Origin: Eubacteriales bacterium mix99
Lineage (GTDB): Bacteria > Bacillota > Clostridia > Caldicoprobacterales > DTU083
NCBI GenBank assembly: GCA_038396605.1
Contig: CP121690.1
Location: 1,582,500-1,646,499, forward strand
Reading direction: 5' to 3'
Length of the DNA: 64,000 bases
Shown here one piece after another: positions 1 to 64,000 of the stretch. The position numbers were made by a program, and so were the translations under genes. The notes beneath the pieces were generated by a model that was not told the DNA's origin, did not search any database, and was given only the letters and a program-made list of their open reading frames with translations. Position 1 is the stretch's first letter. Every line of letters begins with the position of its first letter.

Positions 1-1
1 G

Positions 2-1348
2 AACCCAATGTTGCGAAAGCAGTATTGTGAAAATTTTGGGCGTCCGGCTAAAGAACCCGAAATGATGTTCAAGCTGATGTTTCTGAAGAAAGTGTATGAC
101 TTGTCAGACGAGAAGTTAATCAGCAGTGCGCAGACCGATATGGCGTATAAGTATTTTCTTAATTTAGACCCGGAAGCCGAAATGATAGACCCCAGCTTAC
201 TCACAAAATTCCGGAAGACCCGCATAACGGAAGATATACTGGATGAAATGTTGCGCGAAATGATACGCCAAGCAATCGAAAAAGGGCTGATAAAATCCAC
301 AGCGATTATTGTGGATTCGACGCATACTACGGCAAATGCCCGCCCCAAAACCGTCACACAGGTATTGCGTGATTTGAGTAAACAGCTGCGGCGTGAAATA
401 TACCGTGAGATGATAGAGCTTTCGGAAAAGTTCCCTGAGAAGCCAAGTGAAACCGCCGAATTGGCGGACGAGATTCAGTATACTTATCAGTTGCTGGAAA
501 ATATTGGCGAAGATATACTGCAAAGTGAAAAGACCGGTTTAATTGAATTATATGAGCGTATAAAGGAACTGTTGGACACGGATCGCATACGTGAGATTCG
601 CTCAAAAGCCGATGAGGATGCCCGTTTCGGACATAAAACGGCGACCAGCACATTTTTCGGGTACAAAAACCATCTTGCAATGACCGAAGAACGTATTATA
701 ACAGGGGTTAAAGTCACGCACGGCGGAGAACCGGACTGTACCCAATTGCCGGTTTTACTTGAAAAAGCCATAAACAACGGTGTAGCTGTAAAAGAAGCCA
801 TTGGCGATATGGCCTACGTCAGCAAGGACAACCTTGATGTTTGCGAAGAAAAGGGCGTGACACTTTACGCGAGAACGAACTCCGCTGTTGCAGCGGCAGC
901 TGCAACGTCGCTTGATGAAGGATTCTCATTCAACAAGGACGCCGGACTACTTCAATGTCCGGCAGGTGAGCTTGCGATGCGGGTTGAGAAAAGGACAGCA
1001 GAAAACGGGAACACATATCTGAACTATTTTTTCAGTAAAAAAAAGTGCCAGAAATGCCCGATGTGTGGGCAGTGCCGTATGGGGAAATCAAAGGGAAAAT
1101 GCTACAACATTACGCAGCCAAGCGAGAAGAACCGACAAAGACTTTCGTTTGAAAACAGCGACGCTTTCCGGGAGCGAATGAAAGTCCGGCATAGAATTGA
1201 AGAAAAGAACGGGGAGATGAAAGTGACCCACGGCCTCGGCAGAGCCGATTCCGTGGGTCTTGCCTCTATGCGATTGCAAACATATTTTACGGCTTTTGTG
1301 GTTAATGTAAAGCGGATAGTCAAGTTAATGGATCCAAATCCGGCCTGA
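2..1348 (+). CDS. IS1182-family transposase, 5' end outside window
   Basis: DDE transposase of the IS1182 group. The frame is open to the left edge and the first visible residues already lie inside the N-terminal domain, so the true start is outside the window. An acidic catalytic candidate sits in VDSTHTTANARPK (about residue 105), another in IGDMAYVSKDN, and a late Glu in RIEEKNGEMK. A cysteine cluster (CQKCPMCGQC) lies before the last third, as is usual in this family. About 450 residues are visible and no frameshift is seen, so the transposase may be functional if its 5' part is intact. It has no functional tie to the relaxase downstream. Confidence 0.85.
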   Translation, partial: NPMLRKQYCENFGRPAKEPEMMFKLMFLKKVYDLSDEKLISSAQTDMAYKYFLNLDPEAEMIDPSLLTKFRKTRITEDILDEMLREMIRQAIEKGLIKSTAIIVDSTHTTANARPKTVTQVLRDLSKQLRREIYREMIELSEKFPEKPSETAELADEIQYTYQLLENIGEDILQSEKTGLIELYERIKELLDTDRIREIRSKADEDARFGHKTATSTFFGYKNHLAMTEERIITGVKVTHGGEPDCTQLPVLLEKAINNGVAVKEAIGDMAYVSKDNLDVCEEKGVTLYARTNSAVAAAAATSLDEGFSFNKDAGLLQCPAGELAMRVEKRTAENGNTYLNYFFSKKKCQKCPMCGQCRMGKSKGKCYNITQPSEKNRQRLSFENSDAFRERMKVRHRIEEKNGEMKVTHGLGRADSVGLASMRLQTYFTAFVVNVKRIVKLMDPNPA

Positions 1349-1431
1349 TTATGGCTGTTTTTTTGGTTTCCTCGGTGATACTCGTTTTTTGTATTAATTT
1401 CTCTGATGTTTATTCGAATATTTATACACCA

Positions 1432-1465
1432 AAAAATCCTCGGTTTTAAAAACCAGGGATTTTTC
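1432..1465. terminator. imperfect hairpin after the transposase
   Basis: AAAAATCC...GGTTTT pairs with AAAACC...GGATTTTT (two mismatches), 84 bases after the transposase stop. It could be a terminator or part of the terminal inverted repeat of the insertion sequence. The left end of the element is not visible, so the two cannot be told apart. Confidence 0.45.
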
Positions 1466-1763
1466 AGTGCCCTTGCATTACCGGGCTTTTCGCACACCCA
1501 TCAGTTTACCCTAGACATCAATACCACGCACTCAACGTGCTCAGTTTGTAGAGACATGTCCGCCATTCTATAGAATTGATTATTCTTATATCCGTTCTCA
1601 TAAGTTGCCCATTATTGCTATTGTTTACACTGAACCGTAAACTTTATGATAGCTTATTTCTATTCGGCAAATTATTACATATATTATAGCAGATTAAATA
1701 ACAATTTGTAAGGTGTCCACATGCCTGTGCCTTAAAAAGAAATATTCGAGATTAGCTGGTCAT
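1466..1763. other. AT-rich gene-free spacer
   Basis: No convincing coding sequence, RNA gene or repeat is seen. The stretch separates the IS1182 end from the mobilization gene and probably contains the right insertion-sequence boundary and the relaxase promoter, but no clear -35/-10 pair stood out. Confidence 0.4.
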
Positions 1764-1810
1764 TTCCTGCATGTTTTTCAGGAAGCTCTTTATAGCTTCC
1801 TTTTTATTTT
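1764..1810 (+). terminator. terminator with overlapping alternative hairpin upstream of the relaxase
   Basis: GGAAGCT (1781-1787) pairs with AGCTTCC (1794-1800) and is followed by TTTTTATTTT, a classic intrinsic terminator ending just before the relaxase ribosome binding site. An upstream hairpin TTCCTG (1764-1769)/CAGGAA (1779-1784) uses part of the same bases, so the two structures exclude each other. This suggests attenuation of relaxase transcription. Confidence 0.55.
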
Positions 1811-1826
1811 ATAGGGAGGAGTGTTT

Positions 1827-3233
1827 ATGGCAACAACGCGGCTGATGCCGCTGCATACCGGCAAGGGCCGGAACGTCGGAACAGCAATTAGCGACATCAT
1901 CGACTATGCAGAGAATCCGGAGAAAACGGATTACGGCAGGCTCATCACCGGCCACGAATGCGACAGCCGCACAGCCGACGCCGAGTTCCTTTTTTCCAAA
2001 CGGCAGTATGCCGCGCTCACCGGCAGAACGCGCGGTGCGGACGATGTGATTGCTTACCATCTCCGACAGTCCTTTGTCCCCGGCGAGGTCACGCCGGAGG
2101 AAGCAAACCGGATCGGCAGTGAGCTTGCCAAACGCTTTACAAACGGGAACCATGCTTTCATCGTCTGCACCCACATCGACAAACACCACATTCATAATCA
2201 TATCATTTGGAATTCCACGTCCCTCGACTGTACCCGGAAATTCCGAAACTTTTGGGGAAGTACCAGAGCCGTACGGCGGCTCAACGATACGCTGTGCATC
2301 GAGAACGGGTTGTCTATCGTGGAAAATCCAAAGCGTCGCGGCAAGAGTTACAACAAGTGGCTGGGCAATCAGGCAAAGCCCTCAAACCGGGAGCTTTTGC
2401 GTGTGGCAATAGACGCGGCTTTAGCTCAAAATCCAACCGATTTTGACGCGCTCCTGAAGCTCTTGCGGGACGCCGGATATGTAATCAAATCGGGGAAAAT
2501 TCCCGCCCTGCGCGGAAAGAATCAAAAGCGGTTTATCCGGCTGGATACGCTGGGCAGCGGCTACAGTGAAGCGGAGCTTCGGGCCGTTCTTTCCGGCGAA
2601 AAGGTACATCAGCCGCGCAAAAAAATCGTCCTGCCCGCGCCAAATAAAAAGATCAATTTGCTGGTGGATATTCAGGCCAAACTTCGCGCCGGAAAAGGCG
2701 TTGGTTACGAACGCTGGGCCAAGATATTCAACCTCAAGCAGATGGCTCAGACAGTAAATTATCTGACCGAGCACAACCTGTTGGAATACGATGCGCTGGC
2801 CGCTAAAACGGCTTTGGCAACCGCCCGGTACAATGAGCTTTCCACACAAATCAAAGCGGCTGAAAAACGGATGGCCGAGATCGCCGTTCTGAAAACACAG
2901 ATCATCAATTACGCCAAGACCCGCGACACCTATGTTGCCTATCGCAAGGCGGGGTATTCAAAAAAGTTTCTTTCGGAGCATGAGAGCGATATCCTGTTGC
3001 ACAAGGCGGCGAAGAAGTCATTTGATGAGCTGGGTGTAAAAAAACTCCCTACCGTCAAGAGTTTACAGGCCGAATATGCGGCGCTTCTGACAGAGAAAAA
3101 GGCGGCTTACGTTGATTATCGCAAGGCCCGCGATGAGATGAAAGAGCTGTTGACCGTGAAAGCAAACGTCGATCATCTGCTTGGCCCCGACAGGCGCGAA
3201 GCGGAGAAAGAAAAAGAGCATGGGCAGCGTTGA
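1827..3233 (+). CDS. mobilization relaxase (VirD2/MobA-like)
   Basis: DNA relaxase that would nick oriT and stay bound to the transferred strand. The N-terminal half carries the HUH metal-binding signature in HIDKHHIHNHIIW; the C-terminal half is rich in charged helices, as in Tn1549-type elements. I start it at ATG 1827 because GGGAGGA (1814-1820) lies six bases upstream; a GTG two codons earlier overlaps the Shine-Dalgarno. The frame is intact (468 residues). No mobC or oriT was recognised directly upstream, so this is probably a relic or cargo of an integrative element. Decayed relatives of this gene lie at about 24 kb and 61 kb. Confidence 0.88.
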   Translation: MATTRLMPLHTGKGRNVGTAISDIIDYAENPEKTDYGRLITGHECDSRTADAEFLFSKRQYAALTGRTRGADDVIAYHLRQSFVPGEVTPEEANRIGSELAKRFTNGNHAFIVCTHIDKHHIHNHIIWNSTSLDCTRKFRNFWGSTRAVRRLNDTLCIENGLSIVENPKRRGKSYNKWLGNQAKPSNRELLRVAIDAALAQNPTDFDALLKLLRDAGYVIKSGKIPALRGKNQKRFIRLDTLGSGYSEAELRAVLSGEKVHQPRKKIVLPAPNKKINLLVDIQAKLRAGKGVGYERWAKIFNLKQMAQTVNYLTEHNLLEYDALAAKTALATARYNELSTQIKAAEKRMAEIAVLKTQIINYAKTRDTYVAYRKAGYSKKFLSEHESDILLHKAAKKSFDELGVKKLPTVKSLQAEYAALLTEKKAAYVDYRKARDEMKELLTVKANVDHLLGPDRREAEKEKEHGQR

Positions 3234-3365
3234 GTTGTCCATGCTCCCGGAAGCGTCCGCAGGACGCGTAGCCGCACAATTTATTGTGCGATCAGAGGGG
3301 ATTGGGGGCACTGCCACCAACAAGCAATTTCACGGTTTTCGCGTAAGCGAAAAATTGGGAAATGG

Positions 3366-3386
3366 GCATCGTGGGTACCACGATGC
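3366..3386. repeat. perfect inverted repeat
   Basis: GCATCGTGG, three-base loop, CCACGATGC in the 180-base spacer after the relaxase. Function is unknown; it may add to the termination zone that ends at 3454. Confidence 0.4.
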
Positions 3387-3413
3387 ATTGCTTGCTACTT
3401 TTGTTTCTTTCTT

Positions 3414-3454
3414 AATCAGCGCCCATCTGAAAGCCTTTCAAATGGGCGCTGATT
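3414..3454. terminator. bidirectional terminator between converging operons
   Basis: AATCAGCGCCCAT (3414-3426) pairs perfectly with ATGGGCGCTGATT (3442-3454), with an inner GAAAG/CTTTC pairing. It sits between the relaxase (plus) and the last gene of the ferredoxin-hcp operon (minus), five bases from that gene's stop codon. Confidence 0.75.
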
Positions 3455-3459
3455 TATGA

Positions 3460-3648
3460 TTATTCTACCGTGATAACAGAGACGGGACAGTTATCCCGTG
3501 CTTCCGTTGCCGTGTCTTCCGCAGATTCAGGAACAGGGTCCGCGCAAACCTCCGCGCGCCCGTCATCAGCCATCCGAAATACTTCCGGACAGGTTGATGT
3601 GCATAATCCGCAGGAAATACAGCCCTTTCTGTCGATTGTTGCGTTCAT
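3460..3648 (-). CDS. ferredoxin, single [4Fe-4S] type
   Basis: Small soluble electron carrier of 62 residues. CISCGLCTSTCPEVF gives three cluster cysteines and the fourth lies in NCPVSV near the C-terminus, the pattern of single-cluster clostridial ferredoxins. I chose ATG 3648 because GGAG lies nine bases upstream; a start at 3678 would add ten residues that overlap the hcp stop region. It is the last gene of a five-gene minus-strand operon after hcp and a plausible electron donor to the hybrid-cluster protein. That partnership is inferred from position. Confidence 0.85.
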   Translation of the reverse strand: MNATIDRKGCISCGLCTSTCPEVFRMADDGRAEVCADPVPESAEDTATEARDNCPVSVITVE

Positions 3649-3670
3649 ATGCCAAATCTCCTTTTTTAAA

Positions 3671-5302
3671 TCAGGCATTCATAAACAGCTTGATGTCATC
3701 GTCAACTGTTCCCACGCCTGCGATTCCGAATTTTTCAATCAAGACCTTTGCCACGCTGGGCGACAGGAAACCCGGCAGCGTGGGGCCTAGGTGGATGTTC
3801 TTTACGCCCAGGGACAGCAGCGCCAGCAGGACGATGACGGCCTTTTGCTCGTACCACGCAATATTATAAACGATGGGCAGGTCGTTGATGTCGTCCAGCC
3901 CGAAAACTTCCTTGAGCTTGAGCGCGATGACAACAAGCGAATAGGAGTCGTTGCACTGCCCAGCGTCTAGAACTCTTGGAATTCCGTTGATGTCGCCCAG
4001 CTTCAGCTTATTATAGCGATACTTCGCGCAGCCAGCAGTGAGAATCACAGTGTCCTTCGGGAGCTTCTCAGCAAACTCGGTGTAGTATTCTCTGGACTTC
4101 ATGCGTCCGTCGCAGCCAGCCATCACAAAGAACTTTTTGATCGCACCGGATTTAACGGCGTCAACAATTTTGTCAGCCAGAGCAAACACCTGGTTATGGG
4201 CAAAGCCGCCGACGATGCTGCCGGTCTCAATTTCATCGGGTGTGGGAAGAGTCTTGGCAAGCTCGATGATTTTGGAAAAGTCTTTTTTGCCATTTTCGTC
4301 CGCTTCAATGTGCTTGCAGCCGGGATAGCCGGTGGAACCCGTGGTAAAGATTCTGCCCCGGACCTCTTCGCTTCTGGGCGGGACGATGCAGTTAGTGGTA
4401 AACAGGATGGGACCATGGAAGGATACAAATTCATCAAGCTGTTTCCACCAGGCGTTGCCGTAGTTGCCCGCAAAATTTTCGTATTTTTTGAAAGCCGGGT
4501 AATAATGGGCGGGCAGCATCTCGCTGTGGGTATACACATCCACGCCGGTGCCTTTGGTCTGCTCCAAAAGCTGTTCCAGATCGGTCAGGTCATGGCCGGA
4601 AATCAGAATTGCGGGATTTTTACGGACACCGATATCGACCTCAGTAATTTCAGGATTGCCGAACCTTGATGTGTTGGCTTCGTCCAGAAGGGCCATGGCC
4701 TTTACGCCGTATTCGCCGGTTTTCAGCGTCAGTGCGACCAGATCGTCAGCGGTGAGGGAATCGTTCAACGTTGCCGCAAGTGCTTCGTAGATAAAGGCGT
4801 TGATTGCCAAATCTTCTTTTCCAATGTTCTTCGCATGTTCGGCGTAGGCCGCCATGCCCTTAAGGCCGTATGTGATCATCTCGTGAAGAGACCGTACGTC
4901 CTCGTTTGCGGTTGACAGCACGCCGACGGTAGTGGCTTTTTCCAGCATAGACGCTCTGGAGCTTACCGTGAAAGTGGCCGCGTCGTGTAAACCTGCGGAA
5001 GCAACGGTGTCCCTTAGCTTATCTCTGATGGCGATCATTTTCATGATCTGCTTTTCAATAGAGCCGTCGTCGAAGTTCGCATTGGTAATGGTCATGAACA
5101 GGCTGCTGAGAACTTCATAATTTGTCTCGCCGAGGCTTTTGATATCGAGCTTCCCTTTGACTACGATCTGCGAGATGCCTTTGAGGGCATAAATCAGAAG
5201 ATCCTGAAGCTTCGCTACTTCTTCGGTTTTTCCGCAGACGCCGCGCACTGCGCAGCCCTTTCCTCCGGCGGTTTCCTGACACTGATAACAAAACATGCTC
5301 AT
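3671..5302 (-). CDS. hcp: hydroxylamine reductase / hybrid-cluster protein
   Basis: Hybrid-cluster protein of 543 residues, a cytoplasmic iron-sulfur/oxo enzyme known to reduce hydroxylamine and nitric oxide and linked to nitrosative stress. The N-terminal cluster motif is C5-x2-C8-x8-C17-x5-C23, typical of the short form in strict anaerobes. The C-terminal half keeps the hybrid-cluster ligand region ([29 protein letters not shown]). ATG 5302 follows AGGAGG at seven bases. It lies between rubredoxin and ferredoxin genes in one tight operon (gaps of about 20 bases), so both are likely redox partners. The divergent Crp/Fnr gene at 6642 probably regulates the operon. Confidence 0.96.
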
Positions 5303-5322
5303 TTTGCTTCCTCCTTTAAAAT

Positions 5323-5487
5323 TCAGTCTTCAACAGGTTCGAATTCGTCTTTGCCGACAAAACAAATCGGGCACTGCCAATCATCGGGTAAATCTTCAAA
5401 TGCCGTGCCGTGCGCGATGCCGCTGTCGGGATCACCAAGCGCAGGATCATAGATATACCCGCAGGGAATACACCTGTACTTTTTCAT
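5323..5487 (-). CDS. rubredoxin
   Basis: A 54-residue protein starting [15 protein letters not shown] and ending near [13 protein letters not shown]. The two CxxC pairs (CIPC and CPIC) are the four iron ligands, and GDPDSGI and the aromatic residues match the rubredoxin fold. The length is exactly that of the family. ATG 5487 follows GGAGGA. It sits 21 bases after the cupin gene and 20 bases before hcp, so it is co-transcribed and is a plausible one-electron donor for hydroxylamine/NO reduction or for oxygen and peroxide detoxification. Confidence 0.95.
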
Positions 5488-5508
5488 CCGAGTTCCTCCT
5501 TCGTTTTC

Positions 5509-5823
5509 TCAGCTTTTCGGAGCGGGCGCTTTTACGACAATTAGTTCCAGCGTTTCGTCATGCACATTTCTGACATTCATTTTAGTTTGAAACGGGATTT
5601 TCAGCAGAGTCCCGGCTTCGTACTCATGGATTTCCTGTTCATCAAGGTCGATGGAGAGCCGTCCGCGAATGACGGTCATATACACGTTTGAATTGGTAAA
5701 GTGTTCCGGCAATCCCTCGCCTTTGTTAAACACCATGTGAAGGTAATGAAGGTTTTCGTCAAATATGACTTTTTCTATCACTTTTTCATTGGTTTTGGAC
5801 AGTTTATACTCTTTTTCTATCAT
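5509..5823 (-). CDS. small cupin-domain protein
   Basis: Single-domain cupin of 104 residues. The core strands include HYLHMVFNKGEGLPEHFTNSN (motif 1 with His and Glu), VIRGRLSIDLDEQE, and a second half LLKIPFQTKMNVRNVHDET. Such proteins bind a metal or a small ligand; the reaction cannot be told from sequence. It is the second gene of the hcp operon, 15 bases after the iron-sulfur protein, so a role in the same stress response is likely. No signal peptide is seen. Confidence 0.8.
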   Translation of the reverse strand: MIEKEYKLSKTNEKVIEKVIFDENLHYLHMVFNKGEGLPEHFTNSNVYMTVIRGRLSIDLDEQEIHEYEAGTLLKIPFQTKMNVRNVHDETLELIVVKAPAPKS

Positions 5824-5838
5824 TATGATTACCTCCTG

Positions 5839-6543
5839 TCAATCAAGAATTTTCCCATCGGTTGAAATCGTCACTACTTGCCAAGGAATGAACTTGCCGC
5901 TGTTTTGAAGCGCCCTTTTTACCGCGTTTTCGATCCCGCCGCAGCAGGGGACTTCCATTCTGACGATTGTAACGCTTTTAATGTTGTTGTTTTTAATGAT
6001 CTCCGTGAGTTTGTCGCTGTAATCTCCTTCGTCAAGCTTGGGGCAGCCAATCAGGGTCACTTTGTTCCTGATAAACCTGTTGTGAAAATCGCCGTAAGCA
6101 TAGGCCGTACAGTCGGCGGCGACCAGTAGATTGGCGTCCGCGAAATACGGAGCATTGATCGGCGCAAGTTTGATTTGGACGGGCCACTGTGACAACTGGC
6201 TTTTGTTTTCGCTGATATTGGAATGGACGGCCTCACACTTATTTTCCCGATGGATGGATTTAGATTGTGTGCCAGGGCATCCGCAGGCCAACGTTTCTGC
6301 TTGCTGGCTCAGCTTGCTTTTCTTCACGGCGGCTTCATCGTATTCTTTCGCTTCGCGTTCTTCGAAACTGATAGCTGCTGTCGGGCAGGCCGGCAGGCAG
6401 TCGCCGAGGCCGTCGCAGTAATCGTCGCGGAGAAGCTTGGCCTTTCCGTTTATCATTCCGATTGCCCCTTCGTGACAGGCTTTTGCGCACAGTCCGCAGC
6501 CGTTGCATTTCTCTTCATCAATTCTGATAATTTTTCGAATCAT
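5839..6543 (-). CDS. iron-sulfur protein with N-terminal 2[4Fe-4S] ferredoxin domain
   Basis: Protein of 234 residues. Residues 1-60 form a two-cluster ferredoxin domain (CNGCGLCAKACHEGA and CDGLGDCLPACPTAA). After a Cys-rich linker (CGCPGTQSK) comes a C-terminal domain containing NLLVAADCTAYAYGDF, LIGCPKLDEGDYSDKL and RMEVPCCGGIENAV, a layout seen in clostridial ferredoxin-like genes beside hcp. It is the first gene of the operon with a GGGGGA ribosome site. Likely an electron-transfer partner of Hcp; the C-terminal domain may bind a further cluster. No function has been proven from sequence. Confidence 0.82.
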   Translation of the reverse strand: MIRKIIRIDEEKCNGCGLCAKACHEGAIGMINGKAKLLRDDYCDGLGDCLPACPTAAISFEEREAKEYDEAAVKKSKLSQQAETLACGCPGTQSKSIHRENKCEAVHSNISENKSQLSQWPVQIKLAPINAPYFADANLLVAADCTAYAYGDFHNRFIRNKVTLIGCPKLDEGDYSDKLTEIIKNNNIKSVTIVRMEVPCCGGIENAVKRALQNSGKFIPWQVVTISTDGKILD

Positions 6544-6570
6544 GTTCCGTCCCCCACTTTCAAGTTGTTG

Positions 6571-6599
6571 TTGACTTTATGGTTTGAGTTTACTATTCT
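6571..6599 (+). promoter_or_regulatory. candidate promoter of the first Crp/Fnr gene
   Basis: TTGACT (6571-6576), 17-base spacer, TATTCT (6594-6599), giving a start near 6606. The palindrome at 6615-6628 would then lie just downstream of the start, a position suited to autorepression. Confidence 0.5.
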
Positions 6600-6614
6600 T
6601 AAATCAATAAGTCT

Positions 6615-6628
6615 GTTGGAATTCCAAC
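6615..6628. promoter_or_regulatory. 14-base perfect palindrome, candidate Crp/Fnr operator
   Basis: GTTGGAATTCCAAC is a perfect palindrome 13 bases before the regulator start. On the minus strand a TAAACT hexamer (6592-6587) would give a start near 6580 for the hcp operon, with the palindrome centre about 41.5 bases upstream, the class II activator position of the Crp/Fnr family. Confidence 0.55.
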
Positions 6629-6641
6629 GAAAGAGGATTTT

Positions 6642-7382
6642 ATGAGAAATTATTTGGATGTATTGAAAACAGTACAATTATTCAGAGGCATTGAAGAGGC
6701 AGATTTGCAGCCGCTTTTGTTGTGCCTGGCCGCGAAATCGGTTCGTTTTGAAAAAGGGCAAACCGTATTTTCCAGCGGCGAAAGCATCGAAAAATTCGGC
6801 ATTGTTCTATCGGGACAGGTTCAGGTCGTTCAGGATGACTATTACGGAAACAGAAGCATCCTCGGAAAAATTGACATTGGAAATCTGTTCGGGGAATCCT
6901 TTGCCTGCGCGGAAATAAAAATGCTTCCGGTCAGAGTAATCACAACGACCGAAAGCGAACTGCTATTTATCGACTGTCACAGGCTTGCCGTTCCATGCGC
7001 CAGGGCGTGTGCTTTTCACGGCAAGCTCATTCAGAATATGCTAAGCATTATAGCCATGAAAAATATAGCGCTGACGCAGAAAATTGAATTTACGTCAAAG
7101 CGTACCACTCGCGAAAAGCTCCTTGCCTATCTCTCGGCCGAAGCGAAGAAAGCAGAAAACACCCGTTTCAGTATTCCTTTTAACCGGCAGGAACTCGCGG
7201 ACTACCTTTCCGTCGAGCGCAGCGCCATGTCAGCCGAGCTTTCAAAGCTCAGGGACGACGGCGTTCTAAGGTTTCACAAAAATCAGTTCGAGCTGTTACA
7301 AACGACCGGTGCAGTCGTCAGTCTCAATGATACCTCTGACCTTAATGATAAAATGAACTGTATTTTTCTTCGCAATGAATGA
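6642..7382 (+). CDS. Crp/Fnr-family transcriptional regulator
   Basis: Regulator of 246 residues: an N-terminal cyclic-nucleotide-binding-like beta barrel (about 15-130, with FEKGQTVFSSGE and LFGESFA), a long dimer helix, and a C-terminal winged helix (about 160-225) with recognition helix FNRQELADYLSVERSAMSAELSKL. Cysteines are present (LLLCLAA, FACAE, CHRLAVPCARAC), but the N-terminal four-cysteine motif of Fnr is not evident. It diverges from the ferredoxin-cupin-rubredoxin-hcp operon across 98 bases, as hcp regulators of anaerobes do, and likely controls it through the palindrome at 6615-6628. The effector (NO, redox or other) is not readable. Confidence 0.9.
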   Translation: MRNYLDVLKTVQLFRGIEEADLQPLLLCLAAKSVRFEKGQTVFSSGESIEKFGIVLSGQVQVVQDDYYGNRSILGKIDIGNLFGESFACAEIKMLPVRVITTTESELLFIDCHRLAVPCARACAFHGKLIQNMLSIIAMKNIALTQKIEFTSKRTTREKLLAYLSAEAKKAENTRFSIPFNRQELADYLSVERSAMSAELSKLRDDGVLRFHKNQFELLQTTGAVVSLNDTSDLNDKMNCIFLRNE

Positions 7383-7422
7383 ACATGATTATGGTACTGT
7401 TTGTTTCAAGATAATAATATTT

Positions 7423-8106
7423 TCAGGAGTCTATATGCAGTTTGTTCAGCAAATCGACATCCATGATTGTGATCTGTTTTGGATCATAGGTGATAAGGCC
7501 GTCTTTTCTCATTTTATTCAGCTCTCTTGACAGAGATGGCCTTTGGACCCCTATTTTTTCAGCCAGTTCTTTTTTGGTCATATTCAATTTAATAGTAGTT
7601 GATTTTTGTATGTGGCATTCATAAAGCAAAAACTCAATGATACATTGTCTGATTGTCTTTAACGTTAATATTTTAATCTTGCCTGTTAAAATAAGCGTTT
7701 TATCGGATACAGACTGGAGAAAGCCCTTCAGAAATTTACTGTTATCTTGGCACAGCTTCAAAGTCAATTCTTTCTTGATCTGGAGAATTTTCGCATCACA
7801 CTTTGCGGTGATTGTCATGGGATAAAAGTTTCTGTGTGAAAACAGGAGATTTTCTCCCATAACCTCACCGGCCGAAAAACTGCAAATCGTGAGCATATCC
7901 CCATTCGAATCAATTTTTTGTACCGAAACAGTCCCACTCAAAATGATGTCGAGGTTTTCACATTTTTCGTTCTGAAGATGTACCACGGAATCTTTGGTAT
8001 AAGTTCTGATATGGTAAAGATTATTTTGAAACAATTTATCTAACTCATCAGAAGAGAAGCAGTTAAATAGATCAACCGTTTCAAGTATCGAAAATAAATT
8101 ATCCAA
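7423..8106 (-). CDS. second Crp/Fnr-family transcriptional regulator
   Basis: Regulator of 227 residues, clearly a different paralogue from its neighbour. The beta-barrel sensor domain includes VVHLQNEKCENLDIILSGTV and FSAGEVMGENLLFS. The C-terminal winged helix has MTKKELAEKIGVQRPSLSRELNKM as recognition segment. Few cysteines are present and no Fnr-type cluster motif is seen. It converges with the first Crp/Fnr gene and diverges from the HgdB-like operon that begins near 8188. The palindrome between them makes it the probable activator of that operon. The effector is unknown. Confidence 0.9.
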   Translation of the reverse strand: MDNLFSILETVDLFNCFSSDELDKLFQNNLYHIRTYTKDSVVHLQNEKCENLDIILSGTVSVQKIDSNGDMLTICSFSAGEVMGENLLFSHRNFYPMTITAKCDAKILQIKKELTLKLCQDNSKFLKGFLQSVSDKTLILTGKIKILTLKTIRQCIIEFLLYECHIQKSTTIKLNMTKKELAEKIGVQRPSLSRELNKMRKDGLITYDPKQITIMDVDLLNKLHIDS

Positions 8107-8123
8107 AATAGCACACCTTTCTT

Positions 8124-8151
8124 GAAAGGAGTAACCATGGTTACTCCTTTC
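8124..8151. promoter_or_regulatory. 28-base perfect palindrome, candidate Crp/Fnr operator
   Basis: Each half is GAAAGGAGTAACCA and its complement, with no mismatch over 28 bases. Its centre (8137.5) lies about 41.5 bases before the start expected from TATAAT at 8167-8172, the class II activator position. It begins 18 bases from the start codon of the divergent regulator, so it may also control that gene. Confidence 0.72.
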
Positions 8152-8166
8152 ACTTTTGTTTTTGAT

Positions 8167-8172
8167 TATAAT
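8167..8172 (+). promoter_or_regulatory. -10 box of the HgdB-like operon
   Basis: Perfect TATAAT. No good -35 lies at the normal distance; the region where it would be is covered by the right arm of the 28-base palindrome, as expected for an activator-dependent promoter. Transcription would start near 8179. Confidence 0.6.
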
Positions 8173-8187
8173 ACAAAAGTATCAAAG

Positions 8188-9387
8188 ATGAAAGGGGCCC
8201 TAAATGTTTTGGATAAAAAATATGAGGATCAGATCCTGAAATCGATGGATGCCGTGCGCGAAAAAGCACCAGATATCCCTCTTGATTATTTTTTCGATAT
8301 CTGGAAGGGATTCTGGTTTGGTGAACAAAAGACAGAAATGCCGTCCATAGCGGTATTGGGGACTGGTATTCCCGAATTATATATCCGGGCTACCGGCGCG
8401 AAACCGTTATTTTTGCTTGGCGGTAATTACTTTACGGATCAATACGCAGAACATGTGTTTCCGCAGATTTCGGACCCTGTGTTGAAATCTGCAAGCAGCA
8501 TTCTCTTTTCCGAACAGCTTGCCTGCATGAGGGATATTACCGCGATGGTTGTTCCGGTGAGCAACGCAGATACGCGTAAAGTTCTGCCTTATTTCAAGGA
8601 TCTGGGGCATCCGGTAATCGTGATGGAGGAGGAGCCGTTTCTGGATTCAAAAGCCACATCACGGTTTCGGTCGTCACAGATGGATTTAGTTATGGAGCTG
8701 CAAAAGCTCACACACCGACCGATCACCGCCAAGAGCATCCGAACTGCCGCGAAGCAAATCACCAGCGCACATGATGCCATCCGGCGCCTTAAGACTATGG
8801 ATATTCCGCAAATCGCAAAGGATTTTATCAAGCAGACCTATTATCTTGCTCCTGACATTCAGGAATGGACCGACCGCGTGAATGGATTCGCCGAGGAAAA
8901 CCTGAAGCCGATGCCCGAAAACCGGTCCCATCTGCTGCTGATCGGGTCACCGATCTTTTTCCCGAATGTCAAAATCCCGACTGTATTACATAATGTCGGC
9001 ATCCGAAATTATGAGAATCACTGTGGAGTCCCTGATCCGGAGGATTACACAGAGCTTATGGAGCATGATCCTTCCTCGCTAAATTCCATGTTCAGGGATC
9101 TGAATGAACTTCATTACAGATCGGCACAAAACGATATTGCTCGCGCACTGTGTTCTGATACTTCTTTCCTGCAAAACGCCAGCGGCGTCATCTACCATCT
9201 GCTCAAGGGGCAACTCATGTATGCTTATGAAGCGAATCGGATTGAAAAGGCCGCCATCAGGGCGGGGATTCCGTTCGTCTGCATTGAAACGGATTATACG
9301 AATGCCGATATCGAACAGATCAGAATTCGCCTGGAAGCTTTTTCTGAACTGCTGATGCAGACCGGAAGACTGTCCGCAGCAATATGA
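8188..9387 (+). CDS. HgdB-like (2-hydroxyacyl-CoA dehydratase D family) paralogue lacking cluster cysteines
   Basis: Protein of about 399 residues with the two-domain fold of 2-hydroxyacyl-CoA dehydratase subunits and double-cubane proteins (LGTGIPELYIRATGAKPLFLLGG; SHLLLIGSPIFFPNVKIPTVL; GVIYHLLKGQLMYAYEANRIEKA; C-terminal VCIETDYTNADIEQIRIRLEAF). Aligned by eye with the paralogue at 10545, the positions of C98, C128 and C359 hold Asp, Asn and Gln, so it probably cannot bind the cluster in the same way and may be a structural or substrate-binding partner. The start is uncertain. The palindromic operator excludes an upstream TTG at 8122; ATG 8188 lies only about nine bases after the predicted transcription start; TTG 8209 has AAAGGGG upstream. 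First gene of the operon. Confidence 0.82.
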   Translation: MKGALNVLDKKYEDQILKSMDAVREKAPDIPLDYFFDIWKGFWFGEQKTEMPSIAVLGTGIPELYIRATGAKPLFLLGGNYFTDQYAEHVFPQISDPVLKSASSILFSEQLACMRDITAMVVPVSNADTRKVLPYFKDLGHPVIVMEEEPFLDSKATSRFRSSQMDLVMELQKLTHRPITAKSIRTAAKQITSAHDAIRRLKTMDIPQIAKDFIKQTYYLAPDIQEWTDRVNGFAEENLKPMPENRSHLLLIGSPIFFPNVKIPTVLHNVGIRNYENHCGVPDPEDYTELMEHDPSSLNSMFRDLNELHYRSAQNDIARALCSDTSFLQNASGVIYHLLKGQLMYAYEANRIEKAAIRAGIPFVCIETDYTNADIEQIRIRLEAFSELLMQTGRLSAAI

Positions 9388-9436
9388 AAATGAATACTCA
9401 CCAGTTTATAAACTCAAAGCGATTAAGGAGGAACTT

Positions 9437-9835
9437 ATGTCATTCAGCTTTCTTTTACAAGAACTGCATCGAAAAGTTATGGAAAAAACAAAAGCGGCAA
9501 AAGCACACCGCGGAATAATAACCATCGTGATTGCCGCCATTCTTGTTACAATCGTTTTTTTCGCTGTCAAAGCAAATCTTGCGCAGAATCCAGCAGGCCG
9601 GACATTAACTCCCGTTAGCAGCACTACTCAAAGCGACGAAAGCACGACAATTCCAAACGGCGGTAATCAAAACGAAACCGCTATGCAGGCTAAGACGCTC
9701 AAGCGTATCGAAAATGTTGCCTCTATTTTGGGTATTGCCGTGTTGACATCGGGAGGCATGACAGTCTATTACAGAAAAAAGAAAAACCGCGTTAAACCGC
9801 TTCCGGTACTGCGGAGTGAGGAGGAAACACATTGA
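9437..9835 (+). CDS. small membrane protein of unknown function
   Basis: Protein of 132 residues with a basic N-terminus, a strong transmembrane segment at about residues 27-45 (IITIVIAAILVTIVFFAV), a Ser/Thr/Asn-rich linker of about 45 residues, and a second weaker hydrophobic segment (IASILGIAVLTSGGMTVYY region) followed by basic residues. Both ends would then be cytoplasmic with the linker outside. AAGGAGG lies at good distance before ATG 9437. Its stop overlaps the start of the NapH-like gene (TTGA), which implies coupled translation and a shared membrane complex. No family was recognised. Confidence 0.75.
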   Translation: MSFSFLLQELHRKVMEKTKAAKAHRGIITIVIAAILVTIVFFAVKANLAQNPAGRTLTPVSSTTQSDESTTIPNGGNQNETAMQAKTLKRIENVASILGIAVLTSGGMTVYYRKKKNRVKPLPVLRSEEETH

Positions 9836-10545
9836 AGCAGCGTAAAATTACAGCTTTTCGTATCACATGTCTTCTGATTGCCGCTGCCGTGCTCGCTTTC
9901 CTTGGAAGCAGATACCGGATTATTATTTTATTGCTCAGCATCTTCAGTGCTCTAGTTTTTGGGCGTCTCTGGTGCGGCTATGTTTGTCCGCTGGGATTTT
10001 ATCAGGAACTACTTTCAATGCTTCGGAAAAAACTGCATATTCCGACGTTCCACGTGTCATTAAAGGTGAAATCCTATTTGCGTCCGCTGAAATGGATCAT
10101 ACTTGTATATTTTCTGGCCAGCGTTTTGTTTTTTGGGCTGCGCCCAGTTATGTATATACGGCCCGACCTTTCCTTCAGCAGCGCAGATATGAGTATCTAT
10201 AAAATCATTATTGTCGGTATTGTAACGGGAATTTGTTTTCTGAAAGAAAGGGCGTTCTGTAAATACTGCCCGCTAGGGACACTCCGGGGCTTTGTCAATA
10301 AAATCAGCTTCGGAAAAATTAAAAAGGACGGCACCGCGTGTACACACTGCCGCGCTTGTCTTGAATGTTGTCCAATGGATATCCGCTCCATTTATGAAGA
10401 ACGCAACAAATCCGATATCACTCACTCGGATTGTATCTACTGTATGAAATGCATTGAGGCATGCCCGGAGCAGGATGTGCTTTCCTTTACCCTGTTTGGG
10501 AAAAAGGTATTGTCCTCCAAACGTAATAGTAAGCAGGTGAAATAA
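9832..10545 (+). CDS. NapH/CcoG-like membrane [4Fe-4S] ferredoxin
   Basis: Membrane polyferredoxin of 237 residues. Several transmembrane helices fill the first 150 residues (about 9-25, 29-45, 86-105, 120-137). Two membrane-side motifs, LWCGYVCPLG and FCKYCPLGTLRG, are typical of the NapH/MauN family, and two [4Fe-4S] motifs follow: CTHCRACLECCP and CIYCMKCIEACP. Such proteins pass electrons between a membrane donor and soluble partners. The start is TTG 9832 with GAGGAGG upstream, overlapping the previous stop; its own stop overlaps the next ATG (TAATG). Sandwiched between HgdB-like genes, it probably supplies electrons to the activase or the reductase. Confidence 0.88.
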   Translation: MKQRKITAFRITCLLIAAAVLAFLGSRYRIIILLLSIFSALVFGRLWCGYVCPLGFYQELLSMLRKKLHIPTFHVSLKVKSYLRPLKWIILVYFLASVLFFGLRPVMYIRPDLSFSSADMSIYKIIIVGIVTGICFLKERAFCKYCPLGTLRGFVNKISFGKIKKDGTACTHCRACLECCPMDIRSIYEERNKSDITHSDCIYCMKCIEACPEQDVLSFTLFGKKVLSSKRNSKQVK

Positions 10546-11777
10546 TGGAAGAGCGTACATTAGAACGTTATAAGCGAAATATTTCGCGTGTTTCGGCTGG
10601 TTCACTGAAACAGTTGACATCCATAGGAGATGTTCCCAAGGGGCTTGAATATTTTACGAATGTTCTTAAAAGAACATTCGTCGATTTTGAAAAGGATGAC
10701 AACGAGTACATAGGTAGCTACTGCGTGATGGTGCCGGATGAAATGATATACGCATTCGGCTACAGGCCGCTGCGCTTATGCGCTGGGCACAGCGTTGCGG
10801 CGATGATCGGGGATGAGATCGTCCCGCGTGATGCCTGCCCAGTCCTGAAGGCAACTGCCGGTTTTCACGCAATGCGCGTCATGCCGATCTATCAGCAGTG
10901 CAGGCTGGCAGTGCTGCCGATGACCTGCGATGGCAAGCGAAAAAGCGCTGCGCTTTTGTCGCAGTACCTTCCGGTTATTCCCTTGCCGATTGAAATGGAT
11001 AAGTCGGAGGAACGCTTTGCGCAGAACCTGCAAAACATGCATGCTCTCATGAAAAGTATTTCCAAAGAAACGGGCCGCAGGTTCTCCAACCGGAAACTGA
11101 TTGAATCCTGCAAAAGCATTAATGCGGCACAGCAGGAAGCATATAAACTATACGGCTTGCTCTCATCCGACAATCCGCCTGTCACGGGTTCACAGGTTAT
11201 GGCTGTGCTGAACAGCTATTGCTATGATACGCCGGAAAGCTGGGCGCAGCACGCGAAAATACTAAATGCCGGACTTTCCCAAAAAGCAGCTGCCATGCAG
11301 CCTTTGAAAAGGAAAAAGCCGCGTATCTTTATCGCAGGCTCTCCCATTACATTTCCAAACTATAAACTGCCGTTTTTGATGGAAGGTCTGGGGGCACAGA
11401 TTGTCGGAGACGAGACGTGTATGGCGGGGAGGCTTTTATATGACCCCGTTGTTCCTGATGAGTACAGTACAGACGGCATCTTACGTGCGCTTACGGCGCG
11501 ATATGTCTGCGCATGTACGTGTCCGGTATTCGAGCAGACGGACGATCGCCTCAGCAGTCTCACAGAAAAACTGCGTCAGACGAAAGTGGAGGGCGTTATT
11601 TATCATATCCTGCGCGGCTGCACGCCTTACGACTTCGAATTGTCCATGGTGGAACAGCTGGCAGATAAGCTTGATATTCCGGTTCTGCGTGTGGAAACAG
11701 ATTTCTCCGCCGAGGATGCAGAACAGGTAAAAATCCGTCTGGAAGCGTTTGTTGAATTGATAGAACAAAGGAGATAA
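10545..11777 (+). CDS. HgdB-like / double-cubane-type cluster protein
   Basis: Protein of 410 residues of the 2-hydroxyacyl-CoA dehydratase D family, nearest in character to YjiM and double-cubane cluster proteins. Cysteines at 98 (RDACPVLKATAG), 128 (PMTCDGKRK) and 359 (LRGCTPYDFE) have the spacing of the three cluster ligands in dehydratase subunits. Further cysteines at 60, 79, 119, 292, 322, 324 and 326 could complete a second cubane. The family performs ATP-primed reduction or radical dehydration after one-electron injection by an HgdC-type activase, which is encoded four bases downstream. No CoA-transferase or acyl-CoA gene is nearby, so a dehydratase role is not favoured. The substrate is unknown. 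Confidence 0.88.
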   Translation: MEERTLERYKRNISRVSAGSLKQLTSIGDVPKGLEYFTNVLKRTFVDFEKDDNEYIGSYCVMVPDEMIYAFGYRPLRLCAGHSVAAMIGDEIVPRDACPVLKATAGFHAMRVMPIYQQCRLAVLPMTCDGKRKSAALLSQYLPVIPLPIEMDKSEERFAQNLQNMHALMKSISKETGRRFSNRKLIESCKSINAAQQEAYKLYGLLSSDNPPVTGSQVMAVLNSYCYDTPESWAQHAKILNAGLSQKAAAMQPLKRKKPRIFIAGSPITFPNYKLPFLMEGLGAQIVGDETCMAGRLLYDPVVPDEYSTDGILRALTARYVCACTCPVFEQTDDRLSSLTEKLRQTKVEGVIYHILRGCTPYDFELSMVEQLADKLDIPVLRVETDFSAEDAEQVKIRLEAFVELIEQRR

Positions 11778-11781
11778 ATAC

Positions 11782-12591
11782 ATGGGAAACTATTATGTGG
11801 GACTGGATGCCGGTTCGACATACCTGAAGGCGGCATTGATAAAGGATAACTGTGTTTTAGGCGCTGAACTTCTTCCAACAGGCATCGACTGTGAGGAAAC
11901 TGCGGCCAAATTGCTGGAAAAGATCTATGCGAGCCAAAGTATCACACGCAATGATATCGCCGTAATCACCGCAACCGGATACAGCAGGCGCAGTATCGGC
12001 CTCGCAGATGCCACAATTTCAGAAATCACCGCTCATGCCTGCGGTGTACAATTGACAGCCCCTGAAAACGTGCATCCGCGCTTGATCATTGATATCGGAG
12101 GCCAAGACAGCAAGATCATCAGCCTTGGCCCCGATGGACATATCGTGAATTTTACAATGAATGATAAATGCGCCGCTGGAACAGGAAAGTTCTTGGAGGT
12201 CGTGGCTGATCTTCTGGAAACTACCATTGATCAGATTGCTTCGCTTGCGAAAGAGAGTACAGATCCCTGTCAAATCAACAGCACCTGCGCCGTTTTTGCC
12301 CAGACGGAAGTGATCTCTCTTCTTGCTCAAAAGAAAAGCCGAAGTGATATCCTTGCAGGTATGCATATAGCCATGGCAAACCGTATCGCCAAAATGGCGC
12401 GTAAATATAAGTCGGATGGCGATGTGATGATGACCGGAGGCGGCGCTAACAATGATGCTCTTCGATCTGCGTTGGAAGATGAACTGATGTGCGATATTTA
12501 CAAGGCAAATTATCCGCAGTTCAACGGCGCAATCGGAGCTGCTTTAATTGGCATGCATAATACTGAAAAAATGCAGGTCCAAATTTCTTAA
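11782..12591 (+). CDS. HgdC/BcrA-family activase ATPase
   Basis: ATP-dependent electron activator of 269 residues in the ASKHA fold. Phosphate-binding motifs are GLDAGSTYLKA (residues 7-17) and DIGGQDSKI (104-112). The bridging [4Fe-4S] cluster of the homodimer uses C130 (DKCAAGTGKF) and C169 (NSTCAVFAQTE). The helix-cluster-helix geometry lets ATP hydrolysis drive one electron to a very low potential in the partner protein. It directly follows the cysteine-rich HgdB-like gene, the usual order of reductase and activator. It is the last gene of the operon; the riboswitch-terminator region follows within 30 bases. Confidence 0.93.
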   Translation: MGNYYVGLDAGSTYLKAALIKDNCVLGAELLPTGIDCEETAAKLLEKIYASQSITRNDIAVITATGYSRRSIGLADATISEITAHACGVQLTAPENVHPRLIIDIGGQDSKIISLGPDGHIVNFTMNDKCAAGTGKFLEVVADLLETTIDQIASLAKESTDPCQINSTCAVFAQTEVISLLAQKKSRSDILAGMHIAMANRIAKMARKYKSDGDVMMTGGGANNDALRSALEDELMCDIYKANYPQFNGAIGAALIGMHNTEKMQVQIS

Positions 12592-12618
12592 TTTAGCATA
12601 TAAAATTAAATATCAGAA

Positions 12619-12695
12619 AAGGCAAACTGACCGAAAGGCAGGGGCATAAAGCCAAGAGTCTAAGGTAAATAAACGTACTATGATAGTCTGGTTGC
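12619..12695 (+). ncRNA. c-di-GMP-I (GEMM) riboswitch
   Basis: The aptamer signature is visible in order: GGCAAAC at 12621, a stem capped by the GAAA tetraloop (12633-12636), GGGGCATAAAGCC (12641-12653), the receptor strand TCTAAGG (12659-12665), its partner CTATG (12678-12682), and closing GGTTGC (12690-12695) that pairs with GCAAAC. The tetraloop and its 11-nucleotide-type receptor are both present. A strong terminator follows five bases later, so transcription control is likely. The downstream gene is the small KTR protein at 12782. Confidence 0.8.
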
Positions 12696-12699
12696 AAAA

Positions 12700-12745
12700 A
12701 ACATATCTTGACTCTGCCACTCCGGATAGAGTCAAGATATGTTTT
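12700..12745 (+). terminator. expression-platform terminator of the riboswitch
   Basis: AACATATCTTGACTCT (12700-12715) pairs perfectly over 16 bases with 12728-12743 and is followed by a short T tract. It immediately follows the c-di-GMP-type aptamer and also closes the HgdB-like operon upstream. Confidence 0.85.
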
Positions 12746-12781
12746 GATTATGAATGATAAAACTATGACAGGAGTGATATT

Positions 12782-12970
12782 ACGACGGAAATCAAATGGG
12801 TATTATGCCCTGTTTGCAATAACAAGACACGTCTAAAAATCCGTGAGGATACAATCCTTAAAAACTTTCCGCTATTTTGTCCCAAGTGCAAACATGAGAC
12901 ACTAATAAATGTACGACATCTGAAAATATCAGTTATCAAAGAGCCAGCCGCTGAGACGCAGAGCCGATAA
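12782..12970 (+). CDS. cysteine-rich KTR protein with non-canonical start
   Basis: Small zinc-ribbon-like protein of about 62 residues with CPVCNNKTRLKIRED and FCPKCKHETLI, the cysteine-rich KTR family found in Tn916-like and other Bacillota mobile elements. AGGAG (12770-12774) lies seven bases before codon 12782, which is ACG instead of ATG; ATT at 12779 is the only nearby alternative. Either translation starts at a rare codon or the start has been lost by T-to-C mutation. It lies downstream of the c-di-GMP riboswitch and its terminator. A terminator hairpin overlaps its stop. The molecular role of the family is unknown. Confidence 0.72.
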   Translation, partial: TTEIKWVLCPVCNNKTRLKIREDTILKNFPLFCPKCKHETLINVRHLKISVIKEPAAETQSR

Positions 12971-13000
12971 CATGTGAGATTAATCACAGTTATCGGCTCT
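12960..13000. terminator. terminator overlapping the KTR stop codon
   Basis: AGAGCCGATAAC (12960-12971) pairs with GTTATCGGCTCT (12989-13000), with an inner TGTGA/TCACA pairing. It would stop transcription of the KTR gene and of the converging XRE gene. Confidence 0.7.
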
Positions 13001-13054
13001 CCTTGTACATGATCTATAAAGTTGATTGTACTTGTGGTTAAGTTAGTTCAAATA

Positions 13055-13396
13055 CTATCCCTTGTTTTCATGGCGGAGTTCTTTCCAAATACCTCTTGCT
13101 GATGCAATAGCAATTTGCTGTTCTTGCTCGTTAGCATCCCGGAACTCCCGAATAAATTGTTCCTGCTCTGGCGTACCAGTTACATCCTCGGGACGAAAAA
13201 TAAGATCAGCTGGAATACTTAATTCTTGAATGATTTTATAAAGGACCTCAAATGTTGGATTTCGTTTTCCAGTTTCAATGGCAATGATGGTTCTTAAAGA
13301 AACTTCTATTTTGTCAGCAAGCGCTGTTTGTGTCATTCCGCGCGATATACGGGCTCCTTGAATGATAGTACCCATTCGCTTCATGTCATAGTGCAT
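13055..13396 (-). CDS. XRE-family helix-turn-helix regulator
   Basis: DNA-binding protein of 113 residues. The helix-turn-helix is at about residues 10-65: IIQGARISRGMTQTALADKIEVSLRTIIAIETGKRNPTFEVL pattern, with a short acidic, Gln/Glu-rich tail. GAGGTGAT lies eight bases before ATG 13396. Regulators of this type sit beside the sigma-like gene and recombinases of Tn916- and Tn1549-type elements and often repress transfer or excision. It faces away from the sigma-like gene at 13952. Its operator was not identified. Confidence 0.88.
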   Translation of the reverse strand: MHYDMKRMGTIIQGARISRGMTQTALADKIEVSLRTIIAIETGKRNPTFEVLYKIIQELSIPADLIFRPEDVTGTPEQEQFIREFRDANEQEQQIAIASARGIWKELRHENKG

Positions 13397-13951
13397 TATG
13401 TATCACCTCTTATCTAAGTTTAGTAGAAAAAAGATGATTACATAATGTGGTTGTGCGTCATATTTGCATGCAACATATTTCACAAAAATAACAGCCGGAC
13501 AAGGCAAGAAAAAAAAGACTGCTTTGGCGGGTTATATTAATGCATCCAAAATCAAATGAGTCACCTGCCAAAGCAAACTGAAAGGAGCTTTGGCAGATGT
13601 TGTTTTTACTACCAAAATACCACTTTTATAGAAAGGTGGCAGTTTAGCAGATGGCCTGAATATTCTATGGGCAATCTTCCAAGGTAATCGCTTAAAAAAA
13701 GTTATTGCTCCATAAGGATAAATTCTAACCTTGCATATGCAAGCTATGACATAATAGTATGTAATTTGTATCAATTTCGACGTACCATGCGGAGGATATT
13801 CTGCTTTGGTACGTTTTTTATCTTCTTTTCTCTGGATAAATATTTCTGGTACGTTATATCGACGCGGTGTGATATAAAGCCCCTCTGCCGCTCCCCTCCA
13901 TCCTCTGTTTCGATTTGCCCAAGCCTAAAAATCGAAACGGAGGAAAAGAAA
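13397..13951. other. regulatory spacer with an inverted repeat
   Basis: No convincing gene is seen. GCTTTGGC (13521-13528) and GCCAAAGC (13567-13574) form an inverted repeat with a 38-base interval, and a third CTTTGGCAG copy follows at about 13588. The region probably contains the divergent promoters for the XRE and sigma-like genes. Confidence 0.4.
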
Positions 13952-14377
13952 ATGGTCAAGATCAATCTGCGGGACTATTATCCCGATTTTTATACCACCG
14001 ACTGCATCATTGAGGTACCGGACGAGGTTGCGGCACTCATGGATTCCTATGAACACGCCGAAGCCGCCTACTATCTGCGGAGATACCGTCATAAGGCGTA
14101 TTACTCTCTGGATCGCGGCGACGGCATCGAGCGTGACATCCTGTTCGTGTCCCTGTCCCCCTGCGAAATCTATGAGCGCAAAGTGACGGCTGAGCAGCTT
14201 CACGCTGCCATCGCCGCCTTGCCGGATAAGCAGGCCAAGCGCATCTATGCTCATTACTTCTTGGGAATGAGCAAAAGTGCCATTGCTAAGGCAGAAGGGG
14301 TAAATAAAAGTCAAATCTCACGTTCTATCAATAAGGCGCTGAAAAATATGGAGGCAGTCCTCAAAAATTTCATTTAA
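13952..14377 (+). CDS. sigma-70 region-4-like regulator of a mobile element
   Basis: Protein of 141 residues. The last 55 residues form a sigma region-4/LuxR-like helix-turn-helix (LPDKQAKRIYAHYFLGMSKSAIAKAEGVNKSQISRSINKAL pattern). The first half (INLRDYYPDFYTTDCIIEVPDEVAALM) matches the small sigma-like proteins found before the recombinase genes of Tn1549/TnpX-type elements. I start it at ATG 13952 because GGAGG lies just upstream; in-frame codons further 5' lack a ribosome site. It likely controls element genes rather than housekeeping promoters. Confidence 0.85.
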   Translation: MVKINLRDYYPDFYTTDCIIEVPDEVAALMDSYEHAEAAYYLRRYRHKAYYSLDRGDGIERDILFVSLSPCEIYERKVTAEQLHAAIAALPDKQAKRIYAHYFLGMSKSAIAKAEGVNKSQISRSINKALKNMEAVLKNFI

Positions 14378-14914
14378 GGGAGCAACTTTTGCCCTGAAGA
14401 TGAAAAGGTTTATGAGGGATATGTTTTTATTCTTCGCTGAACCTTGAAAATCGAATAAGGGACAAGCCGGATACATACCGCAAACAGCGGCATACAGGGA
14501 GCCGGGCGGCGGGTGCGCCACGATCTTTCCTTACGCGGGAGAGGGTGATTGGATATCAGCGTAACGGAAAGGGAGCGAAAAACACCAGCGCCGCAGGCAG
14601 AGCAGCGTCTTTCAGACGCAAGGCAGCTCTGCGGCAATTATCTGTATGTAATGAAACTTCCGTTCAGTCACAGTCCGAGCGTGATAAAACCGTCGCAGGC
14701 AATGAGAACGGCCCGCCATCATCATGGGGGGAGGTGCAATTCCTATGGTAACAGGTACGCCGCCTGTTCGTCCGGAATGTCTGTAAACATAAAAGCAAAT
14801 CGAAACAAAGGGACAGCCGCGCCGAAACGTGCCAGCCGTATGGCTGCTCAAACCTGTATCGGCGCGGCTGTCATCTTTTATATTGGATATGGTTTGAAAT
14901 GGAGGTGTCTCTTT
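14378..14914. other. gene-free interval with nested hairpins
   Basis: No protein gene with a credible start is seen. Hairpin-forming segments are GCAGAGC...GCTCTGC (about 14597-14633) and a large nested structure at 14812-14872. Intervals of this kind between the sigma-like and recombinase genes may carry the element attachment site or a structured leader; neither could be proven. Confidence 0.4.
14812..14872. repeat. cruciform-like nested inverted repeat
   Basis: GACAGCCGCGCCGA (14812-14825) pairs perfectly with 14859-14872, and inside the loop CAGCC (14833-14837) pairs with GGCTG (14842-14846). It lies 40 bases before the tnpW-like gene. It could be a terminator without T tract, a recombinase binding site or an attenuator. 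Confidence 0.55.
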
Positions 14915-15100
14915 ATGGAGCAAGCCACACCATGCGGAAAAGCAAATACCTCTTACAAGGAAGTCAAGATCGGGAATACGCTGTATCGCGTGACCAGCGT
15001 GTTTTCCGGTGAAAAGGACCTGGGGCATACGCTGGAACAGCTCGCCGTCCGGCGCGCCATGACAGAGCTTACACCGCCCCGCGTCCCTTCTGCTTCTTAA
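14915..15100 (+). CDS. TnpW-family transposon-encoded small protein
   Basis: A 61-residue protein with the family core YKEVKIGNTLYRVTSVFSGEKDLGHTLEQL. TnpW-like proteins are encoded next to large serine recombinases of Tn4451/Tn1549-type elements; their role is unknown. GGAGGTG lies at the right distance before ATG 14915. In-frame sequence further upstream has no conserved character, so the short start is preferred. A frameshifted relative lies at about 25.5 kb. Confidence 0.75.
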   Translation: MEQATPCGKANTSYKEVKIGNTLYRVTSVFSGEKDLGHTLEQLAVRRAMTELTPPRVPSAS

Positions 15101-15225
15101 CGATAAAACCCTCTCGGCCAGCCGCATCCTTGCGCGGCGAAAGCTCCCGCGTTATCCTGATGATGTTCGAGAGCCATAAAACCGCACGGGGTATGATGCT
15201 GAGATGATCGGGAGGTAAAACATAG

Positions 15226-16890
15226 ATGATCGAAAAAACATACAACGTGGGCATCTACTGCCGACTGTCCAACGACGATGAGCGCGACGGCGAATCCGCC
15301 AGCATTGAAAATCAAAAGCTGCTGCTCCAACGGTATGTCCGTGAGCGCGGCTGGAATGAAATCGACGTATATACCGATGACGGTTATTCTGGAACGAATT
15401 TTCAACGCCCCGGTGTCCAGCGGTTGATTGAGGATGCCAAGGCAAAGCGCATCAACGTGATTTTGGTCAAAGACCTGTCGCGTTTCGGCAGAAACTACAT
15501 TGAATTCGGGCAGTACACGGATTACCTGTTTCCTTCCATCGGGTGCCGCTTCATCGCGCTGAACAACGGCATCGACACGGAAAGCACCAACGGCAGCACC
15601 GATGTCATGTGCTTTTTGAACTTATTTAACGAGTTCTACAGCCGGGATACCAGCAAAAAGGTCAAGGCCGTGAAGAAAGCGTGTGCGGAGGATGGGAAAT
15701 TCATGGGTACTTACCCCGCCTATGGGTACAAGCGCGATCCTGCGGATAAGCACCATCTTGTGATCGACGAAGAAACCGCGCCGGTTGTGCGCCGGATCTT
15801 CGCCATGCGCTGTCAGGGCATGGGGTTTTGGTCCATTGCCGTGGCACTCAACGAGGAAGGAATTCAGCCGCCCGGAGTGCTGTACTATCAGCGCAAGGGG
15901 CGAAGCGACCCGCGTAAGGTCAACCACCAGTGGGCCAATACCACCGTTCAGGTTATCCTCCGAAACGAGGTCTACATCGGCAATATGGTGCAGGGCAAAC
16001 ACGGGACGCTCTCGTATAAATCCCGCAAGCTCATTGTAAAGCCGGAGGATGAATGGATACGGGTGGAAAACACTCACGAAGCAATCGTTCCCCGCGACGT
16101 GTGGGACACGGTTGTTAGCATCGACCAAAAGAAAGTGCGGAAATCTCCCACCGCCGCAGGCAGAAAAAGCATTTTCACCGGCCTTGTCTACTGCGCCGAC
16201 TGCGGCTTCAAAATGCGGTCCCACAATGAGACGCGCAAGTACAGCGACGGCCATACGCAGGTATTTCACTCCTTCATCTGCGGCAACTACAGCCGCAGCG
16301 GGAAAACCGCCTGCACTGTCCACATGATTTATGAGGATGTCTTGAGTAAGCTCGTGTTGGCGGATATCCGGGAAAAAGCTCAGTACGCGGAGTACGACCG
16401 GGACCGGCTTGTGGCGCAGATCACCCGTCTGAAGGACAAGGAAACCCGCAGCCGCCTGTCCTCTTATGAACAGGAGCTGAAAACGGCAACCGTCCGCGTG
16501 TCGGAGCTGGAAAAACTGATGTAGAATCTCTATGAGGACAAATGCAAAGGCGTTATCCCGCAGACCGTGTTTCAGACCCTGATGCAGAAATATGAATCCG
16601 AGCGCGCAGAAAAATCTGCTGTCCTCCCGGAACTGGAACAAAAGGTCCGGGCCCAGCGTGGGAACAGGCAGGACGCGGACCGCTGGACAGATATCATCCG
16701 TCGCTATACAGAAATCACGGAGCTGGATGAAACCATCCTGTTTGAACTGGTGGACCGCATTGAAGTGGGCGAAACCCAAAAGCAGGGCGACCTTCGCATC
16801 TGCGACATCAAGGTGCATTACCGTTACGTCGGGAATGTGGACGAGGCGCTGACGCAGGAAAAGAGGGAGCGTTATGAAAAAGCTGTATAA
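15226..16890 (+). pseudogene. large serine recombinase 1, interrupted by an in-frame TAG
   Basis: Large serine recombinase of about 554 codons. The resolvase domain has the catalytic serine in GIYCRLSNDD (Ser15) and RFGRNYIEFGQY; a recombinase domain and a zinc ribbon (YCADCGFKM...CGNYSRSG) follow, then a coiled coil. At 16522-16524 the codon is TAG where the next recombinase suggests a continuing helix (LMxNLYEDK); CAG to TAG is the simplest change. The frame then continues without a break to TAA at 16890, overlapping recombinase 2 by 17 bases. Translation would stop after residue 432, removing part of the coiled coil, unless the amber codon is read through. Confidence 0.85.
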
Positions 16891-18532
16891 GGTCGGCATC
16901 TACTGCCGCCTGAGCGTGGATGACGCTTCCAACTCCGCGAAAGCGAAAAGCTACATCCCCGCCGACGAATCCGCCAGTATTGAAAATCAGCGGGAAATCC
17001 TCTCCAAATTTGTGATGCTGAACGGATGGACGGAGGTGAAAACTTACGCCGACGACGGTTACAGCGGCGGCAATTTTCAGCGTCCCGGTTTTCTGGAGAT
17101 GCTGGAGGACGCCCGGAAAGGCGTTATCAATCTGATCCTCGTCAAAGACCTGTCCCGGCTGGGACGCGACTTTGTAGAGGTGGGCCGGTACACGGATGTT
17201 GTATTCCCATCCCTTGGGTGCCGCTTCGTTTCCGTGCTGGACTGTCTGGACACCGAGGGCGACAACACCGACATGCTCCACTTCCGCAGCCTCATGAACG
17301 ACTACCATTTGAAGGATTTAAGCAACAAAATCAAGTCCGTGCGGTACGCCAAAATGAAAAGCGGGCAGTTTCTTTCCGCTTACGCCCCTTACGGCTACCG
17401 CAAAAGCGAGGATGATAAGCACAAGCTGGTGATCGACGAATACGCCGCCGCTGTGGTGCGCAGGGCCTTTTCCATGCGGCGGGACGGCGCGGCCTATGGC
17501 AAGATTGCCGCCGCTTTCAATCAGGACGGCATCCTTTCCCCGCGTGGGTATTGGCACAGCCTGTACGGAACCGGCGAATGCCGGTATTCTCAAATTTGGA
17601 CCTGCACAGCCGTAAAAAACCTTCTAAACAGCGAGGTCTACCTTGGAAATCTGCTGATGAACTATACCGGCTCCCGTTCCTATAAGGACGGTACGATGAT
17701 TTACAAGCCGGAATCCGAGTGGATACGGTGCGAGGCAACCCACGAGGCAATCGTCACCCCGGAAGAATGGGAGGCCGTGCAAAAGATCAATCAGGCTGCG
17801 AAGCGCCGCGTTGAGAATAACCGAAAGCCGACCCGCAGCCTTTTCTCCGGCAAGCTGGTCTGCGCAGACTGCAAAGGTCCCCTTGGCGCAAGTACAGAAA
17901 CACACCGCCGTAAAAACGGCAGCGTAAAACGCTATGTTTCCTACTGCTGTGAGAGATATATCCAGTCGGGCCGGAGTATTTGTTCCTGGCACCGTATCTA
18001 TGAAATAACGCTGGCGCAGATCGTTATGGCTGAAATCAAAGCGGACGCCGAGGCCGTCACTCTGGATGAGGCCGGTGTGTTGGAGAAACTCAAAAGCTGG
18101 ATGGCACAGTATGACGAACAGCGCATGGCGAATACCCGTCAGGACATCGGCAAACTGCGCCGCCGCTTGCAGGAATTGGAGAGCATGACCGCAAAGCTCT
18201 ATGAGGACAAGGTGAGCGGGGCGGTCAGCGAAAGCACCTTCTCGGTGCTGATAGCAAAAAACGAACAGGAGCGCCTTATCAAAGCGGAACGCCTCGACAC
18301 GTTCCTGTCCGCAGTTAAAAAATCCGATCAGGATGCCGCCGACATTCAGCATTGGGCGGCGACGATTCGCAAATATCTGAACTTACAGGAACTCGACCGG
18401 GAGACCATCGACGAGCTGATAGACCACATTGAAATTGGCGAACGCACCGTTGTTGACGGAAAGCGCAGGCAGGATGTAAAGGTGTTCTATCGTTTTGTCG
18501 GACAGGTCAACCGGGAACTTGATATGCAATGA
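16874..18532 (+). CDS. large serine recombinase 2, intact
   Basis: Site-specific recombinase of 552 residues that would integrate or excise the mobile element. The catalytic serine is Ser14 in GIYCRLSVDD; NLILVKDLSRLGRDF belongs to the resolvase domain. The zinc ribbon is CADCKGPLGAS...CCERYIQSGRSICSW. A coiled coil around residues 400-480 is the directionality module of this enzyme class. ATG 16874 lies inside the end of recombinase 1 with GAGGGAG upstream, so translation is coupled. Tandem recombinases of this kind are known in Tn1549-like and related elements. It may still be active. Confidence 0.93.
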   Translation: MKKLYKVGIYCRLSVDDASNSAKAKSYIPADESASIENQREILSKFVMLNGWTEVKTYADDGYSGGNFQRPGFLEMLEDARKGVINLILVKDLSRLGRDFVEVGRYTDVVFPSLGCRFVSVLDCLDTEGDNTDMLHFRSLMNDYHLKDLSNKIKSVRYAKMKSGQFLSAYAPYGYRKSEDDKHKLVIDEYAAAVVRRAFSMRRDGAAYGKIAAAFNQDGILSPRGYWHSLYGTGECRYSQIWTCTAVKNLLNSEVYLGNLLMNYTGSRSYKDGTMIYKPESEWIRCEATHEAIVTPEEWEAVQKINQAAKRRVENNRKPTRSLFSGKLVCADCKGPLGASTETHRRKNGSVKRYVSYCCERYIQSGRSICSWHRIYEITLAQIVMAEIKADAEAVTLDEAGVLEKLKSWMAQYDEQRMANTRQDIGKLRRRLQELESMTAKLYEDKVSGAVSESTFSVLIAKNEQERLIKAERLDTFLSAVKKSDQDAADIQHWAATIRKYLNLQELDRETIDELIDHIEIGERTVVDGKRRQDVKVFYRFVGQVNRELDMQ

Positions 18533-18564
18533 AAACAGGCCGACTTACAGGTTTTGAGTATTTT

Positions 18565-18987
18565 TTAGCACGACGTTCCCGAATGATGTATGCTCTTCAT
18601 GATGTTGCGGAAGGGGGTGAAATCATCATCGTCTCTGGCGCTGTCCACGCCATCGTTGACGGCAATAAGCCGGACGTTTTTCTGCCGCAGAATCTCCATG
18701 ATTTGGCCGACTTTGAGATAATCGCGCCCCAAGCGGCTCATATCCTTCACAATGACAGCCTCTACATGTCCTGCCTCAACTTCCTCCATCATGGCCGTAA
18801 ATCCGGGACGGTCGAACCGGGTTCCGGAAATACCGTCGTCGGTAAAATGGGTCGGGCGCGGAAAACCGTTTCGCCGGGCATATTCCTCCAGCATCTGCTT
18901 TTGGTGGGATATGCTGTTGCTTTCGCCCTGTAACTCGTCATCACGGGATAATCGTTCATATAGCGGGGTGATTTTTCCGTTACTCAT
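18565..18987 (-). pseudogene. 5' fragment of a third serine recombinase
   Basis: Encodes MSNGKITPLYERLSRDD (catalytic Ser14) through FTPFRNIM, the complete resolvase core of a Tn1549-type recombinase, then diverges at about 18590 into unrelated residues and stops. GGAGGG precedes ATG 18987. The break lies where family members continue with NEWYARDTS, so the 3' three quarters are missing. It points toward the tandem recombinases, consistent with an insertion or deletion junction at 18533-18590. Confidence 0.8.
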
Positions 18988-19010
18988 GTTCGCGCCCTCC
19001 TGTATATAAA

Positions 19011-19071
19011 ATGCTCTAAGCCGCTTCATTAACCATGACAAAAATCATGATAAATAAGCCTCTTAGAGCAT
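19011..19071. repeat. 61-base segment bounded by inverted repeats
   Basis: ATGCTCTAAG (19011-19020) and CTTAGAGCAT (19062-19071) bound a short segment with an inner CATGA/TCATG pairing. It interrupts the end of the VirD4-like fragment. It could be a terminator or a tiny inserted repeat. Confidence 0.5.
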
Positions 19072-19493
19072 ATAACACCCGCCGCCAACTTATATTTCTT
19101 ATATTGCCGGACGGCGAAGTGGTTCGGATTTTCCTTTTCCAATGCCTCAAACATGAGATCCACGGGATTTTTGAATTCCTCATCATCTTCCCGGACCTCC
19201 GAAGCGTTGATAAACTCGATCAGCGTGGCGAAATTCTGCTCCTCGACCGGGGCCTTATAGTGGATGTAGCCGATGAGCGCCGTGTAAAAGAGAGTTTCTG
19301 CTTTTTCCCAGAAGTCATCTCCGGATTTGCCGTTCCCCTTGGTGTTGGCGATGAGCGCCGTGACCAGCTTCAAGATGTCCTTTTCCGAATGGATGTACGC
19401 GAAGGGATTGTATCTCATGGACTTTTTGAAGTTGATGGTGTCGAGAATCTTGATGCGGTAGCCCCTGCGCCGCAGGAGATTTCCGCATTCCAC
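19068..19493 (-). pseudogene. internal fragment of a VirD4-like coupling protein gene
   Basis: About 140 residues (ECGNLLRRRGYRIKILDTINF ... FAVRQYKKYKLAAG) match the middle of VirD4/TraG-type conjugation ATPases of Tn1549-like elements, which couple the relaxase-DNA complex to the secretion channel. The Walker A region and the C-terminal half are missing, and both ends stop abruptly at unrelated sequence. It is a conjugation-gene fossil and shows that a full conjugative element once lay here. Confidence 0.82.
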
Positions 19494-19513
19494 AATAATG
19501 AAATGTGATCGGT

Positions 19514-19559
19514 GACGTTTTTTTAAGACGTTTTCAAATCTTTATGGAATCCTTAAAAT
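19514..19559 (+). promoter_or_regulatory. promoter with direct repeats for the peptide-resistance operon
   Basis: GACGTTTT occurs at 19514-19521 and 19527-19534, 13 bases apart start to start. The second copy overlaps a weak -35 (TTTTCA, 19531-19536), followed after 17 bases by TAAAAT (19554-19559). Direct repeats next to a poor -35 are typical OmpR-family activator sites, so the response regulator at 21882 is the likely binder. Confidence 0.55.
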
Positions 19560-19604
19560 TGGGGTGTAACCTATGTCATGAACTTAAAGAAAAGGAAGAT
19601 GTAC

Positions 19605-20312
19605 ATGGCTGATTATATTTTGGAAACCCAAAATCTCTGTAAAAAATTTGGACGGCACCAGGCAGTAAAGAACATTTTCCTCTCCGTGCAGGAAAATTCA
19701 GTTTACGGCTTACTCGGACCAAACGGAGCCGGTAAGTCCACCACTCTGAAGGTGATTACCGGGATGATCCATAAAACGTCAGGGGAGATCCTGTTTGAAG
19801 GGCATCCGTGGAGCCGGAACGATTTGAATAATATCGGTGCCCTCATCGAATCGCCGCCGTTGTATGAAAATTTAACGGCTCGGGAAAATCTGAAAGTACG
19901 CACTCTCCTTTTGGGTTTGCCTGATTCCCGAATTGACGAGGTCTTGCAGACAGTGGATTTGACAAATACCGGGAAGAAGCGTTCCGGTCAGTTTTCCATG
20001 GGAATGAAACAAAGACTCGGCATTGCGATTGCTCTGCTCAATCATCCCAAACTTCTAATTCTGGATGAGCCGACGAACGGCCTTGACCCAATCGGCATTC
20101 AGGATTTGCGAAAGCTGATCCGTGCTTTCCCGGAGCAGGGTATTACGGTGATTTTGTCCAGCCACATTCTGTCGGAGGTAGAGCTGATTGCCGACCACAT
20201 CGGCATCATAGCGGGCGGCGCTCTCGGATACCAGGCAAAAATCAATCCCGGCGAGGATTTGGAATCGCTCTTTATGGAAGTCGTCGAGAAAAACCGGAAG
20301 GGAGACGGCTGA
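19605..20312 (+). CDS. lantibiotic-resistance ABC transporter ATPase (CprA-like)
   Basis: ATP-binding subunit of 235 residues: Walker A GLLGPNGAGKST, signature FSMGMKQRLGIA, Walker B LLILDEPTNGLDP, and switch His in ILSSHIL. The sequence type is that of the BcrA/CprA/MutF immunity group that protects cells from lantibiotics and other cationic peptides by expelling them from the membrane. I use ATG 19605 (MADYILE) because AAAGGAAG lies about six bases upstream. The next gene starts two bases after the stop. Two permeases and a two-component system follow. Confidence 0.92.
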   Translation: MADYILETQNLCKKFGRHQAVKNIFLSVQENSVYGLLGPNGAGKSTTLKVITGMIHKTSGEILFEGHPWSRNDLNNIGALIESPPLYENLTARENLKVRTLLLGLPDSRIDEVLQTVDLTNTGKKRSGQFSMGMKQRLGIAIALLNHPKLLILDEPTNGLDPIGIQDLRKLIRAFPEQGITVILSSHILSEVELIADHIGIIAGGALGYQAKINPGEDLESLFMEVVEKNRKGDG

Positions 20313-20313
20313 C

Positions 20314-21051
20314 ATGTGGAACTATATTCAGGCGGAGAGCCTCAAATGCCGACGGACTTTCGCCAAGGCCCTGATTATTCTGGCCCCTGCGCTTGTTTTG
20401 TTTCACGCGGTGCTTACCAGCATTTGGTTCATAACCAACGGCTACAACTGGTGGTATGTGATGATCCTGCCGGGGTTCCTTTCACTTGTGCCCGCACTAA
20501 TGAACCAGTATGAGGATAAAAGGCTTCGTTACCGGGCCGTATTTTCCCTGCCGGTTTCCTTAAAGAAAACGTGGCTTGCCAAAATTGCACTGATCGGAAT
20601 TTATCTTGTATCGGCCAGCATTTTCCATTTTGCTGTGCTGGCTTTGGGCAAAGCTACGATTTACGCAAAATATGCGGTTTCTTATTCTTATGGGCAGATG
20701 CTTGCCGCATCCCTGGTCTTAATCGTTACCTCCCTATGGCAGATTCCGTTTTGTCTGTTTCTCGCTAAAAAGTTCGGAACGATGGTTACAATCCTTGTGA
20801 ATGTCCTCGGAGGGATTGCCCTGAATGTGCTGGCGGCGACTGAAGACTTCTGGTGGCTGTGCCCTTACAGTTGGGGGTCGCGCCTGATGTGCCCGGTGAT
20901 TCATGTGATGCCGAACGGCCTTCTGGCCGAACAAGGAAACACTTTACTGAATACAAGCGTCATTCCGGTCGGTATCATTCTTTCTATTACGCTGTTTGTC
21001 GTGCTGTCAATTGTGACGGCAAATTGGTTTCAAAAACAGGAGGTTCGATAA
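20314..21051 (+). CDS. lantibiotic-immunity ABC transporter permease (MutE/EpiE/CprB type)
   Basis: Integral membrane protein of 245 residues with about six hydrophobic segments (near 18-36, 46-62, 88-107, 125-147, 158-172 and 215-238). Its N-terminus MWNYIQAESLKCRRTFAKALIIL and the pattern of segments fit the MutE/EpiE permease family. It pairs with the following permease and the ATPase at 19605 in a lantibiotic-expelling transporter. Genes are separated by one or two bases, so translation is coupled. Confidence 0.88.
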   Translation: MWNYIQAESLKCRRTFAKALIILAPALVLFHAVLTSIWFITNGYNWWYVMILPGFLSLVPALMNQYEDKRLRYRAVFSLPVSLKKTWLAKIALIGIYLVSASIFHFAVLALGKATIYAKYAVSYSYGQMLAASLVLIVTSLWQIPFCLFLAKKFGTMVTILVNVLGGIALNVLAATEDFWWLCPYSWGSRLMCPVIHVMPNGLLAEQGNTLLNTSVIPVGIILSITLFVVLSIVTANWFQKQEVR

Positions 21052-21052
21052 A

Positions 21053-21793
21053 ATGGGGGCTTTTGTGCGTGGCGTGCGCGCCGATTTTTATAAATCCCGC
21101 CATACGTTTCTGCCGTGGATTCATCTGTTTTTGCCGCTTGGCTTTGCCCTTTTGGCCATTCTCTATTGTTCCATAACTACGCTAAAGTCCGAAACGGTTC
21201 TCAGCGCCTACCTTGAACTGATCGGTGGCGTGTTTCCCATTGTGGTTGGGCTTTTATGCAGTAAAGCTGCTGACTTGGAGGCAGAGGCCGGACATTTTCA
21301 AGTCATGATGAGCGGCACGGTATCGCGAAGTACCGCTTATCTAAGCAAGTTATTTACACTTCTGCTTTTCGGTGCGTGTTCCGTTGCGCTGGCCATCGGC
21401 CTGTTCGGAGGATTTTTTCAAAAAGCTCCGTCCCAATTCTATGTATGGGCTGCTTTACTGCTGATCTGCTCAAGCGTATTCCTTTATCTCCTTCATCTGT
21501 TTGTCAGCTTCCAATTTGGAGGCGGAACGTCGATCGGGATGGGAATTTTAGAAATTCTGCTTGCCCTGCTTGCCTTAACAGGGCTTGGGGATGGAATTTG
21601 GTATTACCTTCCCTGCACATGGGGAGCACGGCTGGGAAGTGATTTGACTTCCATGTGGGCACACCCAAACAACATGAGCTTTTATATGGAAATCCGGACT
21701 TGGATTCTGATTGCCGTACCTATTACGATTTTGGCGTTGATTTTAAGTCTGATCTGGTTCAAACGGTGGGAAGGCCGTAAAAACTATGAATAA
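21053..21793 (+). CDS. lantibiotic-immunity ABC transporter permease (MutG/CprC type)
   Basis: Second membrane subunit of 246 residues with six hydrophobic segments and the typical opening FVRGVRADFYKSRHTFLPWIHLFLPLG pattern of the MutG family. It begins one base after the previous stop. Together with the preceding two genes it forms a complete CprABC-like transporter. Confidence 0.88.
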   Translation: MGAFVRGVRADFYKSRHTFLPWIHLFLPLGFALLAILYCSITTLKSETVLSAYLELIGGVFPIVVGLLCSKAADLEAEAGHFQVMMSGTVSRSTAYLSKLFTLLLFGACSVALAIGLFGGFFQKAPSQFYVWAALLLICSSVFLYLLHLFVSFQFGGGTSIGMGILEILLALLALTGLGDGIWYYLPCTWGARLGSDLTSMWAHPNNMSFYMEIRTWILIAVPITILALILSLIWFKRWEGRKNYE

Positions 21794-21881
21794 CGCCTGA
21801 AATTTCAACCTGACGATGAACCGTATGTTTGCTTATTTTATCCCGGCCGGGTATACTTCTTATCGGAAGGGGGGGAGTCAA

Positions 21882-22541
21882 ATGGCACATATTCTGGCGA
21901 TTGATGATGAGCCGGATATTCTGGCATTGATTCGGAATGCTTTAATGGAAAGCGGCCACAAGGTTGACACCGCTGACCGCGCAGACTCGATCAATGTGGA
22001 CAAGCTAATTGATTATGACTTAATTCTTTTAGATATTATGATGCCGGGAATGGACGGCATGGCGTTTTGCAAACAAATCCGAAACACTGTGGACTGTCCG
22101 ATTTTGTTTTTAACGGCCAAGACGCAGGAAACGGATATTGTTGAGGGCCTCGGCAACGGAGCGGATGATTACATTACCAAGCCGTTCGGCATTGAAGAAT
22201 TACAGGCGCGGGTCAATGCGCATCTCAGACGGGAACAACGGGAGAAGCATGCGGTCCTTAATACATCCGGGATTCGGTTCGACCTTTCCGCAAAAGAGGT
22301 CAGTATTAAGGAAAAATCGATACCTTTAACGAAATCCGAATATGAGATCTGTGAATTTCTGGCAAAAAATCGGGGGCAGGTGTTCTCGAAAGAACAAATC
22401 TATGACTCCGTCTACGGCTACTCCGGCGAAAGCGATTCTTCGACGATCTCAGAGCATGTTAAGAATATCCGGTCAAAATTTTTGGTATATGAGGCGTCCC
22501 CCATTTTGACCGTCTGGGGGATTGGATACAAATGGGCGTAA
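21882..22541 (+). CDS. OmpR-family response regulator (CprR-like)
   Basis: Response regulator of 219 residues: receiver domain with acidic pair IDDEPD, phosphoacceptor Asp51 (ILLDIMMPGMDG) and Lys in FLTAKTQE, then a winged-helix DNA-binding domain (LTKSEYEICEFLAKNRGQVFSKEQIYDSVYG pattern). ATG 21882 follows a G-rich ribosome site; the first 22 in-frame codons before it are not conserved. It overlaps the kinase gene by ten bases. It probably activates the transporter operon through the GACGTTTT repeats upstream of 19605. Confidence 0.92.
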   Translation: MAHILAIDDEPDILALIRNALMESGHKVDTADRADSINVDKLIDYDLILLDIMMPGMDGMAFCKQIRNTVDCPILFLTAKTQETDIVEGLGNGADDYITKPFGIEELQARVNAHLRREQREKHAVLNTSGIRFDLSAKEVSIKEKSIPLTKSEYEICEFLAKNRGQVFSKEQIYDSVYGYSGESDSSTISEHVKNIRSKFLVYEASPILTVWGIGYKWA

Positions 22542-23905
22542 AAAAGAAAGCAGTATCCCTTAAAATCATTTTTTTACAGTATCTCCTTCTGGTAGTATTC
22601 ACGTTAGCGTCGGTAACGATTGTGGTTTACGGATTGCTTTTCGCCGGTTATCAGACAGGATTCTATATCTCGGCAAATGCAACGGAGCTTGCCGTCAAAC
22701 AGGCGGAAAACCGCATCGCATCCGTTCAACCGTTTGACGGAAGTGTGATTCCGTCTCATACCACTTACGTCCTGCTTTCAACAGACGGAACCGTAGTTCA
22801 AAGCAATATGGGCGCATCGGAACAACAAAAGGCTGTTTCGTATGCAAAGGGCAGCTACACGCCATATTCCGCTGCCGATTGTTATGTAACCGTTAAGCGG
22901 AGCGACGGTTCCTGTGTCGTGCATTATACGATCCGGGAACGGTATGCGATAGAATGGATGAACCGATACTTTCCAAGCATTAGTATATTCAGCATTGTTC
23001 TTTTTTTAATCGGCTGTCTGATCGGATGCTTTGCAGTGACCTACCGCTTTGCACAGCGTCTGAAAAAGCAATTGTGGCCCATGATGGATGCCGCCCAAAA
23101 AATTGCGGAACAGGATCTGGATTTTACTGTGCGTCCATCCGGCATAAAAGAATTCAATCACGTTTTAAACGCCATTACCGACATGAAGGAAGCGCTGAAG
23201 TGCTCCTTGACCCAGCAATGGAAACTGGAACAGGCACGCCGCGAGCAAACTTCCGCCCTCGCACATGATATTAAGACCCCGCTCACGATCATTCATGGGA
23301 ACGCGGAACTGTTGAACCGGTCCGGCTTGACTGTTAAGCAGACCAAATATACAGACTATATTTTAAAGAACACCGACCGGATGGAAGCATATTTACGGAC
23401 ACTGATCGAATTAACCCACGCGGAATCCGGCAATTCAGCCAGCATACAAAATGTCCCGACAGAGAATTTCATTCGGGAGTTGACCGATCAGATGAACGGC
23501 TTGGCTACCACAAAAGAACTGACTGTTTCTTTTCATGTCGCCAAACTGCCGCAGATTGTTCAGATTGATCCGGATTTATTGAATCGAGCTATTATGAATA
23601 TTGTCTCTAACGCGGTGGAATACAGCCCGAAATACGGCTCCCTTGACATCTACATTGACTGCTTGGAACACCATCTGCGTTTTTGCATCGTGGGTAGCGG
23701 GAAGGGATTCTCGCCGGAAGATCTGAAAAACGCAAAAATTCAGTTTTACCAAGGGGACAAAAGCCGTAACTCATCGGAGCATTATGGAATCGGATTGTAC
23801 GTCACAGAGCGCATTGTTGAATTGCATCATGGAATTTTGAGTTTAGACAATTCTGTGGAGATCGGTGGAGGAAAGGTGACAATTGAAATTCCTGTACAGA
23901 ATTAA
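22532..23905 (+). CDS. sensor histidine kinase (CprK-like)
   Basis: Membrane kinase of 457 residues: transmembrane segments at about 11-38 and 150-171, an extracellular domain of about 110 residues, HAMP-like region, phosphoacceptor His245 in ALAHDIKTPLTI, N box NIVSNAVEYSP and G boxes GSGKGFSP and YGIGLYV. It would sense antimicrobial peptides or envelope damage and phosphorylate the regulator encoded just before it. The G1 box reads GSGKGF instead of the usual DxGxGF, a small deviation. Last gene of the cassette. Confidence 0.92.
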   Translation: MGVKKKAVSLKIIFLQYLLLVVFTLASVTIVVYGLLFAGYQTGFYISANATELAVKQAENRIASVQPFDGSVIPSHTTYVLLSTDGTVVQSNMGASEQQKAVSYAKGSYTPYSAADCYVTVKRSDGSCVVHYTIRERYAIEWMNRYFPSISIFSIVLFLIGCLIGCFAVTYRFAQRLKKQLWPMMDAAQKIAEQDLDFTVRPSGIKEFNHVLNAITDMKEALKCSLTQQWKLEQARREQTSALAHDIKTPLTIIHGNAELLNRSGLTVKQTKYTDYILKNTDRMEAYLRTLIELTHAESGNSASIQNVPTENFIRELTDQMNGLATTKELTVSFHVAKLPQIVQIDPDLLNRAIMNIVSNAVEYSPKYGSLDIYIDCLEHHLRFCIVGSGKGFSPEDLKNAKIQFYQGDKSRNSSEHYGIGLYVTERIVELHHGILSLDNSVEIGGGKVTIEIPVQN

Positions 23906-23939
23906 GTAAACAAAGTGAAGAATGATCCTATTCTGCTTA

Positions 23940-24556
23940 CACGCCCGCCTTTACAACTGGACGAAACAACAAGCAACTCAGCCGGAGCAAAAGCAAAGCA
24001 TTTGGGAACAGCTTCAACAGGCGAAGGCCGCAGTCAAACCGACAACCAGATATGGCAAGGTAAAGGCTCTCAAGGAGAACGCCGCCCTGTTCAGTTTTTT
24101 GCAGGAAAACGGCATTTTTTCCATGCAGGAGCTTCACGCAAAAGTGACCGCCATGCAGACAAAATATTACGATCTGCGCGGCGAGATTGCCGCCACCGCC
24201 CGCCAGATCGACGGATTGGCGACTTTCCATGTGGAAGCAATATTCCGCGAACAAAGTTTTCCGACAGCGCCTTTCCGACCTGAAACCGAAAGCTCGAGAA
24301 AAATTTCAGGATGCGCACAGCGTGGAACTTGCCTTGTATGATACTACCGTGCAGTATTTGAACGAATTAAAAGCGTCCGGCGAAAAGATCACTCCGAAGT
24401 ATTGGCAGGCCGAAGCGGAACGCCTCACCGCCCAAAATAGCACCCTGTATCAGCAGATGAAAGCCATGCGCACGGATATTCAAGCTGTGGAGAAAATCCG
24501 CAAGACCGCTGATGAGCTTGCCCGGTCAGAGAAGTCCCGAGATTGGGGGCAGGAAG
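23940..24556 (+). pseudogene. 3' remnant of a relaxase gene
   Basis: Two frames together encode a charged helical tail like the C-terminal part of Tn1549-type relaxases (FLQENGIFSMQELHAKVTAM, then after a frame change near 24240 RQRLSDLKPKAREKFQDAH and QAEAERLTAQNSTLYQQM). The HUH domain is absent. The remnant ends where it joins the truncated YafQ gene on the other strand. This resistance cassette is therefore bounded on both sides by conjugation-gene debris. Confidence 0.7.
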
Positions 24557-24700
24557 GTGGTCACGGTTTTTTTCGGGTAAAGGCTGACATTTGGAAAGCT
24601 GACGGATGATATTGTCCAGCAAATCCATTTTTAGCCCGCGTTTCACTGCTAACTTGTAGTTCTTTTTGAATTGAGACGTCCAAACAATGTCCAGTTTCAT
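24557..24700 (-). pseudogene. YafQ/RelE-family toxin, C-terminus lost
   Basis: The first 48 residues (MKLDIVWTSQFKKNYKLAVKRG ... PEKNRDH) match YafQ-type mRNA interferase toxins, which cut mRNA on the ribosome. At about 24557 the sequence runs into the relaxase remnant, so the C-terminal half with the catalytic His and Arg region is gone. It overlaps the antitoxin gene by four bases (ATGA). The toxin is almost certainly inactive. Confidence 0.82.
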
Positions 24701-24972
24701 TTTTTCAGTTCCCTCAACGCTTCCTCCACATCGCTGTAGCGTTTCGCGTTGGGGTCTTTTGCAAGACGTTCCGCTTCTTGCATGGCGGCGAGGGTAACGG
24801 CGTTCGGCGTATTAAGCGTCACGTCGAACGGAAAACCGCCAGACCGAAGCGACTGCCGCAAAAATACGTTGATAGCCGTCGTGAGGTTCATACCGAGTTC
24901 GCCGTAAAGCGCCTCGCACTGTTTTTTAATATTGCTGTCCATGCGGACGCTGAAATTCGTTGTATTGGCCAT
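24697..24972 (-). CDS. DinJ/RelB-family antitoxin
   Basis: Antitoxin of 91 residues: N-terminal ribbon-helix-helix (NFSVRMDSNIKKQCEALYGELGMNLTTAINVFLRQS pattern) and a C-terminal toxin-binding tail (LAKDPNAKRYSDVEEALRELKK). ATG 24972 has GGAG 13 bases upstream; the earlier in-frame start at 25002 overlaps the ribosome site. DinJ-type proteins bind their own promoter, and an inverted repeat lies at 25015-25035. With the toxin truncated it is now an orphan that could still neutralise relatives elsewhere. Confidence 0.9.
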   Translation of the reverse strand: MANTTNFSVRMDSNIKKQCEALYGELGMNLTTAINVFLRQSLRSGGFPFDVTLNTPNAVTLAAMQEAERLAKDPNAKRYSDVEEALRELKK

Positions 24973-25014
24973 AGCAATCAGCTCCTTTGTAATCCATTGC
25001 ACTTATATTATATG

Positions 25015-25035
25015 CTGATTGCATTGCAATATCAG
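25015..25035. promoter_or_regulatory. inverted repeat, candidate antitoxin operator
   Basis: CTGAT and ATCAG bound the core ATTGCATTGCAAT (symmetrical around its central base). It lies 42 bases before the antitoxin start, where autoregulatory operators of DinJ/RelB systems are found. Confidence 0.55.
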
Positions 25036-25259
25036 CCTAAAAACTTAAGAATTTGAAAGTTGAGATGGAAGTACTTGGTCTTTCCGATATATCCCGAAAT
25101 GATACCGAATCACGACGCTTTCCGTTCATCTACTCCACCCTTACCCGGATATTCTCCCACGTACAGGCAGAGCCTACAGAGTCGATTTTTCTCGGAAACA
25201 ACACCGAAAACCTACAGAAAATTCGTCTATCAGTCGCAACGGCGAAAGGAGGAACTTTT

Positions 25260-25448
25260 ATGCCGAGAATGAGCAAAAAGCGCAAGCTGGAATGGCGGTT
25301 CTTCTTAAACCCTCGAAACCGGATGACATACAATCCGGTTTGCCGGAAATGTGCTCACGGCTGCAAGCAGAGTTTCCGGGCCGTTGTGATTGATTGCCCT
25401 CGTTACCACTCTAAACGAGCAAAAAGGAAAGAGCATGACACAATGTAA
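25260..25448 (+). CDS. small basic cysteine-containing element protein
   Basis: A 62-residue basic protein (MPRMSKKRKLEWRFFLNP, CRKCAHGCKQSF, YHSKRAKRKEH). Its cysteines could bind zinc. Proteins of this appearance occur in Tn1549-like conjugative elements upstream of tnpW-like genes; the function is unknown. AAAGGAGG lies before ATG 25260. The tnpW-like pseudogene follows after 45 bases, the same order as in such elements. Confidence 0.65.
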   Translation: MPRMSKKRKLEWRFFLNPRNRMTYNPVCRKCAHGCKQSFRAVVIDCPRYHSKRAKRKEHDTM

Positions 25449-25493
25449 GCCATTAATCTTATGGATTGAGGGCTTTGAGACGAAAGGGGTTAT

Positions 25494-25700
25494 ATGAGCG
25501 AAGAAAAAACTGTCAACGTCAGCACCGTGAACAGCGCGGATCTCTGCCTGTGCATGGGGACGAAAGCCCCACACTTGTAAAGAAAATTGGAAAGACCACC
25601 TACAGAGTGACAATCCATTTCAGCGCCACCAGCCGGGAAACCATGAGCGATAAAATTAAGCGGATGCTTCGCAATGAGATCAGCCGGATGTTATATTCGA
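25494..25700 (+). pseudogene. TnpW-family gene with frameshift and lost 3' end
   Basis: ATG 25494 has AAAGGGG upstream and begins MSEEKTVNVSTVNS, but that frame stops at 25580. The conserved core TLVKKIGKTTYRVTIHFSATSRETMSDKI lies in another frame from about 25555, so a frameshift separates start and core. The 3' end merges into the DUF488-like fragment. Confidence 0.7.
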
Positions 25701-26024
25701 TTTTCAATAAAAAAGTCCTTAATAATTTGTCTGAGACATGTTACGGAAACCGTAGGTATAAAGTATGTCCATATTACTGATCTTGGCATTGAATCCGACA
25801 AGAGAAGCTCGCTTGAAATGACGACTGATTACCAAAACCTGTTCCGGGAATACGCTAAAACGCTCCCAAGCTATACGTCACAACTCGAATGGGTTTATTC
25901 GCAGTATCGTTCCAGCGTCCGTATTGCCCTGATGTGTTATGAGAAGGAGGCCGTGATGTGCCATCGCCATGTGATCAGGGACTATATCGCCGGTATTCAC
26001 CCAATAAGGAGTGAGGACCTATGA
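25690..26024 (+). pseudogene. DUF488 gene, 5' end lost
   Basis: Encodes the C-terminal two thirds of a DUF488 protein: VGIKYVHITDLGIESDKRS, a helical middle, and the signature RIALMCYEKEAVMCHRHVI. The N-terminal strand-loop region is missing and a frame change lies near 25735, where the upstream frame reads FNKKVLNNL. DUF488 proteins are found in many anaerobes, have no settled function, and pair with the next gene here: the stop TGA overlaps its ATG (ATGA). Confidence 0.72.
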
Positions 26025-26769
26025 TGTATGAAAAGAAACGGATCTATATTTTGGTAAAAACATATCCGACAATTTCTGAGAAGTATTCGGAGCTTGTCTG
26101 TACGGCGGGTGTCCTTGAGGACGTTCTTGGATCTGCATTTATTCTGTGCCGTTTCATTTGCTGAAAGACAACCAGAAATACCCGAAATATACATGGGTGC
26201 AAGTTAATGCAGCACGCAATACCTCAGATTTCCGCCCCGAATCCTACCGACCGGATATCACTACAATGTTTATCAAACCCAGGCCAGTCAAACCGAACTG
26301 GGAAGAACGGCGCAGGATTGTTTTCAAAAACAAGTGCATATATAAAAACCTGCAGAAGCTGATTAATAAAGCAAAATCAGGCAAAACATCCCTTGCGGTG
26401 TTCAAACCTGCCAAAATACTTGACTTCATTGTTGAACCGGGCGATCGGAACTGGAACTCCAAAAGACTCGCCGGTTTGCAGTATCAGTCCCAACAAATAT
26501 ATCTGTTTCGGACGATGGAAGAGATCGAGGATGAATTTAAAACTGTACAGAAGGTTCCATACGAATTCTCTTATCAGTTTGAGGATGACTCCGGCAGGAA
26601 GTCCAAATTGATGATAGAAGATTGGGAAATCGGAATGTTGTATTTCAGATGTCTGTCAAATGCAAAAGGCAACGAAAATACCACAATTGCCAAGGTAAAG
26701 GAGAAGTATTACACCGAGTTTCGAAAAAGGGACCTGTACTTTTTTGGGAACTACCAAGCAATATCATAA
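26021..26769 (+). pseudogene. conserved hypothetical gene partnered with DUF488, frameshifted
   Basis: The first frame (MMYEKKRIYILVKTYPTISEKYSELVCTAGVLED) runs to a stop at about 26163; the second frame picks up near 26125 with WICIYSVPFHLLKDNQKYPKYTW and continues to 26769 (FRPESYRPD, FIVEPGDRNW, YEFSYQFEDDSGR). The two parts read as one protein of about 248 residues with one frameshift. I do not know a function; the coupled start with DUF488 suggests they act together. A sequencing error would be an alternative cause of the frameshift. Confidence 0.6.
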
Positions 26770-27019
26770 CATGGCCCCTAATCCATTCATTATCATAGGT
26801 ATTTTTTATCCTCCTGTGCTTCCACCCAATCGGCAGGTGAGTCTCTTTGATTTGACATGAATAACCTTATGGAGCTGTTGCTATTGCGTCTTTTTACTGG
26901 CTCGATCTGAGGCCGGAGCAGGACAAACCGGAATATTCCATGCATCCGATACCCGGGTGATTCGAATGCTTCGGCGGGATGAGTATTTGCAGCACAATCC
27001 TTCATTGTACTCTATATTA
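26770..27019. other. gene-free spacer
   Basis: No supported gene, repeat or RNA is seen; the sequence turns strongly AT-rich toward the catabolic operon promoter. Confidence 0.4.
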
Positions 27020-27053
27020 TATTATATAACATTATAGTAAATGTTATATAATA
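27020..27053. promoter_or_regulatory. long AT-rich inverted repeat, candidate operator
   Basis: TATTATATAACATT (27020-27033), six-base loop, and its exact complement (27040-27053). It lies 16 bases before the -35 box of the GntR/LacI-type regulator, a fitting place for autoregulation. Confidence 0.6.
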
Positions 27054-27069
27054 AAATGTAAAATTGATA

Positions 27070-27098
27070 TTGACATTATGCATTTCATATTATATGAT
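27070..27098 (+). promoter_or_regulatory. promoter of the GntR/LacI regulator and catabolic operon
   Basis: TTGACA (27070-27075), 17-base spacer, TATGAT (27093-27098). This near-consensus sigma-A promoter lies 43 bases before the regulator start. Confidence 0.72.
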
Positions 27099-27141
27099 AA
27101 TAACAGTTCAAAGCGATTCTACTATTTAAGGAGCAGATATC

Positions 27142-28308
27142 ATGAATTTGCCGGATAAGAGTACGGAGCATATTCCAATCTATATACAAGAGCAGCGAAT
27201 ACTAAAAAAGAAGATTATAAACGGCGATTTCGGTGTGCCGGGGAGCCATTTTGTGACTACCAGAGAGTTAGCGGATACGCGCGGGATATCCCTTGTAACG
27301 GCACAACGCGTTCTCGTTGGTCTGAAAGACGAACGGCTCATAGAACTGCATGGAAAGAAATATTACCTGACTCATGGAAGGATTGCCAAAGATACTCCGT
27401 TAGGCAGACTGCAAAATAATAACACCAAGCTTCTGGGTTTTCATATCACAAATATAGGGAATCCGTTTTTCTCGTCCCTGGCGAAAGCGGCGGAGAAAAG
27501 TGTGATGGATGCGGGATATAAACTGGTCACAGCCAGCAGTTCCTATCAGATCGCACAGGAAAGGTCTATTTTAGAGATCTTCCGCGACATTGGAGCAATG
27601 GGGGTGCTCTCTTGTCCCGGCGTGGACCAGGGGACTGCATCCCTGTATCAAAACTATGTCCTGCCTCATGTTTTTTTAGGACGGAAACCGGAGGGAACCA
27701 ATGCGGAAGCCGTCCTTGTCAACAATACCCCTGCCGCCCGTCGTGTTGCGGAACATTTTATTGATGAGGGGTATCAATCTTTTGCCTATATCGGGTTATC
27801 CGATCTTAGAACAGAGCAGGATCCCCGTTTATCCGGCTTTCGGGAGGGGCTTGTGAGAAAGGGCCATGCCTTGCCCCCCAATCACATTTTGGGGGTAGAT
27901 ATCGGCAAAGATGAAAAAATGACGGAGGATATTACGGATTTCCTGGCCGCATTGCCGAAACCGGCAGCCGTATTCTGTTTTCATGACATGATCGGGGTAA
28001 GAGTTTTACAGGCATGCCAGGATTCAGGGATCCTTTGTCCACAGATGGTTGCAGTAGCCGGATTTGATAATCTGTCCATATCATCTCTCGTGAAACCGGC
28101 TCTTACCACGGTGAGTTACGGCGTGGAAGATATGGCGGAAACCGCTGTGCGTCTGCTTATTGACCAGGTGGAAACCAGGAATGAAAAGAAGGGCACGAAC
28201 TACTATCTGGAGCCCTCGTTGATCATTCGGGAAAGTTCGTCGAAAAGGGCTGTACGGAAACATCCGCATGTTCCCATGCACGACCTTCTATATAAAGTAT
28301 CGGAATAA
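27142..28308 (+). CDS. GntR-type regulator with LacI-like sugar-binding domain
   Basis: Regulator of 388 residues. Residues 10-80 form a GntR winged helix (VTTRELADTRGISLVTAQRVLVGLKDERLIEL pattern). Residues 95-370 form a periplasmic-binding-protein-like effector domain (KLLGFHITNIGNPFFSSLAKAAE; VFCFHDMIGVRVLQAC; VAVAGFDNLSISSLVKPALTTV). This AraR-like architecture links a sugar signal to repression of a downstream operon. AAGGAG lies before ATG 27142. It heads the operon, so autoregulation through the palindrome at 27020-27053 is likely. The inducer is unknown. Confidence 0.88.
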   Translation: MNLPDKSTEHIPIYIQEQRILKKKIINGDFGVPGSHFVTTRELADTRGISLVTAQRVLVGLKDERLIELHGKKYYLTHGRIAKDTPLGRLQNNNTKLLGFHITNIGNPFFSSLAKAAEKSVMDAGYKLVTASSSYQIAQERSILEIFRDIGAMGVLSCPGVDQGTASLYQNYVLPHVFLGRKPEGTNAEAVLVNNTPAARRVAEHFIDEGYQSFAYIGLSDLRTEQDPRLSGFREGLVRKGHALPPNHILGVDIGKDEKMTEDITDFLAALPKPAAVFCFHDMIGVRVLQACQDSGILCPQMVAVAGFDNLSISSLVKPALTTVSYGVEDMAETAVRLLIDQVETRNEKKGTNYYLEPSLIIRESSSKRAVRKHPHVPMHDLLYKVSE

Positions 28309-28363
28309 ACCGGATAAACCGGCTATAAATTTTTTAAAATCAAATAGAAAGGTGAGTGAAACA

Positions 28364-29128
28364 ATGATCCATCAAAAGGACAGGAGCTTCGGCTATTTGC
28401 CTGCTATCCAGGAAACTTTGGAGAAAGTGGAGTCGGAGCAGTATGGCAATATCTGCAGAGCGGCACAACTTATGGCAAATGCAATCAAAGAGGATAAGCT
28501 GATCAGTATCTATGGCGGCGGCGGGCATACCACACTTCCCGTGGGGGAAATATTCTTCCGGGCGGGCGGACTTTGTAATATCAACCCTATTATGGAGACA
28601 GGACTTTCCGTCTTCAATCAGGCGCTGAAATACCTGGAACTGGAACGATGTGAAAACTATGGAAGGGCAATTGTAAAATACTATGGCCTACAAAAGGACG
28701 ACGTATTGATCATTGTCCACAACATCGGCATCAATGCAGCAACGATCGATGCCGCTCTGGAAGCGCAGGAAACCGGGGCGAAGATCATTGCGGTTTCAAG
28801 CCGTCAATGGCAGGAAGGGATCCCGCTGGATTCCCCCATTAGACATTCTTCGAAGAAAAACCTCTTCGATTTTGCAGAGGTATGCATCGACGACTATAAT
28901 CCGGTAGGGGACGCTGTGGTGACGGTGCCCGGATGCGATACGCCCATTGCGCCAATTTCGAATATTACCGACTTTTATATTTTACACAGATTGGAAATCG
29001 AGACGGTAAGATTATGTGTCGAAGCCGGTGTGGAAGCACCGCTTTGGAAAAGTGCCAATGTGCCGGGCGGCGATGAATTCAATTCCAAAAATATAGCGAA
29101 ATATCGTTCCAGAGTAAAAATGCTGTAA
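28364..29128 (+). CDS. SIS-domain sugar isomerase-like protein
   Basis: Protein of 254 residues with a SIS fold (phosphosugar isomerase or binding): LISIYGGGGHTTLPVGEIFFRAGG near residue 45, VLIIVHNIGINAATIDAALEAQETGAKIIAVSS near 115-150, and C-terminal VTVPGCDTPIAPISNITDFYILH. Members of this group act on amino-sugar or hexose phosphates. ATG 28364 has AAAGGTGAG upstream; the 5' in-frame extension overlaps the regulator gene and is not conserved. With a GH20 enzyme four genes on, an amino-sugar route is plausible but unproven. Confidence 0.82.
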   Translation: MIHQKDRSFGYLPAIQETLEKVESEQYGNICRAAQLMANAIKEDKLISIYGGGGHTTLPVGEIFFRAGGLCNINPIMETGLSVFNQALKYLELERCENYGRAIVKYYGLQKDDVLIIVHNIGINAATIDAALEAQETGAKIIAVSSRQWQEGIPLDSPIRHSSKKNLFDFAEVCIDDYNPVGDAVVTVPGCDTPIAPISNITDFYILHRLEIETVRLCVEAGVEAPLWKSANVPGGDEFNSKNIAKYRSRVKML

Positions 29129-29141
29129 GAAGGGGATCGGG

Positions 29142-29909
29142 ATGAGAAAGATAAAAGAAAAGCTCCTGGAGCTGTCGGAAAAGTACAGGGTTGCTGAAAT
29201 AAACAGGATTGATTTTGAACATGGCAATATTATGGTAAGCTGTGAGAAAGGGCAGTTTCGCTTTTTTCAGACCGGATCACAGGAGAGCATGGAGGGATCG
29301 GGGGATACTATCGATGTGCCCTTGTTTTACTGGCGAAGCAAAAGACGCTATATCGAGCTCAGGAATATATTGATAAACGGCATTGTAAGATATCCGTCAG
29401 GCATGAGGAGCAAACATATCTGCTCCGACGGTTCTCTGAATGATTTGCTCATAAGAGAAATGGATATTCTGGAATTTGTCCTGAATGACAAAATCAATAA
29501 GGTATTCAGTTCCCTGGATAAGGAAAATCAATATTGTAATCTGATCCTGGCAACGAAAAACGGTGTCAAGGCCAGCATGGAGCTGGGTATTCTGTCAAAC
29601 ATAACCGAACCGGTTGAAATGCATGAGGTCATCTGCAATACGGGTATCGTCTCCGACATGGCGGTGGATACCCAGGTGGAGCATTATCCCATATATGTCT
29701 ATGGCAAGGGTAAAACGGAAGTATACAAGGATATTGACTATGAACTCTATGGGATGGATAATGATGATGCCGACCGTATCCGTTTTATTACAGCTGTGCT
29801 TGCTGATAACTCACAAATTGAAGCTTTAGAGAATCAATATACGCATTATATGGAACTCAGGAAGGCAGTTTACGAATCCAATACCTTCGTTTCACCTATT
29901 GCAATTTAG
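29142..29909 (+). CDS. unknown protein of the glycan operon
   Basis: Soluble protein of 255 residues without signal peptide or clear motif. The middle (LILATKNGVKASMELGILSNITEPVEMHEVICNTGIVSDMAVDT) has the strand-rich look of the C-terminal domain of Gfo/Idh/MocA oxidoreductases, and the next gene is a Gfo/Idh/MocA enzyme, so it may be a stand-alone relative of that domain. No Rossmann nucleotide motif is present. AAGGGG precedes ATG 29142 and the gene lies 13 bases after the SIS gene. It ends in TAG. Function unknown. Confidence 0.6.
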   Translation: MRKIKEKLLELSEKYRVAEINRIDFEHGNIMVSCEKGQFRFFQTGSQESMEGSGDTIDVPLFYWRSKRRYIELRNILINGIVRYPSGMRSKHICSDGSLNDLLIREMDILEFVLNDKINKVFSSLDKENQYCNLILATKNGVKASMELGILSNITEPVEMHEVICNTGIVSDMAVDTQVEHYPIYVYGKGKTEVYKDIDYELYGMDNDDADRIRFITAVLADNSQIEALENQYTHYMELRKAVYESNTFVSPIAI

Positions 29910-29924
29910 AGGAGGGAAACCGAT

Positions 29925-31001
29925 ATGAGACAGATTAATGTGGCAATATCCTCGCTGACCCATGCCCACGTCAGAAAATACTACAAGACTTTGATGGAAA
30001 ATCCAAAGCTGAACTGGGTTGCAGTGTCCTGTGAAGATCAAAAAACGGCAGAGCATTTTAAATCTTTAGGATACCCGGTAGCTCTGTATCCTACCTTAAA
30101 GGAAATGCTGGAAAGCCATCCTGAAATAGACGCTGTCATTCTGGCATCTGAAAACAGCAGGCATTTTTCAGAGTTTCAAACCTGCTGTGAATACAGAAAG
30201 AACATACTTTCCATGAAGATTCCGACCTTTGACAGGAAGGAATACGACGAAATGATAAGGTTGGCAAAGGAAAGGGACATCATATGTCAGGTGGAATTGG
30301 AGCTGCATTACAATCCCACGGTAAAGAGAGTGATGGAACTGACGGAAGAAAACAGGATAGGAAAGTTGGTTTCCTTTAACGCAACAAATATCACATTGTC
30401 TCCCGTATGGGCGTTTCCATGGCAGGGGATTCCTGAAAAATCCTATGGGAAGCGGATTCCTCTGAAAGAAGAGGATCATCGCTTCCGGGGCGGCGCACTG
30501 TCGGACCATCCTCATATCTTCGACCTGATCCGATGGATATCCCATTCCGAGTTTAAATATGTGTATGCGGAAGCGGGAAAAAATATCAGGACGGATTTAT
30601 GTGAGGAAGATCTTCTGTTTGTGACGGGAGAGATGAAAAACGGTCTGAAATTTATTCTGGATCCATCCTGGTCCAGAATGGAGGAGCGCCTGACCATCCC
30701 GGGTATCGGCTGGGAAGTCTACCCGAAGCGCATGGAAGTCAATTTCACCATAGTTGGGACGGAGGGTTGTATACAGGCAGATGCATTCGGTCCGAATGTC
30801 TATTATAACGGCGGACCGAACAGCAGATATACCGTGCAGTATACCTATTTTGACGAGTGGATTGGGATGATGGACGAGTTTTATGATTGCAATATTCATC
30901 ACAGAGAACCCAAGATCAGTTTGGAATGGCATAAGAAGACCATAGAAGCAATGAATGCATGCTATGAGTCGATTTACAGAGGAGAGCCGGTATATCTGTA
31001 A
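29925..31001 (+). CDS. Gfo/Idh/MocA-family oxidoreductase
   Basis: NAD(P)-dependent sugar oxidoreductase-like protein of 358 residues. The N-terminal Rossmann part contains VAISSLTHAHVRKYYKTL in place of the usual GxGxxG, so cofactor binding may be altered. The second strand ends in VSCEDQKTA, and DAVILASENSRHFSEF and a Lys-containing segment near VLSMKIPTF correspond to the family core. The C-terminal domain (GGALSDHPHIFDLIRWI) carries the conserved His/Asp pair. GGAGGG lies before ATG 29925. It probably oxidises or epimerises the sugar released by the hydrolases encoded next. Confidence 0.82.
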   Translation: MRQINVAISSLTHAHVRKYYKTLMENPKLNWVAVSCEDQKTAEHFKSLGYPVALYPTLKEMLESHPEIDAVILASENSRHFSEFQTCCEYRKNILSMKIPTFDRKEYDEMIRLAKERDIICQVELELHYNPTVKRVMELTEENRIGKLVSFNATNITLSPVWAFPWQGIPEKSYGKRIPLKEEDHRFRGGALSDHPHIFDLIRWISHSEFKYVYAEAGKNIRTDLCEEDLLFVTGEMKNGLKFILDPSWSRMEERLTIPGIGWEVYPKRMEVNFTIVGTEGCIQADAFGPNVYYNGGPNSRYTVQYTYFDEWIGMMDEFYDCNIHHREPKISLEWHKKTIEAMNACYESIYRGEPVYL

Positions 31002-31073
31002 AATCCATATAAATATTTTTGCAGCAATACGACTTGTTGCGACAGAATCACATTTATGAAGGAGGAATATTTC

Positions 31074-32582
31074 ATGGGGATCTCAGGGAAATCCGTTCCG
31101 CGCTATCTCTGCCCCATACCCGAGCAGGTGAGGTGGAAAGATGGGGAATATGAATTTGGGGCAGAGGTTCTGTGCAGCATAGATCCTTCCCTGGCAGAAG
31201 GAGAGCTCAAGGAAGGGCTCAAGGGGGAGCTCGGGAGAGGGCTCACAGGTACCATAAAGGATCTTTGGGGTAAGTTTACATTGGGTATCGGGAAGATTGA
31301 ATTGATACCATTTTCCGATTTGGCAGCTTCTTGTGTTGTCATCAAAAAGTCTGTTGATCTGGCGGAGGAGGGATATGAACTAAGAGTAAACGACCGGGGG
31401 ATCGAGATCCGCGTTTCAAGTGTGCGGGGATTCCTGCATGCCTGGTATACTCTGGTGCAGCTTATTTACCCCCGGAGTTTAGAGCCCGGCCCGGAGAAAT
31501 TTGCGATTCCCCGGGTGGAGATTGCGGATAAGCCGGCGCTGAAGTTTCGTGGTTTGCACCTTTGCGTATTTCCGGAAACAACACTGACATTTTTAGAGAA
31601 ATCGATCCGAATGGCCGGCTTAATGAAGTTTTCCCATATTGTCCTGGAGTTCTGGGGGACATTGCAATCTGATGTCATGGCGGAATTTGCATGGCCGGAT
31701 CATTCTTATACCAAGGGCGAAGTTCAGCCTCTGATCGATATCGCGCATGATATGGGAATGGAGGTAATCCCTATGCTCAATTGTCTGGGTCATGCCTCCG
31801 GTTCCCGTGCCCTATATGGCAGGCATGTTGTGCTGGATCAGAATCCGCGAAAGGCATTGCTGTTTGAACCGGATGGTTGGACCTGGTGCCTGAGCAATCC
31901 GGAAACGCGCGAGTTGCTTAAGGCGGCACGCCGGGAGCTGATCGAACTATGCGGAGAAGGCAGGTATTTTCATTTGGGATTTGATGAAGCTTATTCTTAC
32001 GCTACCTGTGACCGGTGTCGCCAAAAAGATGGAACTGCGATGTTTGCGGAATACTTGAATGAAGTTACGGAGGAGTTGGGTCAGATTGGCCGTCGCCCAA
32101 TTATCTGGGGAGACGCCCTGCTGGATCAGACAAAATGGAAGTATCCCAATATCGCTACCAGCCGGCCGGATCAGCGTACCCATGAGGCTCTGGATCAGAT
32201 GGATAAGAGAATCCTGATAGCCGACTGGCAATACAACGTCACCGAAGGCAAGGTGCCAACCAGCAAGTATTTTATGCAAAAAGGATTCGATACTCTCTTA
32301 TGCTCTTATAATAACAATCAGAATATCAGCACGCTGGGAAAAGAAGCGCAGAAAACAGAGGCATTTGGCTTGCTTGCAACTACCTGGCATACGCTGCCCG
32401 AACATATTACCCTTATTCCTTGTGCTGCGGAAGCAGCCTGGTCAAAAGAAAAAGAGGGGAGACCTTTTACCTCAAAAGGCGGGAATATACAAACACTTGC
32501 CGCTAACCTGCAGCGAAAGCTGGTACCAGTCAATGGTATTTATGAAGCTGCGGGGTGGCGCAGAAAAGAAGTGGATATATAA
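31074..32582 (+). CDS. GH20-family beta-N-acetylhexosaminidase-like enzyme
   Basis: Cytoplasmic glycoside hydrolase of 502 residues without signal peptide. An N-terminal GH20b-like domain (PIPEQVRWKDGEYEFG) precedes a TIM barrel with KFRGLHLCVFPE, VIPMLNCLGHASG, and the catalytic Asp-Glu pair in YFHLGFDEAYSY, where HxGxDE is the GH20 hallmark. Family members remove terminal N-acetylglucosamine or N-acetylgalactosamine by substrate-assisted catalysis. A pair of cysteines (YATCDRCRQK) follows the catalytic motif. ATG 31074 has GAAGGAGGA upstream. The missing export signal implies that it cuts imported oligosaccharides. Confidence 0.82.
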   Translation: MGISGKSVPRYLCPIPEQVRWKDGEYEFGAEVLCSIDPSLAEGELKEGLKGELGRGLTGTIKDLWGKFTLGIGKIELIPFSDLAASCVVIKKSVDLAEEGYELRVNDRGIEIRVSSVRGFLHAWYTLVQLIYPRSLEPGPEKFAIPRVEIADKPALKFRGLHLCVFPETTLTFLEKSIRMAGLMKFSHIVLEFWGTLQSDVMAEFAWPDHSYTKGEVQPLIDIAHDMGMEVIPMLNCLGHASGSRALYGRHVVLDQNPRKALLFEPDGWTWCLSNPETRELLKAARRELIELCGEGRYFHLGFDEAYSYATCDRCRQKDGTAMFAEYLNEVTEELGQIGRRPIIWGDALLDQTKWKYPNIATSRPDQRTHEALDQMDKRILIADWQYNVTEGKVPTSKYFMQKGFDTLLCSYNNNQNISTLGKEAQKTEAFGLLATTWHTLPEHITLIPCAAEAAWSKEKEGRPFTSKGGNIQTLAANLQRKLVPVNGIYEAAGWRRKEVDI

Positions 32583-32602
32583 CTTTCCGGGGAGGACTTA
32601 TC

Positions 32603-33640
32603 ATGGCTATTACACAAACAGCTATCAGTTACTATGGACTCAACTATGTGGAACATGCGGAAAGGGATTTCCGCGAGATGCTGGATCACGGATGCAATAC
32701 CGTTATCTTAGCTGTTACAGAGTTTGATATGGACTTTTGGTTTCCCAATATCAAGAGGATCATTTTAAAGGCCAAAGAGATGGGGCTGAAGGTTTTACTT
32801 GATCCATGGGGAATCGGGAAGTTCTTCGGAGGGGAACAGGTAAGCCTGTTTCTGCAGAACAATATCCATAATCGTCAAGTCTCCGCCTTTACGGGAGAGG
32901 CGTTGCCGGCTGCCTGTTTTAACACGCAGTCTTTCCGCGATTACTTTCAAAGAATCTGTCTGAAGCTTGCCAAAGAGACGGAAGGGGACGGATTTTTCTG
33001 GGATGAGCCCCATTATGCCCTGCCGAAATCCTATGCGTCTATCACGGGTGCCGGCGGGGAAGACTGGACCTGCAGATGTCCCGTGTGTAAAAAGAAGTTT
33101 TATGATTACTATGGATATGAAATGCCGAAACGGATGAATGATGATGTAATACAGTTTCGTTGGCGTGAAGCATTGTTCCTGTTGGAAGATACTTCCTGGA
33201 AGATAAAGGAAGTGAATCCCGATTATGAGATCACCATGTGCGTCCATGCTACTCGAAATACCTATTATGTAACGGAACAGAGGGGCTATGACAATTGGGA
33301 CATGGTGGCATCATCGCCGTACTTTGATGTATTCTCTACTACCATAATCAATTGGGAGCTTCCATATGAATTCTTTCGATCTATCACGGAGAAAACCGTT
33401 GAGGTCGCAAAGAGACATCATAAGCTGTCAGAGCGCTGGATTATGAACTATTATAAGCAGCCGGACGACTTTGCCATGATGGATCAGGTGGTGGATTTAT
33501 ACAAGGAGTTGGGAGTAGATCGGCTGTCCGCCTGGACCTATCGTGGCGGCTATGGAACTTCTTTAGCGGCGCCGGATGCGTTAAAACTATGGGACAGACT
33601 GGGCGAAAATTATATAAGGGTGCTCGAAAAAAATCCGTAA
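32603..33640 (+). CDS. TIM-barrel-like hydrolase candidate of unknown specificity
   Basis: Soluble protein of 345 residues. The pattern of strands (NTVILAVTEFDMDF, GLKVLLDPWGIG, DGFFWDEPHYALP, EITMCVHATRN, DVFSTTIINWELP, WIMNYYKQPDD, DRLSAWTYRGGYG) looks like a glycoside-hydrolase TIM barrel, with FFWDEPH a possible catalytic acidic motif. CRCPVCKKKFYDYYG could bind zinc. GGGGAGGA precedes ATG 32603, 20 bases after the GH20 gene. I cannot place it in a named family. It is the last gene of the operon, before a terminator hairpin. Confidence 0.65.
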   Translation: MAITQTAISYYGLNYVEHAERDFREMLDHGCNTVILAVTEFDMDFWFPNIKRIILKAKEMGLKVLLDPWGIGKFFGGEQVSLFLQNNIHNRQVSAFTGEALPAACFNTQSFRDYFQRICLKLAKETEGDGFFWDEPHYALPKSYASITGAGGEDWTCRCPVCKKKFYDYYGYEMPKRMNDDVIQFRWREALFLLEDTSWKIKEVNPDYEITMCVHATRNTYYVTEQRGYDNWDMVASSPYFDVFSTTIINWELPYEFFRSITEKTVEVAKRHHKLSERWIMNYYKQPDDFAMMDQVVDLYKELGVDRLSAWTYRGGYGTSLAAPDALKLWDRLGENYIRVLEKNP

Positions 33641-33658
33641 AACTTACTCTATCGTCAC

Positions 33659-33689
33659 AGAGCCGACAGGAAAGATCCGTCGGCTCTTA
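33659..33689 (+). terminator. terminator of the GntR/LacI-controlled operon
   Basis: AGAGCCGAC (33659-33667) pairs with GTCGGCTCT (33679-33687) and is followed by TAA. The same hairpin and about 30 flanking bases recur at 44123-44153 after an AraC gene, so this copy may come from a lost AraC gene. Confidence 0.65.
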
Positions 33690-33722
33690 ACTATTCTGCA
33701 GTTTTCTCCGGTAAGTGGACAT
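33690..33722 (-). pseudogene. last codons of a lost AraC-family gene
   Basis: The minus strand encodes STYRRKLQNS and stop, matching the end of the AraC protein at 44151 (STYRRKLEYR). The sequence TTTTCTCCGGTAAGTGGAC is almost the same in both places. Everything upstream of these codons is gone. Confidence 0.6.
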
Positions 33723-33724
33723 AA

Positions 33725-33893
33725 TGTCAACATTGAAGACAGTATCCGGTTCGTAAAGCGGAGGAAACGTTACAATGTTTGGCTGCCTGGCGACCATCCA
33801 CCCGAGAGCCACCGGATTCGCTTTAGCGGATCTGTCCCTTTGCATGAGAATATATTTGATGTTGGCATACGGGAAGGCTGTAATGTAATCCAC
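33725..33893 (+). pseudogene. joined fragments of enolase-superfamily and RraA-like genes
   Basis: VNIEDSIRFVKRRKRYNV resembles VGIEDCIRFAKRMERYSI of the intact dehydratase at 51229, and LHENIFDVGIREGCN resembles LHENLFDVGMREGRM of the RraA-like gene at 53547. Both fragments read on the plus strand in the same order as the intact genes but only about 60 bases apart. A duplicated or lost copy of that locus has shrunk to scars. Confidence 0.6.
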
Positions 33894-33929
33894 CTGCGAT
33901 GAACAAATCAGTCTATCATTCGTCAGGTA

Positions 33930-34100
33930 CAAATTCAGCTATATCGGGTAATTGACAGTCAAGGATCTTACATAGCGTATGTCCAATATTGGCCATATGG
34001 GGCAAAGGGTGTTTGATATATGGTTTACTAAAAGTGTATATCGCTTTTCCCGATGGGATCGTCAAAGGTTCGGGCATTATCTGATTCATCATGGGTGGCA
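33930..34100 (-). pseudogene. possible 3' fragment of an XRE regulator
   Basis: The minus strand ends with HTLCKILDCQLPDIAEFVPDE, like the end of small XRE regulators (CxALDCQPGDILEYVPD). No intact helix-turn-helix start remains. Confidence 0.4.
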
Positions 34101-34189
34101 TCGAACTGGTTCGGCAGCCGCTTATCTATAGGTTTTAGATTTTGGCCCTGTTTACAGGATTTCTGACAGGGGGCAAGAGATTGATTACA

Positions 34190-34370
34190 TTATAATATCG
34201 TTAACGATGAAGACATGATCCGTGAGGGGATTCAATATTGTTTGGAAACCGCCGATATGATAGTCATGATCTTATATACACCCAAATCCTTGGCAACTGT
34301 AGAAAAATCATCATCTGAACGAATTCTCATTGAGGGGAAAGCGCTATTAGAACGAATTTTCAAGTTATGA
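34190..34370 (+). pseudogene. possible response-regulator fragment
   Basis: NIVNDEDMIREGIQYCL resembles the first strand and helix of YesN-type receivers (VDDEpxIREGI), followed by unrelated residues to a stop at about 34370. Only about 25 residues are recognisable. Confidence 0.35.
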
Positions 34371-34434
34371 AAGATATATCATCTTGCAACATCACTCGAT
34401 TCATTGCATAATTTTATAAACACTACTAACGATA

Positions 34435-34462
34435 TTGCCTTACCTTGTCTATATTATATATT
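34435..34462 (+). promoter_or_regulatory. original promoter of the sugar ABC operon, cut off by an insertion
   Basis: TTGCCT (34435-34440), 16-base spacer, TATATT (34457-34462). The IS1595-type element begins six bases after the -10, between this promoter and the ribosome site of the binding-protein gene at 35613. Confidence 0.5.
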
Positions 34463-34467
34463 TTGAA

Positions 34468-35590
34468 AAAATCCCCTAATGCATAGTGTTGCTTTTCTGT
34501 TGTTCGTATGATATGCTTTCGTCATACGGAAATGCAGGAGGGATAGAATGGAACGGGCGAAATCACGCAGGAAAACGCCATGGGAAGGGACTGAAAACAT
34601 GACTGCGACACAGAAATTTTTGCAGGGACGCTACATTGCCAGCTACGAAAGCCGCCATCAGAAGGTTGCCGATAGTTGCGAAGCCGAGATGATTAATTCC
34701 CACATCCCCGCTAAATGCCCATACTGCGGGGCGGAAGGCTTTAAGAAGAGCGGCCATACGCGCAGCGGGGTGCAACGCTATATGTGCATCTGCGGCAAAA
34801 CCTTCCTGCCCACTACGGGCACGATTTTCGATGAACACCGGATCCCAATCAGCGAATGGACTGACTACTGCTTAAATTTATTCCACCACGTAAGCATCAC
34901 CGCTGACTCCTGGAACAACAAAAACGCATTCAGAACGTCCAGATACTGGCTTCAGAAGCTCTTCTTGACGCTCGAAGGGGTGCAGGACGGGGTCGTCCTG
35001 TCGGGCGACATCTGGCTCGACGAAACCTTCTATTCCGTCCGGGCGGAAGACATGGTGCGGAAGGACAACGGCGACAAGCTGAGAGGGCTGTCTATGAACC
35101 AGCTCTGCATTGGCGTTGCCACAGACAAGAAAAACAGTGTGGTTCTGCTGGAGGGCACGGGCAAACCTTCGCAAAAGAGGACATTTGAGGCATTCGGGGA
35201 ACATATCAGACAAGGGTCGCTCTTAATCCATGACGGCGACACCTCGCACAGCCGCCTGATTAAGAAGCTTTCGCTGAAAAGCGTAGTGCATCCTTCTAAA
35301 TCCTTAAAAGGGATGCCTGACAATGTGAACCCTATGAATCCGGTCAACCGCGTTCACGCCATACTTAAAAACTTCCTGAATTCTCACAGCGGCTTCAAAC
35401 GCGAGGACATACAAGGATATCTGAACTTGTTTGCGTTTGTCACAAACCCGCCAGCCGAATTGTTGGAAAAAGTAGAGCGTGTGATAAATTTGGGATTTCA
35501 AAATCCCAGATTGCTAAGGTATAGAGAATTCTATGCTACTAATACTGATGTTGAAACGTAATCAAGCAACACTATGCATTAGGGGATTTT
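34468..35590 (+). mobile_element. IS1595-family insertion sequence, complete
   Basis: 1123-base element with perfect 25-base terminal inverted repeats (AAAATCCCCTAATGCATAGT... at 34468-34492 and its complement at 35566-35590). The target duplication is ATTTTGAA at 34460-34467 and 35591-35598. Perfect repeats and duplication indicate a recent insertion. Confidence 0.93.
34548..35561 (+). CDS. IS1595-family (ISXO2-like) transposase
   Basis: Transposase of 337 residues. The N-terminal zinc ribbon (CPYCGAEGFKKSG ... MCICGKTF) is followed by the ISXO2-type catalytic domain: DIWLDETFYS, LLIHDGDTSHS, and VNRVHAILKNFLNSHSGF, in which the third acidic position is replaced by the Asn/His arrangement usual in the family. 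AGGAGGG precedes ATG 34548. The frame is intact and both inverted repeats are present, so the element may be active. It blocks or replaces the promoter of the downstream importer operon. Confidence 0.93.
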   Translation: MERAKSRRKTPWEGTENMTATQKFLQGRYIASYESRHQKVADSCEAEMINSHIPAKCPYCGAEGFKKSGHTRSGVQRYMCICGKTFLPTTGTIFDEHRIPISEWTDYCLNLFHHVSITADSWNNKNAFRTSRYWLQKLFLTLEGVQDGVVLSGDIWLDETFYSVRAEDMVRKDNGDKLRGLSMNQLCIGVATDKKNSVVLLEGTGKPSQKRTFEAFGEHIRQGSLLIHDGDTSHSRLIKKLSLKSVVHPSKSLKGMPDNVNPMNPVNRVHAILKNFLNSHSGFKREDIQGYLNLFAFVTNPPAELLEKVERVINLGFQNPRLLRYREFYATNTDVET

Positions 35591-35612
35591 ATTTTGAATG
35601 GAGGGTTTTTCT

Positions 35613-37394
35613 ATGAAGAAAAGCAAACAAAGTATCCAAATCAGACGCATCTGCATTGGTGTATTGGTACTGCTGATGCTCACCGGAAGCATGGTTGGCT
35701 GTGGCAATTCCGGTGATGACAGCAGCGCCTTGTCTTCCGCTCCACCTGTGGACTCTGATTCTGCATCTACTTCCGGTCCTGAAGAGAGTTCATCGGATGA
35801 TAACGGGCTTCCTGCACCAGGCGTGCTTCCTCTTGTGACGGAACCAGTCACACTGACCATCGGTATTGCACAACATCCGCTGACAACCGATTTCGAAGAT
35901 AACTATTTCACAAATTTAGTAGAAAAAGAAACCGGCGTATCTTTAGATTTCGAGTTGTTTCCCAGTGACGGCACAGAAGCAAAACAAAAGTTCAGTCTAA
36001 TGGTTTCAGCTGATCAAACACTGCCGGATATCCTATGCCTTGATTTTAGCGATATTGAACGATATACCTATGGGTCGAGCGGCGTGTTTCTTCCTCTCAA
36101 TGAATACTTTGAGAATGACGCTTTTTTCTTTAATGAAACACTGGATAAGTGGGCATCGCCCAGCGAAAAGGAAGATATATTCAAATATGGGACTTCCACG
36201 GACGGTAACATTTATGCGTATCCATCTTACCAAATTGATCCGGGTGACGCATCAGCTCTCGGCTGTTGGATAAACAAGCAGTGGCTGGACAATCTGGGGT
36301 TAAAGGCACCTGCTACTACCGAAGAGTTATACGAGGTACTTTTAGCGTTCCGTGACAATGATGCCAATGGCAATGGGGATCCCAATGATGAAATCCCCCT
36401 GACTGGGCACAAGGAATGGAAGGGTAATGTAGATCTCTACCTTATGAACTCCTTCATTTATTATAAAGGGGGAGCACAACTCAACGCCGAGAATGGTCAG
36501 CTATATGCCCCCTTCACCAGGGACGAATGGCGTGATGGGATACGATATATCCATAAACTGGCTAAAGAAGAACTCCTTTCGCCGCTTTCCTTTTCCCAGA
36601 CATCAAACGAATTAAGAGCAATCTTATCCGATCCCAGTGATCAAGACAGCATTATTGGTGCATTCGTCGGGCATCCTTCCCCAATGTTCGGAGCAGATGG
36701 GGTGCCGCGCGTAATGGAATACATGCCTCTTCCGGCTATGACCGGCCCCGGGGGAATCAGCTGGACGCCCAACGACGGCTGGTTCGCAAGTTATGGCACG
36801 CAGATAACCAAGAGCTGCGAAAACCCGGATTTGGCCTTCCGGGTAATGGATGCAATTTCCAAGGAAGACATATCCCTCTCCTGTCGATTTGGTGAACAAG
36901 GTGTTGACTGGGAGTATACCGATGAGGGGAGACCTTCCCATGTCCTGGAAGGGTATTCCACCATTTTCGGCGAAACCGCTACTGCAGAGAGACCACAACC
37001 ATGGACAACAGAAAATAATATTATCTGGCATTCAATCCCAATGACTCAAATTCCTCCAAAACTGCATGGAGGAAGACAAGCGCCTGGATATGACAATGAA
37101 TACAGGGAATACCAGATGCGCACCCTTTGGTATGAATCCGTCCCGCTTCGGTATAATAATCACCCTGACGAGTTGGTGAACAGATTTATCTTTACCCAAG
37201 AGGAAACAGACGCTATCTCCGAGATTCAAACGTCTATAAGTTCTTATGTGGATGAATCGCGTACCCGCTTCATACTGGGCGATATGAACATCGAGACTGA
37301 ATGGGATTCCTATTTATCTGCCTTGGATTCCATGGGACTCCCCTCTTTAATTGAAGTATCGCAGAAATGTTATGACCGCATGAACTCCAATTAA
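35613..37394 (+). CDS. extracellular sugar-binding lipoprotein of a CUT1 ABC importer
   Basis: Solute-binding protein of 593 residues. The signal peptide has a basic start, a hydrophobic core (ICIGVLVLLMLTGSM) and Cys at residue 30 in MVGCGNSG, fitting lipid attachment. A Ser/Asp/Glu-rich linker of about 45 residues follows. The mature part fits the long LipO/family-1 sugar-binding proteins (VTLTIGIAQHPLTTDFEDNYF; GISWTPNDGWF). TGGAGGG precedes ATG 35613; these bases directly abut the IS1595 target duplication. Two permease genes follow but no ATPase, so a shared MsmX-like ATPase is expected. The ligand is probably an oligosaccharide. Confidence 0.9.
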   Translation: MKKSKQSIQIRRICIGVLVLLMLTGSMVGCGNSGDDSSALSSAPPVDSDSASTSGPEESSSDDNGLPAPGVLPLVTEPVTLTIGIAQHPLTTDFEDNYFTNLVEKETGVSLDFELFPSDGTEAKQKFSLMVSADQTLPDILCLDFSDIERYTYGSSGVFLPLNEYFENDAFFFNETLDKWASPSEKEDIFKYGTSTDGNIYAYPSYQIDPGDASALGCWINKQWLDNLGLKAPATTEELYEVLLAFRDNDANGNGDPNDEIPLTGHKEWKGNVDLYLMNSFIYYKGGAQLNAENGQLYAPFTRDEWRDGIRYIHKLAKEELLSPLSFSQTSNELRAILSDPSDQDSIIGAFVGHPSPMFGADGVPRVMEYMPLPAMTGPGGISWTPNDGWFASYGTQITKSCENPDLAFRVMDAISKEDISLSCRFGEQGVDWEYTDEGRPSHVLEGYSTIFGETATAERPQPWTTENNIIWHSIPMTQIPPKLHGGRQAPGYDNEYREYQMRTLWYESVPLRYNNHPDELVNRFIFTQEETDAISEIQTSISSYVDESRTRFILGDMNIETEWDSYLSALDSMGLPSLIEVSQKCYDRMNSN

Positions 37395-37721
37395 TGGTGT
37401 TTCTATAGTATTACTATTAAATAATTACTCTACTTAGATAAACGGATAAAGGATATTGCCTTCCGCTGTACTCTGAATCTATTCAAAACGGCTATTTATC
37501 AATCGCTCATCGCCGTGCGGATGCACCGGAAAAGCCGGCAATTAGAGGGTTTGCACGTTAATCGAGTTGCTTCGGGCGCTTATATTGCCGGCTTTCCTTA
37601 GTAATTATGCCATGCGATGTACTCATCGGACAGTTGAAGATAGCAAGCTATATTTTGGAAGACCATTCATCCACTATCAGAAGAGTAGAGCCTAAACCTA
37701 AATAAAAAAAGGAGCATGGTA
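37395..37721. other. spacer between binding protein and permease genes
   Basis: About 330 bases without a gene. AAAGCCGGCAAT (37531-37542) pairs perfectly with ATTGCCGGCTTT (37584-37595) across a 41-base loop. Such hairpins often reduce read-through from binding-protein to permease genes or protect the upstream mRNA end. Confidence 0.6.
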
Positions 37722-38642
37722 ATGACGAATTTCTTAATCCAATGCCGCAAACGCTGGCAGCTTTTCCTATTCCTTATCCCGGCGGTTGCCTACATCTTGG
37801 TCTTTGCGTATTACCCAATGTTAGGAGTGCAGATTGCCTTCAAAGACTTTACCCCCGGCGCCGGAATCTGGGGAAGCCCTTGGGTTGGCTTGAAGCATTT
37901 TCAGAAGTTCTTCCATTCCTATCAATTTTCAAGGGTAATTCTCAACACGATACGTCTGTCTTTCTATGGACTGTTAGTCAATACCCCTCTGGCCATCTGC
38001 ATGTCATTGGCTATTAATGCTGTGCGGAATATACGATTTAAGAAAACGATTCAGACCATAACCTATATGCCTCACTTTATTTCTGTTGTAGTGCTGGTAG
38101 GAATGATTACACAAATGTTGAACCCAGTCATGGGTATTTATGGGACTATATATCAATTGTTGGGAGGCTCCGGTTATCCGAAAGATATACTGACACAAAC
38201 AGGGGCATTTCCTCACCTTTATGTGTGGTCAGGTACATGGCAGAACCTGGGATGGTCTACAATAATTTATATAGCAGCTCTTTCGAATGTTGACTTGGAA
38301 CTTCACGAGGCAGCAGAGATAGAAGGCGCTACCCGCCTGCAACGGATAAGATACATCGACTTCCCAACTCTGCTGCCTACCGCATCCATAATGCTTGTCC
38401 TCAATGCCGGCAGTATAATGAACGTGGGATTTGAGAAAGTCTTCTTGATGCAGAATTCAACCAATCTGGCATTGTCAGAAGTCATTTCCACCTACGTGTA
38501 TAAGGTCGGTATGAGCGCGGGGGGCACACAGTTTTCTTATGCTTCTGCAATTGGATTGTTCAACTCGATTGTTAACTGCATCATACTGGTGGTCGTTAAT
38601 GCCTTTTCACGTAAAATAGATAACGGTGTCAGTCTTTTTTAA
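37722..38642 (+). CDS. sugar ABC transporter permease (LplB/UgpA type)
   Basis: Inner-membrane permease of 306 residues with six hydrophobic segments. The cytoplasmic loop ELHEAAEIEGATRLQRIRYIDFPTL carries the EAA motif that docks with the ATPase. ATG 37722 is used because GGAG lies seven bases before it; ATG 37716 is too close to the ribosome site. It forms a pair with the next gene and serves the lipoprotein encoded at 35613. Confidence 0.93.
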   Translation: MTNFLIQCRKRWQLFLFLIPAVAYILVFAYYPMLGVQIAFKDFTPGAGIWGSPWVGLKHFQKFFHSYQFSRVILNTIRLSFYGLLVNTPLAICMSLAINAVRNIRFKKTIQTITYMPHFISVVVLVGMITQMLNPVMGIYGTIYQLLGGSGYPKDILTQTGAFPHLYVWSGTWQNLGWSTIIYIAALSNVDLELHEAAEIEGATRLQRIRYIDFPTLLPTASIMLVLNAGSIMNVGFEKVFLMQNSTNLALSEVISTYVYKVGMSAGGTQFSYASAIGLFNSIVNCIILVVVNAFSRKIDNGVSLF

Positions 38643-38653
38643 GGAGGGATTGT

Positions 38654-39589
38654 ATGAATATCAAAAGAGCAGCTTATGAAGCGGTATATACAAAAAAACG
38701 GAAGAAGATAAAAGATGCGGTTGAGGATAAGATACTATATACTTGTGTCACCCTTGTCTTGATTCTCTTTGCTATACTGGTCTCTTATCCTTTAATTTAT
38801 GTACTTTCTGCATCTTTCTCCTCGCCCCGGGCAGTTATCTCAGGAAAAGTCATCCTTTTCCCGGTGGATTTCAGCCTGGAGGGGTATAAGGCGGTGTTTT
38901 CCCACAGACATATTGTATCAGGATATCGGAATACCATTTTTTATACAGTAGCGGGCACTCTTATCAACTTAATCGTTACCATGACATGCGCATACCCTTT
39001 GTCACGCAAGGATTTTCCAATGCGCAACGCCTTCAGCTGGTTATTTTTGTTCACTATGTTTTTCGGCGGCGGATTGATTCCTACTTATATTCTTATGACT
39101 CAGATTAAATTTGTGAATACCATCTGGGCTATGTTAATTCCAGGGGCTATATCAGTCTATAATATGATTCTGGCCAGGACATTCCTGTCCGGAAGCATAC
39201 CGAAAGATCTTCACGATGCCGCACAGATTGACGGCTGTTCTGATACGAGCTACTTCTTTCGTATCCTGATGCCCTTATCAAAGCCTATTATCTCTGTACT
39301 CACACTGTATTATGCCGTAGGCCACTGGAACTCCTATTTTAATGCTATGATTTACCTTAATGACATTCATCTCTTTCCCCTACAGTTAATTCTGAGACAG
39401 ATTCTGGTAGCCAACCAAATCGACCTGGGCGACCTTGTGGATGTGGAGAGCCTGGTGTCCAAACAAGGCCTTGCTGACCTCCTTAAATATTCGCTGATCG
39501 TGGTATCCACGGTTCCAATCATGTGTGTTTACCCGTTTATTCAAAAATATTTTATTAAGGGCGTTATGATAGGTTCGATAAAAGGATGA
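38654..39589 (+). CDS. sugar ABC transporter permease (LplC/YtcP type)
   Basis: Second permease of 311 residues, six transmembrane segments, with the EAA loop LHDAAQIDGCSDTSYFFRILMPLSKP and the C-terminal MIGSIKG typical of the YtcP/LplC group. AAGGAGGG lies before ATG 38654, 11 bases after the first permease. No ATPase gene follows; instead an IS256 element begins 75 bases after the stop. Confidence 0.93.
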   Translation: MNIKRAAYEAVYTKKRKKIKDAVEDKILYTCVTLVLILFAILVSYPLIYVLSASFSSPRAVISGKVILFPVDFSLEGYKAVFSHRHIVSGYRNTIFYTVAGTLINLIVTMTCAYPLSRKDFPMRNAFSWLFLFTMFFGGGLIPTYILMTQIKFVNTIWAMLIPGAISVYNMILARTFLSGSIPKDLHDAAQIDGCSDTSYFFRILMPLSKPIISVLTLYYAVGHWNSYFNAMIYLNDIHLFPLQLILRQILVANQIDLGDLVDVESLVSKQGLADLLKYSLIVVSTVPIMCVYPFIQKYFIKGVMIGSIKG

Positions 39590-39664
39590 CGTGCGACACG
39601 TCATCGCATAGATAAATGTCTGGTTTGCCTGAAACACTTGACATTAACTTCCGCCCGTTGGGCG

Positions 39665-41096
39665 GATTCTGCCCCAAACTCCGTAGAAATTGAGAATGAC
39701 AGCTCCAAGTAGTTCTGATAGAATAAAGTTGTCAAAGCAATAGACTATCAAATAACAAAGGAGCTGTCACAATGAAAGTATATCAGGAGAACAAGGGATC
39801 CGTCAATGAGAGTATCGAAATAATAAACAGCACCGTACTACATGAAAAAGCGCGCTATGGGTTGATGGAACTCTCGATGGCGCTGGGTCTTGATGTCATG
39901 CGGATGATGTTGGAAGAAGATGTAGCACAGTACGCCGGCCCCAAAGGAAAGCACAATACGGAGGAGCGCACCGGATACCGCCACGGTACCGACAAGACTA
40001 CAGTGGTCATGGGCGGCAAGAAGGTTAGGGTAGACCGCCCCAGGGTTAGGGCCATTGATGGCAGTGGTGAACTACCACTGGAAACACTCAGCTTGTTTCA
40101 ATCCGAAGATCCGTTAAACAAGGCAATCATGGCAAAGCTGCTTTCAGGAGTAAGCACACGGAAATATTCCCGCACAGTGGAAGGAGACACCGCAGATGCG
40201 GTATGCACAAGCAAGAGTGAGGTCAGCCGGCGGTTCATCGAAGGCATGGACAGCCTTATGCAGGAATTCTTCACACGAACGCTGGACCAGGATTATCCGG
40301 TTATGATGATCGATGGCCTGGAACTCGGGAAGCTGACCGTACTGGCCGCCATGGGTATAGACAGCGATGGCAGAAAGCGCATCTTAGGGATTGCTGAAGG
40401 TGGCTCTGAAAACAGTACCGTTGTAAAAGGCTTGCTGGAAGACTTGATTCATAGAGGACTGGATGCTGCTCGCCCAAGGCTTTATGTGCTGGACGGTGGA
40501 AAAGCCCTCCACAAAGCTGTTACGGATATATTCGGCACAGAAGCTCTCGTTCAGCGCTGCCAGGTGCACAAGAAACGTAACGTACTGTCATACCTCCCGG
40601 AATCGGAGCAGGCGAATGTATCTGTCGCTATGACCATGGCTTACAGGGAGTTCGAGTATGAGGCCGCTAAAGGCAAGCTTATGAGCATTGCCAATAACCT
40701 GGAGTATCGATATCCAAAAGCAGCAGCAAGCCTTCTGGAAGGGCTTGAGGAGACATTGACAGTGCACCGGATCAAGATCCCCGGCATGCTTCGTGAAACA
40801 TTGTGCAGCACGAACCCTATGGAATCAGCCAACTCCGCCTGCCGTGGTATCATCCGCAGGGTGTCTAACTTCAGAGATGGCGGAATGGCTCTCCGACACG
40901 CAGCGGCCGGCTTCATTGAAGCAGAACGTGGATTCCGTAGAATCAAAGGGTACAAGCAATTGCCAATGCTCATAGCAACACTTGCTACTCAATCAACCGG
41001 TACTTCAGAAATCAAAACTGCATAAGTCGTAGCTTTCAGAAGATATTTGGAGCAATACTATGAAATAGCAAATTCTACGGAGCTAGGGACACGTTC
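39665..41096 (+). mobile_element. IS256-family insertion sequence, complete
   Basis: 1432-base element with imperfect inverted ends (GATTCTGCCCCAAACTCCGT at 39665 against the complement of the bases ending at 41096, both containing CTCCGTAGAA). The eight-base duplication GTTGGGCG flanks it (39657-39664 and 41097-41104). Rejoined, the target reads CGCCC-GTT-GGGCG, a hairpin after the permease gene. Confidence 0.85.
39772..41025 (+). CDS. IS256-family (Mutator-like) transposase
   Basis: Transposase of 417 residues with the DDE triad of the Mutator superfamily: Asp in MMIDGLELG, Asp in YVLDGGKALH and Glu in NPMESANSACR. RCQVHKKRN is the conserved Cys/His region between them. AAAGGAG lies before ATG 39772. 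The frame is intact, ends are present and the target duplication is perfect, so it is probably active. Confidence 0.95.
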   Translation: MKVYQENKGSVNESIEIINSTVLHEKARYGLMELSMALGLDVMRMMLEEDVAQYAGPKGKHNTEERTGYRHGTDKTTVVMGGKKVRVDRPRVRAIDGSGELPLETLSLFQSEDPLNKAIMAKLLSGVSTRKYSRTVEGDTADAVCTSKSEVSRRFIEGMDSLMQEFFTRTLDQDYPVMMIDGLELGKLTVLAAMGIDSDGRKRILGIAEGGSENSTVVKGLLEDLIHRGLDAARPRLYVLDGGKALHKAVTDIFGTEALVQRCQVHKKRNVLSYLPESEQANVSVAMTMAYREFEYEAAKGKLMSIANNLEYRYPKAAASLLEGLEETLTVHRIKIPGMLRETLCSTNPMESANSACRGIIRRVSNFRDGGMALRHAAAGFIEAERGFRRIKGYKQLPMLIATLATQSTGTSEIKTA

Positions 41097-41207
41097 GTTG
41101 GGCGCATTACAATGGTTAATATTTCATGACTTATAGAAGTGCAGCAAAGGAGTTCCTTTCACATGAAAAAGGGGAAATATAAGAGCTGATTCAAGGAGGT
41201 GACGGTG

Positions 41208-43454
41208 ATGAGAAGATTAACAGATGGTTGCTCTGACTTTTTCAGGCAAATTCCACGGGCACACTTGATATTTTCACGTATACCTGTTTTTATTCAATTC
41301 ATCAGTACTTATTTTTTGATCGTACTTGCTATGTTTTCTGTGCTGCTATCGGTGTCCAGACGTGCACAGCAGGTGGCGGTAAAAAGTTATCTGGACCAAA
41401 CCCAGCGTACTCTGGAGATCAGCTCGGTTTCCTTTGAGCGGCAGATTAACAATTTCAGAACTATTCCCTTTATCATGAATCAGACGGAACATTATCAGAA
41501 TATACGCTTGCTGGAACCAGGGGGTCTGCGTATTCGGCATTATTACAGTTTGTCTGAACTACAGGTATTGTTCAAACAACAGTGCCTGCTTATGGAAATT
41601 CCAAACATAAGCTTCATATTATTTATGCGAAACGGTTCGGTTATCGCAGACCATCATTATTACATAGATGCAACCGATTGTTTCGAAAAGTTTATAAGTT
41701 TTGAAGGAATGAATCCGTCTCAGACTGTGAGGTCATTGTATGATATGGGTGCCAAGGGGGAATTGCTGCCGGCGCAACAGGTATCTATAGGAATAGGTGC
41801 CAGGGGATTTTCGTCCTATCTCATTTACGTGTTCCGGCCTTCATCAGAAAGTACTATATATGGAATGTTGCTGGCAGAGTCGGATATTTTATCTTTATTT
41901 CATCTGCAGGATCTGCCCCGGGAAACTAATCTTGTTATCGCAAGCGATGAAGGGGAGATTTTGTACACGAACAGGAAGGAAGCGACGGAGAATAACTTTA
42001 CTGTCCTTGAATGCAACCTTTCCAGCCTCCGTGCGAAAGTTGTACTCAGCATTCCGGACAGCTATTTCAACGAGCTGATTGAACCCATCACATCCCTTAA
42101 TGTGCTATATGCAGTAATAGCTGTTGCTATTGGAACAGTGTGCAGCGTGGGATTCGCCCTTATGCATGTGAGGCCTGTCCAACGGTTGCTGCGCATCTCC
42201 TCTAACAGGGAATCGGTTCGCCCCAGTAATGAGTACCAAGCTTTAGAACAAACCATTCGTGGCTCGATCACGGAAAATTGGCAGCTTCAAAAACAAATAA
42301 ATGAAAATAGAAAAATTTTTCGAACTAATCTCCTTACACGCCTGATGGTGCAGGAGTCATATACAACTGCAGATGAAGAACTGGCCATGGACTATCTTCC
42401 CCAATTGGCAAGCCCCTGCCGTGTCTTCTGCCTGGAGTTGGCCCGTGAGGATGCACCGGATGCCGATATGGTCAGCTACCGCTTACTGGAGGTAATTCGG
42501 CGGTTAATGGTAGACAACACACTTCTTACACAGGTAAGCAATACTCAGTTCGTCATATTGGCCAAAGAACATGAAGACTTGATTTCATGGATGTCTGGTG
42601 TGGCCGCTACGATCAATAAGAGTGCCTGCCTTTATGGAGGCTCTTTTCGGGCTGGCGCCAGCGAAGCGTTCTCCTCTCTGGAACGTTTGCACAGTTCATA
42701 TCTTCATGCCTTATTCTGCATGCAATATGTAGACGAAAAGCCATTGTCCGTATTTTATTTTGCCGAAGAAAAGAAAAAGAACGGATTGATTCAATTCTCT
42801 GACCTGTATCGGTTCCACAACGCCGTCCTGGCCTGCGAAACGGATAATGCGAATCATTATCTGGATGTCATGATGGAAACCGTTCAAATGCGAATCAAAT
42901 CAAACGATGAGGACTCGTTGTGGCAGCTGACAAGTGCAGTTAGGCTGATCCTGGATTCAATTTGTGAAGAAGCAGGGGTTTCCCTGTCAACAGGCCATCA
43001 TTACATCAAGCCTGCCGCCCATTCCTTCGGCTGTATTTCTTCTGGCTTGAAAGTTCATGTAGATGAAGTCATTCAAGCTCTAAACCTGAAACGGGACGCC
43101 CGTTCGCTTGAGTTCTCTCAAAGAGTGATGGAGTATCTATGGGCGAACTATGCGGATGCTTCCTTATGCATCGATAGCGTAGCCGAATATTTTTGCGTCT
43201 CGAAATCCTATCTTTACCGTGTTATGAAAAGAGCTACTGAAATGACCATTTCCGAGAGCCTGGAACATATCCGAATGGAAAAGGCAAGAGGATTGCTGCG
43301 CTCCACTCAGATGAACGTAGCGGAAATCGCCTGTGCCTGTGGCTATAATTCTTCCAATACTTTCTATAAAGTTTATAAAAAAAGGTTTGGTATCTCTCCC
43401 AATGTGGATAGAAGTGCCGAACAGAAGCCTTCTCCCAATATTGGACCAGTATAA
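41208..43454 (+). CDS. membrane-anchored AraC-family regulator with extracellular sensor
   Basis: Regulator of 748 residues. A transmembrane segment at about 25-46 and another near 290-310 enclose an extracellular domain of about 240 residues. A cytoplasmic linker with a coiled coil follows, then a C-terminal AraC helix-turn-helix pair (SLCIDSVAEYFCVSKSYLYRVMKRATEMTIS and NVAEIACACGYNSSNTFYKVYKKRFGISP patterns). Such proteins regulate adjacent CUT1 sugar importers. I use ATG 41208, five bases after AGGAGGTGA. It probably controls the importer at 35613-39589, from which the IS256 element now separates it. Confidence 0.9.
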   Translation: MRRLTDGCSDFFRQIPRAHLIFSRIPVFIQFISTYFLIVLAMFSVLLSVSRRAQQVAVKSYLDQTQRTLEISSVSFERQINNFRTIPFIMNQTEHYQNIRLLEPGGLRIRHYYSLSELQVLFKQQCLLMEIPNISFILFMRNGSVIADHHYYIDATDCFEKFISFEGMNPSQTVRSLYDMGAKGELLPAQQVSIGIGARGFSSYLIYVFRPSSESTIYGMLLAESDILSLFHLQDLPRETNLVIASDEGEILYTNRKEATENNFTVLECNLSSLRAKVVLSIPDSYFNELIEPITSLNVLYAVIAVAIGTVCSVGFALMHVRPVQRLLRISSNRESVRPSNEYQALEQTIRGSITENWQLQKQINENRKIFRTNLLTRLMVQESYTTADEELAMDYLPQLASPCRVFCLELAREDAPDADMVSYRLLEVIRRLMVDNTLLTQVSNTQFVILAKEHEDLISWMSGVAATINKSACLYGGSFRAGASEAFSSLERLHSSYLHALFCMQYVDEKPLSVFYFAEEKKKNGLIQFSDLYRFHNAVLACETDNANHYLDVMMETVQMRIKSNDEDSLWQLTSAVRLILDSICEEAGVSLSTGHHYIKPAAHSFGCISSGLKVHVDEVIQALNLKRDARSLEFSQRVMEYLWANYADASLCIDSVAEYFCVSKSYLYRVMKRATEMTISESLEHIRMEKARGLLRSTQMNVAEIACACGYNSSNTFYKVYKKRFGISPNVDRSAEQKPSPNIGPV

Positions 43455-43606
43455 ATATGGTACAAGCCTATACCTTTTCAAAAGAGAAGGAAAGGAGGGA
43501 ATATGAGCTGGCTTACCACTAAAAGGCGGAATACTCATCCATGGATGTAACCGCCGCAACCGCCGAATTATGTACGAGACGGCGGATTCGCCAAATTTCC
43601 TCATTA

Positions 43607-43981
43607 TTATTCTCTGGCATGTGCTGAATCATTGCCGGGTAGCCCGGATGTGTGGGTTAATAGATGCTTGACCGTGATATCTCGTGAACCTTGTGGGATA
43701 TTATCATAAAACTGCTCCATCCTGTCGCTGAGGGCAAGGAGGCCATTCTCAACCAGCCGCATGACAACCATTGTCGTTACTATGATCTTCGTAATCGAGG
43801 CCATATCAAATATAGTATTTTCATTCACCGGCAGACGCTCAGGCATAATCTGCCTATAGCCCTCGCTAAATTGAAATAACTCGCCTTTGCTGTTTCCAAT
43901 CTCAAAATTTGCGCAGGGGAAAACTTAAGCCTTTATGGCGTTACGAAGAACCTCAGCCACTGCACCAAAACGCTCTTTCAT
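43607..43981 (-). pseudogene. N-terminal half of a serine beta-lactamase-like hydrolase
   Basis: From ATG 43981 (GGAGG upstream) the frame reads MKERFGAVAEVLRNAIKA, an in-frame TAA, then VFPCANFEIGNSKGELFQFSEGY, the catalytic SxxK motif (MASITKIIVTT) and HLLTHTSGLP, and ends soon after. The domain with the YxN and HxG motifs is missing. It belongs to the beta-lactamase/penicillin-binding-like esterase family and is non-functional. A C-terminal half of a similar gene lies at 62.1-62.5 kb. Confidence 0.75.
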
Positions 43982-44122
43982 AGAAACCTCCATTCTGCAT
44001 TAATCGCACACAAATATAAATGCTCTCAAACCGTTCAAAGCACCTTTTCAGTATATCGTCCCGGTAAAAGAATGTACACTCAAATTTGAATACAGATGGG
44101 ATGAAACCTGCTCTATTGTCAC
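43982..44122. promoter_or_regulatory. promoter-like remnant shared with the xylanase gene
   Basis: On the minus strand, bases about 44096-44050 read GTATTCAAATTTGAGTGTAC and then ACGATATACTGAAA, almost the same as 49649-49695 upstream of the GH10 gene. No gene follows it on the minus strand except the broken hydrolase at 43981. Confidence 0.5.
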
Positions 44123-44153
44123 AGAGCCGACAGGAATGATCCGTCGGCTCTTA
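44123..44153. terminator. terminator hairpin after the AraC gene
   Basis: AGAGCCGAC (44123-44131) pairs with GTCGGCTCT (44143-44151). It overlaps the stop codon of the minus-strand AraC gene and is nearly the same as the hairpin at 33659-33689. Confidence 0.6.
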
Positions 44154-44825
44154 TCTATACTCCAGCTTTCTCCGGTAAGTGGACGGCGTGACGCCATAAT
44201 GTTTCTTGAAGACCCGATAGAAGGTATTCACTACGTTAAAGCCGCAATCCGTTGAAATGGAGGATACCGAATGAGTGGTATCCCTAAGAAGACGTATAGC
44301 CAGCTCTATCCGTAGTTTTTCCACATAGGCGCCAAAACTTTGGCCGGTATGCTCACGGATCAACCGGTATACGTGCTGTTCGGACAGATGGAACTGAACA
44401 GCTGCAGTTACGATATCAAATTGGGGATCGGTATAATTCTGACGGATATATTCCACAATGTCATTTTTCAGGGACTGGTTATTGCTTAGCCTTTTCTTTG
44501 CGATAGCCCGGCATACTTCTTCAAAGCAATCTTTGAACCCTTGAAAGAGCTTTTCGATATTGGTGCTGGACTGATAGCTTGGTATCCGGTTTTCTCCTAT
44601 ATCCAGCTGCTGCTCTGTGATGATATTGTGCAGAATAAAGCGCAAAAGGAAGGTATACTCCTCTGCTCGGTCCGGACTTGGGCTTGACGGCCCGATCAGA
44701 GCTTTTTTGATTTCTTCCAGGGATTCTACTATGGTGTCGATTTCTCCGGCAAGTGTCAATGCATACAGCTTCTGGATAATATTGGATTCCAATACTTTTA
44801 CCGTACATTGGCGATGATGTAGCAA
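44151..44825 (-). pseudogene. AraC-family regulator, N-terminal part lost
   Basis: The 224 residues cover a helical linker and a complete C-terminal AraC domain (FDIVTAAVQFHLSEQHVYRLIREHTGQS and SVSSISTDCGFNVVNTFYRVFKKHYGVTPSTYRRKL patterns). Proteins of this type carry a sensor of several hundred residues in front; here the sequence beyond 44825 turns directly into a uroporphyrinogen-decarboxylase fragment. No ribosome site precedes the first ATG, so it is probably a truncated gene, although an isolated DNA-binding domain could still be made. Confidence 0.75.
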
Positions 44826-44841
44826 GCCAGAGAGGGCTGAT

Positions 44842-45059
44842 GATGAGTCTTTCGATGTGGTGTGAGATGATAAAGCCTTATTTGCAAAAGTTGGTTAATC
44901 TTTGTAAAGAATACGATGTTATACCTTATTATCATGGCTGTGGTGGATTTACCGAACTATTCGATGATTTTATTTGAAATGGGTATTAAATGCGTTGGAA
45001 AACTTCAACCTGAAGCACAAGGAAACCATTTTGAAGATCTATTGAATATTCTGGTGCGG
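44842..45059 (+). pseudogene. uroporphyrinogen decarboxylase-like gene, middle part
   Basis: Encodes MIKPYLQKLVNLCKEYDVIPYYHGCGGFTELFDDFI and, after a one-base frameshift near 44970, EMGIKCVGKLQPEAQGNHFEDLL. This is the YHSCG/QPEA region of the uroporphyrinogen decarboxylase/methyltransferase superfamily. The N-terminus is missing and the gene is cut at 45059 by an IS21-type element; its C-terminal part resumes at 49247. Confidence 0.75.
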
Positions 45060-45824
45060 TGAAACCGCAGTTCCGGAAAATTGGAAACCGAGAGTCCGGA
45101 ACTGGGAAACCGCATGCGAGTTTACTCGCTTAAGGACTTGTCCAGTCCATATACCTCACGCATGGATCTGTAGTTGTTCGGATCCGTGCTGGTTATGCTG
45201 ATTTTATAGGCATCATATTTGATGCGGTCAAGGATTGCTTCTGCGAGAGGGCTGGACTCCCCGCCAAGTTGATCAAACCAACCATTATCATGGTACTGGG
45301 AGCAGAAGATGGTTGATGATCTTTTCCGCCTCCTGTGAAGCAACTCCAGGATGTCGTGCTGCTCTGTCTCAGTCGGTTTCAACAGCAGCCATTCATCAAT
45401 GATGAGAAGAATGGGATTGGCATATTTGGCCTGAACCTTCTTGTAAGTGCCTTCATTCCTGGCCATCTCCAGTTCTATTAGAAGGTCGGGAAGTCTGACA
45501 TACCTGGTCGTAAAATAGTGTTTACACGCCTCTATGCCAAAAGCACAAGCCATGTATGTCTTACCGCTGCCTGTTGCACCGGTAATAAAAAGATTTCGGT
45601 GTTCAATGATATATTCGCAAGTCGCCAGTCTGCTGATAAGAGACCGGTTCAGCTTGCGGCCGGATTTGTAATCGATATCTCCGATGTACGCTTCCGGTTG
45701 GTCGAATCCAGCATTCTTGATCAACCTTTTTAAGCGGTTGTTCTTTCGATTGCTGTATTCAATGTCTACCAGCATGGAGAAACGGTCTTCGAAAGGGATA
45801 TCCTTCATCCTGGAGTCGTTTAGC

Positions 45825-47460
45825 CACACCAACAATGATTTTTAGGTATGTATCGGGATAGAACATAGTTCAAATAATGTGTGAAAAGCGCCATTTCATC
45901 AGCAATATCGGCGCTTTTTCTTATTGACATTACAAAAAAATTGTGGTATAATTTAGGTATATTTTAGGTATACGAGGTGTTGGCTGTGGGTAAATATTCT
46001 GTGCCAGAATCCATACTAAAATTCAAGCCAAAAGGCACGATGGTGAAACTTATTTCCGGGCGCTACTATGTTTATGAATATTCCAGCGTAAAAGGATCTG
46101 ACGGAAAACGACGAACAAAAATGGGAAAAGAAATCGGAACAATCCTGGATGGCGTCGGATTCGTCCCAAATAACGGATTTAATTGTGACGAGGAAATAAC
46201 CACTCTTGAATTTGGCGAATATGCGGTTGTCCTTTCAAATTCTCAGAAAACGCTATTGCTTCTTCAAGAATGCTTCAATCAAGTAGATGCCCTCAGAATA
46301 TATGTGGTGGCACTGATTCATTATATACATGGTTTTTTGTACATGAAAGATATACATAAGTACTACGAAATGAGCTATCTATCCCTGAAATACCCTTCCC
46401 TGAAGCTGGGATACGCCGCATTATCTTCTCTGTATGATAGCCTGGGCCGTCGCCAGGGAAAAATACTCCATCTGGAAGAAAAACTTGTTACTGAGTGCTC
46501 AGGGCAAGTCGCAATTGATGGGCACGTAATAGGCTGTGGCTCTATGGAAAACGATCTTGCTGAAAAGGGATATAAATTCTGGAAAATCGGAGAACCACAG
46601 ATCAATCTTCTCATGGCATATGACGTTAACACCGGTATGCCCCTTATTTCCAGAATATATGAAGGCGGGAGCCAGGATAAAGTCAGCGTTAAGGATTTGC
46701 TTGTTCAGGTTGAGTTAAAGGATTTGCTCTTTATTGTCGATCGTGGATTCTACAGTGCCGACAACCTCAATCTGTTCACGTCAAATGGCAACTCATACAT
46801 TATACCGCTTGCCAAAAACCTCACAACCTGCAAGATGGCCGTCAGCAGTCTTGAGATGACAGGAAGATTTATGTACCAAAAAGGACGCAAAGCTTCCGTG
46901 GTTGAGTATAGGGAACAGATAACAGACGGGCAAAGAGTTCTTACGTTCAGGGATCTGAACGAGGCTTCAACGGAGCAGGCAAACTATCTCCGCCACCTGG
47001 CACGAGGGGATAAGTCGTATACCGATGAAAACTTCAATAAGCTGAAAGATTTTATGGGAGTTACCGTACTGCAGACGAGTTTGACAGCACAGACACCCCA
47101 GGAAATTTATGAGCTCTACAAGAAGCGTTGGTCTATCGAGACATATTACAACTATTTCAAGAACAAGGCAGACTACAATGCTCTGTATCAGGCCGATTTT
47201 TACAAGACACAAGGTCTAGCATTCATTATGCTTGTCAGTGCTCTAATACATAAAAACTTTGAGGATGCTGTAGCCGGAGTTAAGGGGAAGTCGGCTCAGG
47301 ACTGTATTCTTGATGCAAAAATGGTAAAAGCGAATAAACGTCGCGGCTGTTGGATCGTATGCAATTGCAAAAAAAGTCATCAAACTCTATTCAATCAGCT
47401 TAATACTAAAATGGCTGTCGAGGTGTGAGAGGCAGGCTACCTAAAAAACCAAAAAGTTGT
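45825..47460 (+). mobile_element. IS1634-like insertion sequence inside istB
   Basis: 1636 bases between two copies of GTTTAGC (45818-45824 and 47461-47467). The imperfect ends share TTTTTAGGTA (45836 region and complement of 47440 region). Insertion splits istB after codon 28. Confidence 0.82.
45986..47428 (+). CDS. IS4/IS1634-family transposase
   Basis: DDE transposase of about 480 residues. Catalytic candidates are Asp in QVAIDGHVIG, Asp in LFIVDRGFYSAD and Glu in YKKRWSIETYYNYFK, the YREK-like signature of the IS4 superfamily. I favour GTG 45986 (VGKYSVPES) with GAGG nine bases upstream; GTG 45977 overlaps that site. The frame is intact. It is the youngest layer of the nested insertions, because it interrupts the IS21 helper gene cleanly. 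Confidence 0.92.
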   Translation: MGKYSVPESILKFKPKGTMVKLISGRYYVYEYSSVKGSDGKRRTKMGKEIGTILDGVGFVPNNGFNCDEEITTLEFGEYAVVLSNSQKTLLLLQECFNQVDALRIYVVALIHYIHGFLYMKDIHKYYEMSYLSLKYPSLKLGYAALSSLYDSLGRRQGKILHLEEKLVTECSGQVAIDGHVIGCGSMENDLAEKGYKFWKIGEPQINLLMAYDVNTGMPLISRIYEGGSQDKVSVKDLLVQVELKDLLFIVDRGFYSADNLNLFTSNGNSYIIPLAKNLTTCKMAVSSLEMTGRFMYQKGRKASVVEYREQITDGQRVLTFRDLNEASTEQANYLRHLARGDKSYTDENFNKLKDFMGVTVLQTSLTAQTPQEIYELYKKRWSIETYYNYFKNKADYNALYQADFYKTQGLAFIMLVSALIHKNFEDAVAGVKGKSAQDCILDAKMVKANKRRGCWIVCNCKKSHQTLFNQLNTKMAVEV

Positions 47461-47547
47461 GTTTAGCTGGTTGATGAATGCATTTGACATGGATGTCAGA
47501 CGCATTTCAATTAATTTATCAATCGTACTTTGATTGGTCATGGTCAT

Positions 47548-49104
47548 TTACCTCCTGTAATAATCAGCGCCTCTGGTGATGGCGTATCTGTTCTGTCTGG
47601 TTTCGGACTCCGTCGTTTTGTCGACGGACGTATCAGCTGTTTTATCCCGCCCGGCAGAGAGTATGTTCTTTATGCTCTTATAGCTGGGCGAGGCCGTGTA
47701 ACTAAGGGCCTTTTTGCAGGAGGCTTCAAGTCTGTCAGCTGAATATTTGTCTGCCAGCTTCAGTAGCCCCATACAGCTGCGATAAGATTGCTGTTCCACA
47801 CATTTGGAGGTAAGGATGGCATCCACGACCTGGTACGTATTGGCACCAATCCGCTCAGCCCATCTGCGGAATCGATTGCCGTTCCATTCCAGGTATTTCT
47901 GATGGTCTTCCGGCATGTGCTCCACAATGGTGGCATACTGCCCCTTACGGCCATACAGACGGCGGTGGGAGGCAATGCGGTTATGGTTATAGAAAATCTC
48001 AATAGTCTTATCGGTTATCCGTACATCAACCTTGCGTTTTATGTATTCATACGGAACTGAATATAGCATTCCGTTGCAAGATATGTGATAATTGAACTGA
48101 ACGGTGGCTTGTTTCCATTCCGCCAGTTCGTAAGGGGACGCAGGTAAGGGAGCCAGCAATGGCAGTTCTTCGTTGCGGAAGATTTCAAACCGGCTGCCCT
48201 CTTTCTTTTGAAAAGGGCGATGGCTGAATTCTTCCAGTTTTTCATGGATAGCACGATTTAATTCGACCACTGAGAAGAACTGTTCGTTGCGTAATGCGGC
48301 GGTAATCCAGGTGGAAATGACATTCACACTGCCTTCCGCATTCGGCTTGTCCTTGGGTGCCCTGACCCGGGCTGGGATGATGGCTGTGCCATAGTGCTCA
48401 GCCATTTCATGGTAAACTGTGTTGACCTGCTGGTTATACCAGTCCTTATTGTGTATAACGGCTGTTTTGCAGTTGTCCGGTACAAGAATCTTAGCGACAC
48501 CGCCAAAGTATTCGTACATATGGACATGGGCAGAAATCCATGCGTTTTGCTTCTCGTTAATAAAAGCCTCCACATAAGGATACATGCTGTAGGTCATAAC
48601 ACCAACAAACAGCCATGCGTCGATGATTTCACCGGTATCCGGATCAATGATGTGCGCCGGATCTCCGGCCCAGTCTACTTCGATCTGTTCGCCGGGTTTA
48701 CGGTCGATATGCATTGTTGCACGGCGTTTCTGCTCATCCTGCTGGATGTAATAGCAAAACTGGGAATACATAAGCGGGTTCTCGCCTGCTAAACGGCACT
48801 CTTCCATGTATTCCGTCCACAGGAGCTTTTTATTGACCCCATTGCGGAGCAACTCCTTGCGGATGTAGTTGAAATCCGGCATACGCTTTTGCGAAGATGC
48901 CGAATGCTTATTGGCAGACGGAAACAATATATCTGCCAATACCTGATCAGTCTGGTTCGCTTCAAGCGGCCAGGAAAGCTGAATATCCTTTGCCCGCTTA
49001 AGAACCCGATTGACCGTTTTCTTTGAGACACTGCAGCTGTCTGCAATGCTCTGCTGGCTGAGCCCCAGATGAGATAATCTAAGAATCTCTCGGTATTTGG
49101 TCAT
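47548..49104 (-). CDS. istA: IS21-family transposase IstA
   Basis: Transposase of 518 residues. An N-terminal helix-turn-helix (LGLSQQSIADSCSVSKKTVNRVLKRA) is followed by the integrase-type catalytic core: Asp in IEVDWAGDPAH, Asp in ILVPDNCKTAV and Glu in KDKPNAEGSVNV. The C-terminal domain includes FQKKEGSRFEIFRNEE. The stop codon is next to the istB start. The gene itself is intact, but the element lacks a functional istB and is therefore likely immobile. Confidence 0.95.
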   Translation of the reverse strand: MTKYREILRLSHLGLSQQSIADSCSVSKKTVNRVLKRAKDIQLSWPLEANQTDQVLADILFPSANKHSASSQKRMPDFNYIRKELLRNGVNKKLLWTEYMEECRLAGENPLMYSQFCYYIQQDEQKRRATMHIDRKPGEQIEVDWAGDPAHIIDPDTGEIIDAWLFVGVMTYSMYPYVEAFINEKQNAWISAHVHMYEYFGGVAKILVPDNCKTAVIHNKDWYNQQVNTVYHEMAEHYGTAIIPARVRAPKDKPNAEGSVNVISTWITAALRNEQFFSVVELNRAIHEKLEEFSHRPFQKKEGSRFEIFRNEELPLLAPLPASPYELAEWKQATVQFNYHISCNGMLYSVPYEYIKRKVDVRITDKTIEIFYNHNRIASHRRLYGRKGQYATIVEHMPEDHQKYLEWNGNRFRRWAERIGANTYQVVDAILTSKCVEQQSYRSCMGLLKLADKYSADRLEASCKKALSYTASPSYKSIKNILSAGRDKTADTSVDKTTESETRQNRYAITRGADYYRR

Positions 49105-49246
49105 GGTGTGACTTCCTTTAAAATGTATTTACACCAACGGTGCATGGATACATTATAAAGGATATTTATAAACGGTTTCCACTACCGGAATCGTGGTTTC
49201 CGTTATTCCGGAATGACGGTTTCCTAATACCGGACAGGTGGTGTCA

Positions 49247-49480
49247 CCGGAACCGGAATACTCATCTATTGAGGAATTACGGAGAAAGGATATGTTTATG
49301 GGGGCAATAGATGCTCAGCATATAGCCGTAGAAGGTAATGGAGCCGACGTAAAGAAGCATATAAGGCATCTTCTCGATATAAATGGGGTAAAGGCGGGTT
49401 TGTGATAGGGCCCTCCCATAGTTTTACTTCTGATACCTCAATTGAAAACATTTTATCAATTTATCATATGCTCAAATAGA
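49247..49480 (+). pseudogene. uroporphyrinogen decarboxylase-like gene, 3' part
   Basis: Encodes EYSSIEELRRKDMFMGAIDAQHIAVEGNGADVKKHIRHLL and, after a frameshift near 49400, VIGPSHSFTSDTSIENILSIYHMLK and stop. The IDxQHxxxxG and PSHxxxxDTxxENI motifs are typical of the superfamily C-terminus. It continues the fragment at 44842-45059 on the other side of the IS21 element. Confidence 0.75.
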
Positions 49481-49534
49481 GCCATCTTACTTGACTGCAT
49501 GGCCGTTTTGTTTATCCCTTGTGCAGATTCTGTT

Positions 49535-49579
49535 TGCTGTACTTGAAATGTTCAATATAGTTGCGTTTCAAGTACAGCA
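49535..49579. repeat. 14-base inverted repeat upstream of the xylanase operon
   Basis: TGCTGTACTTGAAA (49535-49548) pairs perfectly with TTTCAAGTACAGCA (49566-49579), loop of 17 bases. It could end upstream transcription or act as an operator; no T tract follows. Confidence 0.55.
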
Positions 49580-49648
49580 CAACTTTATTGTTTCAGCGAT
49601 CAATAGGATACGAAGTACGTCCTTTTGTTTCGAAATTCAAACCATTTG

Positions 49649-49691
49649 TATCCAAATTTGAGTGTACGTTTGTTTCATGGAACGATATACT
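49649..49691 (+). promoter_or_regulatory. candidate activator-dependent promoter of the xylanase operon
   Basis: TATACT (49686-49691) serves as -10; no good -35 is present. Upstream lies TATCCAAATTTGAGTGTAC, which recurs (inverted) near 44074-44095 with the same distance to ACGATATACTGAAA. Conservation of motif and spacing points to an activator site, possibly for an AraC protein. Confidence 0.5.
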
Positions 49692-49862
49692 GAAACAAAA
49701 GGGTGGTTTTTTATGCAATCATACGTGCAGTATTGCCCAGCCCCAGAAAAATCAGGACACAGTTGTATATGTTATTATTTCACTATTTATTATGCATGTG
49801 CCTGTTAGCAGATGCATTTACAACAAGCACCAAAATAAGGATAAGCAAAGGAGATGCAATTC

Positions 49863-51203
49863 ATGTCAGAAAGAAGAAACGCCCTGCTGAAAGGCTTTGA
49901 TGAAAACCGGGATTTCATGAAAACGAAAGTGGAACGGGGAATTGCCCAGAACAGGATGGGTACTGTGAAACTCCTCTTTACCGACCGGGAAGGAAAACCT
50001 CTTGCCAACGCGGACGTCAGCATGGAACAGAAGACTCATGATTTCAATTTCGGATGCAGCATTTTCCTGCTGGATGAATTGGAGGATGCGGAAAAGAACC
50101 GGTTATACCGGGACAAGTTCCGCCAGGTCTTCAACTATGCCGTAGCGCCTTTCTATTGGCGAGATCTGGAACCGGAACAGGGCAAGCCCCGTTACGCGAA
50201 GGACAGTTACAAGGTCTATCGGCGTCCGGCTCCCGATCTCGTTCTGGAGTACTGTGAAAAATATGAAATCCGAGTTAAGGGTCATTGCCTTGTCTATCAT
50301 AGTTTTATGCCTACCTGGATGCCGGAAGATATCGCTGCCCAGAAGAATCTGACCCAGCGGCATCTGAAGGAAGTTGCCGACCGTTATTCCGGTAGAATTC
50401 ATGACTGGGATGTAGAAAATGAAAATCTTTGTGCCGATCATTATCCGGCTTTCCGTCTGTATGAAGAACCCGATTATCTGGAATGGTGCTTTACCCAGGC
50501 CGACCGTTTTTTCCTCTCCGGCAACCGCCTTTTTATCAACGAAGCGGCCTTTGTCTGGAAGGAAGGCCGGGGCAATTTCCAGGGAGTCCGGAGCCCATAT
50601 TATATGCAGATCGAACGTCTTCTGAAAAAAGGAATGCGGGTAAATGTGATCGGACTGCAGTTCCATCAGTTTGTCCATCGTGAGGATGAGGTCAAAGCAA
50701 GGGTATCCCTTCCCTTTGATCCGGTCAAACTTTATGGGGTCATGGATTGCTACGGACGGTTCGGATTGCCGCTGCAGGTATCCGAGATCACGATCCCGTC
50801 CTATACCGATGCCAAGGACGATGAAGAGGTGCAGGCCGAGCTATGTGAAAAACTGTACCGGACCTGGTTCAGCCATCCGGCTATGGATGCGATCGTTTAC
50901 TGGAACCTGGCAGACGGTTATACTTATGAAAATGCCCTGACCGGTGCGAATGAAAACTACTTTGCAGGCGGTTTGCTCCACAAGGATTTCTCGGATAAGA
51001 TCGCTTATCAGGTGTTGGATCGTTTGATCAACCGGGAATGGCATACCAAAGCGGAGCTGCATACGGACGAAAACGGATATGCAAGCCTGGAAGGATTTTA
51101 TGGCAACTATGAAGCCAATCTGACCCGGGGCACCGGACAGGAAACCCTTGCGTTCCATCTGAAAAAAGGGAATACTGGCATTCTAACACTAAAATGCAAA
51201 TAA
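49863..51203 (+). CDS. GH10 endo-1,4-beta-xylanase, intracellular
   Basis: Glycoside hydrolase of 446 residues. The acid/base Glu187 lies in HDWDVENENL (WDVxNE of GH10) and the nucleophile Glu308 in LQVSEITIPS; VNVIGLQFHQF and AIVYWNLADGY are further family strands. Residues 30-60 form a small N-terminal beta domain with GKPLANADVSM, and the end has another beta-rich segment. No signal peptide is present, so it acts on imported xylo-oligosaccharides. ATG 49863 is used because AAAGGAG lies nine bases upstream. It heads an operon with dehydratase, dehydrogenase and RraA-like genes. Confidence 0.9.
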   Translation: MSERRNALLKGFDENRDFMKTKVERGIAQNRMGTVKLLFTDREGKPLANADVSMEQKTHDFNFGCSIFLLDELEDAEKNRLYRDKFRQVFNYAVAPFYWRDLEPEQGKPRYAKDSYKVYRRPAPDLVLEYCEKYEIRVKGHCLVYHSFMPTWMPEDIAAQKNLTQRHLKEVADRYSGRIHDWDVENENLCADHYPAFRLYEEPDYLEWCFTQADRFFLSGNRLFINEAAFVWKEGRGNFQGVRSPYYMQIERLLKKGMRVNVIGLQFHQFVHREDEVKARVSLPFDPVKLYGVMDCYGRFGLPLQVSEITIPSYTDAKDDEEVQAELCEKLYRTWFSHPAMDAIVYWNLADGYTYENALTGANENYFAGGLLHKDFSDKIAYQVLDRLINREWHTKAELHTDENGYASLEGFYGNYEANLTRGTGQETLAFHLKKGNTGILTLKCK

Positions 51204-51228
51204 GCTTGTGAGACAAGGAGCGACAGCA

Positions 51229-52590
51229 ATGGAAAAGGAATGGATCAGCGGAAATGTCAATACCTGTTCCGCACCGTCAGAATTGAAGATCACCGACATC
51301 CGGGTCGTGAATCTGGACGGGGCTCCGAAGCATTGTATCCTGATCAAGGTTTATACGAATCAGGGGCTCGTTGGTTACGGGGAAGCCCGGGATGCTTCCA
51401 GCGCCACCTATGTGCTAATGCTGAAAAGCCGCCTGATCGGGGAAAATCCCTGCAATGTGGATAAGCTGTTCCGCCGCATCAGACAGTTTGGCGGCCATTC
51501 CCGCCAGGGCGGCGGCGTGTCGGGAATTGAGATCGCCCTGTGGGATTTGGCGGGAAAGGCTTACGGAGTGCCGCTATATCAGCTGCTGGGCGGTAAATTC
51601 CGAGACAGGGTACGTATATATGGAGATACCGACGTGGAGGGGAAGCACACCGGTATCGATATGGGTAATGCCCTGAAAAAGCGGATGGAGATGGGCTTTA
51701 CCTTTCTCAAGATGGATCTCGGCATCGAGCTGCTTTTTGACGAACCCGGCTGTCTGAACGCGCCCGCCGGGTTCCTGGAGGACATCCGGCGTTACTCCTC
51801 CAAAGCGATTCGTCATCAGAAGGGTTCGGTGGATTATGATATGATGCTGGGCAGGAATTATGAAATATTCACCATACCTCATTATGCCGCCGGTATCCAC
51901 ATCACCGAGCGCGGCCTGGACTGTCTGGAGAACTATGTAAAGGAGGTCCGCAGCGTCATCGGCTATGAGATCCCCCTGGCCGTCGACCATTTCGGCCATG
52001 TCGGTATCGAAGATTGTATCCGGTTCGCAAAACGGATGGAACGCTACAGTATCGCCTGGATGGAAGATCCGGCTCCCTGGCAGTACACCCGCCATTATGT
52101 ACGGCTGGCGAACGCCACCAGCATTCCGATCTGCACCGGAGAGGACATCTATCTGCATGAAAATTTTGAGCCGCTGATGCAAAGCGGCGGCGTTTCCATC
52201 GTCCATCCGGATGTGCTGACCATCGGCGGAGCTCTGGAAACCAAAAAACTCGGGGATCTATGCGATAAGTACGGCACCGCCATGGCCATCCATATGGCGG
52301 AGAGCCCGATTGGCTGTATGGCGGCTGTCCATTGTGCTGCTGCCATACAGAATGTCCTTGCGGTGGAATATCATTCCGTCGACATCCCCTGGTGGAACGA
52401 TCTTGCCATCGGAATCGACAATCCCCTGGTCCGGGACGGATTTATCCGGATTCCGGAAAAGCCGGGCCTTGGCATCGACCGGTTCAATGAAGAATTGATT
52501 GCGCAGCACATCCATGACAGATATCCGGGACAATGGGAGCCCACCGGACAATGGGACAAGGAATGGTCCAATGACCGGACCTGGAGTTGA
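51229..52590 (+). CDS. enolase-superfamily sugar-acid dehydratase (mandelate racemase/ManD type)
   Basis: Enzyme of 453 residues. The N-terminal capping domain begins LKITDIRVVNLDGAPKHCILIKVYT. The barrel carries metal ligands Asp in LAVDHFGH, Glu in AWMEDPAP and Glu in CTGEDIY, and a His base in AIHMAESP. This pattern is typical of dehydratases of aldonic or uronic acids such as mannonate or galactonate. AAGGAG lies eight bases before ATG 51229. The xylanase stop is 25 bases upstream. It probably removes water from a sugar acid made from the released pentose or uronic acid; the exact substrate is not readable. A fossil of a similar gene lies at 33.7 kb. Confidence 0.88.
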   Translation: MEKEWISGNVNTCSAPSELKITDIRVVNLDGAPKHCILIKVYTNQGLVGYGEARDASSATYVLMLKSRLIGENPCNVDKLFRRIRQFGGHSRQGGGVSGIEIALWDLAGKAYGVPLYQLLGGKFRDRVRIYGDTDVEGKHTGIDMGNALKKRMEMGFTFLKMDLGIELLFDEPGCLNAPAGFLEDIRRYSSKAIRHQKGSVDYDMMLGRNYEIFTIPHYAAGIHITERGLDCLENYVKEVRSVIGYEIPLAVDHFGHVGIEDCIRFAKRMERYSIAWMEDPAPWQYTRHYVRLANATSIPICTGEDIYLHENFEPLMQSGGVSIVHPDVLTIGGALETKKLGDLCDKYGTAMAIHMAESPIGCMAAVHCAAAIQNVLAVEYHSVDIPWWNDLAIGIDNPLVRDGFIRIPEKPGLGIDRFNEELIAQHIHDRYPGQWEPTGQWDKEWSNDRTWS

Positions 52591-52621
52591 AACACAGCGT
52601 ATCGGCATTCGGCATTTTGAT

Positions 52622-52767
52622 TAAGTCGCTATTCCAAACCATTATGGCATGTTTGCCGGCAATACAGAAGATTCTCGGGAAATATCTGAGCAAAGTGGAG
52701 CGGGGATTTGAAATGCAGTTCGATCGGGAATACGAATGGGAGGAAATCGTTGGTGAAACCATTTGAT
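52622..52767 (+). pseudogene. 3' fragment of an MBL-fold (UlaG-like) lactonase
   Basis: Encodes VAIPNHYGMFAGNTEDSREISE and, after a frameshift, FEMQFDREYEWEEIVGETI and stop. The IPxHYGMF motif is typical of the C-terminus of UlaG-like metallo-hydrolases. The rest of the gene is missing. Its last bases supply the ribosome site of the following SDR gene. Confidence 0.55.
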
Positions 52768-53484
52768 TTGAGTGGAAAACGCACATTGATAACGGGCTCA
52801 ACCCAAGGAATTGGAAAAGCGGTGGCAGCCTGCCTTGTGAAATACGGCGCCGAAGTGATCCTGCATGGCCGTACCGGAGAGAAGTGCCTCCATGCAGTCC
52901 GGGAAACGGGAGCCGCCGGATATGTTCTGGCGGACCTGTCCCGATCGGATGCCTGTGACAAGCTGTATCGGGAAACCGGACCGGTGGATATCCTGATTCT
53001 GAACGCATCGGTGCAGATTCGAAAACCATGGAAGGAAATCACGGCAGAGGATTGCGAATTGCAGTTGCAGACAAACTTCAAGAGCTCTTTCCGTTTGATT
53101 CAGCTCTATGCCGGAGATATGGAGAAAAAAGGCTGGGGCAGGATCGTAACCGTCGGAAGCGTGCAGCAGACCCGCCCTCATAGGGAGATGCCCATCTATG
53201 CAGCCTCCAAGGAAGCCCAGATGAGCCTGGTGAGAAATCTTGCCAAACAGCTGGCACCAAAGGGTGTTACCGTAAACAACCTCTCGCCGGGAGTCATCGA
53301 TACACCCCGCAACGAAGAGGCACTTTCGGATCCCAACTATGCCGGGCAGGTAATGGCAGGGATCCCATGTGGGTTTGCCGGTACTCCCGAGGATTGCGCT
53401 TACGCCTTTCTGCTCCTTTGCTCCCGGGAGGGACGGTATATTACCGGCATCAATCTGGTTGTTGACGGCGGAATGCATTTATGA
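52753..53484 (+). CDS. short-chain dehydrogenase/reductase
   Basis: NAD(P)-dependent oxidoreductase of 243 residues: cofactor loop TGSTQGIGKAVA, LILNAS in place of NNAG, catalytic Ser in TVGSVQQTRPHREMP, and YAASK as the Tyr-x-x-x-Lys pair. The end VDGGMHL is typical. GTG 52753 (VKPFDLSGKRTLITG) is chosen because GGGAGG lies about nine bases upstream and the family N-terminus starts here. It would oxidise a sugar or reduce a keto acid in the same pathway as its neighbours. Confidence 0.9.
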   Translation: MKPFDLSGKRTLITGSTQGIGKAVAACLVKYGAEVILHGRTGEKCLHAVRETGAAGYVLADLSRSDACDKLYRETGPVDILILNASVQIRKPWKEITAEDCELQLQTNFKSSFRLIQLYAGDMEKKGWGRIVTVGSVQQTRPHREMPIYAASKEAQMSLVRNLAKQLAPKGVTVNNLSPGVIDTPRNEEALSDPNYAGQVMAGIPCGFAGTPEDCAYAFLLLCSREGRYITGINLVVDGGMHL

Positions 53485-53546
53485 TTCCGCCGCAAACTGC
53501 AATAAGGGTTATGTTTCAGAGAATACTCAGAAAAGAGGGGCACATC

Positions 53547-54464
53547 TTGCATTTTAATGACAAAGATGAAATTATTGCGCTCACTCCCTGGTGGAAGGGG
53601 GAGCGGTTGCCGGACGGACGGCCTTATGTTTCGGACAAATATCTCGACGCCCTTCGCGGAATGACGCTGGAGGAGGTCTGGAAGCCGATTTTCACAAAAG
53701 GATATGAAAATCAGTTCGAGGGACGATTGCAGACATTGCATCATGACGGCAGAAAGCTGATTGGCCGGGCGGTTACCTGTACGTTCTGCCCAACCCGCCC
53801 CGATTTGCATGAGAATCTGTTTGACGTCGGAATGCGGGAAGGCCGCATGGGAAATTACAACCAGTGGGTCATGGACAGCTTGACAAAGGGCGATGTTGTC
53901 GTTGTCGACTTATATGACAAGGTATATAAAGGGACGTTTCTGGGAGGCAACCTGACGACTGCCCTGGCGGCCAGGACCAAGAACGGGGGCGGCGTGATCT
54001 GGGGCGGAATCCGGGATATTGAGCAGATGCTGACGGTGGAAGGGGTACAGGTTTATTACCGGGGGATCGATCCCACTCCGATCCGCGACGTGGTCATGAC
54101 CGGTTTCAATACCGTCTGCCGGATCGGCAATGCGATATGCCTTCCCGGCGATATCGTATTCGGTGCGGGCGGCGGGGTTCTGTTCATCCCAAGCCACCTT
54201 GTGGCGGAGGTGGTGGATGGCGCCGCCAAATCCCATGCCAAAGACATTTTTGGGTTTGAAATGATCTCGCAGAATATTTTTACCACAGCCCAGATCGACC
54301 GCAATGTCTGGACAAGGGAAATGCTGGATAGGCTGACCGGCTTTATCCGTAAGGACCCAAAGTGTGAGAAATACCGGGATCTGGACTGGTCCGCCGAATA
54401 TGCCCTGGCAGACCGGGAGGCTTCGGACTCAGGTTCTTCGGATTTCACACAGACGGCATTGTAA
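53547..54464 (+). CDS. RraA-like family protein (aldolase candidate)
   Basis: Protein of about 305 residues with the RraA/HMG-aldolase fold: VGRAVTCTF-type strand (LIGRAVTCTFCPTRPD), GDVVVVDLYDK, GGNLTTALAARTKNGGGVIWGGIRD, and GNAICLPGDIVFGAGGGVLFIP. The GGN, R..D and GD motifs correspond to the metal and keto-acid binding site of RraA-type aldolases. TTG 53547 has AGAGGGG eight bases upstream and is preferred; ATG 53511 is the alternative. Together with the dehydratase it could split a 2-keto sugar acid into pyruvate or a related product and an aldehyde. Confidence 0.8.
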   Translation: MHFNDKDEIIALTPWWKGERLPDGRPYVSDKYLDALRGMTLEEVWKPIFTKGYENQFEGRLQTLHHDGRKLIGRAVTCTFCPTRPDLHENLFDVGMREGRMGNYNQWVMDSLTKGDVVVVDLYDKVYKGTFLGGNLTTALAARTKNGGGVIWGGIRDIEQMLTVEGVQVYYRGIDPTPIRDVVMTGFNTVCRIGNAICLPGDIVFGAGGGVLFIPSHLVAEVVDGAAKSHAKDIFGFEMISQNIFTTAQIDRNVWTREMLDRLTGFIRKDPKCEKYRDLDWSAEYALADREASDSGSSDFTQTAL

Positions 54465-54507
54465 AAGGCAATGCGTCTGCTATAATTAAAGCTATACAGA
54501 AAATAGC

Positions 54508-56240
54508 GTTTTGGCAATAATTTTTATTTTGTGAATAGAAAAAGTACCTTCCAGAGTCAAAAGCCCCATAAAAGATGAAGGGGTAAGTTCCGGAAAGGGC
54601 TTGGAATAGAGGCCTGAAGAGATGATATTGAAGGTGTGGAAAGTGTGAAATTGATAAAAATGATCAATTGGAAGAAAATTTGGGCATGGCAAACAGGCCT
54701 GAAAAAAATTAAAATTTCAAAGCTGAAAGATTAAATTCCACAAGTCAAAGATGAGCTGGAGTTGTCTGTGTACCGCCGGAAATAAATGCTGCAAAAGGTT
54801 GGGACTGTAGTTATTCCGCTATTTTGCGAAAATAAGTTCCGGTTTCAGCACTACATCATCACGATCTATTTCTCTTATGTTCAGAACCTTCGGCACGTCT
54901 TTACCGTAAAGAAAGCAAAAGACCTCAAAAGGTGTTTTATCACCAAGGGACTTTCGGGGTGCCGAATTAATGTGGGAAAACATAAGATCAATGCTTTCCT
55001 GCGTTAGACCGCTGAGGGGATAAGAGTTCGGGATGATATCACGCACGTAGTTGTGGTTGTTTTCGACATGTGGCTTTTGGCATGATTGCATAGGGTCGCA
55101 ATAGAATATGCTAAGCCGCGAATTGCCGGATGGATCCAACTCAAAAAGTCGGTGCATCTCAAATTCGGGCCCACGGTCTGTGAGCAAGACAGGAAATAGT
55201 TTGGAGAATTGTTCCGTTCCAAGCTTTTCCTGAAGCCAGTCGATGCTTTTCGCCATGCTCTCACTGGTTTTATGCGGGTGCAGGAACCCAATCATGAAAG
55301 CAGTTTTGGGGAACAGGAAAGTCTGAATGTAAGGCCCTTCCTGACTATTGTAGACGGTATCCATTTCCACTGTTGGCGTTTCCGGATTTTCAGACAGGAA
55401 GTGCAGATAATCGGCGTATTTCCGTCCTTCATAGTTCGCCGGGGCCTTACGTTTTTTGTATTTTTGCCGGAACTGTTTGCGATTGACTTGTTCCTTGAGG
55501 GAAAAGTTGTCTACGCCATACTCTTTGAAGATTCCGCTTTCAATGTAATTATACAGTGTCCTTTCACACTGTTTTACCTCTGGGTGTGCGGAAAGGATCT
55601 GATGAATGGACTGCCCTTTCTTAAGCAGGGGAACAAGAATTTGGGCAATGGAGTCACACTCTCCGGTTGTGAGGTTGACGCCCTCGCGGGTCTCGACAAG
55701 ATCATCGTGGTATTTCTTATCAGCGGATACCGCGTTGTAGTAATACTTATCGAGATGGCATCCGGGGCTGTCCTTGCATTTGTTGCAGGCTCCCGGAGAT
55801 TTGTCACGGCGATTACATATGGGCTCTTCATAGAAGGCGCATTTTTTAACGCAGGGCTTTGTTGGGCAGGTGCGCATTTTGGTGCACACAATGGGATGAT
55901 TAAACGGATTGCGGGGTTTAAATCTGCGGTGCTTCCTGATTTCCTTTGCGACGGTGGTGGCATCTTTTCCGATGGTCCGTGCAATGGATGATTTGGTGGA
56001 ATTGTTTTCAATTCCAACCTGGATGATCTTTCTGTCCTCCAAAGATAGATGAGTATTGTCATGAAGCAGTTGTCTCTTCATAATCATTGGCCTCCTTTGG
56101 CGGTACACCTTCATTATGAACTGTGGAACCTGGATTTGCAATCTTATTCTGGAATTTACCGTAAGACTTACGTCCAATGAGGTCGCTTGACTCTGGATGT
56201 TACTTTTTCTATTCACGATAATTTTTATTTTTGCCAAAAC
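54508..56240 (-). mobile_element. IS30-family insertion sequence
   Basis: The ends begin GTTTTGGCAA at 54508 and, inverted, at 56240, and share GTGAATAGAAAAAGTA further in (about 54531 and 56217). A two-base GC (54506-54507 and 56241-56242) flanks the element, fitting the short duplications of IS30. About 270 non-coding bases lie between the left end and the transposase stop. Confidence 0.75.
54819..56081 (-). CDS. IS30-family transposase
   Basis: Transposase of 420 residues. The N-terminal helix-turn-helix (HLSLEDRKIIQVGIENNSTKSSIARTIGKDATTVAKEIRKH pattern) is followed by a cysteine-rich insert (CPTKPCVKKCAFYEEPIC ... CNKCKDSPGC) and the catalytic core with Asp in VEMDTVYNS, Asp in LLTDRGPEF and Glu in KPHVENNHNYVR. 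ATG 56081 has GGAGG nine bases upstream; longer in-frame starts run into the terminal repeat. The frame appears intact. Confidence 0.92.
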   Translation of the reverse strand: MKRQLLHDNTHLSLEDRKIIQVGIENNSTKSSIARTIGKDATTVAKEIRKHRRFKPRNPFNHPIVCTKMRTCPTKPCVKKCAFYEEPICNRRDKSPGACNKCKDSPGCHLDKYYYNAVSADKKYHDDLVETREGVNLTTGECDSIAQILVPLLKKGQSIHQILSAHPEVKQCERTLYNYIESGIFKEYGVDNFSLKEQVNRKQFRQKYKKRKAPANYEGRKYADYLHFLSENPETPTVEMDTVYNSQEGPYIQTFLFPKTAFMIGFLHPHKTSESMAKSIDWLQEKLGTEQFSKLFPVLLTDRGPEFEMHRLFELDPSGNSRLSIFYCDPMQSCQKPHVENNHNYVRDIIPNSYPLSGLTQESIDLMFSHINSAPRKSLGDKTPFEVFCFLYGKDVPKVLNIREIDRDDVVLKPELIFAK

Positions 56241-56304
56241 GCTTGACTTTTTATTGAGTCAATGGGTATAATAATGCGTTATTTTCCGGTAGGTGAGTTG
56301 CGCA

Positions 56305-56904
56305 ATGAATTATTGTAATGAAATAAGCTCCGTTTTTTCAAACAAACCTATATTCACGAGAAACGAGCTAAAGGATTATATCAAGGCGCAAAATCCGACG
56401 CTAAAGGACAGCTCTTTTGGCTAGCTTCTTTATGATCTTTGCCAGCACCACGTTATTCAGCGTATTGCGCATGACACATTTCAGATATACAAAGAGGGCA
56501 GCTCTTTGAAGGAGTATAAACCCAACCTGTCGGATGACGCCGTCAATATTCTTGAATTCCTCAGAAAGCAATTTCCGTTACTTACGTTTATCATATGGGA
56601 AACGCGTGCTTTCAATGAGTTCGCAAATCACCAGATGGCGCGTAATTTCATATTTATCGAGGTTGAGAAGCCACTTGGCGAGAGCGTTTTTAATGCGGTT
56701 CACGAGCAGAACAATTATGCGACCCTGTATAAGCCGAGCGTAAAATAAATATCCTTGTATTCCGGTGATGTCACAGTGTCGGTGCTACCCCTTACGTCGG
56801 AAGCGCCTGTAAGCGGCTATGACGCCAAGCTTGAAAAGCTGCTGGTAGACCTTTTCGCAAATAAGCTGCTTGACCGGATTATCAGCCGGAGCGATTACCT
56901 TTGA
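56305..56904 (+). pseudogene. AbiEi-like antitoxin gene with in-frame TAG and frameshift
   Basis: From ATG 56305 (AGGTGAG upstream) the frame reads NEISSVFSNKPIFTRNELKDYI ... DSSFG, a TAG where Trp is likely (SFGxLLYDLCQ), then LLYDLCQHHVIQRIAHDTFQIYKE and PLLTFIIWETRAFNEF. It stops at 56748, and the continuation VSVLPLTSEAPVSGYDAKLEKLLVDLFANKLLDRII lies in another frame to 56904. A winged-helix antitoxin in front of an AbiEii-type nucleotidyltransferase is the standard type IV order. Two lesions make it inactive. Confidence 0.7.
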
Positions 56905-57975
56905 ATGATAAATCCTAAAACCTTCACCACCAAGCATATCAGAGAAATTCAGCAGCAGAGCAAACGCGACCCCGCTCTTATCGAGCGGGTGATTTTACAT
57001 TTGGGCTTTTAGAGGCTATCGCCCGCTCAGGGCTATCCTTTATCTTTAAAGGTGGAACCTCGCTGATGCTCTTGATGGACAAGCGCCCGGAGGTTCTCAA
57101 CCGACATCGATATCGTTGTGGAGTCCGGCGCCGAGGTGGATAAGTACTTGGAAATAACCGCTACCCTTTGGCCATTTGTTAAGTCGATGGAGCAAGTACG
57201 GGGCGCCGTTTCCAATATTGAAAAGCGGAACTTCAAGTTTTCTTTTACCTCGCCTCTGACGGACAGGGAGCAGACGATTCTGCTTGACATTCTATTTGAG
57301 GAAAACCCGTACAGCGCGACGATAGATAAAAGCATTGAAAATGAGCTGCTGCTTATTGAGCCTCCAGCCGTTACCGTGCGGCTCCCGAACGTCAACTGTA
57401 TCCTTGCGGATAAACTCACGGCCTTTGCCCCGCATACGTCGGGGATTCCATACAGCGTCGACAAGGAAATGGAGATTATCAAGCAGCTATATGATATTTC
57501 CGCCCTGGTCGGTTACATAGACGATTTTGCCGAGGTAAAGTCAAATTACCACGATATAGTAAAAACCGAGCTTAGATATCGGGGCTTGGACGCCGGTGCA
57601 GATGACGCTCTGCTCGATGCAATCCAGACGGCAGCCTGCGTCGCTGGCAGAGGGCAATGTCATCCCGAAGAATATCCTCTCCTGCAACGGGGCATCACGA
57701 ATATCCGCAGCCATATTTACAGCGAAAACTTCAACGGCGAGGTTGCCGTGCAACGAGCCTGCGTGGTCATGTGTCTTGCCGCCGCCATTCTCACAAACCA
57801 AGATGGTATGCCAGCCTTTAAAGAGGACAGCTATTATACGGCAGCCGACATTCGCTCTGACGAATACAAGAAGCTTGGCTACATAAAGAAAATGAATTTG
57901 TTCGCTTATAAGCATTTGGTCGAAGCCGTTGAAATGCTCAGTAAGTCACTCCAAAAGCAAAGAAGCAAGAAATAA
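56905..57975 (+). pseudogene. AbiEii/AbiGii-type nucleotidyltransferase toxin gene, frameshifted
   Basis: Starts at ATG 56905 directly after the antitoxin stop (MINPKTFTTKHIREIQQQS). Frame changes occur near 57005 and 57100: FKGGTSLMLLMDK (nucleotidyltransferase GG-S motif) and STDIDIVVESG (Asp-x-Asp metal site) lie in different frames. From 57118 the rest is continuous (FSFTSPLTDREQTILLDILFEENPYS; NVNCILADKLTAFAPHTSGIPY) to 57975. AbiEii toxins transfer nucleotides to targets such as tRNA. The broken start makes activity unlikely. Confidence 0.78.
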
Positions 57976-58073
57976 AACGTTGATATGCTCGGGAGTATTG
58001 CACAAATTTGAATTCCGATACAAGATCATGTATGATAAACATAGCAGGACGGACTGTATACGGGAGGAGAACT

Positions 58074-58841
58074 ATGTTTTTTGCGAAGGATGACTTGAAT
58101 CTCCATATTATAGGCGTGTTCAAAATCGTAAGGGAAAGTACGAGTTTCGATACCTCAAAACGTAACTACCATGTTTTGAGCCAGAGGATTTCCGGAAAGG
58201 CGGAAGTGTTTTTCCGAGAGGACGCTTATTCGCTGAAGGAAGGAGATATTCTCTATCTTCCTCCCAATATCGACTACTCCCAGTCCACCGAGGGAGAAAC
58301 CGTGATTGCCGTCCATATGAATATCGTCGGATATGAGGGAAAGGAAATCAATGTGCTTTCGCCCCAGAATAAAGGTGGAAGCAAGGATGCGTTTGAGCGG
58401 ATACACGAAGAATGGCGGGTCAGGAGATACGGGTATCAGTACAGGTCCCTGGCAATCCTATATGATCTGCTTGCCGACCTCCATGTCCAGTCGGTACATG
58501 CGTCGGTTGATTCAAAGGAATTTGATGTGATAAAAGACGCGGTACAGTATATGGATAGCCGGTATATGGATCCTTCCCTGACAATCGAACAGGCCGCTGC
58601 TCATTCCAACATAAGCACCGTATATTTCAGAAGAGTATTCAAAAGTGTATATGGCGTTACCCCGCTGAAACATCTGATTTCGCTGCGAATCCAGTATGCA
58701 AAAAGGCTGCTTGCCAGCGGCTATTACAGAGTTTATGAAATTGCGGATATGGCGGGCTTTTCGGACGAAAAGTATTTCAGCACCGCATTCAAAAAGGAGA
58801 CGGGGAAGACCCCATCCGAGTATTCCGAATATATCGTTTGA
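58074..58841 (+). CDS. AraC-family regulator with N-terminal cupin-like domain
   Basis: Regulator of 255 residues: a sugar-binding cupin-like half (RISGKAEVFFREDAYSLKEGDILYLPPNIDYSQ) and a C-terminal double helix-turn-helix (LTIEQAAAHSNISTVYFRRVFKSVYGVTPLKHL and VYEIADMAGFSDEKYFSTAFKKETGKTPSEY patterns). GGGAGGAG lies directly upstream of ATG 58074; an upstream in-frame start has no ribosome site. No intact sugar operon follows it, so its target may lie outside the window or may be the xylanase locus to its left. Confidence 0.9.
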   Translation: MFFAKDDLNLHIIGVFKIVRESTSFDTSKRNYHVLSQRISGKAEVFFREDAYSLKEGDILYLPPNIDYSQSTEGETVIAVHMNIVGYEGKEINVLSPQNKGGSKDAFERIHEEWRVRRYGYQYRSLAILYDLLADLHVQSVHASVDSKEFDVIKDAVQYMDSRYMDPSLTIEQAAAHSNISTVYFRRVFKSVYGVTPLKHLISLRIQYAKRLLASGYYRVYEIADMAGFSDEKYFSTAFKKETGKTPSEYSEYIV

Positions 58842-58924
58842 CGATTTGCGTTGCAGGATCTTTCCGGAACAGTCTGTTGGCGTATTCGTTTTGTTGATAT
58901 TTTTCCTTTTCCATGGATGCCCTG

Positions 58925-59084
58925 TCAGCAACGCATCATGATACGCAAAACTTCCTTATCAGTTTCGCTCATTCCGTTTCGGGCCAATTGGCTAATATTG
59001 ACGATAGTGTTTTCCACCCCCTTGGTGACGATTCCATCCCCGCCCAAAAATTGCTGTCCATTTTTATACATGTTATTTATCAAA
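58925..59084 (-). pseudogene. possible 3' end of a MarR-like regulator
   Basis: The minus strand reads FLGGDGIVTKGVENTIVNISQLARNGMSETDKEVLRIMM and stop, which looks like the last helices of a MarR-type repressor. Only about 45 residues remain and they join directly to the exonuclease remnant. Confidence 0.35.
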
Positions 59085-59592
59085 AAATGTAGTTGGCATC
59101 GCAGATTATGGCCTTATCGTCTCGGTATCTTAATACGGAAACATTGCTACTAATACTAATTAGTTGAAAAAAGTCACTGTTAAATGAAGAAATCGCAATT
59201 TCTATCTCCGCGCCGTACTTAATTGCATAGCCAGCAATCACATCATCAGCTTCAAATTCGGTCGTTTCTGTATGCTATATCCCGATGAAATCAAGAGCGG
59301 CGTAAATATCATCAAGCTGGGAAAACGGATTATCATCATCTGGAACTGTAGAATAATCTATGCGGTTTGCTTTGTAATCGTCAAGCAAGTCCACACGGTC
59401 ATTTTCATGCTCGCCATCAAACAAAACGACAGGATAGGTCGGGCTTATCATCTTTATTATTTTGATTAAAGCACCAATGAAACCTAAAGTACCCTGAATT
59501 GCTTTACCGTCTTTATTCACTATCCTTGGCGGCATTCCAAAGAACATCTGGAATAGAAGATTGGAACCATCGACAACTAATAATTTCTGCAT
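59085..59592 (-). pseudogene. 5'-3' exonuclease (DNA polymerase I N-terminal type) fragment with in-frame TAG
   Basis: ATG 59592 starts MQKLLVVDGSNLLFQMFFGMP, followed by PVVLFDGEHENDRVDLLDDYKANR and LDDIYAALDFIGI, then TAG at 59277, then in the same frame HTETTEFEADDVIAGYAIKYGAEIEI and NSDFFQLI...VSVLRYRDDKAIICDANYIF. These are the metal-binding acidic motifs of FLAP-type exonucleases (VDGSN, FDGE, EADD, SxDxDF). The helix-hairpin-helix end is missing. TAG replaces a likely Lys or Gln codon. It is inactive unless amber is suppressed. Confidence 0.72.
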
Positions 59593-59870
59593 ATGTTTTC
59601 CCCGGAATCTTTTTTCTTAATTATACAACAAAATATCCCATTCTGAAAGCAGTTTGTGAAACCCTCACAGGCTGCTTTTTCATATCTGGAAAAAACAGCG
59701 ATTTCGCCCTAATAACCCATGTAGGACACATACGGGATAGCCTATCAAAATTTGAGAGAATAGCCTTACAGGTCGCGCTTGTGGCCTTAAAACTGAATAC
59801 CGCAGCCGGTAGGATACCGGCCAAAGCAACCTTGCCAATGTCGTGAACCGGAGTAGCAGCGCGAGGGCTT
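59593..59870. other. gene-free junction zone
   Basis: Short open frames exist on both strands, but none has a recognisable product and ribosome site. It marks the junction between the exonuclease remnant and conjugative-element debris. Confidence 0.35.
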
Positions 59871-60338
59871 TTGGTCGAAAAAATGCGCCCAAGGTCACAC
59901 AAGGCCGGACGCAGGAACGATGCCGGGATGAAAGCGGAAATACCCAACTACACACGCCGGCGCACCGGCGACGGCGCGAAGCTCACTATTACCAACCGTG
60001 ACACCGAGGGATTTTGTTTCAACCTTCGCTTCGACAAGGAAGTTTGCCGCCGGGAATTTATCGGCAACAGCATCGACGGCGATGAGGACGAGGACGCGCT
60101 CATCTGTCTGCTGGATGATTTTCTGAAAGACGATTGGAGCGGCACGGCTACGGAATTGTGCGGTGAATTATCCGGCAGCAACTTTGACCTCAACCCCGCC
60201 ACCCTCACCAAGAAGCTGAAAGCCATGTCCGGCTTATTCAGAAAGGATTTCCACATCCTCATTGATTTCGAGCGAACCCGCAGCAGCAGGCGGATTTTTC
60301 TGCGTCGGGAACAGGATGCGTTACGGTGTGACGGTTAA
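59871..60338 (+). pseudogene. 3' fragment of a RepA-like helicase/AAA ATPase gene of a mobile element
   Basis: About 130 conserved residues (TRDxEGFCFNLRFDKEVCRREFIG pattern; LDDFLKDDWSGTATELCGEL; LNPATLTKKLKAMSGLFRKDFHILIDFERTRSSRRIFLRR) match the winged C-terminal domain of the RepA-like ATPases encoded before mobC in Tn1549-type and related mobilizable elements. The Walker motifs are missing. Its position, just upstream of an oriT-like region and mobC, fits the usual element order. Confidence 0.6.
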
Positions 60339-60503
60339 TATGAACATACCCCCTGCCGTCTCTCCTACTGTCACACCCCGCAAAATCCGTGATGGCAAAT
60401 CAGCCGAGGGGGTACACCATAACTGCCGTCACACCGTCACACCTGTCACCGTTTCGCGCAATTTCCGTTCAGCGGAAAAGGTGGGGCTTACGGAGAGCAA
60501 GCA

Positions 60504-60565
60504 CGGCAAAAGGATAACCTTTTGCCGATTTGTGCTTGTTGGGCACTACCCAAACCCGTCTTAAA
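60504..60565. other. candidate oriT: inverted repeat next to mobC
   Basis: CGGCAAAAGG (60504-60513), four-base loop, CCTTTTGCCG (60518-60527), followed by GTGCTTGTTGGGCACTACCC with its own short GGGC/GCCC-like pairing. An inverted repeat close to a nick-like GGGCACTACCC and just before mobC and relaxase is the usual layout of an origin of transfer. Confidence 0.5.
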
Positions 60566-60624
60566 AAGCACAAATCCATATCACAAGGAGATGAATATAT
60601 TTGCAGAATTGAACCAGAGCCGAG

Positions 60625-60942
60625 CAGCTTATCATCCGGGTAACGCCGGAAGAAAAGGCGCTCATTCAGAAGAAAATGCAGCAGTTCGGCACGGAAAATT
60701 TCAGCCGCTACGCCCGTAAAATGCTCATTGATGGATATGTGATTCACGTTGACCTGAGCCAGTTCCAGATGCTCGCCGGAGAGGTGAACAAGGTCGGCAT
60801 CAACATCAACCAGATTGCAAAGACCGTGAACGCCAGCGGCATGACTTACCCCGATGAAATGGAGCACCTGAAGGAGATGGTTAATGAAATATGGCGGTTA
60901 CTAAAATCATTCCTATCCGATTTACTATCGAAAAGTCGGTAG
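60625..60942 (+). pseudogene. mobC-like relaxosome gene with unclear start
   Basis: Encodes RAEQLIIRVTPEEKALIQKKMQQFG, FSRYARKMLIDGYVIHVDLS and VGININQIAKTVNASG, the ribbon-helix-helix and NxNQIAK motifs of MobC accessory proteins that help the relaxase open oriT. In this frame the only ATG is internal (60676); a start with a ribosome site at 60591 lies in another frame, and TGA precedes the conserved part. A frameshift near the 5' end is therefore likely. It overlaps the relaxase start. Confidence 0.7.
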
Positions 60943-62084
60943 ATTATATTTGCAATCAACACAAGACCGGCGATTGTCTGTACATTCATTCCGAGCATTG
61001 CGTTCCGCAGATGGCGGCGCTGACTTTCCGGCATCACCTCGACCAAGCTCGCGCGGGCGGCAACACCATCGGGCGGCACTTGATTCAGTCCTTTGCGCCG
61101 GGAGAAGTTTCACCCGAGGTGGCGCATGAGATTGGCAAAAAGCTGGCCTCTGAAACCCTCGGCGGGAAGCATGCTTTTGTCATGGCGACCCATGTTGACC
61201 GTGGGCACATCCATAATCATTTCGTGTGGGGTGTTGCCGATGTGGAAACCCATAAAAAGTATCATTCAAACAAGCGCAGCTATCACGACATCCGCGATGC
61301 CAGCGACCGCCTGTGCGAGGAATACAGCCTGTCGGTCATCGCACCGCAGGGCGTAGGCAAGAGCTACACCGAGTACCACGCCAAGAAAGAAGGTACGAGC
61401 TGGAAGGCCAAGCTCAAGGCGGCGATTATGCGGAGGATTCTTTATGACGCAGAATAACCGAGAAATCCACTCCAAATGAGCACATCCAACCGCAGCCCAC
61501 GCTGCTCAAAAGCATTATCGACATCGAGGGCAACGAGAAAATCAAGTCCAGCCCCGGTTACAAACAATGGGCGGCAATATTCAATCTCAAGCAGCTATCA
61601 GAATCGATTAATCTCATCCAGCAGTACGGCGGCATTGATGCCTTTGACGAGCTTTACAAGGGTGCCATCGGCGACAAGCTGGCGCTATCTCGGGGACTGA
61701 ACGGATTGGACACCAGCATCAAGAGCCTGTCCACCCTCCGCAATAATCTCCGGGCTTATGGGCGCACGAAAGATGTGTTTAATCAATACCGCGCCCTGCC
61801 CGAAAAGCAGCGCCCCAAATTTTATACCGCCAACAAAGATGACATCGATGCGCACAGGGCGGCGAAAACGGCGCTGTCCGCATCCAAACAGCCCATCCCT
61901 ACCGCCACAGGTCGTCACCGCAGAAATCGAGCGTCTGCAGGCGCAGAGCGCCGATGCCAATGCTCGGTACAAGCGGAACGAGGCCAAGCCCAAAGAGATG
62001 GATGTTATCCGCAAGAATCTGTATTCCATTATACGTCAGAACAAAGGCCGCGACCGAGGCAGAGACAACGGCTTGAGTATGTAA
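60891..62084 (+). pseudogene. relaxase gene with internal deletion and frameshifts
   Basis: ATG 60891 (MAVTKIIPIRFTIEKSVDYI) leads through an intact relaxase core with HVDRGHIHNHFVW to a break at 61457. The charged C-terminal region (TLLKSIIDIEGNEKIKSSPGYKQWAAIFNLKQLSESI) resumes near 61500, and a further frame change near 61915 precedes AEIERLQAQSADANARYKRNEAK and the stop at 62084. A middle segment is missing. The start overlaps mobC, as in functional elements. A truncated HUH domain of 188 residues could still be made. Confidence 0.8.
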
Positions 62085-62087
62085 CTT

Positions 62088-62523
62088 TTAATCCATAAGC
62101 TCCGAAAACAACTCGTTTAGCAAATGATTATTGTCCTCTTTATTACACAATGCCGATGCCGTAATTTTATGTTTTGGGAAATATGGCAGTGAAAAAGTCC
62201 ACGCCAAAATCTCCGCCAACCGCATAATATGCGGTATCTCCATTTTTATCAAAACGGTATATGCCCAAGCCATAACTCTTTCCTTCGCCTCTCGTCACTT
62301 GAGCTTTTAGGAAATCCTGTAATGCTTTCTCTGACAACACACGACCGGCAAATACTGAACACCAGAGTGTATCTAAATCTTGAGCACAAGTAAACAAGCC
62401 CCCATCTGAACCGCCTAAAATCGGGAGGCTGAAAATATTAGTGCGTGAAAGACCTGATACACCATCATACCTGGGGGATACAGAGTATTCATGCATCCCT
62501 TTATTCAGATAGAATTTCCCCAA
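62088..62523 (-). pseudogene. C-terminal part of a serine beta-lactamase-like hydrolase
   Basis: Encodes KFYLNKGMHEYSVSPRYDGVSG, GGSDGGLFTCAQDLDTLW and SYGLGIYRFDKNGDTAYYAVGGDFGVDFFTAIFPK and, after a one-base frameshift near 62172, HKITASALCNKEDNNHLLNEL and stop. The AGGLxxTxxDL and YGLG...GGDxG patterns are typical of the C-terminal half of beta-lactamase-like esterases. The SxxK half is absent; the gene is cut at 62523 by the truncated IS21 element. Confidence 0.72.
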
Positions 62524-63497
62524 TTATTGGTTCGTATACTGTCCTTTATGCTTAAATCAAATTTTATTTCCGGGAGAGGATGACAATGCTTCAGATCTTC
62601 GGCAAATCTTTCCTCAATGGTTTCATTGTAACGATAATGCTCCCTGTCAGCATCTTCTTCACACTTATCCAGAAGTTGCCGGTTAAAATCAGACAGGGAA
62701 AGAAAGTGTGGTATGGGGACCAAAAAGTTGCGCCTTTGATAACCAACCTTGTTTTCCACATTCCCCTTTTCATGTCCCTCACCGGGATTTACAAATACTG
62801 CCTGGAATCGGTAATGCTCACGAAATCGCTCAAACCGTTCAGTGGTCTTTCGTCCGCCGCCCCGTATTATTTTGATGACAATTGTTTTGGTGTTATCAAA
62901 CCATATCTCCCCGGGTACCACTCCGATGTGCCGGAAGATCGCATCCATCCCTTCCAAAATGCATTCCATGTTCTCTCCATGGAACAACTGCATGTAGCCC
63001 TTATTGCTGTGGGGGAAGGATACCTCCAGATATTTTCCGGATACCCGTCTGCCATTCTCATAAAAATCAGCCGCTCCGAAATCCACCTGTGCTTCCCCCG
63101 GGCTATGCTCAAGGGGTAAAAAGCCATCTCGGGCATCGCTGAAGATTTCCTTATGCTTTGCAGCATAGTAGGCAGCTACCGTCCTGTAGGAGCAATCAAA
63201 GCCCGGGGATTCCTCCCTGAGACGGTGAAACACTCTTTTGGCAGTATGCCGTTGTTTACGCGGTGCCTGCTTGTCCTCCTCCAGCCATCTGTCTATCATT
63301 CCTTTGTAGGGATCGAGATTTGGACAAAAACGTCGTTCTTCTGTCGGCTTAGGATCAGGTTCGTTGAAATCATTCATGTCAACATATTTTCGTACTGTCC
63401 TCCAATCCATTTTTAGTGATTTTGATATTTGCCCAATCTTTTCTCCTTTCACAAAATACCGATATCTGATATCCTTTATGTTGTCCATTGTAAGCAT
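62505..63497 (-). pseudogene. istA: IS21-family istA, 3' end lost
   Basis: About 325 residues of an IS21-type transposase from ATG 63497 (MLTMDNIKDIRYRYF; GAGGAGAGG upstream): helix-turn-helix with IGQISKSLKMDWRTVRKYV, then the core with Asp in AQVDFGAADF, Asp in IWFDNTKTIV and Glu in EKGNVENKVGYQ. Near 62525 the frame runs into the hydrolase remnant, so the C-terminal domain and istB are missing. This copy belongs to a different IS21 subgroup from the one at 47.5-49.1 kb. Confidence 0.88.
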
Positions 63498-63577
63498 TGT
63501 CCTCTCCTCCTTGTGTGTATACGCATAAACACAAGGATATATTCCTGAGATGATGTCTGCAATGGGCTTTTGCAATT

Positions 63578-63623
63578 CTATGCATTTTCCAATTGCAATA
63601 CTATGGATTTTCCACTTGCAACT
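63578..63623. repeat. tandem 23-base repeats at the IS21 end
   Basis: Two adjacent copies (63578-63600 and 63601-63623) of the pattern CTATG-ATTTTCCA-TTGCAA. Repeated transposase binding sites inside the terminus are typical of IS21 elements; the outer boundary lies near 63640. Confidence 0.7.
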
Positions 63624-63656
63624 TTCTGTATTTTTATTATACAACAAACAGGTTAA

Positions 63657-63944
63657 CGGGAACGGCTGTGTTATCAACATGGGCAAGTCATGTCTTTCCG
63701 CGTAGACCCGGAGGACGCGGGGGCACTCATGGATATTCTGAAACAGGCGCGGGAACAGTGCGAAAAAGAAGCCCGACCCGCCGCGTTCAAGGTGCGCGTC
63801 CAAAATCCGAAACAGTCGAGCATAAAACAACAGCTTGCAGCAGTGCTTGACCTCTATCACGTCGCCGTGCAAGCGGCAGGCGCACAAGCGGAAAAAGCCA
63901 AGCCGCAAAAGAGAAAAAGCGCGAAAAAATACTATTTTTTATAG
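63657..63944 (+). pseudogene. C-terminal fragment of an unknown mobile-element protein
   Basis: The frame encodes CYQHGQVMSFRVDPEDAGALMDILKQAREQ, a Lys/Gln-rich stretch and a very basic end (AKPQKRKSAKKYYFL). It starts right at the IS21 terminus, so the 5' part was probably removed by that element; ATG 63690 could start a product of 84 residues but has no good ribosome site. I do not recognise the family. Confidence 0.45.
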
Positions 63945-63962
63945 TTTAAAATTAAAAAGGTG

Positions 63963-63993
63963 TTGACGTGGGAACCTTCCCACAGTATATAGT
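63963..63993 (+). promoter_or_regulatory. MerR-type promoter with palindrome in a 19-base spacer
   Basis: TTGACG (63963-63968) and TATAGT (63988-63993) are 19 bases apart, and GTGGGAA-CC-TTCCCAC (63968-63983) fills the spacer. Overlong spacers with a palindrome are the hallmark of promoters activated by MerR-family proteins. The controlled gene lies beyond the window. Confidence 0.6.
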
Positions 63994-64000
63994 AGTGTTA

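Follow-up and report, generated by a model that had tools for sequence, protein, structure and literature searches.

A perfect palindrome as the probable class II operator of a Crp/Fnr regulator divergent from a DCCP-like reductase operon

Introduction

In the window, by which we mean the whole 64-kb stretch of DNA that was analysed, a perfect palindrome lies between a gene for a Crp/Fnr-family regulator and a divergent operon for a DCCP-like iron-sulfur reductase (Table 1). What does this palindrome do, and for which of the two genes? At class II CRP/FNR promoters of E. coli, the site is centred at about -41.5 and a -35 element is absent. An earlier note on this DNA had proposed the same arrangement for the reductase operon, and had suggested that the unusual length of the palindrome might serve high-affinity binding. 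Here we follow up these proposals by comparing orthologous operons, measuring promoter spacing across related loci and relating the site to the recognition helix of the adjacent regulator.

Results

A 30-bp palindrome with an HcpR2-type core

The palindrome is perfect and centred at 8137.5, as the earlier note had stated, but its length is 30 bp and not the 28 that were claimed. The number of perfect 30-bp palindromes expected in the 64-kb window is 6e-5, and when the window was simulated 60 times with a first-order Markov model, the longest palindrome measured 22 bp. No other perfect palindrome in the window exceeds 14 bp, a length that three more reach. Its core, AGTAACC-NN-GGTTACT, exactly matches GTAACnnnnGTTAC, which the available text of Rodionov et al. 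(2005, PMC1274295) gives as the HcpR2 consensus site.

GTAACC-N2-GGTTAC occurs as a single copy in the 3.13-Mb genome. The exact GTAACNNNNGTTAC form is found twice genome-wide, against about 3.3 copies expected from the composition of the window, and 30 places in the same genome fit it with one mismatch. The copy number of GTAACNNNNGTTAC is therefore no evidence, and the case rests on position and conservation.

Table 1. Features of the divergent regulator-reductase locus, in window coordinates.
Feature	Position	Strand	Remarks
Crp/Fnr-family regulator	7423-8106	-	227 aa; TTG start; helix QRPSLSRE; Pfam PF13545 (HTH_Crp_2), PF00027 (cNMP_binding)
Putative Shine-Dalgarno of regulator, AAGAAAGGTG	8114-8123	-	touches palindrome; read from the sequence
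Perfect 30-bp palindrome, TGAAAGGAGTAACCATGGTTACTCCTTTCA	8123-8152		centre 8137.5
Conserved operator core AGTAACC-AT-GGTTACT, HcpR2-type Crp/Fnr site	8130-8145		centre 8137.5; identical in L016, L017, L021
-10 hexamer TATAAT	8167-8172	+	first base 29.5 bp from site centre; predicted start ~8179
Putative Shine-Dalgarno of first reductase gene, GAAAGGGG	8190-8197	+	inferred by reading the sequence
First reductase gene, DCCP-like, HGD-D family	8209-9387	+	PF06050; likely start TTG 8209
Small protein without family	9437-9835	+	probably membrane-bound (read from the sequence)
NapH/MauN-like ferredoxin-type protein	9832-10545	+	TIGR02163 93 bits, below cut-off 213; PF12801, PF13237
Second DCCP-like reductase subunit	10545-11777	+	PF06050; NF040772 270 bits, below 350-bit cut-off
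Acyl-CoA dehydratase activase-type ATPase	11782-12591	+	TIGR00241 240 bits, over cut-off 125; PF01869

The two reductase subunits match PF06050 and score 94 and 270 bits with the double-cubane reductase model NF040772, both under its 350-bit cut-off. Directly after the activase gene lies a c-di-GMP-I riboswitch (12611-12699, plus strand, Rfam 60.3 bits), with no clear adjoining gene downstream in the ORF list. A further Rfam match, to pemK RNA, covers 14648-14748 (52.5 bits).

The core is conserved at orthologous operons

Searches with the first reductase protein in 13, 30 and 391 genomes, in overlapping sets, gave matches in 2, 2 and 51, mostly distant. A reductase alignment searched in 206 genomes around G300 matched in 10 with E up to 1e-20, and two close relatives came from a contig search. 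AGTAACC-NN-GGTTACT is present in all four other orthologous operon loci (L016, L017, L021 and L051), with the centre pair AT in the first three and GT in L051. This conservation upstream of orthologous operons, which the earlier note had proposed as a check, extends to another family with L021 (the same locus as L050 and L067), whose first reductase protein is only 41% identical. L017, L021 and L051 show the divergent regulator; the L016 contig begins inside the site, and its regulator is therefore out of view.

Beyond 8 bp on either side of the centre, and thus outside the 16-bp core, the symmetry of L017 is interrupted (24 bp left), and L021 and L051 show none. This speaks against the suggestion that the extra length is a high-affinity device; the unusual length is peculiar to this one site and not conserved.

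Five operons (L022, L024, L052, L053 and L054) have no divergent Crp/Fnr gene in the fetched flank and, in a search confined to the GTAACNNNNGTTAC form with at most one mismatch, no such site near the operon start. L053 has a one-mismatch GTAACNNNNGTTAC about 0.9 kb upstream, within another gene, and the 3.5-kb contig L023 carries neither site nor divergent regulator. A point against is the distant reductase homologue L027, where an exact GTAACNNNNGTTAC is found about 1.1 kb past the match. The fragment L055 and more distant homologues were not counted in this tally. A plasmid search returned one 25%-identical protein, and the viral contigs searched gave no match.

The pattern of conservation also bears on the possibility that the palindrome acts as RNA, as an intrinsic terminator or a leader hairpin with a T-rich tract. 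The predicted hairpin has a 13-bp stem at -18.4 kcal/mol (z -4.46, with 0 of 200 shuffles as good) and a terminator-like score with the tail CTTTTGTTTT. However, conservation of the stem stops at the 16-bp core, and some homologous sites, such as that of L070, have no T-run. A terminator could moreover act only on read-through from outside, because the operon's own -10 comes only after the tail. With conservation confined to the 16-bp core, we rejected an RNA role as very improbable.

The first reductase gene likely starts downstream of palindrome and TATAAT

The palindrome contains an ATG (8137), and a different reading takes the string AAAGGAG-TAACC-ATG for a ribosome-binding site with its start codon. 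This ATG shares the frame of the first reductase gene, and the TATAAT would then lie inside the gene. The frame is indeed open from 8122, and the same ATG is open in L016; in L021, however, the palindrome ATG leads within a few codons to a stop, and the start of the gene is at 1477, preceded by its own AAGGAGG. Protein alignment favours TTG 8209: MDKKYEDQILKS aligns with the ATG start of the 41%-identical L021 protein. We rejected the start within the palindrome on the L021 stop and the protein alignment, and regard it as scarcely credible. Another upstream codon, ATG 8188, is AAG in both L016 and L017. The first reductase gene thus likely starts at TTG 8209, at neither ATG 8137 nor ATG 8188, and with this start both the palindrome and the TATAAT are upstream of the gene.

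A fixed 29.5-bp distance from site centre to -10

The TATAAT was found at 8167, where the earlier note had put it; its first base lies 29.5 bp from the palindrome centre. The -35 element that the note had reported missing is indeed lacking: at 17-bp spacing, the corresponding position (8144-8149) reads CTCCTT, which matches TTGACA at one of six bases, and the promoter scan gave no sigma-70 promoter pair at the reductase promoter.

The spacing was surveyed in loci collected through the regulator. A four-regulator alignment, A3, found matches in 160 of 391 class genomes (E up to 1e-25) and in 93 of 398 phylum genomes (E up to 1e-30). The class set comprises 93 loci, namely the best 90 places together with L017, L051 and L002; the best 90 places are 30 initial loci, in which the window stands for its own L068, and 60 more stretches. 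A second set of 28 new loci came from the phylum search, for a total of 121, of which 117 were reached via regulator homology. For each locus, we scanned from 330 bp before the regulator gene to 20 bp into it for every perfect 5+5 inverted repeat with a 4-base gap, its sequence left unspecified. Loci entered the spacing survey by regulator and site, not by promoter, and were read from the site centre toward the divergent gene.

In the class set, TAnnnT starts at +29.5 in 50 of 51 sites, where the hexamer matches TATAAT at five or more of six bases in 35 and at all six in 24. For the 42 non-redundant sites (less than 75% identical), the same counts at +29.5 are 41, 32 and 21; across 1000 shuffles, the maximum at any offset was 11 for TAnnnT and 9 for at least 5/6. 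TTGACA at 5/6 or better had no offset before 73.5 with two or more matches in these 42 sites. The second set has TAnnnT at +29.5 in 22 of 23 sites, which brings the pooled count to 72 of 74 regulator-linked sites at exactly 29.5 bp; the two misses, L156 and L192, each have a -10 at 30.5.

When the best TATAAT match anywhere between 22.5 and 39.5 is taken, it falls at 29.5 in 34 of the 51 class-set sites and elsewhere in 17: at 27.5 in 11 (L051 and ten cupin loci), at 24.5 in two, at 34.5 in two, and at 32.5 and 30.5 in one each. The orthologue in G300 has its best match at 34.5 and TAGTAT at 29.5. The half-length of the palindrome also varies among these 51 sites; the mode is 8, and the value of 15 in the window is the longest.

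As a -10 hexamer occupies -12 to -7, a hexamer at +29.5 places the site at -41.5, the class II position. The Crp/Fnr geometry put forward in the earlier note is therefore seen both in the window and across 72 of 74 sites, and there is strong support for the prediction that the divergent regulator activates the operon in the class II manner. The available parts of PMC5701242 and PMC13370916 contain no analysis of -10 spacing.

The divergent regulator and its own gene

The divergent gene had been named a Crp/Fnr regulator, and its Pfam domains, cNMP_binding and HTH_Crp_2, agree. In A3, residues R189, P190 and R194 correspond to CRP positions 180, 181 and 185, and the Pro at position 181 (P190) is invariant across the four rows.

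In 40 of the 51 loci, the modelled regulator start follows the site centre at a distance of 8-39 bp. Because the site abuts the ribosome-binding site of the regulator, the regulator promoter would lie across or beyond the site, and operator binding should therefore block transcription of the regulator gene. Autorepression through the operator is likely on this basis. The same two observations, the contact with the Shine-Dalgarno sequence and the short distance to the start, could be taken further, to mean that the palindrome is mainly an autoregulatory repressor site and the reductase operon is activated in some other way. Pure autoregulation, however, would not explain why the -10 of the target stands at a fixed 29.5 bp from the site, and we consider it improbable.

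By profile, the best solved structure for the regulator is PDB chain 9day (E 2.5e-27), which we take to be P. gingivalis HcpR. The two proteins differ at the heme ligands. According to the available text of PMC12750200, these are Met68 and His149 in P. gingivalis HcpR, with His149 doubted by the paper itself. In our alignment, the two positions are Lys64 and Lys145 of the window regulator, both invariant in A3. Because lysines replace the ligands, heme sensing in the manner of P. gingivalis HcpR appears unlikely for this regulator. The N-terminal cysteine cluster by which FNR proper binds its Fe-S centre was not found: the window regulator has one Cys in its first 48 residues, and its L021 and L051 counterparts have none there.

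Residue 181 of the regulator agrees with the half-site

In the class set, loci with Pro-181 carry GTAAC in 19 of 54 cases and GTTAC in none, while loci with Thr-181 carry GTTAC in 31 of 37 and GTAAC in none; GTTAC accompanies Ser-181 in one of two. The second set gives GTAAC for Pro-181 in 11 of 11 loci, seven of them near-identical (L185-L189, L191 and L193), and GTTAC for Thr-181 in 8 of 11 and for Ser-181 in 4 of 6. Pooled, 74 of 121 loci have one of the two half-sites, and in all 74 it agrees with residue 181 (GTAAC with Pro in 30; GTTAC with Thr in 39 and with Ser in 5); 46 of these 74 were examined after the pattern had been noticed, the GTTAC form having first been seen in the initial 30 loci. 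Near-identical rows also occur as L070-L072 and L099-L100. Neither half-site occurs in the searched stretch of the remaining 47 loci (35 Pro, 9 Thr and 3 Ser).

Specificity must depend on more than residue 181, because L140, L143 and L152 (Pro) and L148 (Thr) carry GTATC repeats (GTATCnnnnGATAC) instead. Their helices read SRPTLSRE, SRPSMSRE or SRTTLSRE, and they are perhaps a third specificity class. A QRPSLFRE clade with Pro-181 among Thr-181 relatives (L139, L142, L144, L145 and L149) has no GTAAC or GTTAC in the searched stretch.

In a 74-row tree built with the recognition residue masked, residue and motif each need at least two changes, and the two independent pairs both agree (sign test p 0.5, with significance out of reach at this number). 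With so few changes per trait and only two such pairs, relatedness could explain much of the 74/74 count. A 93-row quick tree places the window clade (window, L017, L051, L067 and L069) inside a mostly Thr/GTTAC clade of 48 with support 99. In the 74-row tree the five-row window group is not resolved, and L167 and L168 (Pro/GTAAC) lie within a Thr/Ser group (99/97). As no root was inferred, the direction of trait change is our own reading.

In CRP structures, position 181 lies opposite the middle base pair of the half-site, at which GTAAC and GTTAC differ. The available text of PMC1274295 has CRP positions 180, 181 and 185 contacting the site, and reports that positions 180 and 181 correlate with site bases, that GTAACnnnnGTTAC of HcpR2 is tied to Pro at position 181, and that the motifs of proteins with Ser or Gln at 181 are different. 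Neither a GTTACnnnnGTAAC class nor a -10 spacing analysis appears in that text, and a Thr/GTTAC rule was not found in the literature available to us, including parts of PMC1274295 and PMC545781, which is weak evidence of its absence.

Thr-181 relatives often stand next to a gene for a cupin or for a NapH-like ferredoxin. In L157 two ArsP_1 permease genes come after the cupin gene, and one of them also encodes a ferredoxin domain (Pfam was run on L157 and L165 only), and proteins similar to those of L157 were spotted by eye in L158, L160 and L164. Such neighbours hint at a putative redox or metalloid stress signal. A permease-ferredoxin operon, CTC0897-0898, accompanies C. tetani CTC0896 in the available text of PMC1274295, a relation that is a lead only.

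We think it somewhat more probable than the contrary that, within the RxSLSRE branch, Pro-181 reads GTAAC and Thr- or Ser-181 reads GTTAC at a rigid 29.5-bp spacing to the -10, and that the window lineage apparently reverted from Thr/GTTAC to Pro/GTAAC jointly in regulator and operator, with all its sampled members except L069 controlling a DCCP-like reductase and not a cupin/permease operon.

Other regulators and hcp loci in the same genome

Close to the palindrome, an hcp operon (3671-6543, minus strand) has its own divergent Crp/Fnr regulator at 6642-7382, with helix ERSAMSAE. Between the two is a perfect 14-bp palindrome, GTTGGAATTCCAAC (6615-6628), and on the hcp side TAAACT starts 29.5 bp from its centre. 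This may be the same geometry with another half-site; in L017, the stretch examined contains no perfect palindrome of at least 10 bp. The hcp and reductase genes are flanked by a putative relaxase-like ORF (1821-3233) and several putative serine-recombinase-like ORFs (within 15226-18933), so that this part of the window may belong to mobile elements or adjoin them.

A second hcp locus (L166 4088-6594, near 709835 of the same genome) comprises an hcp gene and, upstream of it, a Pro-181 Crp/Fnr gene with helix RPSVSRE. The other exact GTAACNNNNGTTAC of the genome, as GTAACATATGTTAC, lies between this regulator and the second hcp gene, with TGaTAGTCT, read by hand, at 29.5 bp from it.

The RPSVSRE regulator could bind the window site as well. 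A related possibility is that another Pro-181 Crp/Fnr protein, for example the one at L166 4088-4774, takes the place of the divergent regulator at this site in the cell. Both regulators have RPSxSRE helices and both adjoining sites fit GTAACNNNNGTTAC. Yet site and divergent regulator co-occur across families, the site varies with residue 181 of the adjacent regulator, and the flanks differ, with GTAACC at the window site and GTAACA at the second hcp. Use by another protein is, in our estimate, decidedly improbable.

Discussion

The palindrome is very probably the operator of the divergent Crp/Fnr regulator, through which the reductase operon would undergo class II activation and the regulator gene probable autorepression. 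In the mechanism we propose, a regulator dimer would read the half-sites AGTAACC and GGTTACT, the arms outside ±8 bp being dispensable. When its signal is present, the bound dimer would be centred at about -41.5 of the reductase promoter, with its perfect -10 and no -35, and would recruit RNA polymerase; the same binding event would probably repress the regulator gene. What the sequence comparison shows is the palindrome, its conservation, the spacing to the -10, the pairing of residue and base and the co-occurrence of site and regulator; binding itself, activation and autorepression are inferred.

Our preferred reading is that of an ordinary class II Crp/Fnr operator serving an HcpR2-like regulator; the comparative evidence behind this prediction is unusually clean. 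As in the HcpR2 regulon described in the available text of PMC1274295, the site is GTAACnnnnGTTAC, the regulator has Pro-181 and, as is often the case there, stands beside its probable target. Unlike in that regulon, where hcp and frdX are controlled, the window site precedes a DCCP-like reductase operon. The arrangement also resembles that of C. difficile hcpR with frdX-hcp, again a Crp/Fnr regulator beside a redox target operon; in the available text of PMC12915319, hcpR regulates frdX-hcp, and only that pair has a putative site among the differentially expressed genes. From the class II CRP/FNR promoters of E. coli the window differs in its half-site, and its transcription start is a predicted one.

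Across the loci, one amino acid of the regulator and one base of its site appear to be linked with unusual clarity, in an otherwise well-known switch. The agreement of residue and base makes Crp/Fnr specificity open to a straightforward swap test, and residue 181 may serve as a predictor of targets for many unnamed regulators. For the uncharacterised DCCP-like operon, the proposed assignment of regulator, operator and promoter is firm and testable, and would give a handle on when the reductase is made, and thus on what the enzyme is for.
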